Source: Mytilus galloprovincialis
Lineage: Eukaryota; Mollusca; Bivalvia; Mytilida; Mytilidae
Length of the DNA: 64,000 bases
Assembly (NCBI RefSeq): GCF_965363235.1
Contig: NC_134841.1
Span: 61,463,078-61,527,077 of the forward strand
Direction: 5' to 3'
Of the stretch, positions 1 to 64,000 are shown piece after piece. Position 1 is the stretch's first letter; each line of letters opens with the position of its first letter. The position numbers and the translations under genes are program-made. The notes beneath the pieces were generated by a model. The model saw only the letters and a program-made list of their open reading frames with translations, searched no databases and was not told where the DNA came from.

Positions 1-420
1 GTTAAAATCAGACTTAGTTTAATTTTGGACCCTTTGGACTTTAATGTAGACCAATTTGAAAACGGGACCAAAAATTAAGAATCTACATACACAGTTAGAT
101 TTGGCATATCAAAGAACCCCAATTATTCAATTTTTGATGAAATCAAACAAAGTTTAATTTTGGACCCGATTTGGACCAACTTGAAAACTGGGCCAATAAT
201 AAAAAATCTAAGTAAATTTTTAGATTCAGCATATCAAAGAACCCCAAGGATTCAATTTTTGTTAAAATCAAACTAAGTTTAATTTTGGACCTTTTGGACC
301 TTAATGTAGACCAATTTGAAAACGGGACCAAAAATTAAGAATCTACATACACAGTTAGATTCGGCATATCAAAGAACCCCAATTATTAAATTTTTGATGA
401 AATCAAACAAAGTTCAATTT
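1..420. repeat. Degenerate tandem repeat, about 127-bp unit
   Basis: Three similar blocks follow one another, each with the phrases AATTTTGGACC, TAGACCAATTTGAAAACGGG and CATATCAAAGAACCCCAA. The unit is about 120-130 bp. The array runs off the left edge of the window, so its full size is unknown. No coding potential is seen. Together with the next array it matches a repeat I recall from bivalve genomes. Confidence 0.75.
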
Positions 421-1148
421 TGGGCCCTTTGGGCCCCTTATTCCTAAACTGTTGGGACCAAACCTCCCAAAATCAAACCAAACCTTCCTTTTATGGTCAT
501 AAATCTTGTGTTTAAATTTCATAGATTTCTATTTACTTATACTAAAGTTATGGTGCGAAAACCAAGAATAATGCTTATTTGGACCCCTTTTTGGCCCCTA
601 ATTCCTAAACTGTTGGGACCAAAACTCCCAAAATCAATCCCAACCTTCCTTTTGTGTTTATAAACCTTGTGTTCAAATTTCATTGATTTCTATTTACTTA
701 TACTAAAGTTATTGTACGAAAACCAAGAATAATGCTTATTTGGGCCCTTTTTTGGCCCCTAACTCCTAAACTGTTGGAACCAAAACTCCCAAAATCAATC
801 CCAACCTTTCTTTTGTGGTCATAAACCTTGTGTCAAAATTTCATAGATTTCAATTTACTTAAACTAAAGTTATAGTGCGAAACCAAGAAATGCTTATTTG
901 GGCCCTTTTTGGCCCCTAATTCCTAAACTGTTGGGACCAAAACTCCCAAAATCAATCCCAACCTTCCTTTTGTGGTCATAAACCTTGTGTTAAAATTTCA
1001 TAGATTTCTATTCACTTTTACTAAAGTTAGAGTGCGAAAACTAAAAGTATTCGGACGACGACGACGACGCAAGACGACGCAGGACGACGACGACGCCAAC
1101 GTGATAGCAATATACGACGAAAAATTAAAATTTTTGCCGTCGTATAAA
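421..1148. repeat. Tandem repeat, about 155-160-bp unit, four copies
   Basis: Four head-to-tail copies each carry TTGGCCCCTAATTCC, AAACTGTTGGGACC, CAATCCCAACCTTCCTTTTG, CATAAACCTTGTG and CTAAAGTTA.GTGCGAAAAC. The last copy ends in a GACGAC-rich run (about 1052-1110), followed by an ATACGACG...CGTCGTAT inverted repeat near 1115-1145. This looks like the terminal part of a recurrent bivalve repetitive element. The frame open across it is incidental. Confidence 0.8.
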
Positions 1149-1560
1149 AATGAAATTAAATTCGAGGACTACTTGCACAATCTAAACAATTTTAATAGTG
1201 GTCAGCTTTTAACAAAATTACGTGTAAGTGATCATAATTTGGAAATTGAATTAGGACGTTATAAAAAAATTCAAAGAGAACACAGACTGTGCAAAGTTTG
1301 TAAAATTTTAGATGATGAGGAACACTTTTTCCTTCATTGCCAAATTAACAGTAATATAAGACATTCCCTTATAAACATTATCCTAATTTTAACCAGCTTG
1401 ACAAACTCTAAACTTTAAACTATTCTACAATACAATACAATACAAATAGTTTATTTACGTCTCACCATTAATATTACAATACATAACATAATACACGAAT
1501 ACATACAATAATATAAAATATTAATGCCATTCTAAAAAGAATTATGAGAGACGGGATTAA
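1149..1560 (+). mobile_element. LINE 3'-end fragment with zinc-knuckle tail of the reverse transcriptase polyprotein
   Basis: The plus-strand reading encodes a tail with RVSDHNLEIELGRYKKI, then C-x2-C (CKVCKIL) and HFFLHC, the cysteine-histidine signature found at the C-terminus of many non-LTR retrotransposon polyproteins (zf-RVT type). It stops at about 1418 and is followed by an (AATAC)n-like tail at 1425-1445. Only the last ~90 codons survive, so this is a 5'-truncated copy. Related fragments on the minus strand lie at 10945-11405 and 11737-12370. Confidence 0.65.
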
Positions 1561-2750
1561 AATATATATATGTATATATATATTGAAAATTAATAATTAT
1601 AAATATCACTGTACAGCTAGATTAAAAATTTACTTAAGTTCTAGATCCTAATAAAGATATTTTGTCTAGTGTTGTAGACTATATAAAGCAATCTATGGAA
1701 TTGCGAAAATAAGGTCCACATTGGTCAATTATTATGTATATAGATATATGTTATTAATATCAACTTCACTTTTTTAAAACATTTATCATGTATTATGTTT
1801 CTTGTCACTTGTGTATACAATGTACTATGTTTGCATTTTAACCCGTCAGGGTTTCATGTTTTTTGCAATAATAAGTTATACGTTCGATATAAATGAATTA
1901 TTTGAAATTTCAAGTAACCACCAAAATAAACTGCATATTGCACGAAAACACGACACTATTTAATGTTGCTTTAGTTACCATGGTTACAAAACAAAGTTGA
2001 TAACCCCCATTTTTTAAATCACATATTGTTGCCAAAATAACGAAATACCTTGACATAAAATTTAAAAATAAAACAGTGGATGTGTCACGAAATATAACCA
2101 CCTTCATGATATAAATTCCAAATGGAACTTCTAGCTGTCAGGCAGAACAAATATACATTGGCAGTAGAAAAAAAATTAGAATGTTTGGTCTTTAGTCCAA
2201 ACAAATATTACTTGTTTTTCAACTTACATGCTGTAAAAAAAAAATAGGGTAGGTAGGTAGGAAATATCATTTTTTTTTAGCTGGTTACTATCAGGGAATC
2301 AGTCTGACTTTAACAGTGCTTGTTCCAAAATGGCATAAAAAGTGTTAAGGTAGGCACAAAAAATTAAGGTAGGTAGGGTAAGCGGAAACACATGTATTAT
2401 TTTTTGGGCCTCAACGCCAACAGTTTAGAATCAGTTTATTTTATTTTATTTTGTGTATAACTAAATATTTTTATGAAAATTTTCCCAAATTATCGTGAAT
2501 TTCTTTTAAATTTTAAAAAATGTGAAAAAAATTCATAGTAAAGTGCACCAACATTTTCCCTGGGAAATTCTAATAGCTATTATTAAAAACCCGTCACGAT
2601 ATGCACACCACTTTTTAATGATTCGTTTAAGTTGTTGTAGTAGTCTTAATTGTCTAATAAAAATTAGAAGCAGCAAAGCAAAAGATAAACAAGAATGTGT
2701 CCCCAGTACACGGATGCCCCATCCGCACCGCTGTCATTTTTTTTATGTTC
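1561..2750. other. AT-rich intergenic stretch, no gene seen
   Basis: Low-complexity AT-rich sequence with an (AT)n patch at 1562-1582. Short open frames here have no recognisable domain, no plausible splice structure and biased composition. I see nothing else supportable. Confidence 0.6.
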
Positions 2751-2754
2751 AGTG

Positions 2755-2996
2755 CACCGTGAAAAATGGGGGAAATCTCTAATTAGCCATTAAAATTAGA
2801 AAGATCATATGATTATCACAGGGAACATGTGTACTAAGTTTCAAGTTGATCGGACTTCAACTTCATCAAAAACTACCTCGACCAAAAACTTCAAGTGAAC
2901 CTGAAGCGGTACAGACGGACGGACGAACGAACGGACGAACGAACGGTACGACGCACAAACCAGAAAACATAATGCTCATAAATGGTGCATAAAAAA
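2755..2996 (+). repeat. Interspersed repeat family C, copy 1
   Basis: Contains AAATCTCTAATTAG, GTACTAAGTTTCAAGTTGAT, ACTTCAACTTCATCAAAAAC, TACCTCGACCAAAAACTT, an ACGGACGAACGAACGG run and AACATAATGCTCATAAATGG. The same phrases in the same order recur at 5533-5728, which defines the family. It is noncoding and its class is unknown. Confidence 0.75.
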
Positions 2997-4070
2997 GTAG
3001 ACACTTCGATAGCGTAAACAATTATACTTGTTATAATAAAATCATGAAACATGTTTTTTTACATATCAGGGATCAAATCATTAACTTGTATAGTTTATTT
3101 TCGAAACTGACTAGTTCCCTGTTTAAACCATACTGTGACAATCATCAATTAGGTAGCCCTCTGAGCAAAATAAGAACAACTGAGTGTATATAAGTTAATG
3201 ACATACCATGTTTCATCTTCACTTTAATTCCATGTGTAGGTTATGTTGATAAATCATTATAATGATTAAAGCAATACACAAAACAAGCTAAATGCGAGAC
3301 TTGATTACCAGAAGGGAACCAGTCGTTTGTAATGATAAAATAAATATTCAACTCCGATAATATATGTAATTTAATTGTGAATTTGGAAGATTATGAATGA
3401 ATTTTGGTATATTTTTTGCCCAATGTGTGAATTAAGGATTATCGTATACACTATTTTGTTTAATATAGTAACTAGAACTAGAGAAGTATTTTCTCTCATT
3501 TTTGATTGTAATCACATTGTATTGAAATATTGGAATGTATCCGACGTTTTTATACGCGAACAAATTAGATTCTTCGTGACCTATTCGGCAAACATGTACA
3601 TCATTTTTTTTTATGTAGGTAAAAAATATATGAGAGTTAATCAGATTAAAATCCTCCGGTATTAAAAATTTAAAACAGGTAAACAAATTTAAACATCATA
3701 ATAATCAAATTGAGTTCTGAAGAAAAAAAATAATAATTAAAAAAAAAATAATAATAATTTTAATAAATAAACAAAAAGTAATAATAATAATTATAATAAA
3801 CAAACAAACAAATATTCGCACAAAGATAGTATGATTGACAACAATACATATCTCTGTAAAGGAAGATTTACATCAGCTTGATTAAATCTTGTCATATATA
3901 TAAATTTCAATATTATAATGACCAATATAAATGCACCCCTGTGAAAGACATGCTTAGTTTTATGTTCTCGAAAATGTTTTCTTTATCATTCTGGAGCAAC
4001 AAAAAAGTTATGTAATGTGTGTATATGTTCCTCTCTATTTGTGTTATTTCTTCTTTTTAATGAGATATCC
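2997..4070. other. AT-rich intergenic stretch, no gene seen
   Basis: No domain-bearing frame is seen. A purely A/T microsatellite-like patch of AATAATAA and ATAAACAAACAAAC lies at 3720-3815. Confidence 0.6.
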
Positions 4071-4072
4071 GA

Positions 4073-4235
4073 CTCAGTGATCTCAATGTAGCGCACTTGC
4101 CTGAAGTTCGAGGTTCGAAGGTTAGATCTCTGACCGAGTAAACCATGGTGACCAAACTTTGTATGTGTTACTTAATCATCTGTACCAATCAATTGCTAAA
4201 CAGGAATCAAGTCTGGTTAACACATACCTTGGAAT
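4073..4235 (+). mobile_element. tRNA-derived SINE-like fragment
   Basis: The segment has a pol III box A-like part (CAATGTAGCGCACTTGCC) followed about 35 bases later by a box B-like GAGGTTCGAAGGTT, in the order and spacing of a tRNA head. No intact acceptor stem is visible, so it is a tRNA-derived element rather than a tRNA gene. Confidence 0.45.
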
Positions 4236-4254
4236 TCAGGTTCATATATAAAAA

Positions 4255-5262
4255 TGAAGTGGTATAATTGTCAATTAGACAACTCTCTACAACAGAACAA
4301 AAGACACAGAAATTAACAATTATAGGTCACCGTATACGACCTTCAACAATGAGAAAAGCCCATACCGCATAGTCAGCTATAAAGGGTCCTACTAAAATGC
4401 GCCCGGGGAAAAGAAAAAGCGCCCGGGGAAGAAAAAATAGCGCCCGGGGAAAAGAAAAGGCGCGCGGGGAAAATATATAGATATTTTATTGGCATGAGAC
4501 AACTTTGTGATGATGAAATAAGTTATGCACATTATTTTTTTTTAATTTTAGACAAGTGATTTTCAAATTCAGATAATAGACATTTGTAATAAAACAAGTA
4601 TGAATGTTTCAATTTTAACAATAATATAATTCATGAATACTATTTCGAAAGACTGATTATAATGGATCACAGTTTATGCAGAAGATTTATAAAATGTAAG
4701 ACATCAAAGGCATGTTTTTCAAAAACGATATCAAAATGAAAAATGTAAAAAAAAAAAACGGCTTAAATTTCAAAGATAAATATTAATTTAATCAAAATTA
4801 AGAGTTACACATAATACATCAGCAAATAAAGCAGTACTATACAGGTACCGTAGTTAAAACAAGGGGTGAAAAGCAGGAGTTTGGTTTAAATTTAAAAACA
4901 AGCATTAAAACCCTTATAAGCATAGCCATTGAAACAGTTTTAGTTTCGTAAGAAAGATATAATAAATGTATATCAGCATCAGCATAAAAAAGTGTTCACC
5001 ATGCACTTGCGAAAATATTAGACTTTAGGCATCATATCCACATTTAAGGACAAAACAAGCAATGATTATTTATTCTATTTAAGGAAAAAAATTCTTTTTA
5101 TAAAATATTATTATTTTTTTCTCCCTGGCGCTAATTTTCCTTCCCCGGGCGCTTTTTCTTTTCCCGGGCGCTCTCGGGCGATTCCGGGCGCTTTTTAGTA
5201 GGACCGGCTATAAAAGGTCCAAAAATGGCAATGCAATTCATTTCAAACATGTCAGTTCAATG
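4255..5262 (-). repeat. Interspersed repeat family A copy, split by a later insertion
   Basis: In reverse orientation, 4255-4383 matches family A (GACAACTCTC, ACAGAAATTAACAA, TATAGGTCACCGTA, CAATGAG, GCATAGTCAGCTATAAA). The match resumes at 5207 (GCTATAAAAGGTCC...CAATGCAATTCATTTCAAAC). Better-preserved copies lie at 15361-15705 and 20871-21223. The two halves are separated by the inverted-repeat element 4384-5206. Confidence 0.75.
4384..5206. mobile_element. Nonautonomous inverted-repeat DNA element (MITE/foldback) with 8-bp target duplication
   Basis: The element begins GGGTCCTACTAAAA and ends TTTTTAGTAGGACCG, so the termini are inverted repeats. Both ends carry several GCGCCCGGGGAA-type GC-rich subrepeats in opposite orientation (4400-4465 and 5126-5195), which would fold back strongly. 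It is flanked on both sides by GCTATAAA (4376-4383 and 5207-5214), an 8-bp target duplication, and it interrupts a family A repeat. No transposase frame is seen inside, so it is nonautonomous. The 8-bp duplication is compatible with hAT-like mobilisation, but the superfamily is not proven. Confidence 0.8.
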
Positions 5263-5284
5263 CAAAGTAGCATACATTACTATT

Positions 5285-5465
5285 TAGTGACGTCCATTTT
5301 CACTGAACTAGTACACATCTTTATTTAGGGGCCGGCTGAGGCCCACCTCCGGTGCGGGATTTTCTCGCTGTGTTTAAGACCCGTTTGTGGCATTCGGATG
5401 TTATCTATTTTGGTCGTCTGGTTGTCTCTTTGACATATTCGCCATGTCCATTCTAAATTTTATCT
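5285..5465 (+). repeat. Interspersed repeat family D, copy 1
   Basis: Shares GACGTCCATT.TCACTGAACTAGTA, TTTAGGGGCC, CCTCCGG, TTTCTCGCT, GACCC and TTTGACA.ATTC with 5807-5985. The family ends in a phrase found alone at 34613-34685. Noncoding. Confidence 0.7.
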
Positions 5466-5532
5466 TATTCACCGCTTTGTCAGAATTAAATAGAGAAACA
5501 TATACTCACTTTGCTTCCTATTGTTTACTATG

Positions 5533-5728
5533 ACCGTGGAAATGGGGGAAAATCTCTAATTAGAAAATCATATCATAGGGAACATTGTGTACCAAGTTTC
5601 AGGTTGATTGGACTTCAACTTCATCAAAAACTACCTCGACCAAAATTTTAACCTGAAGCAAGACAGACGGACGAACGGACGGACGGATGCAGACCAGAAA
5701 ACATAATGCCCATAAATGGGGCATAAAA
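5533..5728 (+). repeat. Interspersed repeat family C, copy 2
   Basis: Second copy of the element at 2755-2996, sharing AAATCTCTAATTAG, ACCAAGTTTCAGGTTGATTG, ACTTCAACTTCATCAAAAAC, GACAGACGGACGAACGGACG and CATAATGCCCATAAATGGGG. Noncoding. Confidence 0.75.
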
Positions 5729-5806
5729 ATGTTCTATTGATGAAAATCCATTGTCCTCCATATCTGTCATTAATATTAGAACAGATATATATACAGTTTA
5801 GTATGA

Positions 5807-5985
5807 CGTCCATTATCACTGAACTAGTATGCATATCTGTTTAGGGGCCAGCTGAAGGACGCCTCCGGGTGCTGGAGTTTCTCGCTATATTGAAGACCCA
5901 TTGGTGGCCTTCGGTTATTGTCTGCTCTATGGTCGGGTTGTTGTCGCTTTGACACATTCCCCATTACCATTCTCAATTTTAGTCT
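5807..5985 (+). repeat. Interspersed repeat family D, copy 2
   Basis: Aligns with 5285-5465 and has the better-preserved 3' end (CTCTATGGTCGGGTTGTTG, TCGCTTTGACACATTCCCCA, TTCTCAATTTTA), which is also found as the tail next to a SINE at 34613-34685. Confidence 0.7.
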
Positions 5986-6243
5986 ATGATTTTTTTCAAG
6001 AATTCATCATGCATATTGTTTTTCTTTGGAGCTGCCAATTGGTTTAAGGTGTTGTTAAAATATGTTAAAACCAGTAGTGTCGAACAACTTATTGTTTTTA
6101 GTAAAATAATGGTTTTAGGGAAACTTCCATGTACAACCTGTGCATGGGTGAATACTTCCAAAAATTGGGAATAGACGGAACAAAGGGAATAAGTGTAAGT
6201 GTGTCTGTTCGTGTGCATGTGTGTGTGTAAATGCTCTTTTGTT

Positions 6244-6930
6244 CCGACGTTGGAAAGTTCCGGGGGGAAAGAACTAACTAGCCGAAAAGTTCCGGAGGAA
6301 CTTAATAACTAGTTACTTTGTTCTTCCTATGGTTTAAAAGTTCCACCGGAACAAAGTGACTAGTTGAAAAGTTCCAACGGAACATATCAACTAGTTAGAA
6401 AGTTCCTTTTTGCCAAGTTAGTCAAAACCGGAACTAACAAACTAGCCCAAAAGTTCCAACGGAACTTACCAACCAGTCACAAAGTTCCATTTGGAGAATT
6501 AATGCAAAGTAAAAGCGTAACATATTATATTTGAACCTTTCAAAGGGGAACCAAGATACTGATTACAAAGGTCAAAAGGAACTTATCAACTAGTCACAAA
6601 GTTCCTCTTTGGCAAATTAGTCAAAACCGGAACTAACAAACTAGCCCAAAAGTTCCTCATGTGGGTACTTTTAAAAATATCAATTTCAGATTAATGTATA
6701 ACAATGAATTACTACTTATTCCGTTATGAAGGCAACATTCTGACCGAATTAACTAGTTGTTCTGTTCCGCCAGAACTATTCAACTAGATACATTGTTCCG
6801 GGACTTTTTAACTAGCTACTTTTTTCCGGAACTTTTCGACTGCACTCAGAATAAAATAACTAGTTGGAAAGTTCCATTGGAACGAAATAACTAGTTGAAA
6901 AGTTCCACCGGAACAAAGTAACTGACGGAA
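6244..6930. repeat. Array of alternating palindromes (GTTCC-NNN-GGAAC and ACTAGT)
   Basis: Roughly 26-28-bp units alternate the palindrome AAAGTTCCAACGGAACTT (or ACCGG and GGAGG variants) with AACTAGTT. More than ten partial units are visible. Two stretches containing CAAAACCGGAACTAACAAAC are near-identical about 200 bp apart (about 6400-6455 and 6597-6655). The outer ends (GTTCCGACGTTGG...; ...GTAACTGACGGAAC) are imperfect inverted repeats, so the whole may be one decayed foldback element. Noncoding. Confidence 0.7.
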
Positions 6931-7038
6931 CGTAGTGGCGTGAGGGTGAGCAGAGGATTGGCTAAATTTTGCACTTCACCACCACTTTAATTTCCATGTC
7001 ACAATTTACAGGCCTTTCAGGTTTACCTTCAATCGGTA

Positions 7039-7044
7039 TTTATT
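7039..7044 (-). terminator. Candidate poly(A) signal of the alpha-arrestin gene
   Basis: AATAAA on the minus strand, about 210 bp past the stop codon at 7254. AATAAA is common by chance in such AT-rich DNA, so this is only a candidate. Confidence 0.3.
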
Positions 7045-7253
7045 TTGTTTTATACATATTTTGTACTATTTGTTGGCATGAAATAAACCAAAAGCGTAGG
7101 TCATATGGCACATTCGTTGCACGCAAACTTTACTTATGCATCAAATTAATATCAAAATACATAATATCACAGATATTGCTCTATAGTGTTAATTAATTGT
7201 CAGGTGCCTGTCAATGTCCCTTCAAGAAGAGACCATTACAATACAGCTTTCAA

Positions 7254-7426
7254 CTAGAATGAAGTTGGTTTGAAATTAGTGTCGTACGTGTTCCAGTTAT
7301 AGTATGGATACTGAGGTGTGAACGTATCGTCCTGTTGGTTGTCGCCAGATGGCGCTACCGAGTTATCAGCCTGTCCAGGGTTCTGTAAATGATTCCCTGT
7401 TGAAAATGATGCATATACTGGTTGCG
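7254..7426 (-). CDS. Alpha-arrestin exon 7 (stop)
   Basis: Acceptor TTATTCCAG|CG, ending in a TAG stop. It encodes a low-complexity tail with PQPVYASF, DDTFTPQYPYY and a final KPTSF. QPVY is the nearest thing to a PPxY motif and lacks the first proline. Confidence 0.9.
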
Positions 7427-10400
7427 CTGGAATAAACAAAAAATAGATAATAAATGTTAGTTAAAAAATGTATTAAGTCTACTTCAACAATTTTCTAACT
7501 CCCTTTTGACCGGCGGAATTAACAGACACACGAACACACACACACAGAGGTTCTGGTTTCGTGAGTATTGTTACAAATTACGCCACGGTGTTTTTACCAA
7601 TGCTGCTGATTAAGAGCACCCTCTCTAAAACAACACCAGGAAGTGCGAAGGGGACCTATTTAATTGTCTAGTAAACAATATTTATAAAGCCTACTGTATA
7701 AAGTTAGCTGCCGGTATGTTGTGATTTCAAACGTGAAACTGTCAACAAATGACAAAATGGGGAGGATATGAACTTCCAAATATCGCATTCTGTTACGAAG
7801 CTTATTTCTCTATACTAAATATAGAAACGCAATACATCATATACAAGTCCCATTTTGGTCTCTTTTCAAAAAACAATTACAAAATACAGTAATTTCTTTA
7901 AAGGCACTCTATTTGGCTATACCATAGTTTAACAGTTTTGCTATACTTCTTGACTTGTTTTTTTTTCAGCTCCGAAACTTGCGAAAAGTCACAAAAGCAA
8001 AACTCACAAGAACAATCATATTTATGATCACAACGGGACAAATACAAAGGATATTTGTTAAACATTTAACATCGACTTGTAACTTATCATTTTTGTGTTG
8101 TATCTTTTCTTTTTGAAAAATCTTTCACGCCATTGTAAGATCGCCACAATTCGTTGAACCAACAATCAAATAATTAAATAAAACATATTCCCTTATATGC
8201 AACCTTTAAAACAGTGCATTAAATAAAATAAAAAATATACTTACGGACATTTTCTGGAAAGACTTGAAATGGTGATGGAAATGCGCTAGTTCCAGTATTC
8301 ATAGGATTGACATTTCCATACAGTTGAGCAGCAGAAACTAGTGGTATACCGCCTATTAAAATAGGTATATTAACTCTCAAATTGATAGCTGGACCCGCGG
8401 GATCACAAACCAACTAAAAAGAAAAACAAATAACAGAATGGTAAAAATTATTACATACTAGAAAAAGGAAGACTGTTATCTTTTGGAATAAAACGTTAAT
8501 ATTAATGATTTTTTTTTTAATTTATTAAAAATGGTCAGAATATAAGTTTTTCATTTTTTGGGGGGGGGGGGGGGGGGGTCGGGGAAATTCTATTAAACCT
8601 GAACATATATATTGCCCATAGTTGGATGATTTTCATGTTGCTTTTTTTACTGACTGCTCTTTTTTTCCGACGTAGTCGGTATTAGTTTCGGTTTGTGCCC
8701 TTTGAACTTAAAGACGCTTAACTATGGCAACAGAATACGCATGCTCGAAAATCCTTTCTGTGATTGGACAAAATGCTGTCATGGTGGGTGATTTGGTTGT
8801 GTTTGAAAAAACGTCTCGTTAATTATATCGTGATGGAAAGCAAATGAAAAACTATAAATATTTGAACTAGATCTTACAAAGATTTATATTTTTATCAAAA
8901 TAATTGTTTCTCCAATAGCTCTTTGCATCCGTGACAGCTGTTTATTCGGGACAATCAGGTAATTTTTTTTAATGTAAACTTTGTTGTACGATCGTACATG
9001 ACTTTTAGAACGCACCTACGCATTTGAGATTTCCGCGGGGTTTTGGTGAATGTAAACAGAAAGATACGAGGACCGAGAATACTGATTAAAACACAAACAG
9101 AAAAAACGTTATTTAAATGGTATCTTTGTGCCTCTGGAGGTTATCGAAATGATAGTTTTAAACATATACTCAAATTTAAATACGTCGGATATCTTTTTTA
9201 AAGATAGTTCTTGTTAAGGTTTGTTTCACTTGTAAATAAAAGCGCTTTCTAACAAGACCATTATTCAGTTTGGTGTCATGCCAATAAAAATTAAGAAATA
9301 TATCCAAAACAATTTTAAAGGATTCAAGAGTCTGAATGTACTTACAAATATATTATATTGCATGTTATTTTGCTGTCCTGATAAGCATTAGTTGCTTTCG
9401 GTATAAATAAAATAATTGAATTGAATGTAAGTGTGCATATTAAATAAACTAAATATACGTACAACCCACAAATACATAATGTCTATTATATTACAGCCAT
9501 GAAGGCCAGTGGATGGCAACGGTGGTACAGTTATCTGTTCCCCTCTCCAGTAATCCGAGTCACCTTTGCCTACTGTTCTTGCTGTAGTTTTTTGCACAAC
9601 TGTGTTCACAGTTCTAGTTTTTCTTGCAGTTATATATCTGATAGACTAAATAAAAAAAAATAATTAAGATGAATATGTGTCGCAACAATATTTTGTTTAT
9701 ATAAAGTTACAGATTAGAACTAAAAATAAACCAACCAAAATGAATGATAGCATTTTCTGCTTAATAGTATGTGTATCTCTAAATTATGGCTACTCATTAA
9801 GAACACGGATAAAATCTTTTGAAATTTTTATGTAAACGAAAATACATGCATGCAAGAGAGGAAACTTAAAGGTACATTGAGGCCATATTTATGGCTCCTA
9901 GAATTTTTAAAATTTTATAATAAAGGTTATGATAAATCTCTGTTTTAAACAACATCATTCGGACATTATACTATTAGTAGACCTGTTAATTTTAGATATA
10001 AATCAGTAATAAGCAATTATCGTATATACATGCACATAATTTGAACATTGAAACTGGAAGGTTTTTAAATATAAACAGAAACGATAGAATATGTAATGTG
10101 TGCAACTGTGATTCTGTTGAAGATGAATATCATTTTATTTTGGAATGTATTGGATACAAAGATATTCGTATGAAGTTATATCAAACCTTATTATTGGAGA
10201 AATCCATCAGTATTTAAACTTATACAATTGTTATCTGTTCGTAATATAAAAGAACTTAATAATTTTGGGAAGTATTTATGTATTGCCGAAAAAATTAGTA
10301 ATCGTTGAATGTGTATATCATACTTTAATTAAGGCTAATTAATATCATGCTCCTACATTTGTTTTTAATTGTATTAATTGCATATTAATGAATTACCTTA

Positions 10401-13400
10401 ATTGTAATATTTGTTGCTTACTATATTTATTGTAATATTTATTGTACTGGATACCTATAAGCTGTATTGCTTTTGGAATAAAGAATATATATATATGTCA
10501 GAGATCAGTAAGGAGTTTTTGAATTTTATCTAAAACATTTCGTAAGTGCTATATACCGTGGATTTGATGCAAAACTTGGAAAACAATTCGAAATAGGCTG
10601 ATAAAAAAGATATTTGATAAGAAGACTTTAATGTGTCACTGTGTGAAATATTTTCGTGTGTGTATAAATAGATCATTGTAATTAAAATTAAATCTTTTTA
10701 ATTGCTCCCGTTCTGATTTGTCTTCATATGTCTTGACATATCAGAACAAGAGCATTTTGAAGGATTAAACTTAATTTCATTGTACAGGGAAATCAATCAT
10801 ACCGGTATCTATTTTTCTGTCAATTTCAGGCAACATGTTTGTGACTCACAAATACATGTCTAGATTTATATCTTCCTATTCCTTTATCAATATAAAATTA
10901 AAATAATTTTTGTGGTAATTTTTTAACAATTTTACATATGTATAGTGGTAATTACAATAATAAATAAATTTTTATTGCAAAATTACACCCATAAGGATCA
11001 AGCAATACAAACATACATTTTAATACAATGTAACACAACACAATACAAAAAAACATATTTTAAGAGTTCAATTATAAATTTGTGTAAAAAACACAATCAT
11101 AACTTGTCTGCCCCCTCAGTTCTAAAGACTGCTTTATGACAAACAAGTTCAGGGATGTGTTTTATAATGTGTTTTAGTTTATTAAATTTATGCATCAAGG
11201 TGTGGAAATAATGGTACATTGTCTTTTAGATAAGCAAACAAATTAGAACACAATGATGATATGCTAATGTCACAATACAAAAAGAAATGAAATTCGTCAT
11301 CTTGGACTCCACATTTTTTACATAATATCTTTGTGCTCTTGGAATGTTTCTGTACCTTCCCATTTCAATGCCAAGGGAATGATCAATAAGTCTATGTATA
11401 ATTATTCACACCCCTTAATTAAAAGTACTTACTTGTACAAGTTCCATCCATATTTCACAATTTCTGTTGCTGTGGTTGATTAATTCAGCGTTTATCTGAA
11501 TTGCTTCCCCTGGTACATAACCAGAAACGGGGATGTTGTGTTTGCCAGAAATTGGACCAGAGGCACAACACAAACAACACAGCGTTTTGGAATCTTGACC
11601 TTCTTGTCCTTGCTGATGGAATAAACATAAATTGATATACTTTATACTTTTGAAACATGACTATTACTCAGTTACAATTACATGCTTCGAGGGACCCCTT
11701 TAACCAGAATTTAATATGCGTTTCCGTAATAATAATCTTTTAATATTGCAAAATAACACCCATGAAGGTCAAGCAATACAATCAAACAATAATTTTATAC
11801 TATACAATGCAATACAATGAAATACAATGTAATACAATGAAATACAAAATAATACAATACAATATATAGAATAATAGAACATTAGAGTTCAATTATAAAT
11901 GTATATTAAAAACACCATCATAACCTTGCCTGACACGGGTCTGACTCCCTCAGTTCTAAAGACTGTTTTATGAAGACTCCAATATGACAAACAAGTTCAG
12001 GGATGGGGTTTAGAATGTGTTTAAGTTTATTGAATGCATCAAGATGTTGAAATAATGGTACATAGTCTTTTAGATTAAGCAAAAAAGATTAGAACGCAAA
12101 GATAAGTTAATGTCACAATACAAAAAGAAATGAAATTCATCATCTAGGACTTCACATTTTTTACATAATCTTTGTGCTCTTGGAATGTTTCTGTACCTTC
12201 TTAATTCAATGCCTAGGGAATGATCACTTAGTCTAAATTTTGAGAGTAACTGCCTATGTACAACATACAAAATAGAATTTGGTTTTTGTTCAGATTGCGC
12301 TTCGTGTATATATTTTGGATAATGAATCAAATTTTGAACAAACCTATTAAAATTGCTGTTTACCAATATATTTAGTATATTTAGTCATATGTTCGGAAAT
12401 ATGACAAAATATTATATAAGACCTAAAGTACACATATTAATCTGTTAATATGCTGGGAATTTTAGAATAGATGAAGTAATGTCCTAGTTGTGAATAAATG
12501 CAGATAAAATCAACCTTCGGCTGCATCCATGTGTATTTCCCCAGTCGTCTTCATTCGGGACATTACACTTGACATTTTTTATTGAATCATGAGCAAAACG
12601 TATTCTACAACTTTACCCCGTTACACTTTTGCAATTTAATTGTCATTTTTGGGATCTTCCATCTCTATTTTACAACGTTACACTTTCGACAGTTAAATAT
12701 TGAATTTTTGAAATTGTGAAATTTTAATTATCTCGTGTGAATACAAATTCTTTGTCAACGAGGATATATTATTAAGATAAAGAGGCTATAGAATGTGTTA
12801 ATAGATATAAATATTTAGAGATACAAGTCTTTACTTCTAGTGGTCTTTTTCAAAAAAATCCTTAAAGGCAAATTATCATTTGATAAAGTAAACACTTTTT
12901 GTCCTAGTTTTAAAGAACTACATAAGGATAAAAAATGTTTCTGGCTGTTCACAAATGAGCATTTACCAACTCGCATGTGCCTATGAAATTACAATATTAA
13001 AGGTTAAGAAATAAGATTCAGATGTAAACAAAATATATAAAATATTTTTATTATTATGATATTTGATATAATATATACTTTTTTTTATTATATAGTTATA
13101 ATATGTAAGACACCTGTTGTGTTAGGCTCTGATCCTGTCCATTACGTTATAGTATGGTATTAGATTATTGTTTAGTTGTTTTTTTTTCAAATCGTATTAA
13201 GAATTGAATGCTCTTTTTTGTAAATTTATTGGGGTGTAAAAGCGTTGACCGAAGTTCATTTTGTATGAAGCGCGGAAGTGCTTCATACTTAAAATGTGCG
13301 CACGGTCAACGCTTTTACAACCCTGTAAAGTTACCAAAAAAAAGCATTCAATACTTATAATTACATTTTTACCTATAGGATCATGAAAACACGCCTTTTA

Positions 13401-16400
13401 TCAAGTTTTTATTTTATTTACCTGTGCACTTTCATTGTGGGACCTCGTGTCATCATGAATGAGAAGTTTTATTGAGTGATACAACTGCTTAAGGAATAAC
13501 ACATGATGTGCAGTTAGCCAATCAGAATAACGTATTGTAATGAAACATACATCTAATGTAATTATTTGTGCATAATATTGTAAAATGATACCCTTTATTG
13601 CTTCTTGATAAGATTAATAAAATTCTTCTTATTCTTATATGTTTGAATATACATTTTCAATAGAAATCTTTTCATGTGAAGCAAATTCAACATGTCCTAT
13701 TTCAATTTCCTGACATTGGATCAATCAATAACAAAACTTTGAATTTATGAAAATCTAAGGCTTTTCTACCTCAGGAATAGATTAGCCTTAGCCGTATTTG
13801 GCAAAACTTTTAGGAATTTTTGGTCCTCAATGCTCTTCAACTTCGTACTTTATTTGGCCTTTCAAACATTTTTTGATTCGAGCGTCACAGAAGAGTCTTT
13901 TGTAGACGAAACGTGCGTCTGGCGTTAATATAAAATTTTAGTCCTGGTATCTATGATGAGTTTATTTACACCATTATTACTTAATATAAATGATGATACG
14001 TACTTTTGCTTCCGGTATTGGGTTCAGGTCTAGCAGGTTCAACACTGAAAAATATCTGACATCCTCCACGTCAAAAGCCCACGGCTTATCCATAGTGCCC
14101 TTAACATAATACCGGACTCTTCCAATTCCACCTTCAAACGATGAGGGACTACTTGGTGGTATTTGGAATTGAAATGGATATCTATATTCTCCTGGTTTTA
14201 ACATCATTTTCTCTTCGCCATGAGCTGAAGAAATAAAAAAAACAAAATACAATTCGAAGCTCAAACAAATGTAAATGTTTTGCCTGTGTCATTTGAATAT
14301 TCATGAGAATTTCCGGCGACCCATGATATGAGTCGTTCAAAGCATTGACATCCAAATAAAACTACAAACAGAGATCCTCCATTCAATTCTTAAAATAATC
14401 GGAAATGAAATGGATATCATAGTTCTGAAGTACAGCACCTACAGAATGTTGTAGGGAAGTTTTATTTTGATAAAAGAACACGGATCTTTCCATGAAAAAG
14501 ACATGAAACCACGCAGACACGACAAGTATTATTCGTTAAAGTGTCCCGATGTTGTATGGTTGTTTATAATTGGAACTAAGTACTAGTCTCAAGTAATTTA
14601 CTAACTCAAATAGTTACAGCATCCCCTTACGATCATTTAGTAATTGAAGTAAGTGAAATATAACGACAAATAGGCGGATCCAGAGGGGGGGCTGGGGGGC
14701 TGCGGCCCCCCTTTCGTGAAAAAAATTTGTTGATTATATAGGGAATCACTGAAGCGTGACTGAAGCGTCCCCCTTTAGGTCAGTCATTTGGCCCTTGGCC
14801 TCCTTACAAAAAGTTCTGGATCCACCACTGCGACAGGATTATTCGGGTTAGCAATTGACAAACAAACTGGCATAACTTATTAACTACTGCTATTTCAACT
14901 AAAATCTCAGTTTTTAAATGAAAATTGAAATCTACGTCTTAGTTAATATTATTTTAACTTGTTCGGTTCGATCCTCTATGTAAATGTTTTTTTCATGCCA
15001 CGGTGTACAGTAAGTGAACTTTTAATCATATACATTTTATACTAAAAAAAACATTACGTGGTGATAAACATGGAACAACTACTTTGAAGTATTCTTCTCT
15101 TGAAGAGTAATGAACTGTCCTCCTGTGTTTCCCACTACCATGACTCTCCGACCAGTGGACATGCGCAAAGCCACCAAACTCCAGGCGTATCTCTGAAAAA
15201 AAACCAACATTTATGGGAATGTTTGTTGTGAAAACTATTGCAGAAAATACTATTGGTTTTTACTAAGAACTTATGCAGTAATCGTTTTTATCATAGGGTC
15301 ACACGGATTGATAAATAGGCCTCATTTTTATAGTTCGTTCTTATGTTGTAATGTATTACTACTGTCCCAGGTAAGGGGAGGGCTGGGCTCCCACTAACAT
15401 GTTTAACCCCGCCACATTATGTATGTATGTGCCTGTCCCAAGTCAGGAGCCTGTAATTCAGTGGTTGTCGTTTAATTGTTTGTTTATGTGTTATATATTT
15501 GTTTTTCGTTCATTTTTTTATATAAATAAGGCCGTTAGTTTTCTCGTTTGAATTGTTTTACATTGTCATTTCGGGGCCTTTTATAGCGGACTATGCGGTA
15601 TGGGCTTTGTTCATTGTTGAAGGCCGTACGGAGACCTACAGTTGTTAATTTCTGTGTCATTTTGGTCTCTTGTCGGAGTGGCAATCATTCCACATTTTCT
15701 TTTTTTTAAATTTGAGGAATATGTAAAAAAAGAGGGACGAAAGATACCAAAGGGACAGTCAAACTCATAAATCTAAAACAAACTGACAACGCCATGGCTA
15801 AAAATGAAAAAGACAAACAGAAAAACAATAGTACACATGACACAACATAGAAAACTAAAGAATAAACAACACGAACCCCACCAAAAACTAGGGGTGATCT
15901 CAGGTGCTCCGGAAGGGTAAGCAGATCCTGCTCCACATGTGGCACCCGTCTTGTTGCTTATGTGATTACAAATCCGGTAAATAGTCTAATTCGGTAGGTC
16001 ACATTCATGAAAGGGAAGGGGATTGTAGTTACGACGTAAGGAACATATCCGATATCATTTGTGAAACGGTTATTCCATAACGGTCAACCAACTCGTGATG
16101 GCGTCCGTAAAATTTACGAAGGGATGATTTCAACTTCACCATTTGGAACTCTTGGTTTAATAGCTTCCTTGTGAGCAGTAACCCTCTATCAAGAAAATCA
16201 TGATAGGAAATGCAAGCACGGGAATATCGTATCAATTGGGAGATATATACCCCGTATGCAGGTGCTGCTGGAATGTTGCCACTTAGAAATGGAAAGTTCA
16301 CAATTGGAAAGCTGAAATCATCTCTTTTGTCGTAAAGTTTTGTTTTCAACCGACCCTCATTGTCAATTTCTAGATGTAAGTCAAGATATGAAGCCGACTT

Positions 16401-17476
16401 AACTGTATCTGTAGTATCCTTTATCTCCAATTCAATGGGATAGATGCGTTCCACATAGTCACCAAATTTTGAATTGTTTAGTGAAAGAACGTCATCTATA
16501 TAGCGGAAAGTAGAGTTAAAGGATATTGCTAACTTCTTATCTTTCTTCCTAAGAAGTTCCTGCATGAAGTCAGCCTCATAATAATAAAGAAACAAGTCGG
16601 CAAGTAGAGGGCACAATTTGTTCCCATTGGGATGCCGACAGTCTGTTGAAAAACACGTCCTCCGAACGTTACAAATATGTTGTCAATCAAGAAATCAAGC
16701 ATCTTAATTGATAATATCGGTTTCAGAGAATTTTTTGTTTGAATCAGAGTGATTCTTTACAAAGTATGATTTATCCCTCCCTAAGACAAGATACTTGTAT
16801 CTACGTTGGCCATTCTTTTTTATGAAGTAATACCAACTCTTTCAATTTGTCTTTTAGTTTGGAATGTGGAATACTTGTGTAAAGAGTAGAAAAGTCAAAT
16901 GTTTTAATACTGTTACAAGATGAAAGAGAGTTAGATTGTATGTACTCTAAAAGATCTTTGGAATTTTTAAGTATCCACATCTGATTCACGCCACCTCTAG
17001 AATAGGCAGTTTCACAATAACTTTGAAGCCCGTCTTTGATTGCTGATAAAATAGATGTTAATAATTTAGAAAGAGGTTTTGTGGAGCACTTGGAAGACCC
17101 AGCAATATACCGTTGTTTGTAAGGACACTTATGTAGTTTATGTATCCAATACAGTGATGGAAGATCCAGTTCTTCATCTTTGGTTGAAATACCAAAGGAA
17201 CAAAGAACACACCTATGATTATCCAGGATTTCCTCTTTGGTAAGTGTCGTGAGGGTATATGTTGAGTTTCCAAGTGAATATGTTGAGTTTCCAAGTGTAA
17301 GCTTTCAAACAGTACATATCGTGTATCTGCATGTTTTGATATGTTAACTTCAACTTACCTCTTATTTTCACTTCATCTTTTACTTGAACCAGTACTTCGC
17401 CTTGAACAGGCTGTCCAGGATAAAATATTCCACTTGTATTTGCAAAACTAATCGTGAACGCTCTAACTTTACCCAT
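7254..17476 (-). CDS. Alpha-arrestin (arrestin domain-containing protein, ARRDC-like), complete 7-exon gene
   Basis: Cytoplasmic adaptor family: alpha-arrestins link membrane receptors and transporters to ubiquitin ligases and endocytic sorting. CDS on the minus strand: 17476-17359, 15192-15070, 14224-14004, 11612-11433, 9645-9463, 8413-8245, 7426-7254 (1167 nt, 388 residues, typical ARRDC length). All introns are GT-AG and every phase closes. The Arrestin_N domain (about residues 5-150) contains YPGQPVQGEVLVQV, RLEFGGFAHVHW and SFEGGIGRVRYYVKG. Arrestin_C (about 165-300) opens with the family hallmark LCCLCCASGPIS, then SGYVPGEAIQI and PILIGGIPL. The ATG has a good context (A at -3, G at +4). 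The tail (about 310-388) is Asn/Gln/Pro/Tyr-rich and has no PPxY motif, which NEDD4-binding family members usually carry. Intron 1 holds a Penelope-like element; introns 3 and 4 hold LINE ends. Subfamily assignment is not possible by eye. Confidence 0.93.
8245..8413 (-). CDS. Alpha-arrestin exon 6
   Basis: Acceptor CTTTTTAG|TTGG, donor C|GTAAGTATA. It encodes INLRVNIPILIGGIPL, the last strand of the arrestin C domain, and the first part of the tail. Confidence 0.93.
8559..8579 (+). repeat. Poly-G tract
   Basis: A run of about 18 G in intron 5 of the arrestin gene. Length is unreliable in assemblies, and the run could form a G-quadruplex. Confidence 0.6.
9463..9645 (-). CDS. Alpha-arrestin exon 5
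   Basis: Acceptor TTTAG|TCTATC, donor GTT|GTACGT; 61 codons, phase 0 to 0. It encodes WRGEQITVPPLPSTGL and CNIIDIMYLWV, matching the family pattern of W.G..L.IPP...S...C..I...Y. Confidence 0.92.
9890..10490 (+). mobile_element. LINE 3'-end fragment (zinc-knuckle type) in arrestin intron 4
   Basis: Plus-strand readings include INRNDRICNVCNCDSVEDEY and then HFILEC, a C-x2-C...H...C tail like that at 1149-1418 but from a different subfamily. The reading frame is broken. The fragment ends with ATTGCTTTTGGAATAAAG and an (AT)n tail at about 10484-10496, typical of a LINE 3' end. It is antisense to the host gene. Confidence 0.55.
10945..11405 (-). mobile_element. LINE 3'-end fragment in arrestin intron 4
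   Basis: In minus orientation it encodes a degenerate DHSLGIEMGRYRNIPRAQR and a zinc-knuckle remnant. The 3' UTR (about 10960-11060 on the plus strand) has TTTTTATTGCAAAATTACAC, CATAAGGATCAAGCAATACA and ACAATACAA repeats. It is closely related to the copy at 11737-12370. Strongly 5'-truncated. Confidence 0.6.
11433..11612 (-). CDS. Alpha-arrestin exon 4
   Basis: Acceptor CCATCAG|CAAGG, donor CAA|GTAAGTACT; exactly 60 codons, phase 0 to 0. It carries LCCLCCASGPIS and GYVPGEAIQINAELINHS, the signature start of the alpha-arrestin C domain. Confidence 0.93.
11737..12370 (-). mobile_element. LINE 3'-end fragment in arrestin intron 3
   Basis: The minus strand encodes about 98 codons with LLSKFRLSDHSLGIELRRYR and AQRLCKKCEVLDDEFHFFLY, a zf-RVT-type tail, followed by a 3' UTR with AATACAATGAAATACAATG-type repeats. 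It is the sister of 10945-11405; the two bracket arrestin exon 4. Strongly 5'-truncated. Confidence 0.65.
13194..13357. mobile_element. Small foldback (hairpin) element in arrestin intron 3
   Basis: Near-perfect palindrome. The left arm ATTGAATGC..TTTTTTGTAA...GTGTAAAAGCGTTGACCG is mirrored by the right arm CGGTCAACGCTTTTACAACC...GTTAC..AAAAAAAGCATTCAAT. The centre folds as GAAGC-GCGGAAGT-GCTTC. Arms are about 80 bp. No coding capacity. Confidence 0.75.
13757..13965 (-). repeat. Interspersed repeat family B copy
   Basis: Reverse-orientation copy of the family marked by GCCAGACGCGCGTTTCGTCT, AAAAGACTC.TC.GTGACGCTCGAATC and CATTGAGGACCAAAAATTCC. Other copies lie at 26757, 33014, 33378, 41458, 43140 and 52263. 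Confidence 0.8.
14004..14224 (-). CDS. Alpha-arrestin exon 3
   Basis: Acceptor TTATTTCTTCAG|CT, donor AAA|GTACGTAT. It encodes the end of the N domain (KPGEYRYPFQFQIPP, SFEGGIGRVRYYVKG, KPWAFDVE), strongly conserved in ARRDC proteins. Confidence 0.93.
14673..14826. mobile_element. MITE family F, copy 1
   Basis: Terminal inverted repeats GGCGGATCCAGA and TCTGGATCCACC surround a body with TTGATTATATAGGGAATCAC. The same order of motifs recurs at 25763-25917. No target duplication is obvious. It lies in arrestin intron 2. Confidence 0.65.
15070..15192 (-). CDS. Alpha-arrestin exon 2
   Basis: Acceptor TTTTTTTCAG|AG. It encodes EIRLEFGGFAHVHWSESHGS and later YFKVVVP, the next strands of the arrestin N domain. 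The donor chosen is CCAT|GTTTAT, which is weak but is the only one giving the phase 1 needed by exon 3. Confidence 0.85.
15361..15705 (+). repeat. Interspersed repeat family A, long copy
   Basis: Runs from ACTGTCCCAGGTAAGGGGAG through AACCCCGCCACATT, TAATTCAGTGGTTGTCGTTT, GGCCGTTAGTTTTCTCGTTT and GACTATGCGGTATGGGCTTT to GCAATCATTCCACATTTTC and a T-run. The same order is seen at 20871-21223. It abuts the 3' end of the Penelope-like element. Class unknown; the terminal homopolymer suggests retroposition. Confidence 0.8.
15706..17230 (-). mobile_element. Penelope-like retroelement, broken, in arrestin intron 1
   Basis: The minus strand encodes reverse-transcriptase blocks in order: SLYWIHKLHKCPYKQRYIAG and KPLSKLLTS (about 17100-17220), then TFDFSTLYTSIPHSKLK (16801-16989), then STFRYIDDVLSLNNSKFGDY with the YIDD catalytic box, SYLDLHLEI and NFPFLSGNIPAAPAYGVYIS (16029-16616), then a 3' region to about 15720. 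The D.STLYTSIP block and lone YIDD box fit Penelope-like enzymes. No GIY-YIG endonuclease is recognised. It is 5'-truncated and carries a few interruptions, so is inactive. It has the same orientation as the host gene. Confidence 0.75.
17359..17476 (-). CDS. Alpha-arrestin exon 1 (start)
   Basis: Residues 1-39 plus one base, starting MGKVRAFTISF and containing the arrestin motif YPGQPVQGEV. The donor is G|GTAAGTTG (phase 1). The frame that runs on past this donor is intron. Confidence 0.93.
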
Positions 17477-18884
17477 GTTTCATGACATACAACTGAGAAT
17501 TGCGAAATAGTCTATTTTTAATTATAAACTCCATACATTTCGCAAATGGCTTTGAATGGTATTTAAATCCATTATTTTGGCAACTGATTAAATGGTAAAT
17601 ATAAGTGTGTACATATAAAAACTTGTAAGCACACGCATGTACATATTTAAACCTTAGTTTGACGAACCATTAAACATCGATTTATAAATATACTTATCCA
17701 ATTTGCATTGTTACTTTTGTTATTTAAGTCCCAGCAGGTTCCTGTTATTTTGTAAATATGTACTATCAACTTGTATGAATAATAAAATATAAAATATACG
17801 CCTTTCCGATGAACTTTTATTAAAGATGAAAGGTATAAGTCAATGAAACAGCTTTCCCATGTCACCAGAAACTGAGAGACAATAGAGGTCAAAGTAAAGG
17901 TACAATGTAACTTGATATAGGAACATTTAAAACAAATAATAAATGGGAGTAATACGTCTTCCATAAGGTTCTAACTTTTTTGCCATCGAATTTTGTGGTA
18001 CGTACAGACTTAAATTTGTATTTCCCCTTTAGGCCATAGTTCATAATCCTTGAGGAAGATGTTCGAAAGCCTGCATTTTTTTTATTAGAAAATTTCTACG
18101 CTTTCCCACCAAACAATCTCAATGATTGTTTCTGGAAGAAGAAAAAACTTATTTGTAAAGTTCCATCATTTCAATGTCTGAATATCGTGAATTGCAGTAT
18201 ACCGTACAATTAAAGGACAAAGTGACAATAAATCGGCTTTTATTTAATTGTATTTATAGACATAATACCACAGTTTACGTCACTGGTCTTTTTCCCTCTG
18301 CTCCTAGTTTTAATGATCATACAGAAGTGCATGCTTTTTCGCTCTATCTCATAATTTATTTATCAGCATTGCGGAAATCAATTATTAACTAATAAGCTGA
18401 GTAGATTAACATGAATGGAGATACCCCGTAGTAAATACATTCATTCTGTCATATTTCATAATTTCAGGGATCGTAAATTTCTTAAGATTGTTTATTCTCT
18501 AATCGAGTCACGGATCATCGATAGTCGATTGAACTAGAACACTAAGTCTTACTTGTTTTTTTTTAATGTTAAGCGGGGACAGTGTGCTACAGTTTTCATT
18601 TCATTATGACATTTATTGATTATTTGGAATAGTGAAAATGCTATATATGTGTATACTTAAATCTACCTGAACAGGTGAGTAAAACTTAGTATTTGCAATT
18701 GTTTACATTATAACTTTACATATCTAATAAGACTTGATGGATTTTGGTTTCATGTCCCCGTACATGTTTACAATTCCTTTATAAAGTTAATGTGTTTTTT
18801 TTTATTTACCGTTTTTTATGGAAAATTTCACAACGAGTTTAAAATTTGTTCTTTGTCGGCATTATGCAGCTGAAGAGATAATTT
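17477..18884. other. 5' flank of the alpha-arrestin gene
   Basis: AT-rich sequence upstream of the arrestin start. The 5' UTR and promoter must lie here, or farther away if there is a noncoding first exon, but no convincing TATA box, CpG-rich patch or initiator was identified. Open frames here have no domain. Confidence 0.4.
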
Positions 18885-19425
18885 TTCCAAAAGAGAGGCG
18901 AACGATACCAGAGGACATTCAAACTCTAGAGTCGCAAATAAACTGACAACGCTATGGTGACAAAAGGGACAAACAGACAAACAACTAAAGTACACAAAAC
19001 ACATCACGGAAAACTAAAGACTAAGCAACACGAACCTCATCACAAACTGTGGTGATCTAAGGTACTAGGGAAGTGCAGATCCGCTCCACATGTGGCACCC
19101 GTCGTACAAACCCGGTAATAAATCAAATTCAGTGGGTCAAATTCGGGGAAAGGGGACAGGATTGTATTTTCGACATAAAGGACAATCATATCCTTTATCC
19201 TATGTGAAACGGATAATCTATAACAGTCAAACAAATCGTGATGGCGTCCGTAAAACTTGCGAAGTGGTGATTTCAACTTCACCAATTGGACCTCTTGGTT
19301 TACTAGCCTTGTGAGCAGCAACTCTCTTTAAAGGAAATCATGATAGGGTATACAATCATTGGAATATCGTATCAATTGGGATATACATTAGTTCTCCGTA
19401 TGCAAGCGCTGCTGGAATGAAAATT
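18885..19425 (-). mobile_element. Penelope-like retroelement, 3' fragment
   Basis: The minus strand encodes QLVKLKSPLRKFYGRHHDLF and a diverged downstream part, aligned with the end of the copy at 15706-17230 (QMVKLKSSLRKFYGRHHELV). The 3' UTR also matches (ACAAACAGACAAACAACTAAAG, CTCCACATGTGGCACCCGTC). It breaks off after GCTGCTGGAATG, so only the last ~120 codons plus UTR remain. Confidence 0.75.
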
Positions 19426-20052
19426 TTAATTAAATAATTAAGTTACTGTGACAGTTTATAATTTATAAGAAAAAGATAATATAGCAGAAACATATGTAAT
19501 ATATATGTAATATACGTAGGTGTATATAGAATTATTGTCTTTTGAATAAAAGGTATAACTTTGCTATTATTGGTAATGTTAAGTTTAAAATTTGAACTCT
19601 GAAACAAAACAGAGTACTCTGGAAAGAGGAAAATGAACCTATGTTCCAGAAAGAAGGCTGGCTATACCCGAGTTTAACAGTCCTACTATAATGTATTACA
19701 TGTTTTCTAATTCACATTTACCGATTAATCCATTAAAATTTCCAGTGAGGTAACGAACCGGTTCGCCGATTTAAATAGTCGATAACCTACATTTGAAAAA
19801 AGATATTTGTACTGGACTCTTAAATTTATTGAAACCGTTTTTAGTGAAGTGTTGATCTATTATCTGTAACGTTTTGGATATTTATCGACGATTATATATA
19901 TAGCATAAAAGATTCTCAAGGTAAATATTGATTGATCTTTTTCAATTGTTTTCTTTTTTAATTTTTTAAACAATACAAAATTATCATTTAAATACGATAT
20001 TCATTAAATTTTGTTACTTTTCTGTAATTATATGATGTCTTTCTGTGGAGAT
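19426..20052. other. Intergenic stretch, nothing recognised
   Basis: AT-rich sequence with no domain-bearing frame, clear repeat family or RNA gene. Confidence 0.5.
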
Positions 20053-20440
20053 CATCTTCGCTATCCAAGGGTTACGATCCACGTCCCTCCTCTCTACCCT
20101 ACTTCGCTAGCCAAGGGTTACGATCCACTTTCCTCCTCTCCATCCTTGTTCGCTAGCCAAGGGTTACGATCCACTGCCCTCCTCTCCACCCTTCTTCGCT
20201 AGCCAAGGGTTACGATCCACTTCCCTCCTCTCCACCCTTCTTCGCTAGCCAAGGGTTACGATCAACTCCCCCCCCCCCCTCCTTCACCCTTCTTCGCTAG
20301 CCAAGGTTTACGATCAACTTCCCCCCTCTGCACCCTTCTTCGCTAGCCAAGGGTTACGATCCACTTCCCCCCTCTTCACCCTTCTTCGCTAGCAAAGGGT
20401 TACCGTACGATGCACCTCCCTCCTCTCCACAAGGGAAGTG
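20053..20440. repeat. Minisatellite of about 47-bp units derived from a MITE terminus
   Basis: About eight units of CTTCGCTAGCCAAGGGTTAC-GATCCACTTCCCTCCTCTCC-ACCCTT. The unit matches the first ~47 bp of the terminal inverted repeat of the element at 54148-54690 (CATCTTCGCT.GCCAAGGGTT, ACGATC.ACTCCCGCTCTCTT, CACCCTT). One unit contains a C-run at 20268-20279. The first unit even keeps the terminal CAT. Confidence 0.85.
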
Positions 20441-20870
20441 GATCTGTACAAAGACAAACACAATTAATAGTATTATAAATAAATAATAATAATAAATAAT
20501 TTGTTTATTAAAGTATTGACATGTTCGTCATTCAATATTAGTCGATACTGAGGATGCCACAATGACCACTGACGGTTAAAAGTCATTTATAATAGTTTTT
20601 GTTAATTCTAAGTGTTCGCTGTATTATACACGATCGCTACACGGTCACAATCCTGCTCGAATAAATCTTAAAGTTGTTATTGAAGAAATCTGAGTATCAA
20701 TTTGTGAAAGGAATAGAGGACATTTTATGTTTACCCAAAAGAAGGTAGGTCAATCAATATTCACCGATGACTTTTAAACTTTAAACTTCTGATTTTGAAT
20801 AGGATTTTGTCCAATAGCACATCAACAGCTTTATGGTATTTTCGTTTCCCGAATATACCAAGTTTACACC
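20441..20870. other. Intergenic stretch, nothing recognised
   Basis: AT-rich, with short AATAAT microsatellite patches near 20477-20500. No gene or named repeat is seen. Confidence 0.45.
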
Positions 20871-21223
20871 ACTGTCCCAGGTTAGGGGAGGGTTGGGATC
20901 CCGCTAACATGTTTAACCCCGCCACATTCTGTATGTCTGTGCTGTTCAAAGTCAGGAGCCTTTAATTCAGTGGTTGTCGTTTGTTTATGTGTTACATATT
21001 TGTATATCGTTCATTTTTTGTACATGAATTAGGCCGTTAGTTTTCTCGTTTGAATTGTTTTACATTGTGATTTTGGGCTCATTTATAGCTGACTATGAGG
21101 TATCGGCTTTGCTCATTGTTGAAGGCCGCACGGTGACCTTTAATTGTTAATTTCTGTGTCATTTTGGTCTCTTGTGGAGAGTTGTCTCATTGGCAATCAT
21201 ACCACATCTTCTTTTTTTATATT
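20871..21223 (+). repeat. Interspersed repeat family A, long copy
   Basis: CACTGTCCCAGGTTAGGGGA, AACCCCGCCACATTCTGTAT, GCCGTTAGTTTTCTCGTTTG, TTGAAGGCCGCACGGTGACC, AGTTGTCTCATTGGCAATC and CATACCACATCTTC followed by T. This is the clearest copy in the window. Confidence 0.85.
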
Positions 21224-21539
21224 CTAACGTATTTTCTGTCTCAGATGATTAAAATATCTGAATGTTTAAACGACCTGCAGATGCAGGTTTTCGTTCTGAT
21301 TGGTATATTTTTCAAAGTTTGTGTCTAGAAACACGCGACCTTATTTTCTAAATTTGATTTCTTGTGAAGCACCCATATTTTATCATTTTTCCATTTTTTC
21401 AAGAGTAAATAGGATCAGAAAGCTGTCAGGAAAAGTTTGAATGGTCTCGCGGGAACAATTATGTGTTTTATATCTGCAATCTCCAATATAAAACGGGAAT
21501 AAACATATCAAGCAGTGTAATGTCTAAGCCTTATAAAAA

Positions 21540-21915
21540 ACAAAACCACCATCATTACGAAATAACAGAATCACATCGTGTAATGAAACAACTGCATTAC
21601 GTAAATCTATATAGACATCAAGTAATGTTAAAATCACATTGCCTAATGGCACAACCACATTGCCTAATGGCACAACCACATTCAAATTTGCCTTACGACA
21701 TAATCTCATTAAATAATGTTGAAAACATATAAAGTAATGACAAAACCATATCAAGTTATTACTTAACCCTATCATGTAATATCAAAATATCATCAAGTAA
21801 TGACGTTACCATATTGAGCAGTATCAAAACATCATTAAGTAATATCAAAACCATATTACGTAATAACAAAATATCATCAAGTAATGATCAAACCACATCA
21901 CGTAATGTCAGAGCA
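21540..21915. repeat. Degenerate minisatellite, about 21-22-bp unit
   Basis: Repeated phrases of the form AAAACCACATCAAGTAATG with variants (ATCGTGTAATG, ATTGCCTAATGG, CATTAAGTAATATC) run for about 375 bp. Two units (CACATTGCCTAATGGCACAA) are identical in tandem. Frames open on either strand are by-products of the periodicity. Confidence 0.7.
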
Positions 21916-22436
21916 CCACATAAGACAGCTGTGGCGTTCCATAGTATTTGTATATTATTTATGTACATGCATACACATTTTGTTGTATTTTGCGTTTAGC
22001 AAGTGTTTTATACTAAGAACAACAATGAATTTAAACCATAAATTTCAGAAAATAGGTCGATACTGTTTTTAAAATTAATATCATCGTTCTTATAGTCAAG
22101 CTTGACTTAAACGATGTACTGAAATCTGGTTGCAATAAAACACACAAGAATTTTGAAAGTATCAATAATTATGATATCATGTTAATATATTCGTATTCAT
22201 AAGGGAAAAACATAAATAATGAGTTGGTCCTATTAGAATTGTTTGTTTGGTATATAGAAATTATGAAAGGAAAACTGGCCTAGTTCTAGTTTGTGAAATA
22301 CATGTCGACAATGATAAAAATATTTCCCTTAATTCTTCTTTTCTTGTAAGATTTACCCATGAAGACGTATAAAAAAAATGGTTATATTTTGTAGAAAATA
22401 TTTAGTACATCAAAACACCAGGAAGGTTTCAAGTTC

Positions 22437-22717
22437 TTAAGGTGGTACCCAACACTTTTACTAAAATTAATTTGGCTCGTTTAACTTTCATAAAATTTTG
22501 ACAATGTATTTACTTTGACCCTTCAACAAAAACATAAAAATTTCAAAAATTTTGAACCAACCATTTTGTTAGAAAAATTACACTGGTTATATAGCAGTTT
22601 GACAAACACCAATTTTGATCATTGAGAATCTTAATATTCCCTTTACAACACAATGTAATTAAAACGTTTAGCTGACCTTACAGAGTTATCTCCCTGTAGT
22701 GTTAGATACCACCTTAA
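22437..22717. mobile_element. TTAA-bounded MITE immediately upstream of the TIR gene start codon
   Basis: Left end TTAAGGTGGTACCCAACAC; right end GTGTTAGATACCACCTTAA, an inverted repeat with two mismatches in 19. TTAA lies at both outer edges, as expected of piggyBac-type TTAA insertion, though TTAA could also be part of the repeat. It is 281 bp with no coding capacity and ends 4 bp before the ATG at 22722. Confidence 0.75.
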
Positions 22718-22721
22718 AGCA

Positions 22722-23402
22722 ATGGATAAATATTCTAAGAGTGTCAATGGAAATATAGGTGCTAACAATGGTCATATGATACAACCTAATAGCAAAGTTC
22801 ATTCAGCTGCTAATACCTCGATAAATATTGTAGATAAGAAAATGGCTACAGAAGATGGGAAGACGGAAATAGACGAAGAAGAAGAGAAAGATGACGAGAC
22901 CAGAGAGGTCGTTGATATTTTAACAGAAACAGATTTTGAAGTAAAAAAGTTAGAGTTATTGGAGAAAGCCAAAAAAACAATGAAAGAGATTAACAACAGT
23001 CAACACGATCGGACATCGGAAGGACATTTGACCGAAACCTTGAGATCAAGCATTTTAAAAATCTATAATTCTTACTTCTGGCTTAAGAAAAGTTCAATTA
23101 AACGAAGAACTGAATATAGACTGCTTCTTGCCGGAGAGCTCATACTCAACGATAATAACACTTTGGTGATATTCTGTGAGCTATGTAAAACTATACTTCA
23201 TTCTGGTTACAGAAACTCAGAAGGGAAACCGGTCGGAGCAATATTCAAGCCATTAAAGAACATGATTGTCTTTTTACAAAATATTACCGACAACAGAGAC
23301 CCAAATGTGTGCAAGACAATTTTAGAGCAAAGTGATTTCCTTAAAATTTTGATACAGAAACTACACGAATGGAAAGAGCCACATTTAAAACAAGAGCTAA
23401 AG
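22722..23402 (+). CDS. ARM-TIR gene exon 1 (start)
   Basis: 227 codons, MDKYSKSVNGNIG..., donor AAG|GTATATTT, phase 0. The N-terminal third is acidic and low-complexity. From about residue 100 it is helical (TLRSSILKIYNSYFWLKKSS, RLLLAGELILNDNNTLVIFC). Confidence 0.9.
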
Positions 23403-26400
23403 GTATATTTTTGAAGACTTTAAATAATATCAAAAACTTTTAATTAGAAATAAAAAGCAACCTTTTTCTGTCCAGTATCTGAAAAAATAGTGGAAATGCT
23501 AAAGTTTATACAATGTTCAATCCGGAGATAGAGCACAAAACAATGTAACAATGTATCCCTCTCACTATTCCCAAGCTTGTGTTTACATGTATTGAACAAT
23601 AAGTACTTGTACAATGTAAAATAAATATTGTAGTTAGAGACAAAGCAAACTATTCTGCGAAAGCAACATTTTTACTTCAACTATAATCAATGGTTCCAAG
23701 TGCTGGATAGACAATTTCTGTTTGCTTGACTTGTTGAGTACTTAAATCTTACACATTTTCCGAAAGGAAAGCAAATGGTTTCATAATCATAAATTATGAT
23801 TGTCTTTTTACAATATACCGTTAGTTTTCTCGTTTGAATGTTTTAAATTGTAATTTCGGGGCCTCTTATAGCTGACTATGCGATAGGGGCTTTGCTCTAT
23901 GTTGAAAGTCGCATGGTGAGCTATAGTTGTTTATTTCTGTGTCATAACGTTTAGTCTCTTGTGGAGAGTTGTTTCATTGGCAATCATACCACATCTGCTT
24001 TTTTTTTTTATATTTCATTGACTATTAATGAAAATACAATATACTTTCAGGAAAATGACAATATTTTACTAACCACGACATTGGGAACTTTACATAACAT
24101 TGCACAAGACGAAGATTCTATCCCGAAACTTAGAGAAATCGGAATTATAGAAGCTGTTCAACCGTACATTGACTCCTCCTCGGAAATAAAACGACTTGCA
24201 AGTCTTGCTATTCTAGCAAATGTTGTCAATGAGGAGGAAAGCAGGATTCTTCAGAGCAACGATGATTTGATTACATTTATGGTAAAATCTCTTAAGAAAG
24301 CAATGCACAGTAAAATAAGGCGTTGTCATGGATGGTCTGTTCGAGAAATTACAAGGAGTAAGTTAAGAATGTAAAGACACCAGATTTTTGTGATTTTTAA
24401 TTTATAAATAGTTCTGAAAAACAATAAATATATGTATAAACTGGCGACCGTGACGGCTCAGTGAAGAAATTTGTTTTAGAGATAGATTCTTTTAATATTT
24501 AGCGGAAAATATAACATGCATATTCAATGCGGTAGCTTATAATTATACTGTATACGGAAACTAGTTGACATGCTGAAACGGTTTATTTAGTGTACTGGCT
24601 AATAAAGCAAGTTAAACAAGGACCCATTAAACCGACCCAATCTAACCTTTATGGTCTTTTTGATGTGCCGAAAGTGTGGTAGAGAAATATTGAAAAAAAA
24701 ACCAGTTTAAAAACCTTTGGTTTGACCCGGCCGGGTATCAAAAGCACCACCTCATTGATTTTAGATAAGTTTATTACTACATTTTATTTAATGATTTCGG
24801 AAGCTCCTGAGATCGATGTCAGTAGAGATTATAATGTTTTCGGAAGCTTCTGAGATCGATGTCAGTAGATCTTCAACGCAACGAGAAAATCTCACACCCG
24901 AGGGTGCTTTTACATGTCGATTTCCACTTTTCCGTCACAACTTTCGCACGAACGATGTATAACTGTTTATTAAGTTTTCTGACTTTAAGATTGTGACTCA
25001 CTCTTTTTAGAAAAAAAACCCAAAGAATATGGGGTTTCCATCCATGACACAAAATCAGTGCACATAAAGCATAAAACAAACTAAGGGCAAAGGAATAGTC
25101 CAACATTCTTTAAAAATACAGAAGAGCATATGTACACTTCAAGCACTGGGTTTGAATTTGACAATTTATTTCAGCTATCCAGTTTGATTTCTCTTTCAAT
25201 TTATTTATCATATTATAAGCAATCAACACAGCTTTTGACATTTAGATAGTATAATGTACGTAAATTATATCGTTTTTAATCAAATTTTTTCAAAATGTAG
25301 TTTTATTTTCAAATGTCAAGAATTATCGGTCGCTTCATTTGACACCAACAGATGTTTTTCTAACTTTTAAAGATCATTTAATAAAATGTTTGGATGTTTT
25401 TCAAAACTTTATCCAAATTGCTATCTCAACCGTTTATTTGGAACAGGTTTGAACAAAACTTACCGAAATATTTTAGCCTAAAATATAAAATTTATTTGAA
25501 TTCCCCACATCACTATCTTGTCGCTTTACCCAAATAGCTTTTAAACGCTTAGCTTCTTTTGTTCTTTTATTTCTACCCTCCCTTTTTCTTCTGAACCAAT
25601 GGTATACTTTCTTTCAAGAAATAATAATAACCTATCTTATTTTGTGTCACATATTGATTGACATACAAATTATAGAATAATTAAAATTTATCTCGTTCAT
25701 TGTCGGATATGCATTTTCATTTTAAACACATACACTGTTCTTTTACAAGATGCCTTCTAAGAGGCGGATTTAGGGGGAAGAGGGTGCAGGGGCCCGACCC
25801 CTCCTTCTGGAAAAAAACATGATTGTTGATTATATAGGGAATCACGGAAGCATGACCAGAGCGGCCCCCTCTGAGGCAGTTAGTAGGCCCCCACTTATGA
25901 ACATTTCTGGATCCGTTACTGACAACTATCTTACACTTTATTCCGTGACAATTAAAGTACAACTCTTTATGACATCTCCATCGCCTAAGGACAATCGCCT
26001 TGAATACCCATGACTATATTTATTTGCCGCTAGACAGAAAACAACTAGTAGTCTGCCACATTTATCAAACATTGAGTCTAAAATAAATCTCTTTTTTTTT
26101 CAGCCGTAAGAATGGTTGCCCGGAATAATGTAAATAAAAGAACGGTTGTAACACACGGGACTTTGCCACTCTTGGTTGAGTTAGCAGATCAACCAAAATA
26201 CACCGAAGAACAGAGAGGCAAGTTAAAACACAGACAATTTACGACTTCTTAATGTGTAAAAAGAAATAATGTATATGTATTGTTGCATGGTCGTCCAAAG
26301 TTTGTTGCTAGTAATATCCAAGCGACAGCGAAACAGGATATTAACGTTTCATCTGTCAATGCATAAACAGTTTACACAGCAGTAGTTAAAAATTCAGTAT

Positions 26401-29400
26401 AGTTGTGAATATCTTGTTACAAGGGAAAATACGGGGTTTTGGTTATTTTGTTGTTGTCTTAATAACATCACGTATTTTGAAGGAAGACAACATTTGCAAT
26501 TGCACACATACAATGTATCATAGTAAACAATCGACATTGTTTTGGCACCTACCTAGACTCTTGATAGTAAGCCCCCTTTTAAGGTCTGCGATGACTGTAA
26601 TGGCGAGTACAAACTTATCAATTGGTAGTTTCTAATTCGATTGTTGTCATCAGTACTTTACCAATAGAACTTAAATTGTGAAATAAAATAGCATTCAAGT
26701 TTCACTAGACAAAATACCTATTGTTTTGTGCAGAGTAAATAAATTGGTTTTTTGATAAATAAACTCATCGTAGATACCAGGATTGAAATTTTGTATTAAT
26801 GCCAGACGCGCGTTTCGTCTACAAAAGACTCATCAGTGACACTCGAATACAAAAATGTTAAAATGGCAAAATAAAGTGCGAAGTTGATGAGCTTGAGGAC
26901 CAAAAATTTCAAAAAGTAAGTCATGACTAAACATGCGTCCACTTTAATTTTGTTACAGAGGATCTGAATTTTTGCGAATGACGTGTGGACCTGCTAGACC
27001 AAACAAAATAATAAAGTCCCCCATAATGCAATGTAGTTTTAATCTAATGAAAATCAAAACCAATTTCAGAGGCTGTGAAGGCATTGTGGACTTTATCCTT
27101 TGACAAACAGAACCAATCCGAAATGATAGAAAACAAAGATAATAATTGTGTCATTGATATATTTATTCGACACAGTAAATCTGAAGATTCTGAGGTTAGA
27201 AGAACTTGTACCAAAGCTCTTTGGACGATGAAGGATGGTCTGAGAACTTCTCAATACTATCAGCAAATAGGTGAGTTTAATTGGATATTTCAATTATATT
27301 TTTTTCGACTTCAGTTTTACTATAACTATTGGTAAGGCAGCAACCATTTGATTTTCTGGGGGGGGCTATGGTTTTTTTTTCTGGACAAACTTTTTTTTTC
27401 GCCTGCGGCGAAAAACAATCTATCTTTTTCGCGACAAGTCGAAAACAATTTTTTTCTTTCAATTTTAGCATTACATATAGTGGCAGCTGAGGGTGAAACA
27501 AACAATTTTTTTTTCTCAGAATCAAAAACAAATTATTTTTTTCTCCAAAAACTGGAAACAAACTTTTTTTTCCAAAAAAAACCATAGCCCCCCCAGAAAA
27601 TCAAATGGTTGCTGCCTAATGGTCTTCTTTCTTTATTTGTATTAATCATGTTAAAAACCTAGTTTGAATTATAGTAATACTGTGTCAGCTAGTTCAAAAC
27701 ATTTGTTGTTACTAAGGTGGCTAGGAGGCTTCATGTTGTTTTTTAATAATCAAATGAGTAAATAGGTGAGTTTATTTGAATATTTCCATTATATTTTTTT
27801 CGACTTCAGTTTCATTATTACTATCGGTAATGGTCTTCTTTCTTTATTTGTATTAATCATGTTAAAAACCTAGTTTGAACTATAGTAATACTGTGTCAGC
27901 TAGTTCAAAACATTTGTGGTCATGAAGGTGGTTAGAAAGCCTGTCTGAAAGACTTCATGTTTTTTTCAATAATCATATAATTTTCAAAGAAAACAGTGCT
28001 TCTCCTTGCTGAATGAGTAAATATTAAAAGTTGTTTAAATTAACCTTCTGCGTTTGCAAACTTTTTCAGTTGAAAATTTAAAATTACCTGACGCAAGTAA
28101 GACGAGCAAAGCTACAAATGACAGTCATGTCATGATAAGTTACAACTGGGGCCATCAGAAGATCATGAAACATATATGTAGTTTCCTTAGAAACAGTGGA
28201 ATGAAAGTATGGATGGATATTGATGATATGCACGGATCTACACTCCAAGCAATGGCGACTGCTGTAGAGAAAGCCGACATTGTCCTCGTCTGTTTTTCAC
28301 AAAAGTATAAAAACAGCGATAACTGTAGAGCAGGTATTTTTTTAGTATTTAGTTTACAGTTGCAACACTTGTAGACCATGCATTGTTAGACAAGGATTTG
28401 ATTTAATTGCAGGGTAGTATTTTGTCATAGCAATGCTAAAATAGTTTTAGACTATATCATTACAACAGAAGTGATCGCCAGGTACATTTAGTACCACAGG
28501 TATCATACGTCACGATACCTGTATATTTTATACTTTTTGAACCTGTCTTCCTACTAGGCTTAGATTTTAGGGATTTAGTAGGACCACTATTTTTTTCAAT
28601 ATGAGAAAGACTTGAAAATATATCTATAGAGAATATCATATGGTTTATTCAATATCACACCTGTATCCATCCGAGACACCAGTATAATATCAGAGCTCTG
28701 CTCGAGTGATTATATCGATTGATGGTTGATACGGTGTGTGATATTGAAAAAAATATATTATATACACTTTATTATATACATGTTCATGAGGCACAACGTA
28801 TCTCTCTTAAGTATATTTACGACACATGACGTAATACACATCAGTGGTTTGATAAAGCTGTTGTAACCGTGACTGATATTTAATTACAAATGTACGTGAC
28901 GTCGGGTTTGATAAAGCCTTTGCAACCGATATCGATATCATCACGGATGGCTGATACATCACGATTGTCATCAATTGTATTGCACTTACAATTTACCTGT
29001 ATTTGCTACTAAATATACAACAAACAATAAGAATATCCTTTAGCAACGTCATTTAAAAGGTTTATACTTTATGTATTTTTTTGTTACTTATTACCGTATA
29101 CTAGACAGTGATTTTCAACTTGTATGACGTTACAGGTTAGACACGTTCTTGTTTTCGAGGTTAGTACGTGAGATATCTGCCCTTATCTATGACTGCGGGA
29201 TATAAGTAGCTATATACTCTAGCTTAATCCACCAAAACATATCGCATCCCTGTTAAACCGGAATTGGTCTTTTGAAACACAAAAAAAACACCAAATAAAC
29301 GCTTTAAATCCTTTTACAGTTATCGTCGTGTCATATGTTTTCGTATGTTATATATTTTCGTATCATCCATATTTCATCTGTTTCGATTTCACACGCGTAT

Positions 29401-32400
29401 ATTGTGGTGGTTTTTTTTGGTTTCTATATTTGGAACAACAACAACACTACATCTTGACATCTTTAAAACATATTTTTAAAAAGACGCTAGAACAAATTTG
29501 ATAAAAACTGACCAGATTGGCCATTTTTATTTAATGCCAAAAATATGCCTCGCTAGAGTAGTTGTTGAGCAATATTCTTAGGGGTTACATGAAGTATAGC
29601 TATATCGTCTGCCTGAACGACATCGGATCTTCAAGACATGTCACTGTCATGTGGTGTTTTGGTCATTTTTATTACAAACAAGCGCGTTCAAATTATCATG
29701 GTTCTTATATAAAATGGGTGTCCAAAATCCATTTATTCAATATTTTATCGACAATTCTTTTTGTATATCCTTGATACACAAAGATGAAAACAGTCTTATT
29801 TTTTTACATTTAAACCCTATTTTTAAAAACTGCATTTTGTTTTCAAAAAAAATAATGTCCTTTGTAGAAACTAGGTGTCAATCTGAAATAAATAAAAATG
29901 TAACAATTTCAGCACATGAAACACCAACCTAAAACTATTTACTATTTATTTCTAGTACTGAAAAGTATTGAATAACCTTTATTATGATTCAAACGATCAC
30001 CAGAACCACGACTTTAGAAAATTTTAATTTCCGGATTATATAGTAATTTCCTGTCCGTGAACTGATCCGATTTTTAATTCATATGAAAACATATGACGCC
30101 GGTTTTTTTTTACATACGAAAATCGCGAATTAATCGGAAACGGTTAAAAATCGTAGAAAGCCTTGACAAAAAAAACTAGATACCTAAAATCATTCGATAG
30201 GACATGCTTTTAGAATTTGAGTAAATACCTGAATAAAAACTCAACAGTGAAAACCGTAAGCAGTGAAAATTGTTATTAGCACGAAAACACATCACATGAT
30301 GATCCACAATTATTAATTATGTAGAATTATTGTATTTTTTTTTTATTAGAGGCGGAATACGCATTTCAGTTGAAGAAAAAGATAATACCATTGAAGATGG
30401 AGGGTGGTTATAAACCTGATGGGTGGTTGGGATTTATCATTGGTGCTAAATTATTTTACGACTTTAGTGGGAAATATGCTTTCGAAAACAAGATGAAAGA
30501 GTTAATCAAAGATGTACAGACTTCATTACAAGAAATGACGGACACGGCAACCATATTGCCTAATACGGACATAAAAGTTCAGGTATTACGTAAATTATAT
30601 ATTCAAGTACTTTTAAATACTGGTAACAATAACAATATACTATATTTGGAAACACTCAGCCACATATTTACATGTACAACAAGAGACAAAATATATAGAT
30701 ATGCTTATGGTTACTAAGTATACAACTGTTAAGGTACTTTTTATTTACACGCATTAAGTTTTTATCATTACTATATACTGATAAGTGGTGTACTAGTAAT
30801 TGTATGTTTACATTATCTTTTAAAGAAGACAAATCAAAACATTTTCTGTTTAAAACCACAATTTCCACTTACATACCGATTAGAAACAATTCTTCTTTTA
30901 ATAAAGTTCGAATACGTTACCATTTCCAGTTGAAATGTTATAAATTTCACTTTTCTGTTTAAGGCATTGGAAAACAATCATGTTGTATCGTTCTCGAGTA
31001 CAACTTCTGCGAAGTCAACAAAAATGACAGTTGAGATTGACAAAATAAAAAAGTGGACCCCTCAACGTATTGCTGGTTGGCTTGATAAAAACAGTTTACC
31101 AAGGTATACTAGTAGGTTTTAGAATACGAATAGTTTACCAAGGCATACACGTAGGTTTAAAATAAGAACAGATTACCAAGGTATACTAGTAGGTTGAGGG
31201 TAAGAACAGTTTATAATAGTAGGTTTAGAATTTAAACAGTTTACCAATGCATACTCATAGGTTTAAAATAAGAACAGATTACCAAGGTATACTAGTAGGT
31301 TGGGGGTAAGAACAGTTTACCAAGGCATAACAGTAGGATAAGGATGAGACCAGTTTATCAAGGCATACACGGAGGTTTAAAATAAGAACAGATTACTAGT
31401 AGGTTGAGGGTAAGAATAGTTTACCAATGTATACTAGTAGGATTAGAATAAGAACACTTAACCAAGGAAGCTAGTAGGTTAATGATAAGAACAGTTTACC
31501 AAAGTATATTAGTAGGTTTAGAATGAAAACAGAGGTTTTACAAAGGTATACTAGTAGGTTGAGGGTAAGAACCGTTTACCAAGATATGTTAGTAGGTTAA
31601 GGATAAGAACAGTTTACCAAGGTGTAGTAGTAGGTTTTCTTTATTTTCAAGTCCAATGTAATGAATTCAACCAGAAATCACTATATTTATATCTAACTGA
31701 CCGATCTACGTATTTATTTCTATGCTAATTAATAGCAAAATGGAATTCGTACCAACATCGTGCGCAACGTCAGTATTAACAGAAAAGTTGGATTTGAACT
31801 GAGGCTTATTATATCTTTTCTATGCACAGCTAATCATGAATTACATTAAATACTTAAATATAGGGTATTAGAAACATTACCATTTCTAAATTAATAACAA
31901 TTGTAGAAATTATTTAAGAAAAGTTTAAAGAAGTATTAAAGATGTTAAAATACATTATTTTTACAGAAATTTGTTGGGAAGATTAACTGGTATAGAGATT
32001 GCGTTTCTTTGTGTCTTAGTAAATGAGGTATGATAATGTAATAAGTGTTGGGCAACAACTCACAAGTTCATATACATATAAAAGATAACAGGAATCCAAA
32101 AATCATATTGTCAGTGTAACACACAACATCAACTACTAACAACTGACTCCTCCTCCGAAAAAAAAACAAAAAACAAAAAACAAAAAAAAACAAAAAAAAA
32201 ACGCGCGTCAAAACAAAGTGTAACATCAAGTTACAAAAAAAAAGTAAAACCACAAAAATACTGAACTTAGAGGAAAATCAATTCGGAAAGTCCATAATCA
32301 CATGGCAAAATTAAATAACAAAAAATATCAAAAACGAATGGACAAGAACTGTCATAACACCATAGGAGGTCGAGGAGGTCTACAAGTTTTTATTTCCCAC

Positions 32401-32753
32401 TGAACTTGTGGTAAAACCAAAACAACAATAAAACATGCAAATTAAAGCTACAAAGAGGATGACCACTCAATTGAACAAGAAAATAGACAATGGGACATGA
32501 TTTGGGTAGAAGTCTTATACAGTCTTACACATAAAAAATATAAACAAAATACATAGTTTTACTTACTTACGAGCATATTGAAATGAGAACAAATATGAAA
32601 ACAAATTGGTTCATTGTTTTTACAAATTATTTTTATATTCCAAAGTCACCAGATATGTACTACAAGGTTATTGGAGAACAGCTAGGCGTGAAAGATATAC
32701 TGACCATGGCTAAACTGAGATTTGCTTTGGAGGTTTTGGATACGAACGCATGA
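22722..32753 (+). CDS. Armadillo-like/TIR/SAM-like domain protein, complete 9-exon gene
   Basis: CDS: 22722-23402, 24051-24357, 26104-26217, 27070-27270, 28070-28333, 30350-30582, 30964-31103, 31967-32027, 32646-32753 (2109 nt, 702 residues); all phases close. Residues 1-70 are charged (DEEEEKDDE). About 100-430 is helical with armadillo-like texture (TLGTLHNIAQDE, KRLASLAILANVV, EAVKALWTLSFD, RTCTKALWTM). A TIR domain spans about 454-590 (HVMISYNWGHQ, GMKVWMDIDDMHGST, ADIVLVCFSQKY, KIIPLKMEGGY, DGWLGFIIGAKLFYDFSGKY). The C-terminal part (about 625-695) has W-TPQRIAGWL and looks SAM-like. TIR domains act in innate-immune assembly or NAD+ cleavage. Here Asp486 stands where SARM1 has its catalytic Glu, so enzyme activity is uncertain. 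Related ARM-TIR proteins are expanded in bivalves. ATG context is strong (G at -3, G at +4). Intron 3 is GC-AG. Confidence 0.92.
23816..24003 (+). repeat. Interspersed repeat family A, 3' half, in ARM-TIR intron 1
   Basis: CCGTTAGTTTTCTCGTTTGA through GACTATGCGATAGGGGCTTT to CAATCATACCACATCTGC and a T-run ending about 35 bp before the exon 2 acceptor. The T-run may contribute pyrimidines near the acceptor. Confidence 0.75.
24051..24357 (+). CDS. ARM-TIR gene exon 2
   Basis: Acceptor ACTTTCAG|GAAAATG, donor A|GTAAGTTAAG (phase 1). It encodes TTTLGTLHNIAQDEDSIPKL, EIGIIEAVQPYI and RLASLAILANVVNEEE, two armadillo-like repeats. Upstream in-frame codons belong to the family A repeat and are not coding. 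Confidence 0.9.
24793..24868. repeat. Two-copy direct repeat
   Basis: TTTCGGAAGCTCCTGAGATC-GATGTCAGTAGA is repeated with a single mismatch about 45 bp downstream. In ARM-TIR intron 2. No further role is seen. Confidence 0.6.
24870..25760. other. ARM-TIR intron 2, middle part
   Basis: AT-rich intron with no recognised repeat or RNA gene. An open frame on the minus strand has no domain and is not supported. Confidence 0.45.
25763..25917. mobile_element. MITE family F, copy 2
   Basis: Shares GGCGGAT...TAGGGGG, GATTGTTGATTATATAGGGA-ATCAC and TTCTGGATCCG termini with 14673-14826. In ARM-TIR intron 2, about 190 bp before exon 3. Confidence 0.65.
26104..26217 (+). CDS. ARM-TIR gene exon 3, followed by a GC donor
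   Basis: Acceptor TTTTTTTTTCAG|CC. It encodes RMVARNNVNKRTVVTHGTLP and LLVELADQPKYTEEQR. The exon ends G|GCAAGT, a GC donor. The only nearby GT would shift the frame into an early stop in exon 4, while the GC donor gives an uninterrupted QREAVKALWTL junction. Confidence 0.88.
26218..26219 (+). promoter_or_regulatory. Non-canonical GC 5' splice site
   Basis: Sequence GAGAG|GCAAGT. GC-AG introns normally keep an otherwise strong donor, as here (AAGT at +3 to +6). Confidence 0.8.
26757..26925 (+). repeat. Interspersed repeat family B copy in ARM-TIR intron 3
   Basis: AAACTCATCGTAGATACCAG, GCCAGACGCGCGTTTCGTCT, ACAAAAGACTCATCAGTGAC, AAATGGCAAAATAAAGTGCG and GAGGACCAAAAATTTC, in family order. 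Confidence 0.85.
27070..27270 (+). CDS. ARM-TIR gene exon 4
   Basis: Acceptor CAATTTCAG|AG, donor AAATAG|GTGAGTTT (phase 1). It encodes EAVKALWTLSFDKQNQSEMI and RTCTKALWTMKDGLR, the last armadillo-like helices before the TIR domain. The donor region is duplicated downstream inside the intron (about 27760). Confidence 0.9.
27264..27960 (+). repeat. Tandem duplication of the exon 4/intron 4 junction region
   Basis: Copy A is 27264-27335 plus 27617-27735; copy B is about 27760-27960. Both have AAATAGGTGAGTTTA, TATTTTTTTCGACTTCAGTT, GGTAATGGTCTTCTTTCTTT and GTTAAAAACCTAGTTTGAA. Copy A is split by the MITE at 27336-27616; copy B keeps the uninterrupted site. Confidence 0.85.
27336..27616. mobile_element. 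PIF/Harbinger-like MITE with TAA target duplication
   Basis: Exact inverted termini GGCAGCAACCATTTGATTTT-CTGGGGGG and complement. The inner part holds pyrimidine/purine tracts and GCCTGCGGC. TAA lies directly on both sides (27333-27335 and 27617-27619), and the neighbouring duplicate reads GGTAATGGTC without the element. A 3-bp TWA duplication is typical of PIF/Harbinger. 281 bp, noncoding; frames inside are homopolymer artefacts. Confidence 0.88.
28070..28333 (+). CDS. ARM-TIR gene exon 5 (TIR domain, first half)
   Basis: Acceptor CTTTTTCAG|TT, donor GCAG|GTATTT (phase 1). It encodes HVMISYNWGHQKIMKHICSF, GMKVWMDIDDMHGSTLQAM and ADIVLVCFSQKYKNSDNCRA: TIR box 1 (ISY), the BB-loop region and the WMDIDDM motif. 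Confidence 0.93.
28648..28750. repeat. Short inverted repeat (foldback) in ARM-TIR intron 5
   Basis: TTCAATATCACACCTGTATC near 28650 is mirrored by GATACGGTGTGTGATATTGAA near 28726-28746, with a ~50-bp spacer containing GAGCTC. Further GATATCGATATC-type palindromic motifs follow at 28920-28940. Probably a degenerate element. Confidence 0.55.
28770..30345. other. ARM-TIR intron 5, remainder
   Basis: AT-rich intron. Two overlapping plus-strand open frames near 29560-29930 show no domain and no plausible splice partners. Nothing else supportable. Confidence 0.5.
30350..30582 (+). CDS. ARM-TIR gene exon 6 (TIR domain, second half)
   Basis: Acceptor TTTTATTAG|AG, donor CAG|GTATTACG (phase 0). 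It encodes EAEYAFQLKKKIIPLKMEGG, DGWLGFIIGAKLFYDFSGKY and a final helix MKELIKDVQTSLQEM. Confidence 0.92.
30964..31103 (+). CDS. ARM-TIR gene exon 7 (SAM-like, first part)
   Basis: Acceptor TCTGTTTAAG|GCA, donor CCAAG|GTATAC (phase 2). It encodes a Ser/Thr linker then IDKIKKWTPQRIAGWLDKNS. The W..........WL spacing resembles the start of SAM domains, but this is not certain. The exon's last 17 bases belong to the minisatellite that fills the next intron. Confidence 0.88.
31087..31637 (+). repeat. Minisatellite carrying repeated copies of an exon-intron junction
   Basis: About 14 units of roughly 38 bp (AACAGTTTACCAAGGTATAC-TAGTAGGTTTAGAATAAG) begin inside exon 7 and run through intron 7. The first unit contains the true donor CCAAG|GTATAC; later units repeat it exactly (about 31172 and 31282) or with changes (CCAAGGCATAC, CCAATGTATAC, CCAAGGTGTAG). 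Confidence 0.88.
31967..32027 (+). CDS. ARM-TIR gene exon 8
   Basis: Acceptor ATTTTTACAG|A, donor GAG|GTATGA. It encodes NLLGRLTGIEIAFLCVLVNE. A 61-nt exon within the SAM-like segment. Confidence 0.85.
32270..32365 (+). repeat. Interspersed repeat family G, copy 1
   Basis: GGAAAATCAATTCGGAAAGT, AATCACATGGCAAAATTAAA and AACGAATGGACAAGAACTGT align with 63685-63790. In ARM-TIR intron 8, after an (A)nC-rich patch at 32160-32205. Confidence 0.6.
32646..32753 (+). CDS. ARM-TIR gene exon 9 (stop)
   Basis: Acceptor ATATTCCAAAG|TCA. It encodes MYYKVIGEQLGVKDILTMAK and LRFALEVLDTNA, then TGA. The L-G-V-K-x2-L-x3-A-K-L pattern fits the C-terminal helix of SAM-like folds. Confidence 0.88.
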   Translation, partial: SPDMYYKVIGEQLGVKDILTMAKLRFALEVLDTNA

Positions 32754-33013
32754 TACATCATCCCACCGAGCAACAGTGTTATATTAAAAGAGGATGTAGC
32801 AAAACTGGAAAGAATATTGTCATTCTTGGTCGAACGTTGATAATTCTAGAGAAAAATCCTTATCAATGTACATATATTGGACAATAACTGATATGAGATT
32901 GTGCCAATTGTAATACATAACTTGTGAACACATAAAGATGGTTGTTTGACTTTTTTCTTATTTTTTAGATTATTTGAGTACTTAATACATCTTAATGTAC
33001 TTTAATTCTGACC

Positions 33014-33665
33014 ATTGAATAAACTCATCATAGTTACCAGGATTAAATTTTGTACTAACGCCAGACGCGCGTTTCTACAAAAGACTCATCAGTGATGCTC
33101 GAATCCAAAAAAAGCTAAAATGGCCAAATAAAGCACAAAGTTTGAGAGCATTGAGGACCAAAATTACTAAAAGTTTTGCCAAATACAGCTGAGGTTATCT
33201 ATTCCTGAGGTAGATAAACCTTAGTATTTGAAAAATTTAAAAGTTTTGTAAACAGTTAATTTATAAATATGACCATATCAATGATAATTCATGTCAGCCC
33301 AGGAGTGCTGGCTACTGGACTGGTGATACCCTCGGGGAATTAAAACTCCATCAGCAGTGGCTTCGACCCAGTGGTTGTAAATAAACTCATCTTAGAAACT
33401 AGGATTAAACTTTGTACTAACGCCAGACGCGCGTTTCGTCTAAAAAAGACTCATCAGTGACGTCCGAATCCAAAAAAGTTAAACAGGCCAAATAAAGTAC
33501 GAAGTTGAAGAGCACTGAGGACAAAAAATCCTGAACGTTTTGCTAAATGCAGCTAAGATAATCTATTCCTGAGGTAAAAAAACCCTTAGTGTTTCAAATA
33601 TTCAAAAGTTTTGTAAACAGTTAATTTATAAATATGACCATATCAATGACAATGCATGTCAGCAC
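33014..33665 (+). repeat. Two tandem copies of interspersed repeat family B with a shared tail
   Basis: Copy 1 (33014-33376) and copy 2 (33378-33665) both have GCCAGACGCGCGTTTC, AAAAGACTCATCAGTGA, TGAGGTA and then TTTTGTAAACAGTTAATTTA and TAAATATGACCATATCAATG. The extended tail shows that the full family is longer than most copies in the window. The first copy begins with AATAAA, which could serve the ARM-TIR gene as a poly(A) signal. Confidence 0.8.
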
Positions 33666-33669
33666 AGAA

Positions 33670-34415
33670 GTGCTGTCCCAAATATTTGAATTTCTTTGTT
33701 TTTGTAACATTATAAGAAAAGTGGTTTGGTTAGCCTTTAAACCAGGTTCAACCCACCATTTTTTCGTAAAATGTGCTGTACAAAGTCAAAAATACGGCTG
33801 TTGTTATAAAATACATGTAGTTGATTTCTATGTTTGTTGGCGCTCGTTTTTGCTGCACTTCAAAGTTCCTGTTATTCCTTTGTTTTCTTCTTATAGGCAC
33901 TGTGTTACCTTTTCAGTTTGTTACCTTGATTTTTTTCAATCGATTTATGACCTTTGAACACCGGTATACTACTGATGCCGTTAGTAACTGCATCTAAAGT
34001 TTACCTTGTTTGTGTTTCTTTAATATGACGCCTTATCAATCGAATATTAGGAAGCACAACAGGCTAATACTTGAACAAGTTAGTGTTAATCTTAACTATA
34101 CTGTAAAATGTCTGTTAAAATATGAAGTTGAATACAATTGGTATCAAAGTATAAAGCGCAAATATAACTATATCTTTATATTTGCTAGTTCAATATAACA
34201 AATGCTGTGTAGTATGTTATCAATCTTAATTTTCTTTTATGTTTTGTTCATTTTCATATATTCTGTATTTGGTCATGTTATTCACGTCATGACATTTGGT
34301 GCAAAAAGAGGTTCAACAATCCATTATATAGATGATTGGTCTATGAACAAGAGACTATGTATAATATATCATGTACTGTGTTATAACTATGGATTCTACT
34401 AACGAGAAAAGGTAA
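33670..34415. other. Intergenic stretch between the convergent genes, no gene seen
   Basis: Open frames up to about 107 codons occur, but they are Phe/Cys/Tyr-rich, lack domains and start inside a repeat tail. Not supported as genes. Confidence 0.5.
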
Positions 34416-34419
34416 CACT

Positions 34420-34690
34420 AGACCACCGAAAGCTAAATTTAAATTCAGTCTAGGTGGCCGATTCGTCTAGAGCGCTGGACGCAGTGCAGTCGGTGGTGTC
34501 ACGACATCTCAAATATCATGATTTCAAATTCCGGCGAACAAAGACCAAACATTTGTTTCGACAAATTTGAAGATTTGGTATTGTTGTGCTGTTATTTAGA
34601 GTTATAATGAATATAGCTTTTGTCTGCTCTATGGTCGGGTTGTTGTCGCTTTGACACATTCCCCATTTCTTTTCTCAATTTTGATATGTT
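34420..34690 (+). mobile_element. tRNA-derived SINE, copy 1, with family D tail
   Basis: AGTCTAGGTGGCCGATTCGTCTAGAGCGCTGGAC resembles the 5' half of a type II (Ser/Leu-like) tRNA with box A. A degenerate box B-like TTTCAAATTCCGG follows. After TATTGTTGTGCTGTTATTTA comes the terminal phrase of repeat family D (CTCTATGGTCGGGTTGTTGT...), suggesting that family D supplies the SINE tail. Confidence 0.6.
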
Positions 34691-34879
34691 TTCAGCCATG
34701 TATCACATTCACTGGGATCCATTTGATGGATCTGTCGTAGAGTTGTAACTTGTTTAGACGTACTTATCAAATAGTTATTTCTGTGACTGCATCTTACGAT
34801 CCTTAGAGACCGATGATTTAGCTTATCTGCAATCAATTCCACCTTCATGTCTCATATATAGTGTACTGTGATAAAGATA

Positions 34880-35100
34880 ACAATAGGCAACCGAAAGCTG
34901 AATGTTAAGTTCAGTCTAGGTGACCGAGTGGTCAAGAGCGCTCGACATAGTGCAAGCGGTGTTGTCTCGATCCTTCAAATCACGGCGAAGAAAGAACAAA
35001 AATTTGCTACTGCAAATTTAAAGATTGATATTGTTGTGCTGATATTAAGAGTATGAGTGTGCGTTTGCATGCGTGTCAAATATTTCCTCATTGCTGATTT
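34880..35100 (+). mobile_element. tRNA-derived SINE, copy 2
   Basis: Better head: GTCTAGGTGACCGAGTGGTC-AAGAGCGCTCGAC, then GTGTTGTCTCGATCC and ATATTGTTGTGCTGATATTA. The same family as 34420, in the same orientation about 460 bp downstream. Lacks a clean acceptor stem, so not a tRNA gene. Confidence 0.6.
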
Positions 35101-35104
35101 TCGT

Positions 35105-35869
35105 TAAATTGCGGTAACTCTAGTTGGTTATTCTCCCATTAGCAATTAAATATCATTTTTTTTATTATGGTGGTCTAGTTTAACTTTGTTTTGTTGGTAA
35201 TTATCATTTGAATAGTGATTAATGATGAAAGTCATATAATTATGATTTATTCAAAAGTTCCTATAAAAAGGTATAAAACAATAGAACAAACATATAAGAT
35301 AAGATAACACAAAACAAAATTAAAAAATGAAGAAACAATTAACAGACATTGCCGTTTGTTAGTCAGAAAATCAGTATGAAAATGTCTTGTAATTGTTACA
35401 CAATACTGTAATGGTATTAATTTTTATCTACTTTCAAATTTCACAGTTGATTCAGTAATATAATTTCATTTCTAATTATTTGAGGGGTTTTATTTTAAAT
35501 TGTTTTAGAAAACAATTTTTAATGATATTTATTATGTTATAAATGTATTTTTCGAGGATTTTTGTTGTTCGTTCTTTTAAAGAAACGCACTGTAATAATA
35601 ATAATATGGCAAGCAGTTGCAGATCAGTACGAAAAAAACCTATCAATTGCATAGAGATATGTGCATAAAATACAGCAAGATATGTGCATAAAATATGTAT
35701 CAGTTTCATTGAGCTACATTCAAGGATATATTTGCGCTTTATTTTTTCATACAGTTTGATGTCTAGGACTTTTATATACAACTCAATTTTTTCAACTAGT
35801 TGACAAAATAGGTTAAATCATATATAAACGATATAAGCCATGTATCTCATTATATCATTATCAAGTTCA
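35105..35869. other. 3' flank of the thrombospondin-repeat gene
   Basis: AT-rich, includes the probable 3' UTR of the minus-strand gene. A poly(A) signal candidate lies at 35738-35743. The minus-strand open frame to 35476 is not supported. Confidence 0.45.
35738..35743 (-). terminator. Candidate poly(A) signal of the thrombospondin-repeat gene
   Basis: AATAAA on the minus strand about 127 bp after the TAA stop at 35870. Position is plausible; chance occurrence cannot be excluded. Confidence 0.4.
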
Positions 35870-35949
35870 TTAATACCACAACACTGTCAACAGCATCCTT
35901 ATTGTTCCAATCATACATACAACAGTCACCAGTGATATGGTCGATATTT
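35870..35949 (-). CDS. Thrombospondin-repeat gene exon 16 (hydrophobic C-terminus, stop)
   Basis: Acceptor CTCTGTTTCAG|AA, phase 1 from exon 15. It encodes [20 protein letters not shown] and LTVLWY, then TAA. About 20 apolar residues end the protein with no basic cytoplasmic tail, so a GPI-attachment signal is more likely than a stable transmembrane anchor; the small residues S-G-A-D just before could hold the omega site. It is the only acceptor downstream of exon 15 that I found to fit. Confidence 0.75.
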
Positions 35950-38900
35950 CTGAAACAGAGTAAACAATTATATTGAATTTCCGTCTCCGGATAAAATTTT
36001 AAAGCCCTTAATGGAGTTCAATCTACCATTTTTACTACAGTCTACCAAAGAGTAAAATCACAGGACAAAATATGAATAGCCTTTTTACCGATACGTTTAT
36101 TTTCAAACCTAATTTCAGTGATATTTCAGGATAACCCCAAAACGTTGAAAAGTATCTAATTCCCATAAATTATATTTATGTAACGGTTTTCACATGTTAA
36201 TATAATAGAAAAGTCGTCTCATCTGTAAGTTAACGACTGCGTCCTATTTTAAATATTTCATTTGAGTGATGAATTGCATTATGGGTGATGTTTGAATAGC
36301 AAGAGACGTTTATCATATTGCCGCATTGTCAATACTTGTTGAATTGCATTATGGGTGATGTTTAAATAGCAAGAGATGTTTATCCATGTTGTTGCATTGT
36401 CATAACTTGTTGAATTGTATTATGGCTGATGTTTGAAAAGCAAGAGACGTTTATCCTATTTTCCGCATTGCCATAACTTGTTGAATTACATTATGGGTGA
36501 TGTTTGAATAGCAAGAGACGTTTATCCTATTGCCGCATTGTCATAACTTGTTGAATTGCATTATGGGTGATGTTTGAATAGCAAGAGACGTTTATCCTAT
36601 TTGTCTCATTGACACAACTTGTTGAATTACATTATGGGTGATGTTTGAATAGCAAGAGACGTTTATTCTATTGCCGCATTGTCATAACTTGTTGAATTGC
36701 ATTATTGGTGATGTTTGAATAGCAAGAGACGTTTATCATATTGCCGCATTGTCAATACTTGTTGAATTGCATTATGGGTGATGTTTAAATAGCAAGAGAT
36801 GTTTATCCATGTTGTTGCATTGTCATAACTTGTTGAATTGTATTATGGCTGATGTTTGAAAAGCAAGAGACGTTTATCTTATTTTCCGCATTGCCATAAC
36901 TTGTTGAATTACATTATGGGTGATGTTTGAATAGCAAGAGACGTTTATCCTATTGCCGCATTGTCATAAATTGTTGAATTGCATTATGGGTGATGTTTGA
37001 ATAGCAAGAGATGTTTATCCTATTTGTCTCATTGACACAACTTGTTGAATTACATTATGGGTGATGTTTGAATAGCAAGAGACGTTTATTCTATTGCCGC
37101 ATTGTCATAACTTGTTGAATTGCATTATTGGTGATGTTTGAATAGCAAGAGACGTTTATCATATTGCCGCATTGTCATAACTTGTTGAATTGCATTATGG
37201 GTGATGTTTGAATAGCAAGAGACGTTTATCCTATTATGCATTGTCATAACTTGTTGAATTGCATCATGGGTGATGTTTGAAAAGCAAGAGACGTTTATCC
37301 TATTTGTCGCATTGCCGTAACTTGTTGAATTGCATTATGGGTGATGTTTGAATAACAAGAGACGTTTATCCTATTTGCCTCATTGCCACAACTTGTTGAA
37401 TTACATTATGGGTGATATTTGAATAGCAAGAGACGTTTATTCTATTGCCGCATTGTCATAACTTGTTGAATTGCATTATGGGTGATGTTTGAATAGCAAG
37501 AGACGATTATCATATTGCCCCATTGTCAATAATTGTTGAATTGCATTATGGGTGATGTTTGAGTAGCAAGAGACGTTTATCCTATTATGCATTGTCATAA
37601 CTTGTTGAATTGCATCATGGGTGATGTTTGAAAAGCAAGAGACGTTTATCCTATTATGCATTGTCATAACTTGTTGAATTGCATTATGGGTGATGTTTGA
37701 ATAGCAAGAGACGTTTATCCTATTATGCATTGTCATTACTTGTTGAATTGCATCATGGGTGATTTTTGAAAAGCAAGAGACGTTTATCATATTGCCGCAT
37801 TGTCATAACTTGTTGAATTGCATCATGGGTGATGTTTGAATAGCAAGAGACGTTTATCCTATTATGCATTGTCATAACTTGTTGAATTGCATCATGGGTG
37901 ATCTATATTGCTTCATGAGATTTGAATATTGGCCAGCTACTGTTGCACCTTATTTGTCATAATATATTGATAACCAGGATATATTAAGTGAAAAAGAAAA
38001 TAATAAACTTGCTTGCAATTTAACGGAGGTCTACATTGTACATACTGAAGAATTGAAAAACCGATAATAAATTCTCGAAAATTTATGTACTTGCACTTGC
38101 GAAAATATATACAAATATTTCAAATAATGTAAAGATAAAACATAAGACAGATCCCTGCACTACACATAATACATATACTACATAAAATGTAAAACAAAAA
38201 CACCGTGCAATATTTTTGGAGTATAATCCATTCAATAATGTATGGATTATGAACTTCTAATTAAAAACAAAATTGAATGTGTTTAAAATACTTGAATGTC
38301 TAAGTTTTACTATAAAAAAAGAATACGGACACATTTTTGTAAAAGAAAATCATTCATATTATTAAAATCTTTATAAATGCAAATTTTTTAATTGATGGCT
38401 TCCCCTACATTAGTGAGCCGATATTTTCCCGTATGCAATAACATAAACAACAAGATCTCTCGTCAGAACTTCAGTCACCACACAGTAACAAAGTGTGAGA
38501 AGAAACCCGTGATGAATGAATGTAAATAAACATGTACGGGAAGGGAAATAGTAATATCTGGTTCTCCAAGAATTGACAGCTCTAAGGAAAAGTTTTATAA
38601 TAACTTCCCAGTTAAAATAATAAAAATATTATATGGCTTTTAAATTTACTCATGTTCATTTGATCACGTTCTCTGTGTTGATTGTTTACCCATGTTACGA
38701 TCCAACTAACTTTGGCAACAAACTCGGGAGTTAATTATCTCAACAATCTTAGAATGCCATTTGATTTTTGATAATACGTTATAGATTCGTAATAAATGTA
38801 AAACAACCCGTACATACATGACTCAGTTTCGTATGTATGAATGCATTGATATAATAATTATATATCACATTATAATTATAAGAAACTCGTTTTATATGGC

Positions 38901-41900
38901 TTTAAACTTTTTGTAAAAAATGAATGTCAAAATTCTATTTATTGTTTACGAGTCTTTCAGAAGTTACTTACTATCAGCACCGCTAGGACAAGTCGCTAAA
39001 ACATATGGATCACAACTGGCAAATGACGTTGTCTCATCGCTGCCATCCTCGCAGTCTTCGTCGCAGTCACATTTAAATGCCTCATCAATACAAGAAATGG
39101 ACCCATGCTGACATGAAAACCATCCCGTTGGACATGTCTACCAAGAAAACCAATACATTATTTAATAGACATTAAGGAGAAATAACTTTGTCATCTAAAA
39201 CTTATGTTTCAATTTAAATCAGTTCAGACCAGTTTGATAAATTTTGATAAACCATATATTCATTTCAAAAATGAACTCGACATTTTCTACCAAATCATTT
39301 GATTTTTTCAGTTTAGTCCAGGATGGTGCAAAATCTGTATTATTCAAATTTGCTGATTTTCATAGCTGAATACGGAAAAATTTGAAATGAGATAAAAAAT
39401 AATGCAACATATACATATTTTATTTAATCATCAGTTTTTATCAATGTCTGTAGTTTAGTGTGTTTTGTTTTCAACTTCCTTTTCACTCTTTTTTACACAA
39501 ATGAACAATTCATAACATAAGAACAATAACATCAATAAATGTATTTAGAAATACTACAACTTAACCACTGAAACCTACTTGTACGTATGCCCCATATCCT
39601 GACGTTGGACAAGCTTGTATGTTGCAGTTGCCATATTCGCTCGATGAACCACTACAAGGAAGTCCGCCATTATCTGGCCTTGGATCATCACATACTCTCA
39701 TTCTTGATTGACGACCACCACCACAAGAAACTGAACACACACCCCAAGACTGCCATTGTCCCCATGCCCCATCAACTGTTTGGAAAAATTTGCAATGTGT
39801 GAATACAATTATCTTATGGAAGAAAATACAGAAATAGATAAATATAAATAATTTAAGTGGGGTATTTTTCAGGTATTCCGTGGTTCGACAAAACCTATAC
39901 TGAGCGCCAATGAAACACAACACTTGGTTTTTCAAAATTAAAATTTATATTAGAAATGATAATCCTTCAAAATAAATTGTTCTTGAAAATTAACAATTTT
40001 AACAATAGAACGATATCAAACAAAAATGTTTCATTGTCATCTTTCGGGCACAATAGGTAAACGAAACATCCAATAAGGAATCATCAACTCACATACCTAA
40101 CAAAAATTGTTACAACCCAGAGGTGCAGCGCAATCTCGACAGCGCCGTAGAATTGATCATCCCGGACGTTTAATGTGATCCCGAGGAATGTCATTCCACT
40201 TGTCCCGCAAAGCAAACTCAAGCTGACTTTATGACATTGGTGGTGGTTTTCATCGTCTAAACCATGTCAAATCTGGTGCAAAATTTGCTCGATCGGACCA
40301 AAATCCGACGAAAAGCCTGACTGTTGGCCAAGGCGAGTCCAAATGTCTATGTAGCCACCACTGACGGTTTTTGGTACATAATGAATGATTTTTGGTCTAC
40401 AGAATTCAATGTTTTCGCCAGACGGCCGTTTAGATGTCACTAAGGAAAGACTGTGGTGCTCTTTTCGCAAATGGTGCTTTACTGAAATTGCTCCAAAGGT
40501 TCTACCGGGACTACTATTGAACTCTCGTGACCTTTGGACAACAATCAGAGTCGATATCGGATATGTTAAAGACCAAATGTATCGGTCTTGCTGGGCGTTT
40601 CTTGCTTTTTGTACCCCGGGATGTGGCTTATCATTAAATGATTCATTTTGGTTGAATTTGTGGATGTTTTTAGTTATTGTAGAGGCTACAACTTCAGTCT
40701 TCTCGTAATTGTATGCTGTGAAAGGCTTCATTGGATCATGCCAAATTTATTGACAATTAAGCTGGGAAAATTCACGATATTAGCCAAGCTTTAAATGACA
40801 AAATCGTAAAAATGGTGCGTATGTTGAAAAGCGGTGAACTCGGTTTATGTTCGTTCAAAATAACCCTTGCTTCGCATTTGTTCCAAAAATCACTCAACAG
40901 TAAAGTTGTCGACAATTGTCTTAAAAGTGATTTTCAACCAACTATACAAAGTTCTAATATAAATAAAATAAAAATTATAAGATTTTTTTAAAAATAAAAA
41001 TGTTGCGTTTTCATTGGCACTCAGTATATATTTTAGCAAAGTTTTAAAATTTTAACACAAACAACCCCTTCCCCCTTATATTCCATATCAGTAACCAAAT
41101 CAGGCTGGCGTCCATAAATGTTCGAGGGAATAACTACAACAAAACAAAAAACTCTTGGGCCAAAAGCTTCCTTGTAAGTGCAGGAGCCACCGATCAACAG
41201 AATCATTTAAGGAATAGTAAACTCTAAGATATATCCTCCTTTTACTGATGCTGCTGGAATGATGTTCAATAGAAACGAATGATTTACATTAGAAAACCGC
41301 CATTTATTTGCTGCCATTGGATAATCAAAAATTCTTATTTTTTAATTTCATTTAGTATCACAATTGACAGAACACATAACCCAAAACGCTATTGTCCAAT
41401 TGCACGATGCTTTTATTTTGTTTAAAATAATTATATCAGGATGTGTGAAAAAAACTTATCAAAGATACCAGGTCTACGATTTTGTACGCCAGATGCACTT
41501 TTTGTCTTCCCCTGACTAATCAGTGACACTCTCAAGATCAACACTGTTACAAGGCTAAGTAAGATACCAAGTTTAGTAGCATTCAGGACCCAAATTTCTG
41601 AAATATTTTTACTAAATCTAGTTACGGTAATCTATTTTTGAGATAGGAAATTCTTAGTATTTACAACCATAAGTGCCGACGCCTGGTTTGGTTGTTCACA
41701 ATTCTCTATGGACGACAAGTTTAAAGATAGTCATTTTTAAGTATGATATTGCCATTGACTCCATATGTTACTATCCAATAGTTTCCGCTCGTTTAAAAAC
41801 AAAATAAGTTTTAGACAAAGCGATTTTTAAACTTTTATATAAAAAAGAAGATGAGGTATGACTGCCAATGAGACAACCGTCCACAAGAGACCAAAATGAC

Positions 41901-44900
41901 ACAAAAAATTAACAACTATAGGTCACCGTACGGCCTTCAGCTTAGTTTACATATTTTAGTTTGTGATTATGTCAGTTCATCTATCAACTATTAGTGATGG
42001 GTCAATGATATAAGGTATGCAGATGTATATGAATTGACCCATCGTATTGCGGTGGAAATTATTTCCCCCCTCACCCCTTTTCAGTCGCGGTTCATTGATT
42101 CTGAATGTTTGCCATTATTTATATGTTACAGTTTGTGATTAAATTTTTAGACAAAAGACTAATGTTAAATCAATGATACTAGTATTTGTTATGCAGTTGT
42201 GTTTGCATTTGAATGTTTCTTTTCCATGGAGATTATATGGCTCTACCCTCTCATCATGGATAATTGACTATGAAACTTTGACATAGTTTTACAAGTGAAA
42301 GTTTGGGTTTGGCTTAGTTTAAAGGGAATTCACCACTAAAGATAGGTCGATGGTATGTGGTATGCAGTCTTATTAGCATGTCATTTAATATTCCTATGGA
42401 GGTTATTTGGCCCTGCACCTTTAGTCATAGCTCATTGACTTTGAATGCTTTGCCTAGTTTATATGTTTAATTATTGCCATTTTAATTTCAATATTTGCAT
42501 TATTCCATCAAAATTGAAAAACACGCAGTTTGTTCATTTTTGTTTTATTCTTTTAATAATAAATTGAAAAGATCTTTTGTGGCATAACAATATTGATTAA
42601 TATCAGAACGTTAAATCAGATTTAAAATCTCCCCAACTTAAAAATCTTTGAAAAGAAATCAGTCAGCTATACATGAATACTTTTTCACTTATCAAACTTG
42701 GTTGATACTTACCTATGCAACTTTGAGTATTACACGATTGTGTTTCCTGACCATTGCCAGCGCAAGGTGCTCCATTATATTGTGCAGTAGGATTTGTACA
42801 CGACCTAGTGCGATCTTGTGTTCCGCCATCACATGTTACGGTGCAACTCCCCCATGATAACCAATTTGACCAATCGCCATCAACTATATATCATAAAGGA
42901 CAATACATAAATTGTTGTACACAGTAACATAACAGAATATAGATTAAAAAAGTAAGCTAGGAAAGATTCATTGACTCATGATCAATACAAGTATTTACAA
43001 TTATAATTTTTTATCTTAAAAAATTCAAACTTTAACACCAAAAGTTGACAAATCGACACGAGATTGTGATAAATTTTCAAAGGAATTTGTGAAATATTTT
43101 GATACATAGACGAAAATAACAACTTTTAAAACAAATGATGATTACCTTAGCCGTATTTGGCACAACTTTTTAGAATTTTTGGTCCTCAATGCTCCTCAAC
43201 TTTGTACTTATTTGGCTTTATAACAATTTTGATCTGAGCGTCACTGATGAGGCTTATGTAGACGAAATGCGCGTATGGCGTATTAAATTATAATCCTAGT
43301 ACCTTTAATAAATAGTAACAATGATATAGGAATCAATAATTATCCAAAAATAGATGACGTTATGTTTTCGCACAGCAATATAATTGTAACTCAGTCTAGT
43401 TCAGTATAAAATGCTTTCGTAAGAACAATTTTCATTATCAAATGGTTTTGTGTAAAGTTTTAATTACAACAGTTTGAATTTTTGCCTGGAATCTTAATTA
43501 ATATTTTACTTACTTGGACATGGTGTTAGAGTACATGTTTTTGTTGTTGCAGCTGACCCAACACAATTGGCACCACTATAAGCTGGTGCAGGATTAGCAC
43601 AAGTTCTGGATCTATCCTGTGTACCACTTGCACATGTTACAGAGCAACTTCCCCATGCACCCCATACAGCCCACATACCATCAACTTTGAGATTGTATAA
43701 AATATTTAGTTTTATCTTTCATAAATTCTTGGAAAATTGAAATTCAACGCACTCAAAATTAAAGGATCTCATGTTATAAACGTTCTTGAAATATACCCTT
43801 ATAAAAGACAGGTATGTACAAAAAAGTGAAGTGCATATTTCAACAATATCAATTCATTTACTATTTACAACAAATAAACAAATTTCGAGCACGTTCTACT
43901 AGGCTTTTGCTAAAGCATAAAAAAACGAGATTATGAAAAATAAAATATGAACAATAATATTAAGCATGATATAGCTATTTAAAAAATAAATCATACAAAT
44001 CTAAATAATGTACGTGTTGTCATATGTTTCGTCACTTTAATAATAACTTGAGAATTGTATACTAGTATATGTTTCATAACTGCATATTCCAAAATTGTTA
44101 TAAGACATACCTGGACAAGGGACTTGAGTACATGTCTGTATATCTGTACCCGAACCACTACAGCTTTGTCCAGAGTGTTGTGGTGCTGGACTATCACATT
44201 GACGTTGCCTGGTTTCGGTGCCACTTGCACAGGATACGGAGCAAGTTCCCCAAGAAGCCCAACTTCCCCAGTTACCATCAACTAAGCAATGTGTGTAAGA
44301 AGAAATAATATTTTAACATATGTAATAAGCAACATTATGGATTTTCAATTTTTGTTGACAGTAACACTTAAGCTTCAAGACAGTGTTAGGCAATAACATT
44401 GATTGCGATGATGTTTTAAGGTTCAATTTCATAAATCAAGTAGTTTGAATTGGAATATTATTTGATGATGTTTGTGTTCTCTAGAAATTTTTAATATTCT
44501 TGAGTTTCAATGTTTACCACGAAGAGAACCAGAAAAGGGCAGTTGTTAAAGAGTAAAAGGTCGGGTGATTTTGCTTTGTAACAAGGCGTCCGAAGCGTTT
44601 TTTTTTTTTTTTTATATATATTTACCGATGAACATATGTATCCGATTTAGAGTTAGAGACTAAAATATTTACAGTTTATATTTTATTGCAGGATAAGGAA
44701 TATTTTGTTTTGTTTACTTAAAGTTTATATACAGTTTTAAACAACTGTTAATTTTACTCGATTTAACCTGTAAAATGAGTTCCACACTTCTTATCCATCC
44801 TTCCACAAAAGGCTGATTCCAACATTTAAAGAAATTCAGCAAAATGTTAGAGTGTTCAGTTAACATGTTCACTTCTGAAAATATTAATGCATTTTTTTAA

Positions 44901-47900
44901 ATTTTATTTACTACACTAACTTGGACATGCGACTTTAGTACATGTCTGTGTTTCTGTACCGGAACCGCTACAGTCCTGACCATTGTGTTTTACAGCTGGA
45001 CTGTCACATTGACGTTGTCTGGTTTCGGTTCCGCTTGCACACGTGACGGAACAAGTTCCCCAGGATGCCCAACTTCCCCAATTACCATCGACTAAGAAGT
45101 GACAGGAAGAATAATAATGTTTTAACATAAGCAACATTGTGGATTTCTACTTTCTAGGGATAGTTGGTACCAATTACGGTTCAAGACAGTGTTAATAATA
45201 TAGATTACGATGATATTTTTAAGGTTCAATTTCATTAATCAAATAATTCATAAAATAATTCATCAACTATCGCATTTTGAATATTGTTAACATGTTTATG
45301 TTTTTTTTGTGTTCTTGTGTATTAAAGTTTGTCGTGTAAAAGGTAGAGCTCTATGGTTCTTTTGTAGTTTACTTCTTTATAAGGGAACAACAGAACACAG
45401 TTTGAAAGAATGCAGTTCTAAATATCAATCGATTTGGTGTCGTGTTTGCAGTTCAAACCCAATCGTCTTTGATAAAAATAAAAATGAATAATTTGAAATT
45501 ATTATGGTCCGAATCCCTTTCCTGGATTTACCGATGTATAATCCAGGAAAGGACAATCTATAGATTGGAGATAAAACACAAAAGGCATATGAATTATAAC
45601 TTATTGCAGATTAAAGATTTCTTTCTTTATGTTTAGTTAGAATATAGTTTTAAAACAACTGCAATTTTTACTCGACTTAACCCGACCAATTATTCAATTT
45701 CATTACTAGAATGATCATCTATACTTACTTGGACATGCGACTTTAGTACATGTCTGTGTGTCTGTACCCGAACCGCTGCAGTCCTGTCCGTTGTGTTGTG
45801 CTGCTGGACTGTCACACAAACGTTGTCTGGTTTCGGTTCCACTTGCACACGTTACTGAACAGCTACCCCAGGACGCCCAACTTCCCCAATTACCATCAAC
45901 TGAAATGTCAATTAAAATGGAAATAGTAACGTTTAGTATAACATGTATAAAATATACTCTTATGTTATGTATTTATTACTCCGTCATTTAACACAAGAGA
46001 AACTGTATCGGTCATCTAAGTCTCTGTGCATCATTGATAGTAACACTCTCCGATGGTGTTATTTGGTTATTACTGCTACATATTCTATCTATCTTCTTTA
46101 TATTTTGTTCAGACCCACAAAAAAGAGTAAAGAATCGTCTTTTAAAGACAATCACTCCTGCAAAAATTCGACTATAATATCGACAACATTTGATTTTTTT
46201 AAGGTCTTCACTTTTATTTTTTAAAGTGTCTATTTATCTTTTATAAGGCTTAAACCACAAAACTGGTAAACATGGTCATTACAGAGCAACCATTCCTGTA
46301 GGTAGTCGATTGACAATTACGGCAATGTGGACACATTTGATCTTATCTGGCTAATCATTTTTGCTATTAAAGTGTCAGTCCTATATTTTATAATTTTCAA
46401 GATAAAACACTCAAAAGGGTAAACATCATCATTGAAGAGCAATATTTCCAGTAAGGAGTCGTCGGCTGATTTCAGCAAGCTGATTTATTTGTAGATCTAG
46501 TTTTGCTTTATTATCATAATCTTCAAGATTCTAGGAATACAATTGGCTAAAAATTGCCATAAAAGGGCAATTTTTTCAATAAGAAGTCTACGAGCGATTT
46601 GGTTATGTTGGCTTATTTGTAGATCTTGTGTTGCTTATCTTATTCTTGCTTTTTAAAGTGTCTATCTATATATTATAGTTTTCAAGATAAGAGACAAAAA
46701 CACAATAAATGCATAAAAAAGTCAATAAAGAGCAATAACTCTATAACGAGTGATCGGACGATTTTAGCGATCTAACGTATTTGTAGAGTTTTTCTTGCTG
46801 AATATTTCTTTTTATTAAGTTAACTTTTTAACTATCTATTAATTATTTTAGTTCTTTAAGTCATATGAAACTTCAAATTAAATAAAAATGATGCATATGT
46901 TTTTTTATAACTAAATGGCTAGCTTTTATTATAAAACTATGTGCATATACCTTTTTCTGAATGAAATTTTTTTAATAAGTCCAAATTTAGAAGAAATTGA
47001 TGTTTTTAAATTATTGAATTTCAAGGCAATAATTCGCCAACATATTTTCCGTATGCAGTTACCTCAGCGTGGCCTTTCTCGTAAAAATCAGGTGATCGCA
47101 ATACGCAAATAGAAAGGGAAAACCCAAATTGGCAGAGAGAGTCAACGAACGTAAACATCGCTCCAATATCGAAATAAACTATATCTTATTGTACATGTCA
47201 TACACGTGCTTACCTCAATATACATGCTTAATTCTTTGTTGATTGTTTACAAACGTGACAAGCTTTAAAACACGACAATTAATTTGCTGCCATATTTTCA
47301 CATCAACACTGACCGAGTGAAATATTTTCATGACGATTATACGTTCTAAATTATAATCCTGGTACCTTTGATAACTATTATGGATGCGTAAAAAATGATA
47401 AAGCCGTGCAGAGAAGACTAAGTTTATTATATGTGCATGCATTGGTTCAATGATTGGATGAACACTCGTTTCAGTTGACTTTGGTTTTGGTAATATTTTG
47501 CATACAGATTTAGGCTCGTTCGACTATAACTGAATATCGAAAAAATAATGAATTAACATATTTAATTTTTTTGGATAAATGATTGCTTGAATTCTTTTAA
47601 GCCAAAATCATAAAAATTATGCAAAATGTTAACAAAATATGTGACATAGCCTATTTACTGTAACTTGACCTTAAGATATAAGGCAAAAACGCAAAAAAAA
47701 AAAAGATAAACAAAAAATCGTAATTAAAGGGCAAAATCTCCAGACGATTTCGGCAATATAAACTAATTGGTAGATATTTTCCTGTTGAGCATTTGCACAT
47801 GGAAAATTTGTCTTTAAATCTTATAATTTTGAAGATACAAAGCAAAAATTTGAAAAATAAATAAAAAATCTTTATTAAAAGGCAATAACCCCCGCTGTTA

Positions 47901-50900
47901 GAAGTCGTCTGACAGTTTTGACGTAAAGGTAGAAAGGTAAATACTTCATACCATGAGGTATTATCAAATTGATGTCGATTTTTTCCAATATTTCTAAATG
48001 ATATATCTAAGAACGTACCTGGACATGTGACTTGTGTACATGTCTTTGAGTCTGTGCTTGAACCACTGCATACTTGCCCACTGTGTTGTGGTGTAGGGTT
48101 ATCACACTGACGTTGCCTCGTTTGAGTTCCGCTTGCACATGTTACAGAACAAGTTCCCCATGATACCCAATTGCTCCACTGACCGTCAACTACAGAAACA
48201 AATTAAACGTCTGTGACGGAATAGTTTTGTGTATTTAAAATTTCAACACAGTATTTAGAGGAGTTTTGAATAAAAAAAAAATAAATAGTTTCTTCATGCT
48301 GCAATGTAGTAACATAACGTCTCTAAAATATCTTAATGAAAATACATAAAAAAAGTAATCGATTGAAACCTTTAACCTTAACTTAACAGCGTTTAATAAT
48401 ATCGTGTCCTAGTTTTATTTATGCGACTGAAAGACGACTTTCTTGAAAATGTGAAATGAACTTAAGACATAGACATACTTACTAGGACAGGCAATAAGAG
48501 TACAAGTTTTAGTTTCTGAACCGGCGCCACTGCAGTCCAATCCATTGTTAGCTGGTGCTGGGTTGGAACATGCTCTACTTCTACTTGAGATTCCACTTCC
48601 GCAACTCAGAGAGCAAGAGGTCCATGTCGTCCAATCTGCCCAGTTACCATTTACTACAATATAAGATAACATCTAAAGACTGTTATATGCTCATTGCTGC
48701 TCAAAACTAAGGTTTCCAATCGTATGTTAAAGACAAAACCTCTCAATGTCTTCTTTCTAGATGACTGAAAAACCGAACCTCATTTGAAGGATATATACAA
48801 TTTATATTTATATGATATAATCATTTTAAATTCAATGGAAAATCAGAAGCGAAGAAGGTCATATGTCAGTTTAGAAATTTCTTATCTACTCTTACTCCTT
48901 GGTATTTTATGTCTTATTTAATTGCTATTTATCAAGGTTTAAAAACAAGGTTGTTCCCTTGTTTGTTAGTTTTTTAACACAAACGAAAAAAATGTGTCCT
49001 ACCACCAATACATATTAACTAATCTAATCCTTAACAGACATACACTATTTTCGGTGTGTTTACTGTAAATGCAAAATGTTATTACTATATACTTCTTTAA
49101 AAATTTGGATATTTTGTTAAAGCCAATAATAATGGAAACTATATAAAGTACAGCACAGATCAAACAAATCAACGAGAACCGTGGTGTAGTGGTTAGTGCA
49201 TCGGACTGCTAACACAAAGGTTCCTGATTCGATCCCCTCTCCGGGGGGGGGGGGGGGAATTTCAGGGACTGAATTATCTGCTCTCCTTTGAAACCATTTG
49301 CGAGTATGGTCTTGAGGAAACGATGATAGTCCATCGGAAGGGGATGATAAATGACTGACCCGTGTTAAGAGAGAGAGAGTCATATCTCTTGAACATAAAA
49401 GACATCCTTGTAGATATCGAAAAAGATCATGCTAATGTCGCTACAAGGCAGCACTCGCACCCGCAAAGTGGAAAGGGGTTAATATAAGTTGCAATAACTT
49501 GTTTCCAATCCACTATAACGAAACATGTTAAAACTAAACTAACAAATCAAAATGTAAACGAAGCCTTACCTGCACATGATGCCATGGTACACGTTTTTGA
49601 GCTAGTACCTGAACCACTACATTGGTTTCCATTGTGTGCAGGAGTAGGATTATTACAGGATCTTGTCTTTGTTTGATCGCCAGTTCCACAAGTTACTGAA
49701 CATGAGCCATAAGAACCCCATGATCCCCAGTTTCCATCAACTGAGGAAAAAACAACATTAACGTGAAAAAAATATCTGTATCTAACTCTTTCACATAGGT
49801 ACTTAGATATCACTCACAATTGAAAATAGTCTAAATAAACTCAGAGAGATAACTTAAAACGCAATGAATAACTTTCAAGATCATGCATTTTCTAGTTTTG
49901 TTTATTTAAACGTCTTGGTTACAGTATGCCACCAAGGTTAAAATGAGAAAAAGCCTATAATTTCTCATGAATAAGTTTCAAAAAGATTCTTTTAGCAATT
50001 ATCAAAATAATATTCAAAAAAGAGTAAGATAAATATCTTGCACTAAAGGTTGGCACTAACTTCGATGAACTTTTATGAAAGTTTAAAATGAATTCCTCGC
50101 AACAGATGAGGTGCCAATTCAAATTACAAAATCTCAGAAACATTTGTAGATTTGACTTTGATAGAAGCACAATTATTTATACTCTTTCTTTATCTATTTC
50201 AAATGCACAATGAAAGCCATCAAACATATAAAAAATGGTAAAATTACAATACAAGAAAATGTAAGAGTGCATCTAAAATGTATCAATAAGAAAGCAAGCA
50301 TTTAGAAACGTCCGTTATTGCTACATATAGACAACAATATGTGACGAGGATGAACCCACCATTCTAACATTATGTAACATCTTCCGAAAAAGACATAAGA
50401 AACCTCCATTGAACAAACGTCCTTATGAAAGATTGTTAAGACATTGTAGTTTTTCGTCTCACTTATCAATGGCAACATTTGTTTCGAGATTTATTTAACA
50501 TATGCACACATTTTATCTTAAGTGTGTTTAAAAATGCCATTTGTTTGAAATGCAATGACAACATTTGTTAAACAACAAGTTTATGTGAATTGTCCCCCTT
50601 TATTGGATCATTATCTGAAATAAATGTAAGACACTTTTAATTAAAGTTGTAATTTTCAATCAATTGTTAATCATTGAATGAACAACTTGTCAACCTTTAC
50701 AATAAGAAGTATTGAAATATCTATATATTGTTTAATTATTCTAACATGACGTCCTTCAAACGCTTTGAGTACACACCCGTGGTAAAATATGAATATATTG
50801 CCAGTGCTGTTCCGATTGTACTCCCACGTCATATGCTTTTTATGAATGAGATACCCGACGTCATAGAACAATGACGTTAGAATGTAAGCATTTTACGGGA

Positions 50901-53900
50901 AAATACACGCTTGTGAATCCGAAAATCATCACAAGGAAACATACACAAATGATGCTAAAATGTGGCAAAAGCCCTTTATTGTACATCATATAAGACATAT
51001 AAATAAATCATCAAATTCATCCAAAACTGTCTAAATACATTATTTTAAATAGTTTAAGCATGTCACTAATGCAGTTTGCTGCGTTCTTTTACGCTAGTTT
51101 ATTAGTGCGTTTATTTATGGGAACGGCAAATATTTGCCTACACCTAGCACGCTTCGATCCAAAAGAATTGCCGTATGTGTCCTATCAGAATCGAAATAAT
51201 TCGCTCAGGGGTAAAATATTTGTCATAAAGGGCCAACCCGTGGTAAAATCACGATATATTCAAGCCCCCATGAATTATTTCTTAAATAATGTATGCTCAG
51301 CTTGAGAAAAAAAACCCACACATTTACTGTTGGATGCAATAGACCTTATAGTTTCATTTACCCTGCCACGTCCAATCTATGCATTTGTTAGATGTATTTC
51401 TGTTATGTATCATTCTGATAAGTTAAGTCCTTTTCATTTTTTATTAAAGTTTATTCTTATATTGTACAGTAACGTCACTGTTCCAGGTTAGGGGAGTGCC
51501 GGCGCATTCAAACAAGTTTAACCCCGCCACATTCATTCTGTACCTGTCTTGTAATTCAGTGGTTGTCGTGTGTTCTTGTATATTATATTTGTCTTTTGTT
51601 AATTATTTTGTTCACAAATGAGGCCGTTTGTTTTCTAGTTTGAATTGTTTAAAATTTGTATATTTCGGAGCCTATCTATAGCCTTTTACCCCATTGTTAT
51701 ATTCTAAGCCATGTCGGTTTTCTTCGTCGATATACAGGGGCATCAAACACATTTAATACTAAATAGCTCAATGATGATTGAGGCAAAGTTTGGACAAATG
51801 TAGCCCAGTAATTTTAGGAAAAAGAATTTTCAGACAACGACGACGGACGAAGAATACCATTTGATGAGAAAATCTCACTTGGCCCTTTGGATAGCAATTC
51901 TAATCTAAGATCCAATACAAAAATCGCAGCCTTTGTTTATTCTAATTATACTGTGAAATACCAGGGATTAAGTATTTTAACGTCATGGACAGTCGAAGAA
52001 GACATGACTTGTGCAATGCCAAAACTAAATGTATCTACAGGCAGTAGGATAGTTAGGAGTTTATCTCTTAATAGATAAAAATAAACGTGTGTGCATCTTT
52101 ATATATCCCGTTTTTAAAGAATACAACTTTAGTTATGTTTTAATTATCTGCTGACAAAATCGATATTAGTGCCAATGTAAACTATATTCAAAGATCTAAT
52201 TAAAACATTGGTAAGATACCATTTACTTATACTTTTATGAGTTGATAGTTTTTGTTAAATAGTTATCAAAGGTACCAGGATTATAATTTAGTACGCCAGA
52301 CGCGCGTTTCGTCTACATAAGACTCATCAGTGACGCTCATATCAAAATATTTATAAAGCCAAACAAGTACAAAGTTGAAGAGCATTGAGGATTCAAAATT
52401 CCAAAAAAGTATTAAAGCCTGTATTCATGTTGTTTTTTTAAATACGAAAACAGGGTTAAGTGCAAATATAGCGTACACATTATTCAAGGTATTCTCCAGG
52501 GTGATTACAAACATACATGAGCTCAAAATTGTTGTTGTTTGTTGCTTCAGAACTAGATTGCTGAGGAAAAATAAATATCAATATCGCCAGGCGTAGAAAG
52601 AGTCGAACATTTGTGACGCACTGTGAGGATATTTGGATAAATGACCTGAATTATGTTAAACTTCTTCGATAACTGATCATTTGCATCATTAGTTTTTTTG
52701 AAAGTAAAGACACCAAATGCACATTGTAGAAATGAACTATAACGTTAATACAGGTTTTTTTTTAAATTAAGTTTGAATTGGTTTATTTTTATATTTGTTT
52801 TGAAATGACTGCTTATTCATCCGATCTCTGCATGTAAAATTCAGTTTTATCCTAGGTATAAACCTATTTCCAAAATAATCTATTATGATTATGACTATTA
52901 CCGTTACATCGTAACTTACTTGGACAATAAATAGTGGGTGAACAGGAACTTGACTGACTTGTATCACCTACACACTGTGTCCCATCATACTTTGGTGCTG
53001 GATTCGTACAGGTTCTGATCCTGGTATATGTTCCAGACGCGCTAGGATTGCATGATACAGAACAACTACCCCACGATGCCCAATCTGTCCATGCTCCATT
53101 AACTGTAATAGGCAAATGTATAAAATGTTCCAATCTGTTATTATTATTTTTTATTGTAAATAGTATTGATAACTCAGTCTTTGATTCGAGATACCACAGG
53201 TATGAGGCAGTGTTCATAGACAAAGTGTCGTGGTGATAGAATCGATCTAATGTCAGATGATCATTAACATGAGAACTGTTTCTGCATTGTGTTATTACAT
53301 TGAAATTAAATTCAACATTGTCTTTAACATTTGAAAACTCGGCTTTCATCTTACTGCGATTGAGTGTTCCTGATGAAGACAAATATTGAAAATCGCGTCG
53401 GACACACCAAGATTTGTGAAGAGTAGTTCATTTTCTGGCAATGAGTGGACACCGCTGCATGCTGACAGACTGCTTATTCCGGACGGACATACAGCTCTGT
53501 AGGCTGTGATTAAAAAATAACTGCATTTAAAACATACATGGTTACATTGTCTGTTGCAAGAAATTAGATCGTTGAGAAATCAAATTAACCAAATCAGGCA
53601 AAATTTACTTTAAATATAAAAGTCGTCAAGTATTATTAAATAAATAATAATGACAAATTCAATAGCGCTCACCTAGCTGGAACTTTTTTAACCAAGAAAG
53701 TTCAAATCACGTTGGAAGCTAATAATGAATGAAATATACATGTCTTCTCCATTTGTCGATTAAAAACCTGTCAGCATACTTAGTTCTGACTTATTTTCCA
53801 AACATAGTTGTTTCCCTTAGACAGTTCGTCCATACTACTTACTTGGAGGCGGTTTAGCACAGTCTTCATCTGAAACACCATCGCCATCGTCATCTGAATA

Positions 53901-56900
53901 ATACAAATAAAACAAATATCATGCGTTTAGAAGGATAGTAGATAAAAACCCTGGATAATCGAGACGAAGTCACTGGCAGTTTTCGTGATGCATTTGTAGC
54001 AGAGGCACTTGTCTCTGAAATAAATGCCTATTTACCTAAACGTATTTTTTTATATACAAGTGACTGTGGTATATAGTCCTTTTTATATGTGATTGGAGTA
54101 GTTCGTGTATAACGCTTCTGAAAATTGTCGACTTGCCATTGCAGACCCATCTTCGCTCGCCAAGGGTTACGATCTACTCCCGCTCTCTTCACCCTTGGCG
54201 GATTGAGCCAACATTTGTGATATTAATATTGCGCCATCTATCGGAAGATTAAAGTCACGCCCATTCCGAATACATTATTTTTAACCAATGGTAGCACTTG
54301 AACTCTTCAGAATGAAGGTAAAATCACGGTAACGTCTAGATTCTACCCACTTGGTAAAGCCGGAGACGAAAATATACGTCAACATTCATGCATTTGTGAA
54401 TGAAACATACAATGACACTTCTATTAGATGATTAAAAACATTCAAGTTGTCACTAGATATAGTCGTTAGTTTATAGATGTAAAGACTTGTTGCACAATAA
54501 ACACGTGGCAATTGTTTACAAACACTTTCTACATTTACACGTGATCATGTTATAGGCGCTTTTTGATCGGATGCAGCGAGTTTCTACTGCAACCAATAAA
54601 AATCCTTACCTTGTGTCTCCGAAATATTATCTCAATCCGCCAAGGGTGAAGAGAGCGGGAGTGGATCGTAACCCTTGGCTAGCGAAGATGTTGCAGACCG
54701 TCTATTTGATTTTGAATGAAATAAATATATCAATTTTGAACTATAAGATTAAAAAAAAAGATATTCTTACGATGGTGTTTATCCAAATGATTGAGTTATG
54801 TACTGGCGTTTAACCTTTACTAAGATTAAAGCTCATCACAGATACCAAGCTCATAATTTTGTACACTGGATGCGGTTTTTTTCTTCTCCAAAAGACTAAA
54901 ATAAAATGCGTTAACAAATCTTACTGATATTGTCTCAGCAGATTAACCGAGAAACAAAAACGTAATTACATCGTCATTTCTTCCTTTTATTACATTACCA
55001 TTATTTTGATTTGCTGTTGTGCACAGTTCTTCGTCAATAAGGCCATCACAATCATTGTCAATACCATCACCGACGACTGTGACAGTCGGCACACATACCT
55101 GCAACGAAAATAAATAAGCAACGGACACAAAGAAAGATACCAGATAAAAGATGTTAATATAAAAATATATGTGTTATGACTTCCAAAAAGACAACTAATC
55201 AACAGAGTTCAATTGACCTGTAAGTAAGCAGTTATAGGTAGTCATACATATTTCAACTATGAAAACCAATACTGTATAGTCAGCTACAATTTGCCCCAAT
55301 GTGACAGACATGAACCAACTACAACCACTGAATTTTAGGCTCCAAACATATACATAATGTGGCGTGTTAAGCATGTATATGAGCAATCAATTCCCCTTAA
55401 CGAGCTAAATGTGTCACTCTTTCATTTATAATTTCATACGTTTGTTATAACACATCTATAGGTCTTTTCTGATGAGTATATAATAGTTTTGCGGATGCCT
55501 TGATAGTGCAAATACAAAAAAATATTAGTTTTACGAAAACAATAATGCAAAGATATCTAATTGTAAATGTAATCTTAAAGTCATATGAGTACGTCATCGA
55601 GCCAGCAATCCAACGACATAGCTAATCAGTACATATCTATAATTCAAACAATTTACCAATCTCTAAATCACACTCAGCCAAAAAATAATATGAATAAATG
55701 GAACACAGATTATCTATTTTTAACACCAAATAACCAAACAAGATGAAAATATGACACAAAGCAACCACTGATGAGATTACCTGCCTTGGACAGGAAAACG
55801 CATATTCGGTGGGCTTATTCTATTAGGAAAACTTTGTGGTTCAATAGTCATAATTTCACACAAATATTAGTGCTTACACATGGCACAGGGATTACTCAAG
55901 ATAACTAAGTAGAAAGATTATGAGGAAATACTTATCCCTCTATCTTGAATACACAAACGGATAAAGGAAAAGGTGACCAGTATAATATCTTAGAAAAAAA
56001 TCAACAGAAGGTACAGTAACGGTTGTTTTAGAAATTATTTTCAACAAAATTGCAGTTATCAATATTTGAACTGTCTTTACTATACCGAATTAATTTTTGC
56101 CATCCTCATTCCTGTAGTGAACCCATACGTCTCCTTGTTAGCCTTTCCATAAAGAAATCCCCCAAATATAGAAATTGGTGATGTATGGCGAACAGTATGA
56201 GATCCTTCCGATACTGAAATGTACCCTCCTACAAGATCGGTATCAGGAATATCGTAGTAAGCAGTATTTGCTGGGAAAGAACCTCCGTTGAGTTTTAGTC
56301 CACTCTTATCTGCTTTGTTCACAACAAAAAGGAAAAAGTTTTCGTAACTTCCAGCAGTATATTTAGGTGTCGTAAATGTATAATCGGCAGCATATTGTTC
56401 TATAGGTGGAATTATAAGCATAGCGGGATCAGCTGGTTCCGATGAAGACGTCTGACTTTTAACAATCATCACTAGGAATATTGGTTTATCTGCTGTTATA
56501 TAACAATAATTGTTAGAATTGATCGAAAGTTGTTTTTGGTCACCTAGAGTGGATAAGGTGAATGAATTTGTCGATATCTGCCCATTTTTATTGCATTTAT
56601 AGGTAACTTGAGTGGAGTCTTCACTAGAAATAAATTTATAGTAATCTCCAATGGTTCTTGCTGGCGTAGGAACAGTTGCAAACCTCTTTCCCCAGGTGTT
56701 AACTGGAGTAAGCTGCTCTACCAAGTGATCTTGACTGCTTCCTGATCCGGTGTTTGTTTTCATATTACCACTGAATGCTGAAACAGGCTTGTCGCTAGTG
56801 ATTCGAGCTCCGGTTAAATCACCTGTGCTTTGAAGATGGATTGCATCAAATCTGTTCAAAATGACAGAAATTGTCTGACCTTTTGAATATTTCTGTCCAT

Positions 56901-58620
56901 TATAGGTCACGCTTCCACAATTTGAACATGATGGGAGCTTTATTTGAACATTGGTTGAGTCGCTCACACCTACAACACATAGTTGAGCCTTACGGTAGGG
57001 TGGATAATATGTTACAGCAAAATACTCATCTGATAGGACATCTACAGGGAGACCAAGAAAAGCATCGTTGGATTTTGTCTGTTTGTTTACACCATAGATA
57101 ACCACCTCATCGTCTGCAGACACAAGAATGCCCTTCGACTCTTTAACTGTTCCTTCCAAACGCAAATTAACATCAATGAAAAGTTGCTTGACGACGCCTG
57201 CTGTTACAGTGAACTGTTCGTTGACAGATGGGTTGGTCCATTTAGGTGACGTGACTTCGACGTTTACTGTTGATGTGCGTGATGTTGTTACGAATAATTC
57301 CAGATCGTAATCTACTTTATAATTATCCATAAAGGCAATAACAAACTCTGTTCCTCTATTGTCTGGTGCATTTTGTCCTACATTAATCAAAGAAGCATTT
57401 TATATTAAACAATCAATTGTCACTACTGGTTTTAGTTATTTTTGCAATACAAGACAAAGGTAGATGAAACCAGAGGCTCTCAAGAGCCTGTATCGCTCAC
57501 CTGACTCTACTTGGGTTTTTGAAATCATATACAAACGGATAAAATTTGGCTACAAAGTAAAACACTTGGCCAGCACCTCATAAGGAAAGGACTGTTCATG
57601 CTATGTTGGATTTCATTCAATTCAGTGGTTCTCTAGAAGAAGACTTTTGTATGCTTTTCCCATAGGGTCCTATGTTAAACTAAGCCCCTGCTGGCAGCCA
57701 TCTTGGATGATGGATTGGGGACAAAGTAACAACACTTGGTCAGCATCTCATAAGGAACATTCATGCTATGTTTGGTTTCATTCCATTCAGTGGTTCTCTA
57801 AAAGAAGTCATTTGTATGCATTTCCCATAGGGTCCTTTGTTAAACTAAGTTCCCCCGCTGGTGGCCATCTTGGATGATGGATCAGCTACAAAGTAACAAA
57901 ACTTGGTCAGCACCTCATAAGGAACATTTATGCCATTTTTGGTTTCATTCCATTCAGTGGTTCTCTAAAATAAGTCATTTGTATGAATTTCCCGTAGGGT
58001 CCTATGTTAAACTAAGCCCCCCGCTGGCGGCCATCTTGGATGATGGATCGGAGAAAAAGTAACAACACTTGGTCAGCACCCCATAAGGAACATTCATGCC
58101 ATGTTTGGTTTTATTCCATTCAGTGGTTCTCTAGAAGAAGTCATTTGTATGCATTTCCCATAGGGTCCTATGTTAAAAGTAAGTCCCCCGCTGGCGGCAA
58201 TCTTGGATGATGGATCGGCTAAAAAGTAACAACACTTGGTCAGCACCTCATAAGGAACATTCATGTCATGTTTGGTTTCATTCTATTCAGTGGTTCTCTA
58301 AAAAAAAAGTCATTTATATGCATTTCCCATTAAATAGTGAGACCATCTTATTCAACATCAAGATATTTTCCATCGAATATTCCTTTTTTGTTTGATAGTT
58401 TTGACGATAACAGTAAAATTGTATTTTAATTAGCTAATTTGTATCCTAAAATAGCACTAAAAAATTTCGTTTGTGTTTCTGCCTTAATATTATGTATATT
58501 ATCTTGTGTGCTTTGTTTATAGTTGTGTCTTACTATAAACATGAATTAATAAGCCATTCAAAGAGTATACTTACCATATGAAGCAGACAGTAAACTTAAT
58601 AAAACCGCTAGAAATATCAT
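35870..58620 (-). CDS. Secreted/membrane-anchored IgGFc-binding + thrombospondin type-1 repeat + LDLa protein, complete 16-exon gene
   Basis: Minus-strand CDS: 58620-58575, 57377-56086, 55098-54999, 53893-53843, 53102-52920, then eight 171-nt exons ending at 49570, 48483, 48019, 45729, 44921, 44111, 43514 and 42713, then 39775-39579, 39137-38972, 35949-35870 (3483 nt, 1160 residues). All introns are GT-AG and the phases close. Signal peptide [16 protein letters not shown]; an IgGFc_binding-like domain (about 30-440); [14 protein letters not shown] (MopE-type metal motif) and [12 protein letters not shown]; ten TSP1 repeats (about 497-1070) with W..W..CS..C; one LDLa ([13 protein letters not shown]); a hydrophobic C-terminus without cytoplasmic tail after PSGADK, resembling a GPI signal. 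Likely an extracellular adhesion or recognition protein. TSP1 repeats are normally C-mannosylated and O-fucosylated at such motifs. The ligand is unknown. Confidence 0.92.
36271..37905. repeat. 70-bp satellite array with higher-order structure, in the last intron
   Basis: About 23 units of 66-70 bp: TTGTTGAATTGCATTATGGG-TGATGTTTGAATAGCAAGAG-ACGTTTATCCTATTGCCGCA-TTGTCATAAC. Units 36308-36730 and 36731-37153 form two copies of a 423-bp, six-unit higher-order repeat that share private variants (GTCAATACTTG, GAGATGTTTATCCATGTTG, TATTATGGCTGATG). Later units are mostly shorter TATTATGCATTG types. Frames open on the minus strand exist only because some units are 69 bp. Confidence 0.92.
37910..38970. 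other. Intron 15 of the thrombospondin-repeat gene, remainder
   Basis: AT-rich intron with no recognised repeat family or RNA gene. Confidence 0.45.
38972..39137 (-). CDS. Thrombospondin-repeat gene exon 15 (LDL-receptor class A module)
   Basis: Acceptor TTCTTGGTAG|ACA, donor GATA|GTAAGTAA. It encodes [35 protein letters not shown] and ends CPSGAD. The six cysteines and the acidic C-terminal D..EDGSDE calcium-binding pattern identify LDLa. Confidence 0.9.
39579..39775 (-). CDS. Thrombospondin-repeat gene exon 14 (TSP1 repeat 10)
   Basis: Acceptor TCCAAACAG|TT, donor CAA|GTAGGT (phase 0). It encodes [38 protein letters not shown] and CNIQACP, then a TSGYGAYVQ linker. The only TSP1 exon that leaves in phase 0, because it must join the LDLa exon. 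Confidence 0.93.
39900..41024 (-). mobile_element. Tc1/mariner-type DNA transposon relic in intron 13
   Basis: Ends CTGAGCGCCAATGAAACACA and, inverted, CTGAGTGCCAATGAAAACGC, each next to TA (39898-39899 and 41025-41026), as for Tc1/mariner. On the minus strand a transposase-like frame (about 40731-40267) begins with a basic helix-turn-helix part ([15 protein letters not shown]) and is followed by a Tc1-like later part in other frames (about 40130-40260). Size 1125 bp is near full length, but the frame is broken several times and the catalytic DDE/D triad cannot be read. The opposite-strand frame is a shadow. Confidence 0.7.
41458..41650 (+). repeat. Interspersed repeat family B, diverged copy
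   Basis: GATACCAGGTCTACGATTTT-GTACGCCAGATGCACTTTTT, TAATCAGTGACACTC and CATTCAGGACCCAAATTTC, in family order but more diverged than other copies. Confidence 0.6.
41842..41942 (-). repeat. Interspersed repeat family A, truncated copy
   Basis: AAAAAAGAAGATGAGGTATG, ACTGCCAATGAGACAACCGT, CCACAAGAGACCAAAATGAC, AACAACTATAGGTCACCGTA and CGGCCTTCA: the reverse complement of the family A 3' end. Confidence 0.8.
41950..42480. repeat. Degenerate tandem repeat, about three units of 170-190 bp
   Basis: Phrases such as TATGCAG, CATTTGAAT, CATGGAGATTATATGGCTCT / TATGGAGGTTATTTGGCCCT and CATTGACTTTGAATG.TTTGCC recur three times. An old internal repeat in intron 13; class unknown. Confidence 0.5.
42713..42883 (-). 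CDS. Thrombospondin-repeat gene exon 13 (TSP1 repeat 9)
   Basis: 171 nt, phase 1 to 1. [45 protein letters not shown]. Donor G|GTAAGTATC. Complete W..W..C and six-cysteine pattern. Confidence 0.93.
43140..43310 (-). repeat. Interspersed repeat family B copy in intron 12
   Basis: Reverse-oriented: CTTAGCCGTATTTGGCACAA, TTTTTGGTCCTCAATGCTCC, GAGCGTCACTGATGAGGCTT and ACGAAATGCGCGTATGGCGT. Confidence 0.8.
43514..43684 (-). CDS. Thrombospondin-repeat gene exon 12 (TSP1 repeat 8)
   Basis: 171 nt, phase 1 to 1. [45 protein letters not shown]. Acceptor TCTCAAAG|TT, donor A|GTAAGTAA. Confidence 0.93.
44111..44281 (-). CDS. Thrombospondin-repeat gene exon 11 (TSP1 repeat 7)
   Basis: 171 nt, phase 1 to 1. 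[45 protein letters not shown]. Acceptor TTGCTTAG|TT, donor G|GTATGTCT. Very like exons 9 and 10; part of an approximately 810-bp tandem duplication. Confidence 0.94.
44921..45091 (-). CDS. Thrombospondin-repeat gene exon 10 (TSP1 repeat 6)
   Basis: 171 nt, phase 1 to 1. [45 protein letters not shown]. Donor A|GTTAGTGTAG is weaker than those of its sister exons (T at +3), which may lower its inclusion. Confidence 0.93.
45516..45552. repeat. Short hairpin
   Basis: CCTTTCCTGGATT and AATCCAGGAAAGG form a perfect 13-bp stem with an 11-nt loop inside intron 9. Could be a remnant of an element; no function is implied. Confidence 0.6.
45729..45899 (-). CDS. Thrombospondin-repeat gene exon 9 (TSP1 repeat 5)
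   Basis: 171 nt, phase 1 to 1. [45 protein letters not shown]. Acceptor GACATTTCAG|TT, donor A|GTAAGTAT. Confidence 0.94.
46200..46890. repeat. Degenerate tandem repeat, about four units of 160-180 bp
   Basis: Units share AATTTTCAAGATAA, GTCATT.AAGAGCAAT, AAGTCG.CGGACGATTT and TATTTGTAGATCTTG-like phrases. A shorter stretch of the same kind is at 47690-47960. Old and diverged; in intron 8. Confidence 0.6.
46900..47690. other. Intron 8 middle part, nothing recognised
   Basis: AT-rich. Only a short family B end (ATTATAATCCTGGTACCTTT near 47350-47372) is recognisable. Confidence 0.4.
47690..47960. repeat. Degenerate repeat, same family as 46200-46890
   Basis: TATAATTTTGAAGATAC, AAAGGGCAAAATCTCCAGACGATTT, ATTGGTAGAT and GAAGTCGTCTGACAGTTTTG recall the 46200-46890 units. 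About one and a half units. Confidence 0.5.
48019..48189 (-). CDS. Thrombospondin-repeat gene exon 8 (TSP1 repeat 4)
   Basis: 171 nt, phase 1 to 1. [45 protein letters not shown]. Acceptor TTTCTGTAG|TT, donor G|GTACGTTC. Confidence 0.94.
48483..48653 (-). CDS. Thrombospondin-repeat gene exon 7 (TSP1 repeat 3)
   Basis: 171 nt, phase 1 to 1. [45 protein letters not shown]. Acceptor TATTGTAG|TA, donor A|GTAAGTATG. Confidence 0.93.
49174..49500 (+). mobile_element. tRNA-derived SINE in intron 6
   Basis: GTGTAGTGGTTAGTGCATCG (box A), GACTGCTAACACAAAGG (an anticodon loop reading GCT, Ser-like) and TGATTCGATCCCC (box B) give a complete tRNA-like head at about 49178-49243. It has no type II variable arm and no clean 3' acceptor, and runs into a G-run (49243-49258) and a body with TTTCAGGGACTGAATTATCT. 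A SINE, not a working tRNA gene. Confidence 0.65.
49570..49740 (-). CDS. Thrombospondin-repeat gene exon 6 (TSP1 repeat 2)
   Basis: 171 nt, phase 1 to 1. [45 protein letters not shown]. Acceptor TTTCCTCAG|TT, donor G|GTAAGGC. Confidence 0.93.
49800..51470. other. Intron 5 of the thrombospondin-repeat gene, part without recognised content
   Basis: AT-rich intron. Several open frames of 60-80 codons on both strands show no domain or splice context. Nothing supportable. Confidence 0.5.
51477..51700 (+). repeat. Interspersed repeat family A, 5' part
   Basis: CACTGTTCCAGGTTAGGGGA, AACCCCGCCACATTCATTCT, GTAATTCAGTGGTTGTCGTG and AGGCCGTTTGTTTTCTAGTT, ending after CGGAGCCTATCTATAGCC. The 3' half is lost. 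Confidence 0.8.
51740..51890 (+). repeat. Fragment of a bivalve repeat end
   Basis: CAAAGTTTGGACAAATGTAG, CCCAGTAATTTTAGGAAAAA, ACAACGACGACGGACGAAGA and AGAAAATCTCACTTGGCCCT: phrases I associate with the end of a long tandemly structured bivalve element, to which 46200-46890 and 57466-58345 may also belong. Confidence 0.45.
52263..52410 (+). repeat. Interspersed repeat family B copy in intron 5
   Basis: ATCAAAGGTACCAGGATTAT, ACGCCAGACGCGCGTTTCGT, CTACATAAGACTCATCAGTG, ACAAAGTTGAAGAGCATTGA. Truncated at the 3' end. Confidence 0.85.
52920..53102 (-). CDS. Thrombospondin-repeat gene exon 5 (TSP1 repeat 1)
   Basis: 183 nt, phase 1 to 1, four codons longer than the other repeats. [20 protein letters not shown], then [17 protein letters not shown] and CSPTIYCP. 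Acceptor CCTATTACAG|TT, donor A|GTAAGTTAC. The extra residues lie between CSVSC and the R-I-R strand. Confidence 0.93.
53408..53503 (-). other. Possible alternative exon before TSP1 repeat 1
   Basis: Between a usable acceptor (AATCACAG|CC) and donor (CTTG|GTGTGTCC) lies a 96-nt open segment in phase 1 to 1, encoding [20 protein letters not shown] and [11 protein letters not shown]. It would slot between exons 4 and 5 without changing frame. It resembles no domain I recognise and might be a repeat; exons 4 and 5 also join perfectly without it. Confidence 0.2.
53843..53893 (-). CDS. Thrombospondin-repeat gene exon 4 (acidic calcium-loop motif)
   Basis: 51 nt, phase 1 to 1. [17 protein letters not shown], resembling thrombospondin type-3/EF-loop D-x-D-x-D-G motifs, followed by a proline hinge before the TSP1 array. 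Acceptor TATTATTCAG|AT, donor A|GTAAGTAG. Confidence 0.88.
54139..54699. mobile_element. Mutator-like MITE with 60-bp inverted repeats and 9-bp target duplication
   Basis: The element proper is 54148-54690 (543 bp). The first and last 60 bases are inverted repeats matching at 58 of 60 positions, beginning CATCTTCGCT. TTGCAGACC is duplicated exactly at 54139-54147 and 54691-54699. Each terminus also contains an internal inverted pair (GCCAAGGGT...ACCCTTGGC), so it can form its own hairpin. Long inverted repeats with a 9-bp duplication are typical of Mutator-like elements. No transposase; the open frame near the right end is incidental. Confidence 0.9.
54999..55098 (-). CDS. Thrombospondin-repeat gene exon 3 (MopE-type metal-binding motif)
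   Basis: 100 nt, phase 0 to 1. [47 protein letters not shown] is the signature of the putative metal-binding (MopE-like) motif. Acceptor TTCGTTGCAG|GTA, donor G|GTAATG. Confidence 0.9.
55105..56080. other. Intron 2 of the thrombospondin-repeat gene
   Basis: AT-rich with no recognised repeat. 55226-55380 weakly recalls family A in reverse (CAACTACAACCACTGAATT, AATGTGGCG), but is too diverged to claim. Confidence 0.4.
56086..57377 (-). CDS. Thrombospondin-repeat gene exon 2 (IgGFc-binding-like domain)
   Basis: 1292 nt in one exon, 430 codons. Features include [100 protein letters not shown] and [15 protein letters not shown], the pattern of the IgGFc-binding N-terminal domain of FCGBP-like secreted proteins. 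Acceptor AATGTAG|GA, donor TCG|GTATAG; reading on past the donor meets a stop at once. It is mostly beta strands with a cysteine pair (LPSCSNCG). Confidence 0.93.
57466..58345. repeat. Tandem repeat, about 170-bp unit, five copies, in intron 1
   Basis: Units share AAAGTAACAACACTTGGTCA, GCACCTCATAAGGAACATTC, GGTTTCATTCCATTCAGTGG, GTCATTTGTATGCATTTCCC, ATAGGGTCCTATGTTAAACT and GGCGGCCATCTTGGATGATG. The left end has CCAGAGGCTCTCAAGAGCCT-G, an inverted pair around AGGCTC/GAGCCT. Copies are close in sequence, so expansion is recent. Confidence 0.88.
58575..58620 (-). CDS. Thrombospondin-repeat gene exon 1 (signal peptide, start)
   Basis: [15 protein letters not shown] plus one base, donor G|GTAAGTATA. 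The short hydrophobic stretch and the small residues before QNAP give a classical cleavable signal peptide. ATG has A at -3. Transcript upstream of 58620 is unknown. Confidence 0.88.
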
Positions 58621-58779
58621 TCTTCACCAGTCCTTCATAGGCACTATCCCTAATGAAAATCTAAAAAATGAATTAAAAATTAAATAATTGTAGTTTCATC
58701 GGGTTCGAACAATCCGGTGGCATCTATACTGTCCCGAATGAAGTAAAATAAACATAAGCAAACCAATTTTACGGCTAAC

Positions 58780-59045
58780 GAGAGGCGAAGAGGTCGAAGT
58801 AGTCAAAACAAAGTACTCCAGCATCACTAACCTGTCGACACTGTGGTTGTGAGTTTGATTCTCCCACGTGGCAAGTGCAATTTACTCCAATCTTAATTGA
58901 CAGGAAAGTCAGTTTATTGTTTATATTCGGTATTTTTCTCACTAACTTCCTCCATCAATAAGATAAATACTGTACTCCATGACATAGCTATTAGTGCTGA
59001 AAGTGGCATTAAACACAATCAATCAATCAACCAACCAATCAATCA
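58780..59045 (+). mobile_element. SINE with (CAAT)n tail
   Basis: A box B-like GTGAGTTTGATTCTCC, a body with CTCCATGACATAGCTATTAG, TGCTGAAAGTGGCATTAAAC, then a CAATCAATCAACCAACCAAT tail. This is a typical molluscan SINE layout. The box A half is degenerate. Confidence 0.6.
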
Positions 59046-59049
59046 GTTT

Positions 59050-62000
59050 GAACAACTTTATGATTGCTGTTAATTCAAAGACAACAATTCTAATATTCAC
59101 AATCTTATTCAGTCGATGACAGAGAATGTTAACTGAAGACTTAACAATGTTCCTAATTTAGTATTAGAGATTTGAAGAGATATATGAACCAGAGTATATA
59201 TATCCCAAATCTCCTGTTTGTGAGTCATGAAATACGACTGCATTTTTTATGACATGAAATGATAAAAAAAAATCAAAACATGTTTGCAAATGCAATTCAT
59301 AAAATGAAAAAAAGAATTCGAACATGTTTGAAAATACATTTCATAACACATTCAAAAAAAGTATCTCGACTTACACCTTGAAGTTTGATACGAATCCTTT
59401 GGTTTTGTTGCAGGTATATGTCCTTCTAAATGTTATAATCTGTGAACGTGTGTTCTAGATACCTAAAGTTTATAGTTAATCTAAATGTGCTTATAGGATT
59501 ATGAAGTCTCCATTTTTGAAGGTGGCATAGGTCATAGTCGTTTTAAACTGAATAGATGGTTGTATTTATTATTCATAATCTATACCTTAATACGATTAAA
59601 TTATAGGTGTGTTTTATTTCAGGTGCAAACTGAAATAGGCTCCATTGTGAATATTTATTCAGTTTCAATCATTTGTTTCGATTTTTAAATACCTTAATCT
59701 CAACTCATATTATTTTAATATTTCTCATTTTTTATGGCGTATTTTTGCCTGTGATACAATTGACGAATTGATAATGATAAAAAACTAAATACCCCAAAAT
59801 AGTAAATGAAATTTATTTCCGCACACTGATTTCCCCATCTTTATATAGTATCGTTTTTTTACGCGGCTGCATGTTATTTGGACATTTCTAGTAACAGCGT
59901 CATGACTGACCCTGCAGCACCTTGTTTACACGGAAATATCTTCTCTGGATTAAAAAAAAACACCAAAAGAAGACAAGTATGAAAATAATTTCAAATTAAT
60001 AGATTATATCCTGGTCCATACAATAGATTCATTAAACACAGTCATGTCAACATGTTAGTTTTTTTTTAGTTGTTTCGATCTAACAAAATGATAATATTAT
60101 CTTAAAATCAATTCAACGTCAAAGATATTTATTTGTGCAAATGCATATTTGATGAAACAAAATAGGTCTAAAAATATCGGCAGTCACCCAATGGATGAAT
60201 CTGAAGCGTTAAATGATCCTCAGCGAATTCTCATTATGGACAAAAGCAGGATGGTATTTTTACATATGAAACTACTATCCATTAGGACAAATCAATGTAC
60301 AAAATAGAAATAGAATGAATTGCATGAACTTAAAAATAAGCAAGACAGCGTGTTATAACAGAGTAAATGTCTCCTGCTAAGAATGCATAACCGCTATGCG
60401 AATTAACATACTAAAATTATAGATCAGACTGTTGTACTGGTATTCTAAGATCTTAGACCGCAAAACATCTAGTCGCTATTGAGTTAAGACACAATCGAAT
60501 CGTATCGGTTAACCAATCCATAGGGGTGAATGTACAACTTATGTTGTGTCGACTTGAAGGTTGCAGTCTTGTAATTAACTGCTCCATAGGCTTACATGTG
60601 ATTTTACTTTTTACATGCAAAACAGCTGCATAGAAAATTTCTTTCATGTTCATATCATGTATGTACTAATGTGAAATTGTTATTTAATCAAGAAAAAAAG
60701 AGTGGATCATGCCACGAAGAATAAAAAGTTACGTAACCCTGAAGTCAAAACATTTTTTTCCCCTACTTTCTGTTTGCTGTTTTACTAGGCCGCACCACTT
60801 CCAGTAAACATGATATCCTTCCACTTTCCTGGATTGATATCCCCAAAAACATAAAAGATTTTTTTTAAATCTATATATATGTTTCAATTCAGCATAAACC
60901 TATAATCGAACAATAAAAATTGAGTCCAGAAAAAAATGGACTATTTTGTTTCCCTCCATGTTTTGACATGCACCGGAAACTGGAGATGTTATACAAGACT
61001 GGTACCTGAATCGATCCTTATTAAAACTCTGTCGGAGCTGTTTTAAAAAAATAAGATATAAAGCATACATTCGATAGCATGTGGTAGATTTTAAAAGTAC
61101 AGCATTTTGGCGATTCCATCTTTTGTGGATTTGTTGTAGCATTCCGTGTGGTTATTCGCAAAACAAGATATTTCAAGACCATTCAACAGGGAATTGTAAC
61201 GTTTCATGTTTTTGTAGAAAAAATATGTTTAATGAGATGGTGTAGTCGATATATCGGTTGAATAGTAGTAAAAAGAGTAGAAAAATGAAAGAATTTTACT
61301 TCATTGCTTGTGATTAAAGATTTTGGAGTATATCTTTTAAACATTTTAGGAATTCGCATGTGTAACTCAACCAGTCTTCGTCAATACAAAAGAGGTGTAA
61401 TACCACCAAAGCATAGTTCGTCACATGCGATTGTATGCGAAAAGAGGTTGAATAAATCTTCCCTTGAATTTGACAGTTGTAGGAAATTAATCATACATTT
61501 CATTGCAGTAAAATCAATCCGTGTTATGGACATATCTTGGGTATTTCAAAGCACCATTATAAAAAATTTTGGGGTGTTTTTATAGAATATTTTGGAAACT
61601 TGAGGTTTCATGGTCACTAAAGCTTGTACACAGGAAGAAAAAGGTCGAAAATTTGATTGGTAAACTTCCAATTATGGTTAATTTATTATATGTGATGAAA
61701 CATTACGTAAAATAATTGTTATAGTACTTGACAGAATAAAGCTTTAATCATACCAAGCATTTCTATTTTTGAGACAAAGATAAATTCTGCACAAATTTTT
61801 GAAATTGCTAATTTAACAAAGACAAATAAAAAAACTAAAAAATATGTACACTTTGATGCTGGTACTTAAAAACAAAGGCAGAATGTATAACCTCTTTGTT
61901 TTTATGTTTAATTTCCCGAAAAAAAGTATTTAAATGATTGCATGCGATTGTTTAGCGGACAAACGCTAATATAACCTTTCTTTTAAAGTATTATCGACTG

Positions 62001-62095
62001 TCATATGCTATTGAGTAAACAAGCGTCGATATAACGTGGATTTAAGCAACTATGAGTCACTGTACGGCCAGAAAAAATAAACAAAACCCGCACTT
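59050..62095. other. Intergenic stretch, no gene seen
   Basis: Upstream of the thrombospondin-repeat gene. AT-rich with scattered open frames of 60-90 codons lacking domains. No repeat family from elsewhere in the window is recognised. Some of this must be promoter of the gene at 58620, but no core element is convincing. Confidence 0.5.
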
Positions 62096-62099
62096 AAAG

Positions 62100-63480
62100 T
62101 CAACTATAAAAGATTCAGATATGACAAAATATGAAACAAACCAATTGCATAATGTATGACAAATCAAGAAACAAAGTACATATATGCAAAAGCTCGAAAG
62201 AATTTCTGGACAATATTAAATCTCGATCTTTCTCTGATTTTTCAACCCTGTATACCAACATTCCCCATGTGAAATTGAAAAATCATCTAAAAGAAATAAT
62301 CATCAATGCATTCAACATAAACATAGAAGTATGCGTTATAAAGGAGTAGGTCCAGTAAGACCCCTTTTTGGCCCCAAAATATAGCAGTTTTACAAAGTTG
62401 TTAAAATGTAAACTTTTAGTTATTTATTGTACAGTAGAATGCTTCTGCTACATAAATATGGGCTGTTTTTGACAATACAATGCACATATATCGGGTATTA
62501 GCACCATTAAGTCATGCTAAATTACTAAAATCTTCACAATTCTAGCATTTTAGTTAAATTAAAGACGGTTTTCGTTTGAAACGAAAGTGGCCGCATTCGT
62601 GTTCATCCTTAATATTAAAATGTAAGTTGTATTTTATGATAATACATTACATATATAAAGGTTGAGGATGAACACGGATGCGGCAACTTTCATTTTTGAC
62701 AAAAACCATCTAAAAAGTGACATTTGTCGGCATATTTGGTAGATTTTTCATATTTTAGCTTGAATCGGGTCGTTTTTAATGACTAAATCAGTTAAAATCT
62801 TTCACATAAACTAATTGATTCAAATGAAATAGACACTTAGGTGTTTAAAAAGTGGTCAAAATCTTTCGTCAGATGAACCTGAAATTTGAGGCCAAAATCG
62901 GTCCTTACCGGACCTACTCCTTTATTACTTTGGGAAATCCTTCGTTAAGAGTGAATAAAAAGTTAAACATGCTACACTGAGGAACAAATAAACAGTATAC
63001 AGGAGTTTCTTATTGACAACATATTTGTTGAATTTGGAAGTAGACTTTTTTCAACATATAGTCTGTATTTCTATAGGAATGATCTGTACACCTCTCCTTG
63101 CCCACCCTTTCTTATTTTTATATGAGCCGGAGTTCCTTCAGACACTTGTTAAAAACAAGAAGTTCAAAGAGTCTAATTCCACATTCAGATATACTGATGA
63201 CGTTCTTTACATTAACTATCCAAACTTTTCTGATTGGGATCCATTAATAATATATCTTCCAGAACTAGAAATTAAAGAAACAACGGGCACAAGTGCCTCT
63301 GTCTGATTTTTAGACTCATACCTCGAATTTGACATAGCCATCTCAGTACCAGAGTATATGACAACGAGACGATTTAAATTTTGAAATGATCAATTCCCCC
63401 TTCTTAGTAGCAATATACTAATTTCATAGGCATGTTAGACATTCATTTCCCAACTAATTCGGTTTTCAAGAACTTGCAGC
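62100..63480 (+). mobile_element. Penelope-like retroelement fragment, interrupted by a MITE
   Basis: Plus strand: FSDFSTLYTNIPHVKLKNHL (about 62230-62290) matches DFSTLYTSIPHSKLK of the copy at 16801-16989; after the MITE, CTPLLAHPFLFLYEPEFLQT, FRYTDDVLYINYPNFSDW and ELEIKETTGTSAS match the palm region. The copy is old and carries several interruptions besides the MITE. It follows the same subfamily as the intronic copy. Confidence 0.7.
62341..62922. mobile_element. TA-flanked MITE inside the Penelope-like fragment
   Basis: Inverted ends AAGGAGTAGGTCCAGTAAGA and TTACCGGACCTACTCCTT. TA lies directly outside both ends (62339-62340 and 62923-62924). An inner inverted pair (GCCGCATTCGTGTTCATCCT near 62590 and AGGATGAACACGGATGCGGC near 62664) forms a central hairpin. 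Noncoding; a Tc1/mariner-type TA target is the simplest reading. Confidence 0.8.
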
Positions 63481-63684
63481 TGTTACTCATACTTTGTAAA
63501 AAGTCACCAGTTTGACTGATCGGAAGATTTGTTGATAAATAAACAGTATCCAATCCACAAAAAATAAATACACGATTGCCTTGAAGTAATGATCTAGGTA
63601 CTGACGTTGTTTATCAGCTTGATAACGTGTTATATTGTTCTTTTATATGTATTTGTTAAAAAATAAAATCGCTAAATTCTGAGC

Positions 63685-63990
63685 TTTGAGGGAAATTCAA
63701 AACAGAAAGTACCTAAGCAAATGGCAAAATCAAAAACTCAAACACATTAAACGAATGGATAACAAGTGTCATATTCCTGACTTTGTAAAGGCATTTTCAG
63801 CAGTCAACATTGTGTTATAATCGCAAACAAATATGTAACAAAGAACCCAAAAAGGCTGAAAGACAAAGCACGTTGACAAAAAGGAAAGACAAGAATACAA
63901 CATTTACAAAAGCACAATAACACATTGACGCGGAGATGTAAAAGTATAAATTACAGAGCCACGTCATATGTATCAAAGGAACAGAACAAA
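63685..63990 (+). repeat. Interspersed repeat family G, copy 2
   Basis: GAGGGAAATTCAAAACAGAA, AAGCAAATGGCAAAATCAAA, ACTCAAACACATTAAACGAA and TGGATAACAAGTGTCATATT match 32270-32365 and continue toward the window edge (ACATTGTGTTATAATCG...). Noncoding. Confidence 0.6.
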
Positions 63991-64000
63991 GCATATAGAA

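Follow-up and report, generated by a model that had tools for sequence, protein, structure and literature searches.

In the window analysed here, a stretch of 64,000 bases of genomic DNA, a minisatellite runs across the end of a coding exon and carries copies of that exon's 5' splice site into the following intron. How did such an array come to straddle an exon-intron junction, and what would a spliceosome choosing one of the copies produce? We consider it likely that the array is a nearly neutral minisatellite that grew out of the junction, with splicing mainly at the first donor and with the downstream donors acting as decoys.

The ARM-TIR gene around the array

The array lies in a putative ARM-TIR gene, the exon borders of which were set from homology and splice signals (Table 1). 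A TIR domain is present (TIR_2, E = 9.2e-24, 84.7 bits with a cut-off of 28, Pfam scan of the joined TIR exon pieces), and Arm/HEAT-type Pfam matches in the two exon pieces scanned had E values of 0.0096 to 0.28, all below the curated cut-offs. The C-terminal tail is built from exons 7, 8 and 9, the last of which is 76% identical over 34 residues to the closest paralog (L036). Neither a Pfam match up to E = 10 nor more than six weak matches to PDB profiles (E = 0.12 to 1.9, best 0.12) were found for the tail, so that "SAM-like" is used here as a description; some of the matched PDB profiles are, we assume, those of SAM-bearing proteins. Intron 7 measures 863 bases, 62% of which is array. The joined TIR exons (28039-30717) contain the string NCRAEAEYAF; in TIR NADases, a glutamate in this neighbourhood is catalytic.

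Table 1. Positions, within the window, of the gene features, the array and the donor-like sites
Feature	Position	Strand	Basis or remark
ARM-TIR gene with SAM-like tail		+	Exon numbers follow the sequence-only reading
Two open frames with TIR exons of the ARM-TIR gene	28039..30717	+	Pfam TIR_2 on joined pieces
Exon 7	30964..31103	+	Acceptor tttaag/GCATTG; end conserved in four paralogs; last residues ...WLDKNSLPR
15-unit minisatellite of about 38 bp across the exon-intron junction	31085..31636	+	TRF, unit tiling, one genomic locus found
GT of the presumed true 5' splice site (CCAAG/GTATAC)	31104..31105	+	Four paralogs share the codon and phase (2) of the intron; exons 7-8-9 form one open frame
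In-frame TAG reached if exon 7 continues past its donor	31120..31122	+	Inside unit 1
Units 2-10, three-unit higher-order repeat (2/5/8, 3/6/9, 4/7/10)	31124..31447	+	Lag-3 identity
Decoy GT, unit 3	31181..31182	+	9-mer same as donor
New donor-like site AGG/GTAAGA, border of units 3 and 4	31200..31201	+	Scores above true donor
Decoy GT, unit 6	31287..31288	+	9-mer same as donor
Further new donor-like sites of the 31200 kind	31306 (GGG/GTAAGA), 31410, 31565	+
Decoy GT, unit 13	31546..31547	+	9-mer same as donor
Exon 8	31967..32027	+	Acceptor AG 31965-31966; donor GAG/GTATGA; agrees with paralogs
Exon 9, end of SAM-like tail and stop codon	32646..32753	+	Match to paralog L036, open frame

Structure of the minisatellite

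TRF reported a tandem repeat at 31085-31637 (period 38, 14.9 copies, 69% matches), and decomposition by hand tiled 31085-31636 exactly with 15 units. The first 19 bases of unit 1 (31085-31103) are the end of exon 7, and the same unit contains the donor GT at 31104. Allowing up to three mismatches, a 22-base core of the unit matched seven times in the window, each time inside the array, and not once in 100 dinucleotide shuffles. A 551-base query from the array, run against the genome (1.385 Gb, 331 contigs), gave one place, such counts being lower bounds and very common words being skipped; a 20-base core with up to two mismatches occurred at 19 places, nine of them in the array and 10 outside it, whereas the reversed core, as a control, occurred at 37. 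The array is regarded as real and well defined. Predicted RNA folding of 31050-31240 was equalled by 26 of 200 shuffles (z = -1.19), and accordingly no structure is claimed for this segment.

The units are not all equally related. Among units 2-10, identity at lag 3 was 0.855 (6 pairs), against 0.731 at lag 1 and 0.723 at lag 2, and 26 of 5,000 shuffles of the order of units 2-15 attained the lag-3 value. Duplication probably proceeded in three-unit blocks.

These results confirm the observation made in the sequence-only reading. The amplification of a real exon-intron junction together with its donor agrees with TRF, the unit tiling and the paralog exon ends; the unit of about 38 bp, said to begin in the last codons of exon 7 and to contain CCAAG/GTATAC, does hold the donor, cut between 31103 and 31104, within unit 1; the estimate of about 14 further units in the intron matches the tiling, which places exactly 14 downstream of unit 1; and the exon 8 start that it gave (31967) coincides with that seen in the paralogs.

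Origin from the exon-intron junction

A search for paralogs returned 15 matches, three in the ARM-TIR gene itself and 12 in 11 other loci, seven of which were covered by TRF. Four of the 11 loci (L036-L039) have a clear exon 7/8 junction, and the comparison is confined to these: exon 7 is strongly diverged in L040, L042 and L045, the junctions of which were left out, and the two exons could not both be placed in L041, L043, L044 and L046. The four paralogs have in common an exon end of the form WLDxNxLP(R/K) (WLDKNQLPR, WLDNNSLPK, WLDKNNLPK and WLDINNLPK), a phase-2 intron interrupting the same codon and a corresponding exon 8, and TRF showed the junction to be free of tandem arrays in each of them. 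For L038, TRF gave four rows, which all lie in the 7.5-kb intron, at about 165 bases or more from the donor, and consist of 2 to 2.7 copies of units that differ from those of the array. Since the exon end and the phase-2 intron are common to four paralogs devoid of an array there, growth proceeded from the junction into the intron.

The units themselves point in the same direction. Unit 1 matches the consensus of the 14 intronic units at 95%, as well as the best of the copies does (range 76-95%). The fifth base of the unit, which is a third codon position, is A in unit 1 and in three of the four paralogs (T in the fourth) and G in 12 of the 14 intronic units, so that the exon form looks ancestral. 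As judged from these sequence comparisons, the end of exon 7 seeded the array and the junction is older than the array.

Donor copies and new donor-like sites

The donor 9-mer, AAGGTATAC, is intact in units 3, 6 and 13, that is, in three of the 14 downstream units, and the longer context CCAAGGTATAC in units 3 and 6, in keeping with the proposal that at least two units share an identical donor context. Mutations at or near the GT had likewise been noted: a GT is kept at the homologous place in six of the 14 downstream units (3, 6, 10, 12, 13 and 15), whereas the dinucleotide reads GC in units 2, 5, 7 and 8, is otherwise altered in units 11 and 14 and is deleted in units 4 and 9.

Donor strength was assessed with a human frequency matrix and a human U1 end. 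By these human-derived values the true donor at 31104 is weak, with a matrix score of 4.87 and a U1 pairing of -5.7 kcal/mol. Its matrix score falls short of that of its counterpart in each of the four paralogs (5.79-6.85), and its pairing equals that in one of them, is better than in two and worse than in one (-5.7, -4.3, -4.2 and -6.4). Among 104 GT sites in 28400-30320, 4.8% reach the matrix score of the true donor and 6.7% its pairing. None of the top-scoring decoys is a donor copy: they are new GGGTAAGA sites at four unit borders (31200, 31306, 31410 and 31565), overlooked in the sequence-only reading, which beat the true donor on both measures (matrix 7.9-8.7, pairing -8.9 to -9.2) and may have arisen by one or a few mutations that the repeat then multiplied. 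Other sites in the array exceed the true donor on one measure, for example 31151 (matrix) and 31622 (U1 pairing). With a weak donor and four downstream sites higher on both measures, use of the first donor is not certain.

Variation in the donor columns is similar to that in the rest of the unit (0.152 vs 0.132 for other columns, the units not being independent). In this alignment, the donor is equalled or exceeded in variability by 14 of 38 nine-column windows and its GT by 8 of 38 two-column windows, with neither special conservation nor special loss of donor or GT. Selection on the decoys, in either direction, is thus not apparent, with the same caution as to the dependence of the units.

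Reading-frame consequences of downstream donors

Of 50 GT sites between 31104 and 31650 that were tested, two keep the frame open through exons 8 and 9, namely 31104 and 31116, and the latter, a very weak site within unit 1 (matrix score -1.28), would add four residues. Because the TAG at 31120 precedes unit 2, any donor in units 2-15 is predicted to give the same truncated end, ...SLPRYTSRF followed by the stop, as was seen for 12 GT sites and three AAGGC sites. In the eight decoy sites listed, the stop lies 58-499 nt upstream of the new junction, an arrangement from which nonsense-mediated decay is expected. Decoy use in units 2-15 would therefore yield a premature stop, and length-variable SAM-like isoforms from these units are excluded by the predicted reading frame. 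Possible outcomes that remain are less of the full-length product, or a truncated one. The interpretation offered by the sequence-only reading is thus divided: the amplified junction with its donor copies stands, and the isoforms differing in the length of the SAM-like segment fall, given that 48 of the 50 GT sites fail to read through.

Most likely explanation and its alternatives

Replication slippage or unequal exchange would have duplicated a stretch of 38-39 bp spanning the end of exon 7 and the start of intron 7. Later rounds, some of them involving blocks of three units, would have extended the array into the intron, and the copies diverged there. We infer that the first donor does most of the splicing, being nearest to the exon body; it is also the sole donor to keep the frame, apart from the very weak site in unit 1. 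Downstream decoys, if used, would include the TAG and give a premature-stop RNA that is probably decayed or, alternatively, a protein without most of the SAM-like tail. Tandem repeats, short runs included, occupy 5,783 of the 64,000 bases of the window (28 hand-merged TRF stretches), and as they are common both here and in some paralog loci, some arrays in such a genome should cross a junction. The array is probably near neutral; speaking against simple neutral decay, columns of the intronic units that stem from the exon show less variation than those that stem from the intron (0.104 vs 0.169), a difference to be read with caution because the units are not independent.

Could the decoys instead be put to use, with a regulated share of transcripts diverted to them and array length setting the output of full-length ARM-TIR protein? 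Such a role would suit the four downstream sites that outscore the true donor, the failure of every donor in units 2-15 to read through and the position of the stop ahead of the new junction, and intron 7 polymorphisms are reported to modulate factor VII levels. The donor columns, however, are not kept above the rest and the donor GT has been lost in eight of the 14 downstream units, and we regard regulated decoy use as unlikely. That the array, varying in length, would form a heritable rheostat on an immune-type ARM-TIR gene, with poison donors of which four outscore the real one, seems quite unlikely; if it were true, more or stronger downstream donors would mean less full-length protein or more of the form truncated in its SAM-like tail. 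In-frame alternative donors generating SAM-like segments of different length, as in IFI6, would draw on the several near-identical donors and on the in-frame site at 31116, but the TAG stands before all donors of units 2-15 and 31116 itself scores below zero, leaving such isoforms extremely improbable.

Two further readings concern the array as such. Its UAG/UAGG repeats, which we take to be an hnRNP A1-like motif, might let it recruit an RNA-binding protein to silence the decoys or to regulate the exon. TAGG does occur 14 times in the 533 intronic bases of the array (31104-31636), against a single occurrence in the remaining 330 intron bases, and no five-column block is better conserved than GTAGG; yet permuted columns match the conservation of GTAGG in 664 of 3,000 cases (390 of 3,000 for GTAGGTT), and any motif held by a repeat gets multiplied, so that we judge a binding platform very unlikely. 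The exon-intron border now falls inside a repeat unit, as it would if the array had been in the intron first and its unit 1 had later been recruited as the exon end. This order of events is disfavoured by the position of the intron in the paralogs, four of which have the exon end as conserved coding sequence without a junction array, and it appears exceedingly improbable. A nearly neutral array grown from the junction remains our preferred explanation.

Relation to known systems

Turri et al. are said to have described, in 1995, a human minisatellite that provides multiple splice donor sites in one transcript, which citing papers link to IFI6 (G1P3, 6-16). The IFI6 minisatellite has a short unit and gives in-frame isoforms. 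Here, unlike in IFI6, unit length is not divisible by three and unit 1 contains a stop codon, and the frame is not kept across successive units (TAG at 31120, with every GT of units 2-15 failing to read through). In a model of intron gain, a segment bearing AGGT is reportedly duplicated in tandem. The array resembles this model in the tandem duplication of a segment with AG/GT, but the phase-2 intron is ancestral, being at the same position in four paralogs, and no new intron was seen; intron gain is disfavoured for this locus. Intron gain by tandem genomic duplication has been reported (PMC4974935).

In intron 7 of human factor VII (F7), as set out in a review, the donor lies in the first of several 37-bp repeats, the most upstream donor alone is normally used, with oriented scanning, and in a mutant the transcripts from downstream cryptic donors encode no functional protein (PMC6627357). 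This is a precedent for the use of the first donor alone. The two loci are alike in that the first repeat unit carries the authentic donor at the exon-intron junction, with near-identical donors downstream (three of 14 9-mers and six of 14 GT dinucleotides here), and they differ in that the present case concerns an unrelated gene, a 38-bp unit, diverged units and higher-scoring sites at the unit borders, and comes from sequence. The array may work like the junction-spanning donor minisatellite of F7, by analogy and not by homology. Its layout, compared in this way, is the F7/IFI6-like arrangement, a known kind, in an unrelated gene.

The array thus adds a case to the layout reported for human F7 and IFI6, in a non-vertebrate-looking genome and with paralogs that indicate the direction of growth. 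It also offers a natural test of spliceosome choice among many donors, with a weak first site set against higher-scoring ones downstream, in which use of a decoy would show as premature-stop transcripts. In Caenorhabditis elegans, the minisatellite CeRep25B is over-represented near alternative splicing (PMC4039745). CeRep25B and the present array are both intronic minisatellites linked to splicing choice; in the worm this link consists in regulatory motifs over-represented near alternative exons and, unlike here, is not known to involve repeated donors. Among the literature matches listed, there was no donor-bearing minisatellite of a mollusc or another invertebrate, which is not a claim of absence in print.

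Other tandem repeats and features

Several other arrays are found in the window and in the paralog loci. Upstream of the ARM-TIR exons lies a 46-bp array (20055-20403, 7.5 copies at 88%), with overlapping open frames on the plus strand. Between the ARM-TIR gene and the next gene, a 70-bp minisatellite (141 bp as a double unit) extends over 36270-37902 with 23 copies at 89%; minus-strand frames are open over several of its units, and 141 is a multiple of three. A series of open frames on the minus strand follows at 39561-48202, resembling thrombospondin type 1 repeats.

Among the seven of 11 paralog loci covered by TRF, some contain long arrays and others little. In L042, a 30-bp array (3021-3539, 17.3 copies at 98%) lies 3' of the stop codon of the paralog; it is more uniform than the array in intron 7 and probably younger. 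Beside the paralogs in L040 and L045 lie, respectively, a 45-bp array of 15.0 copies (7812-8486) and a pair of arrays with units of 156 bp (4.7 copies) and 21 bp (11.9 copies) at 316-1360.
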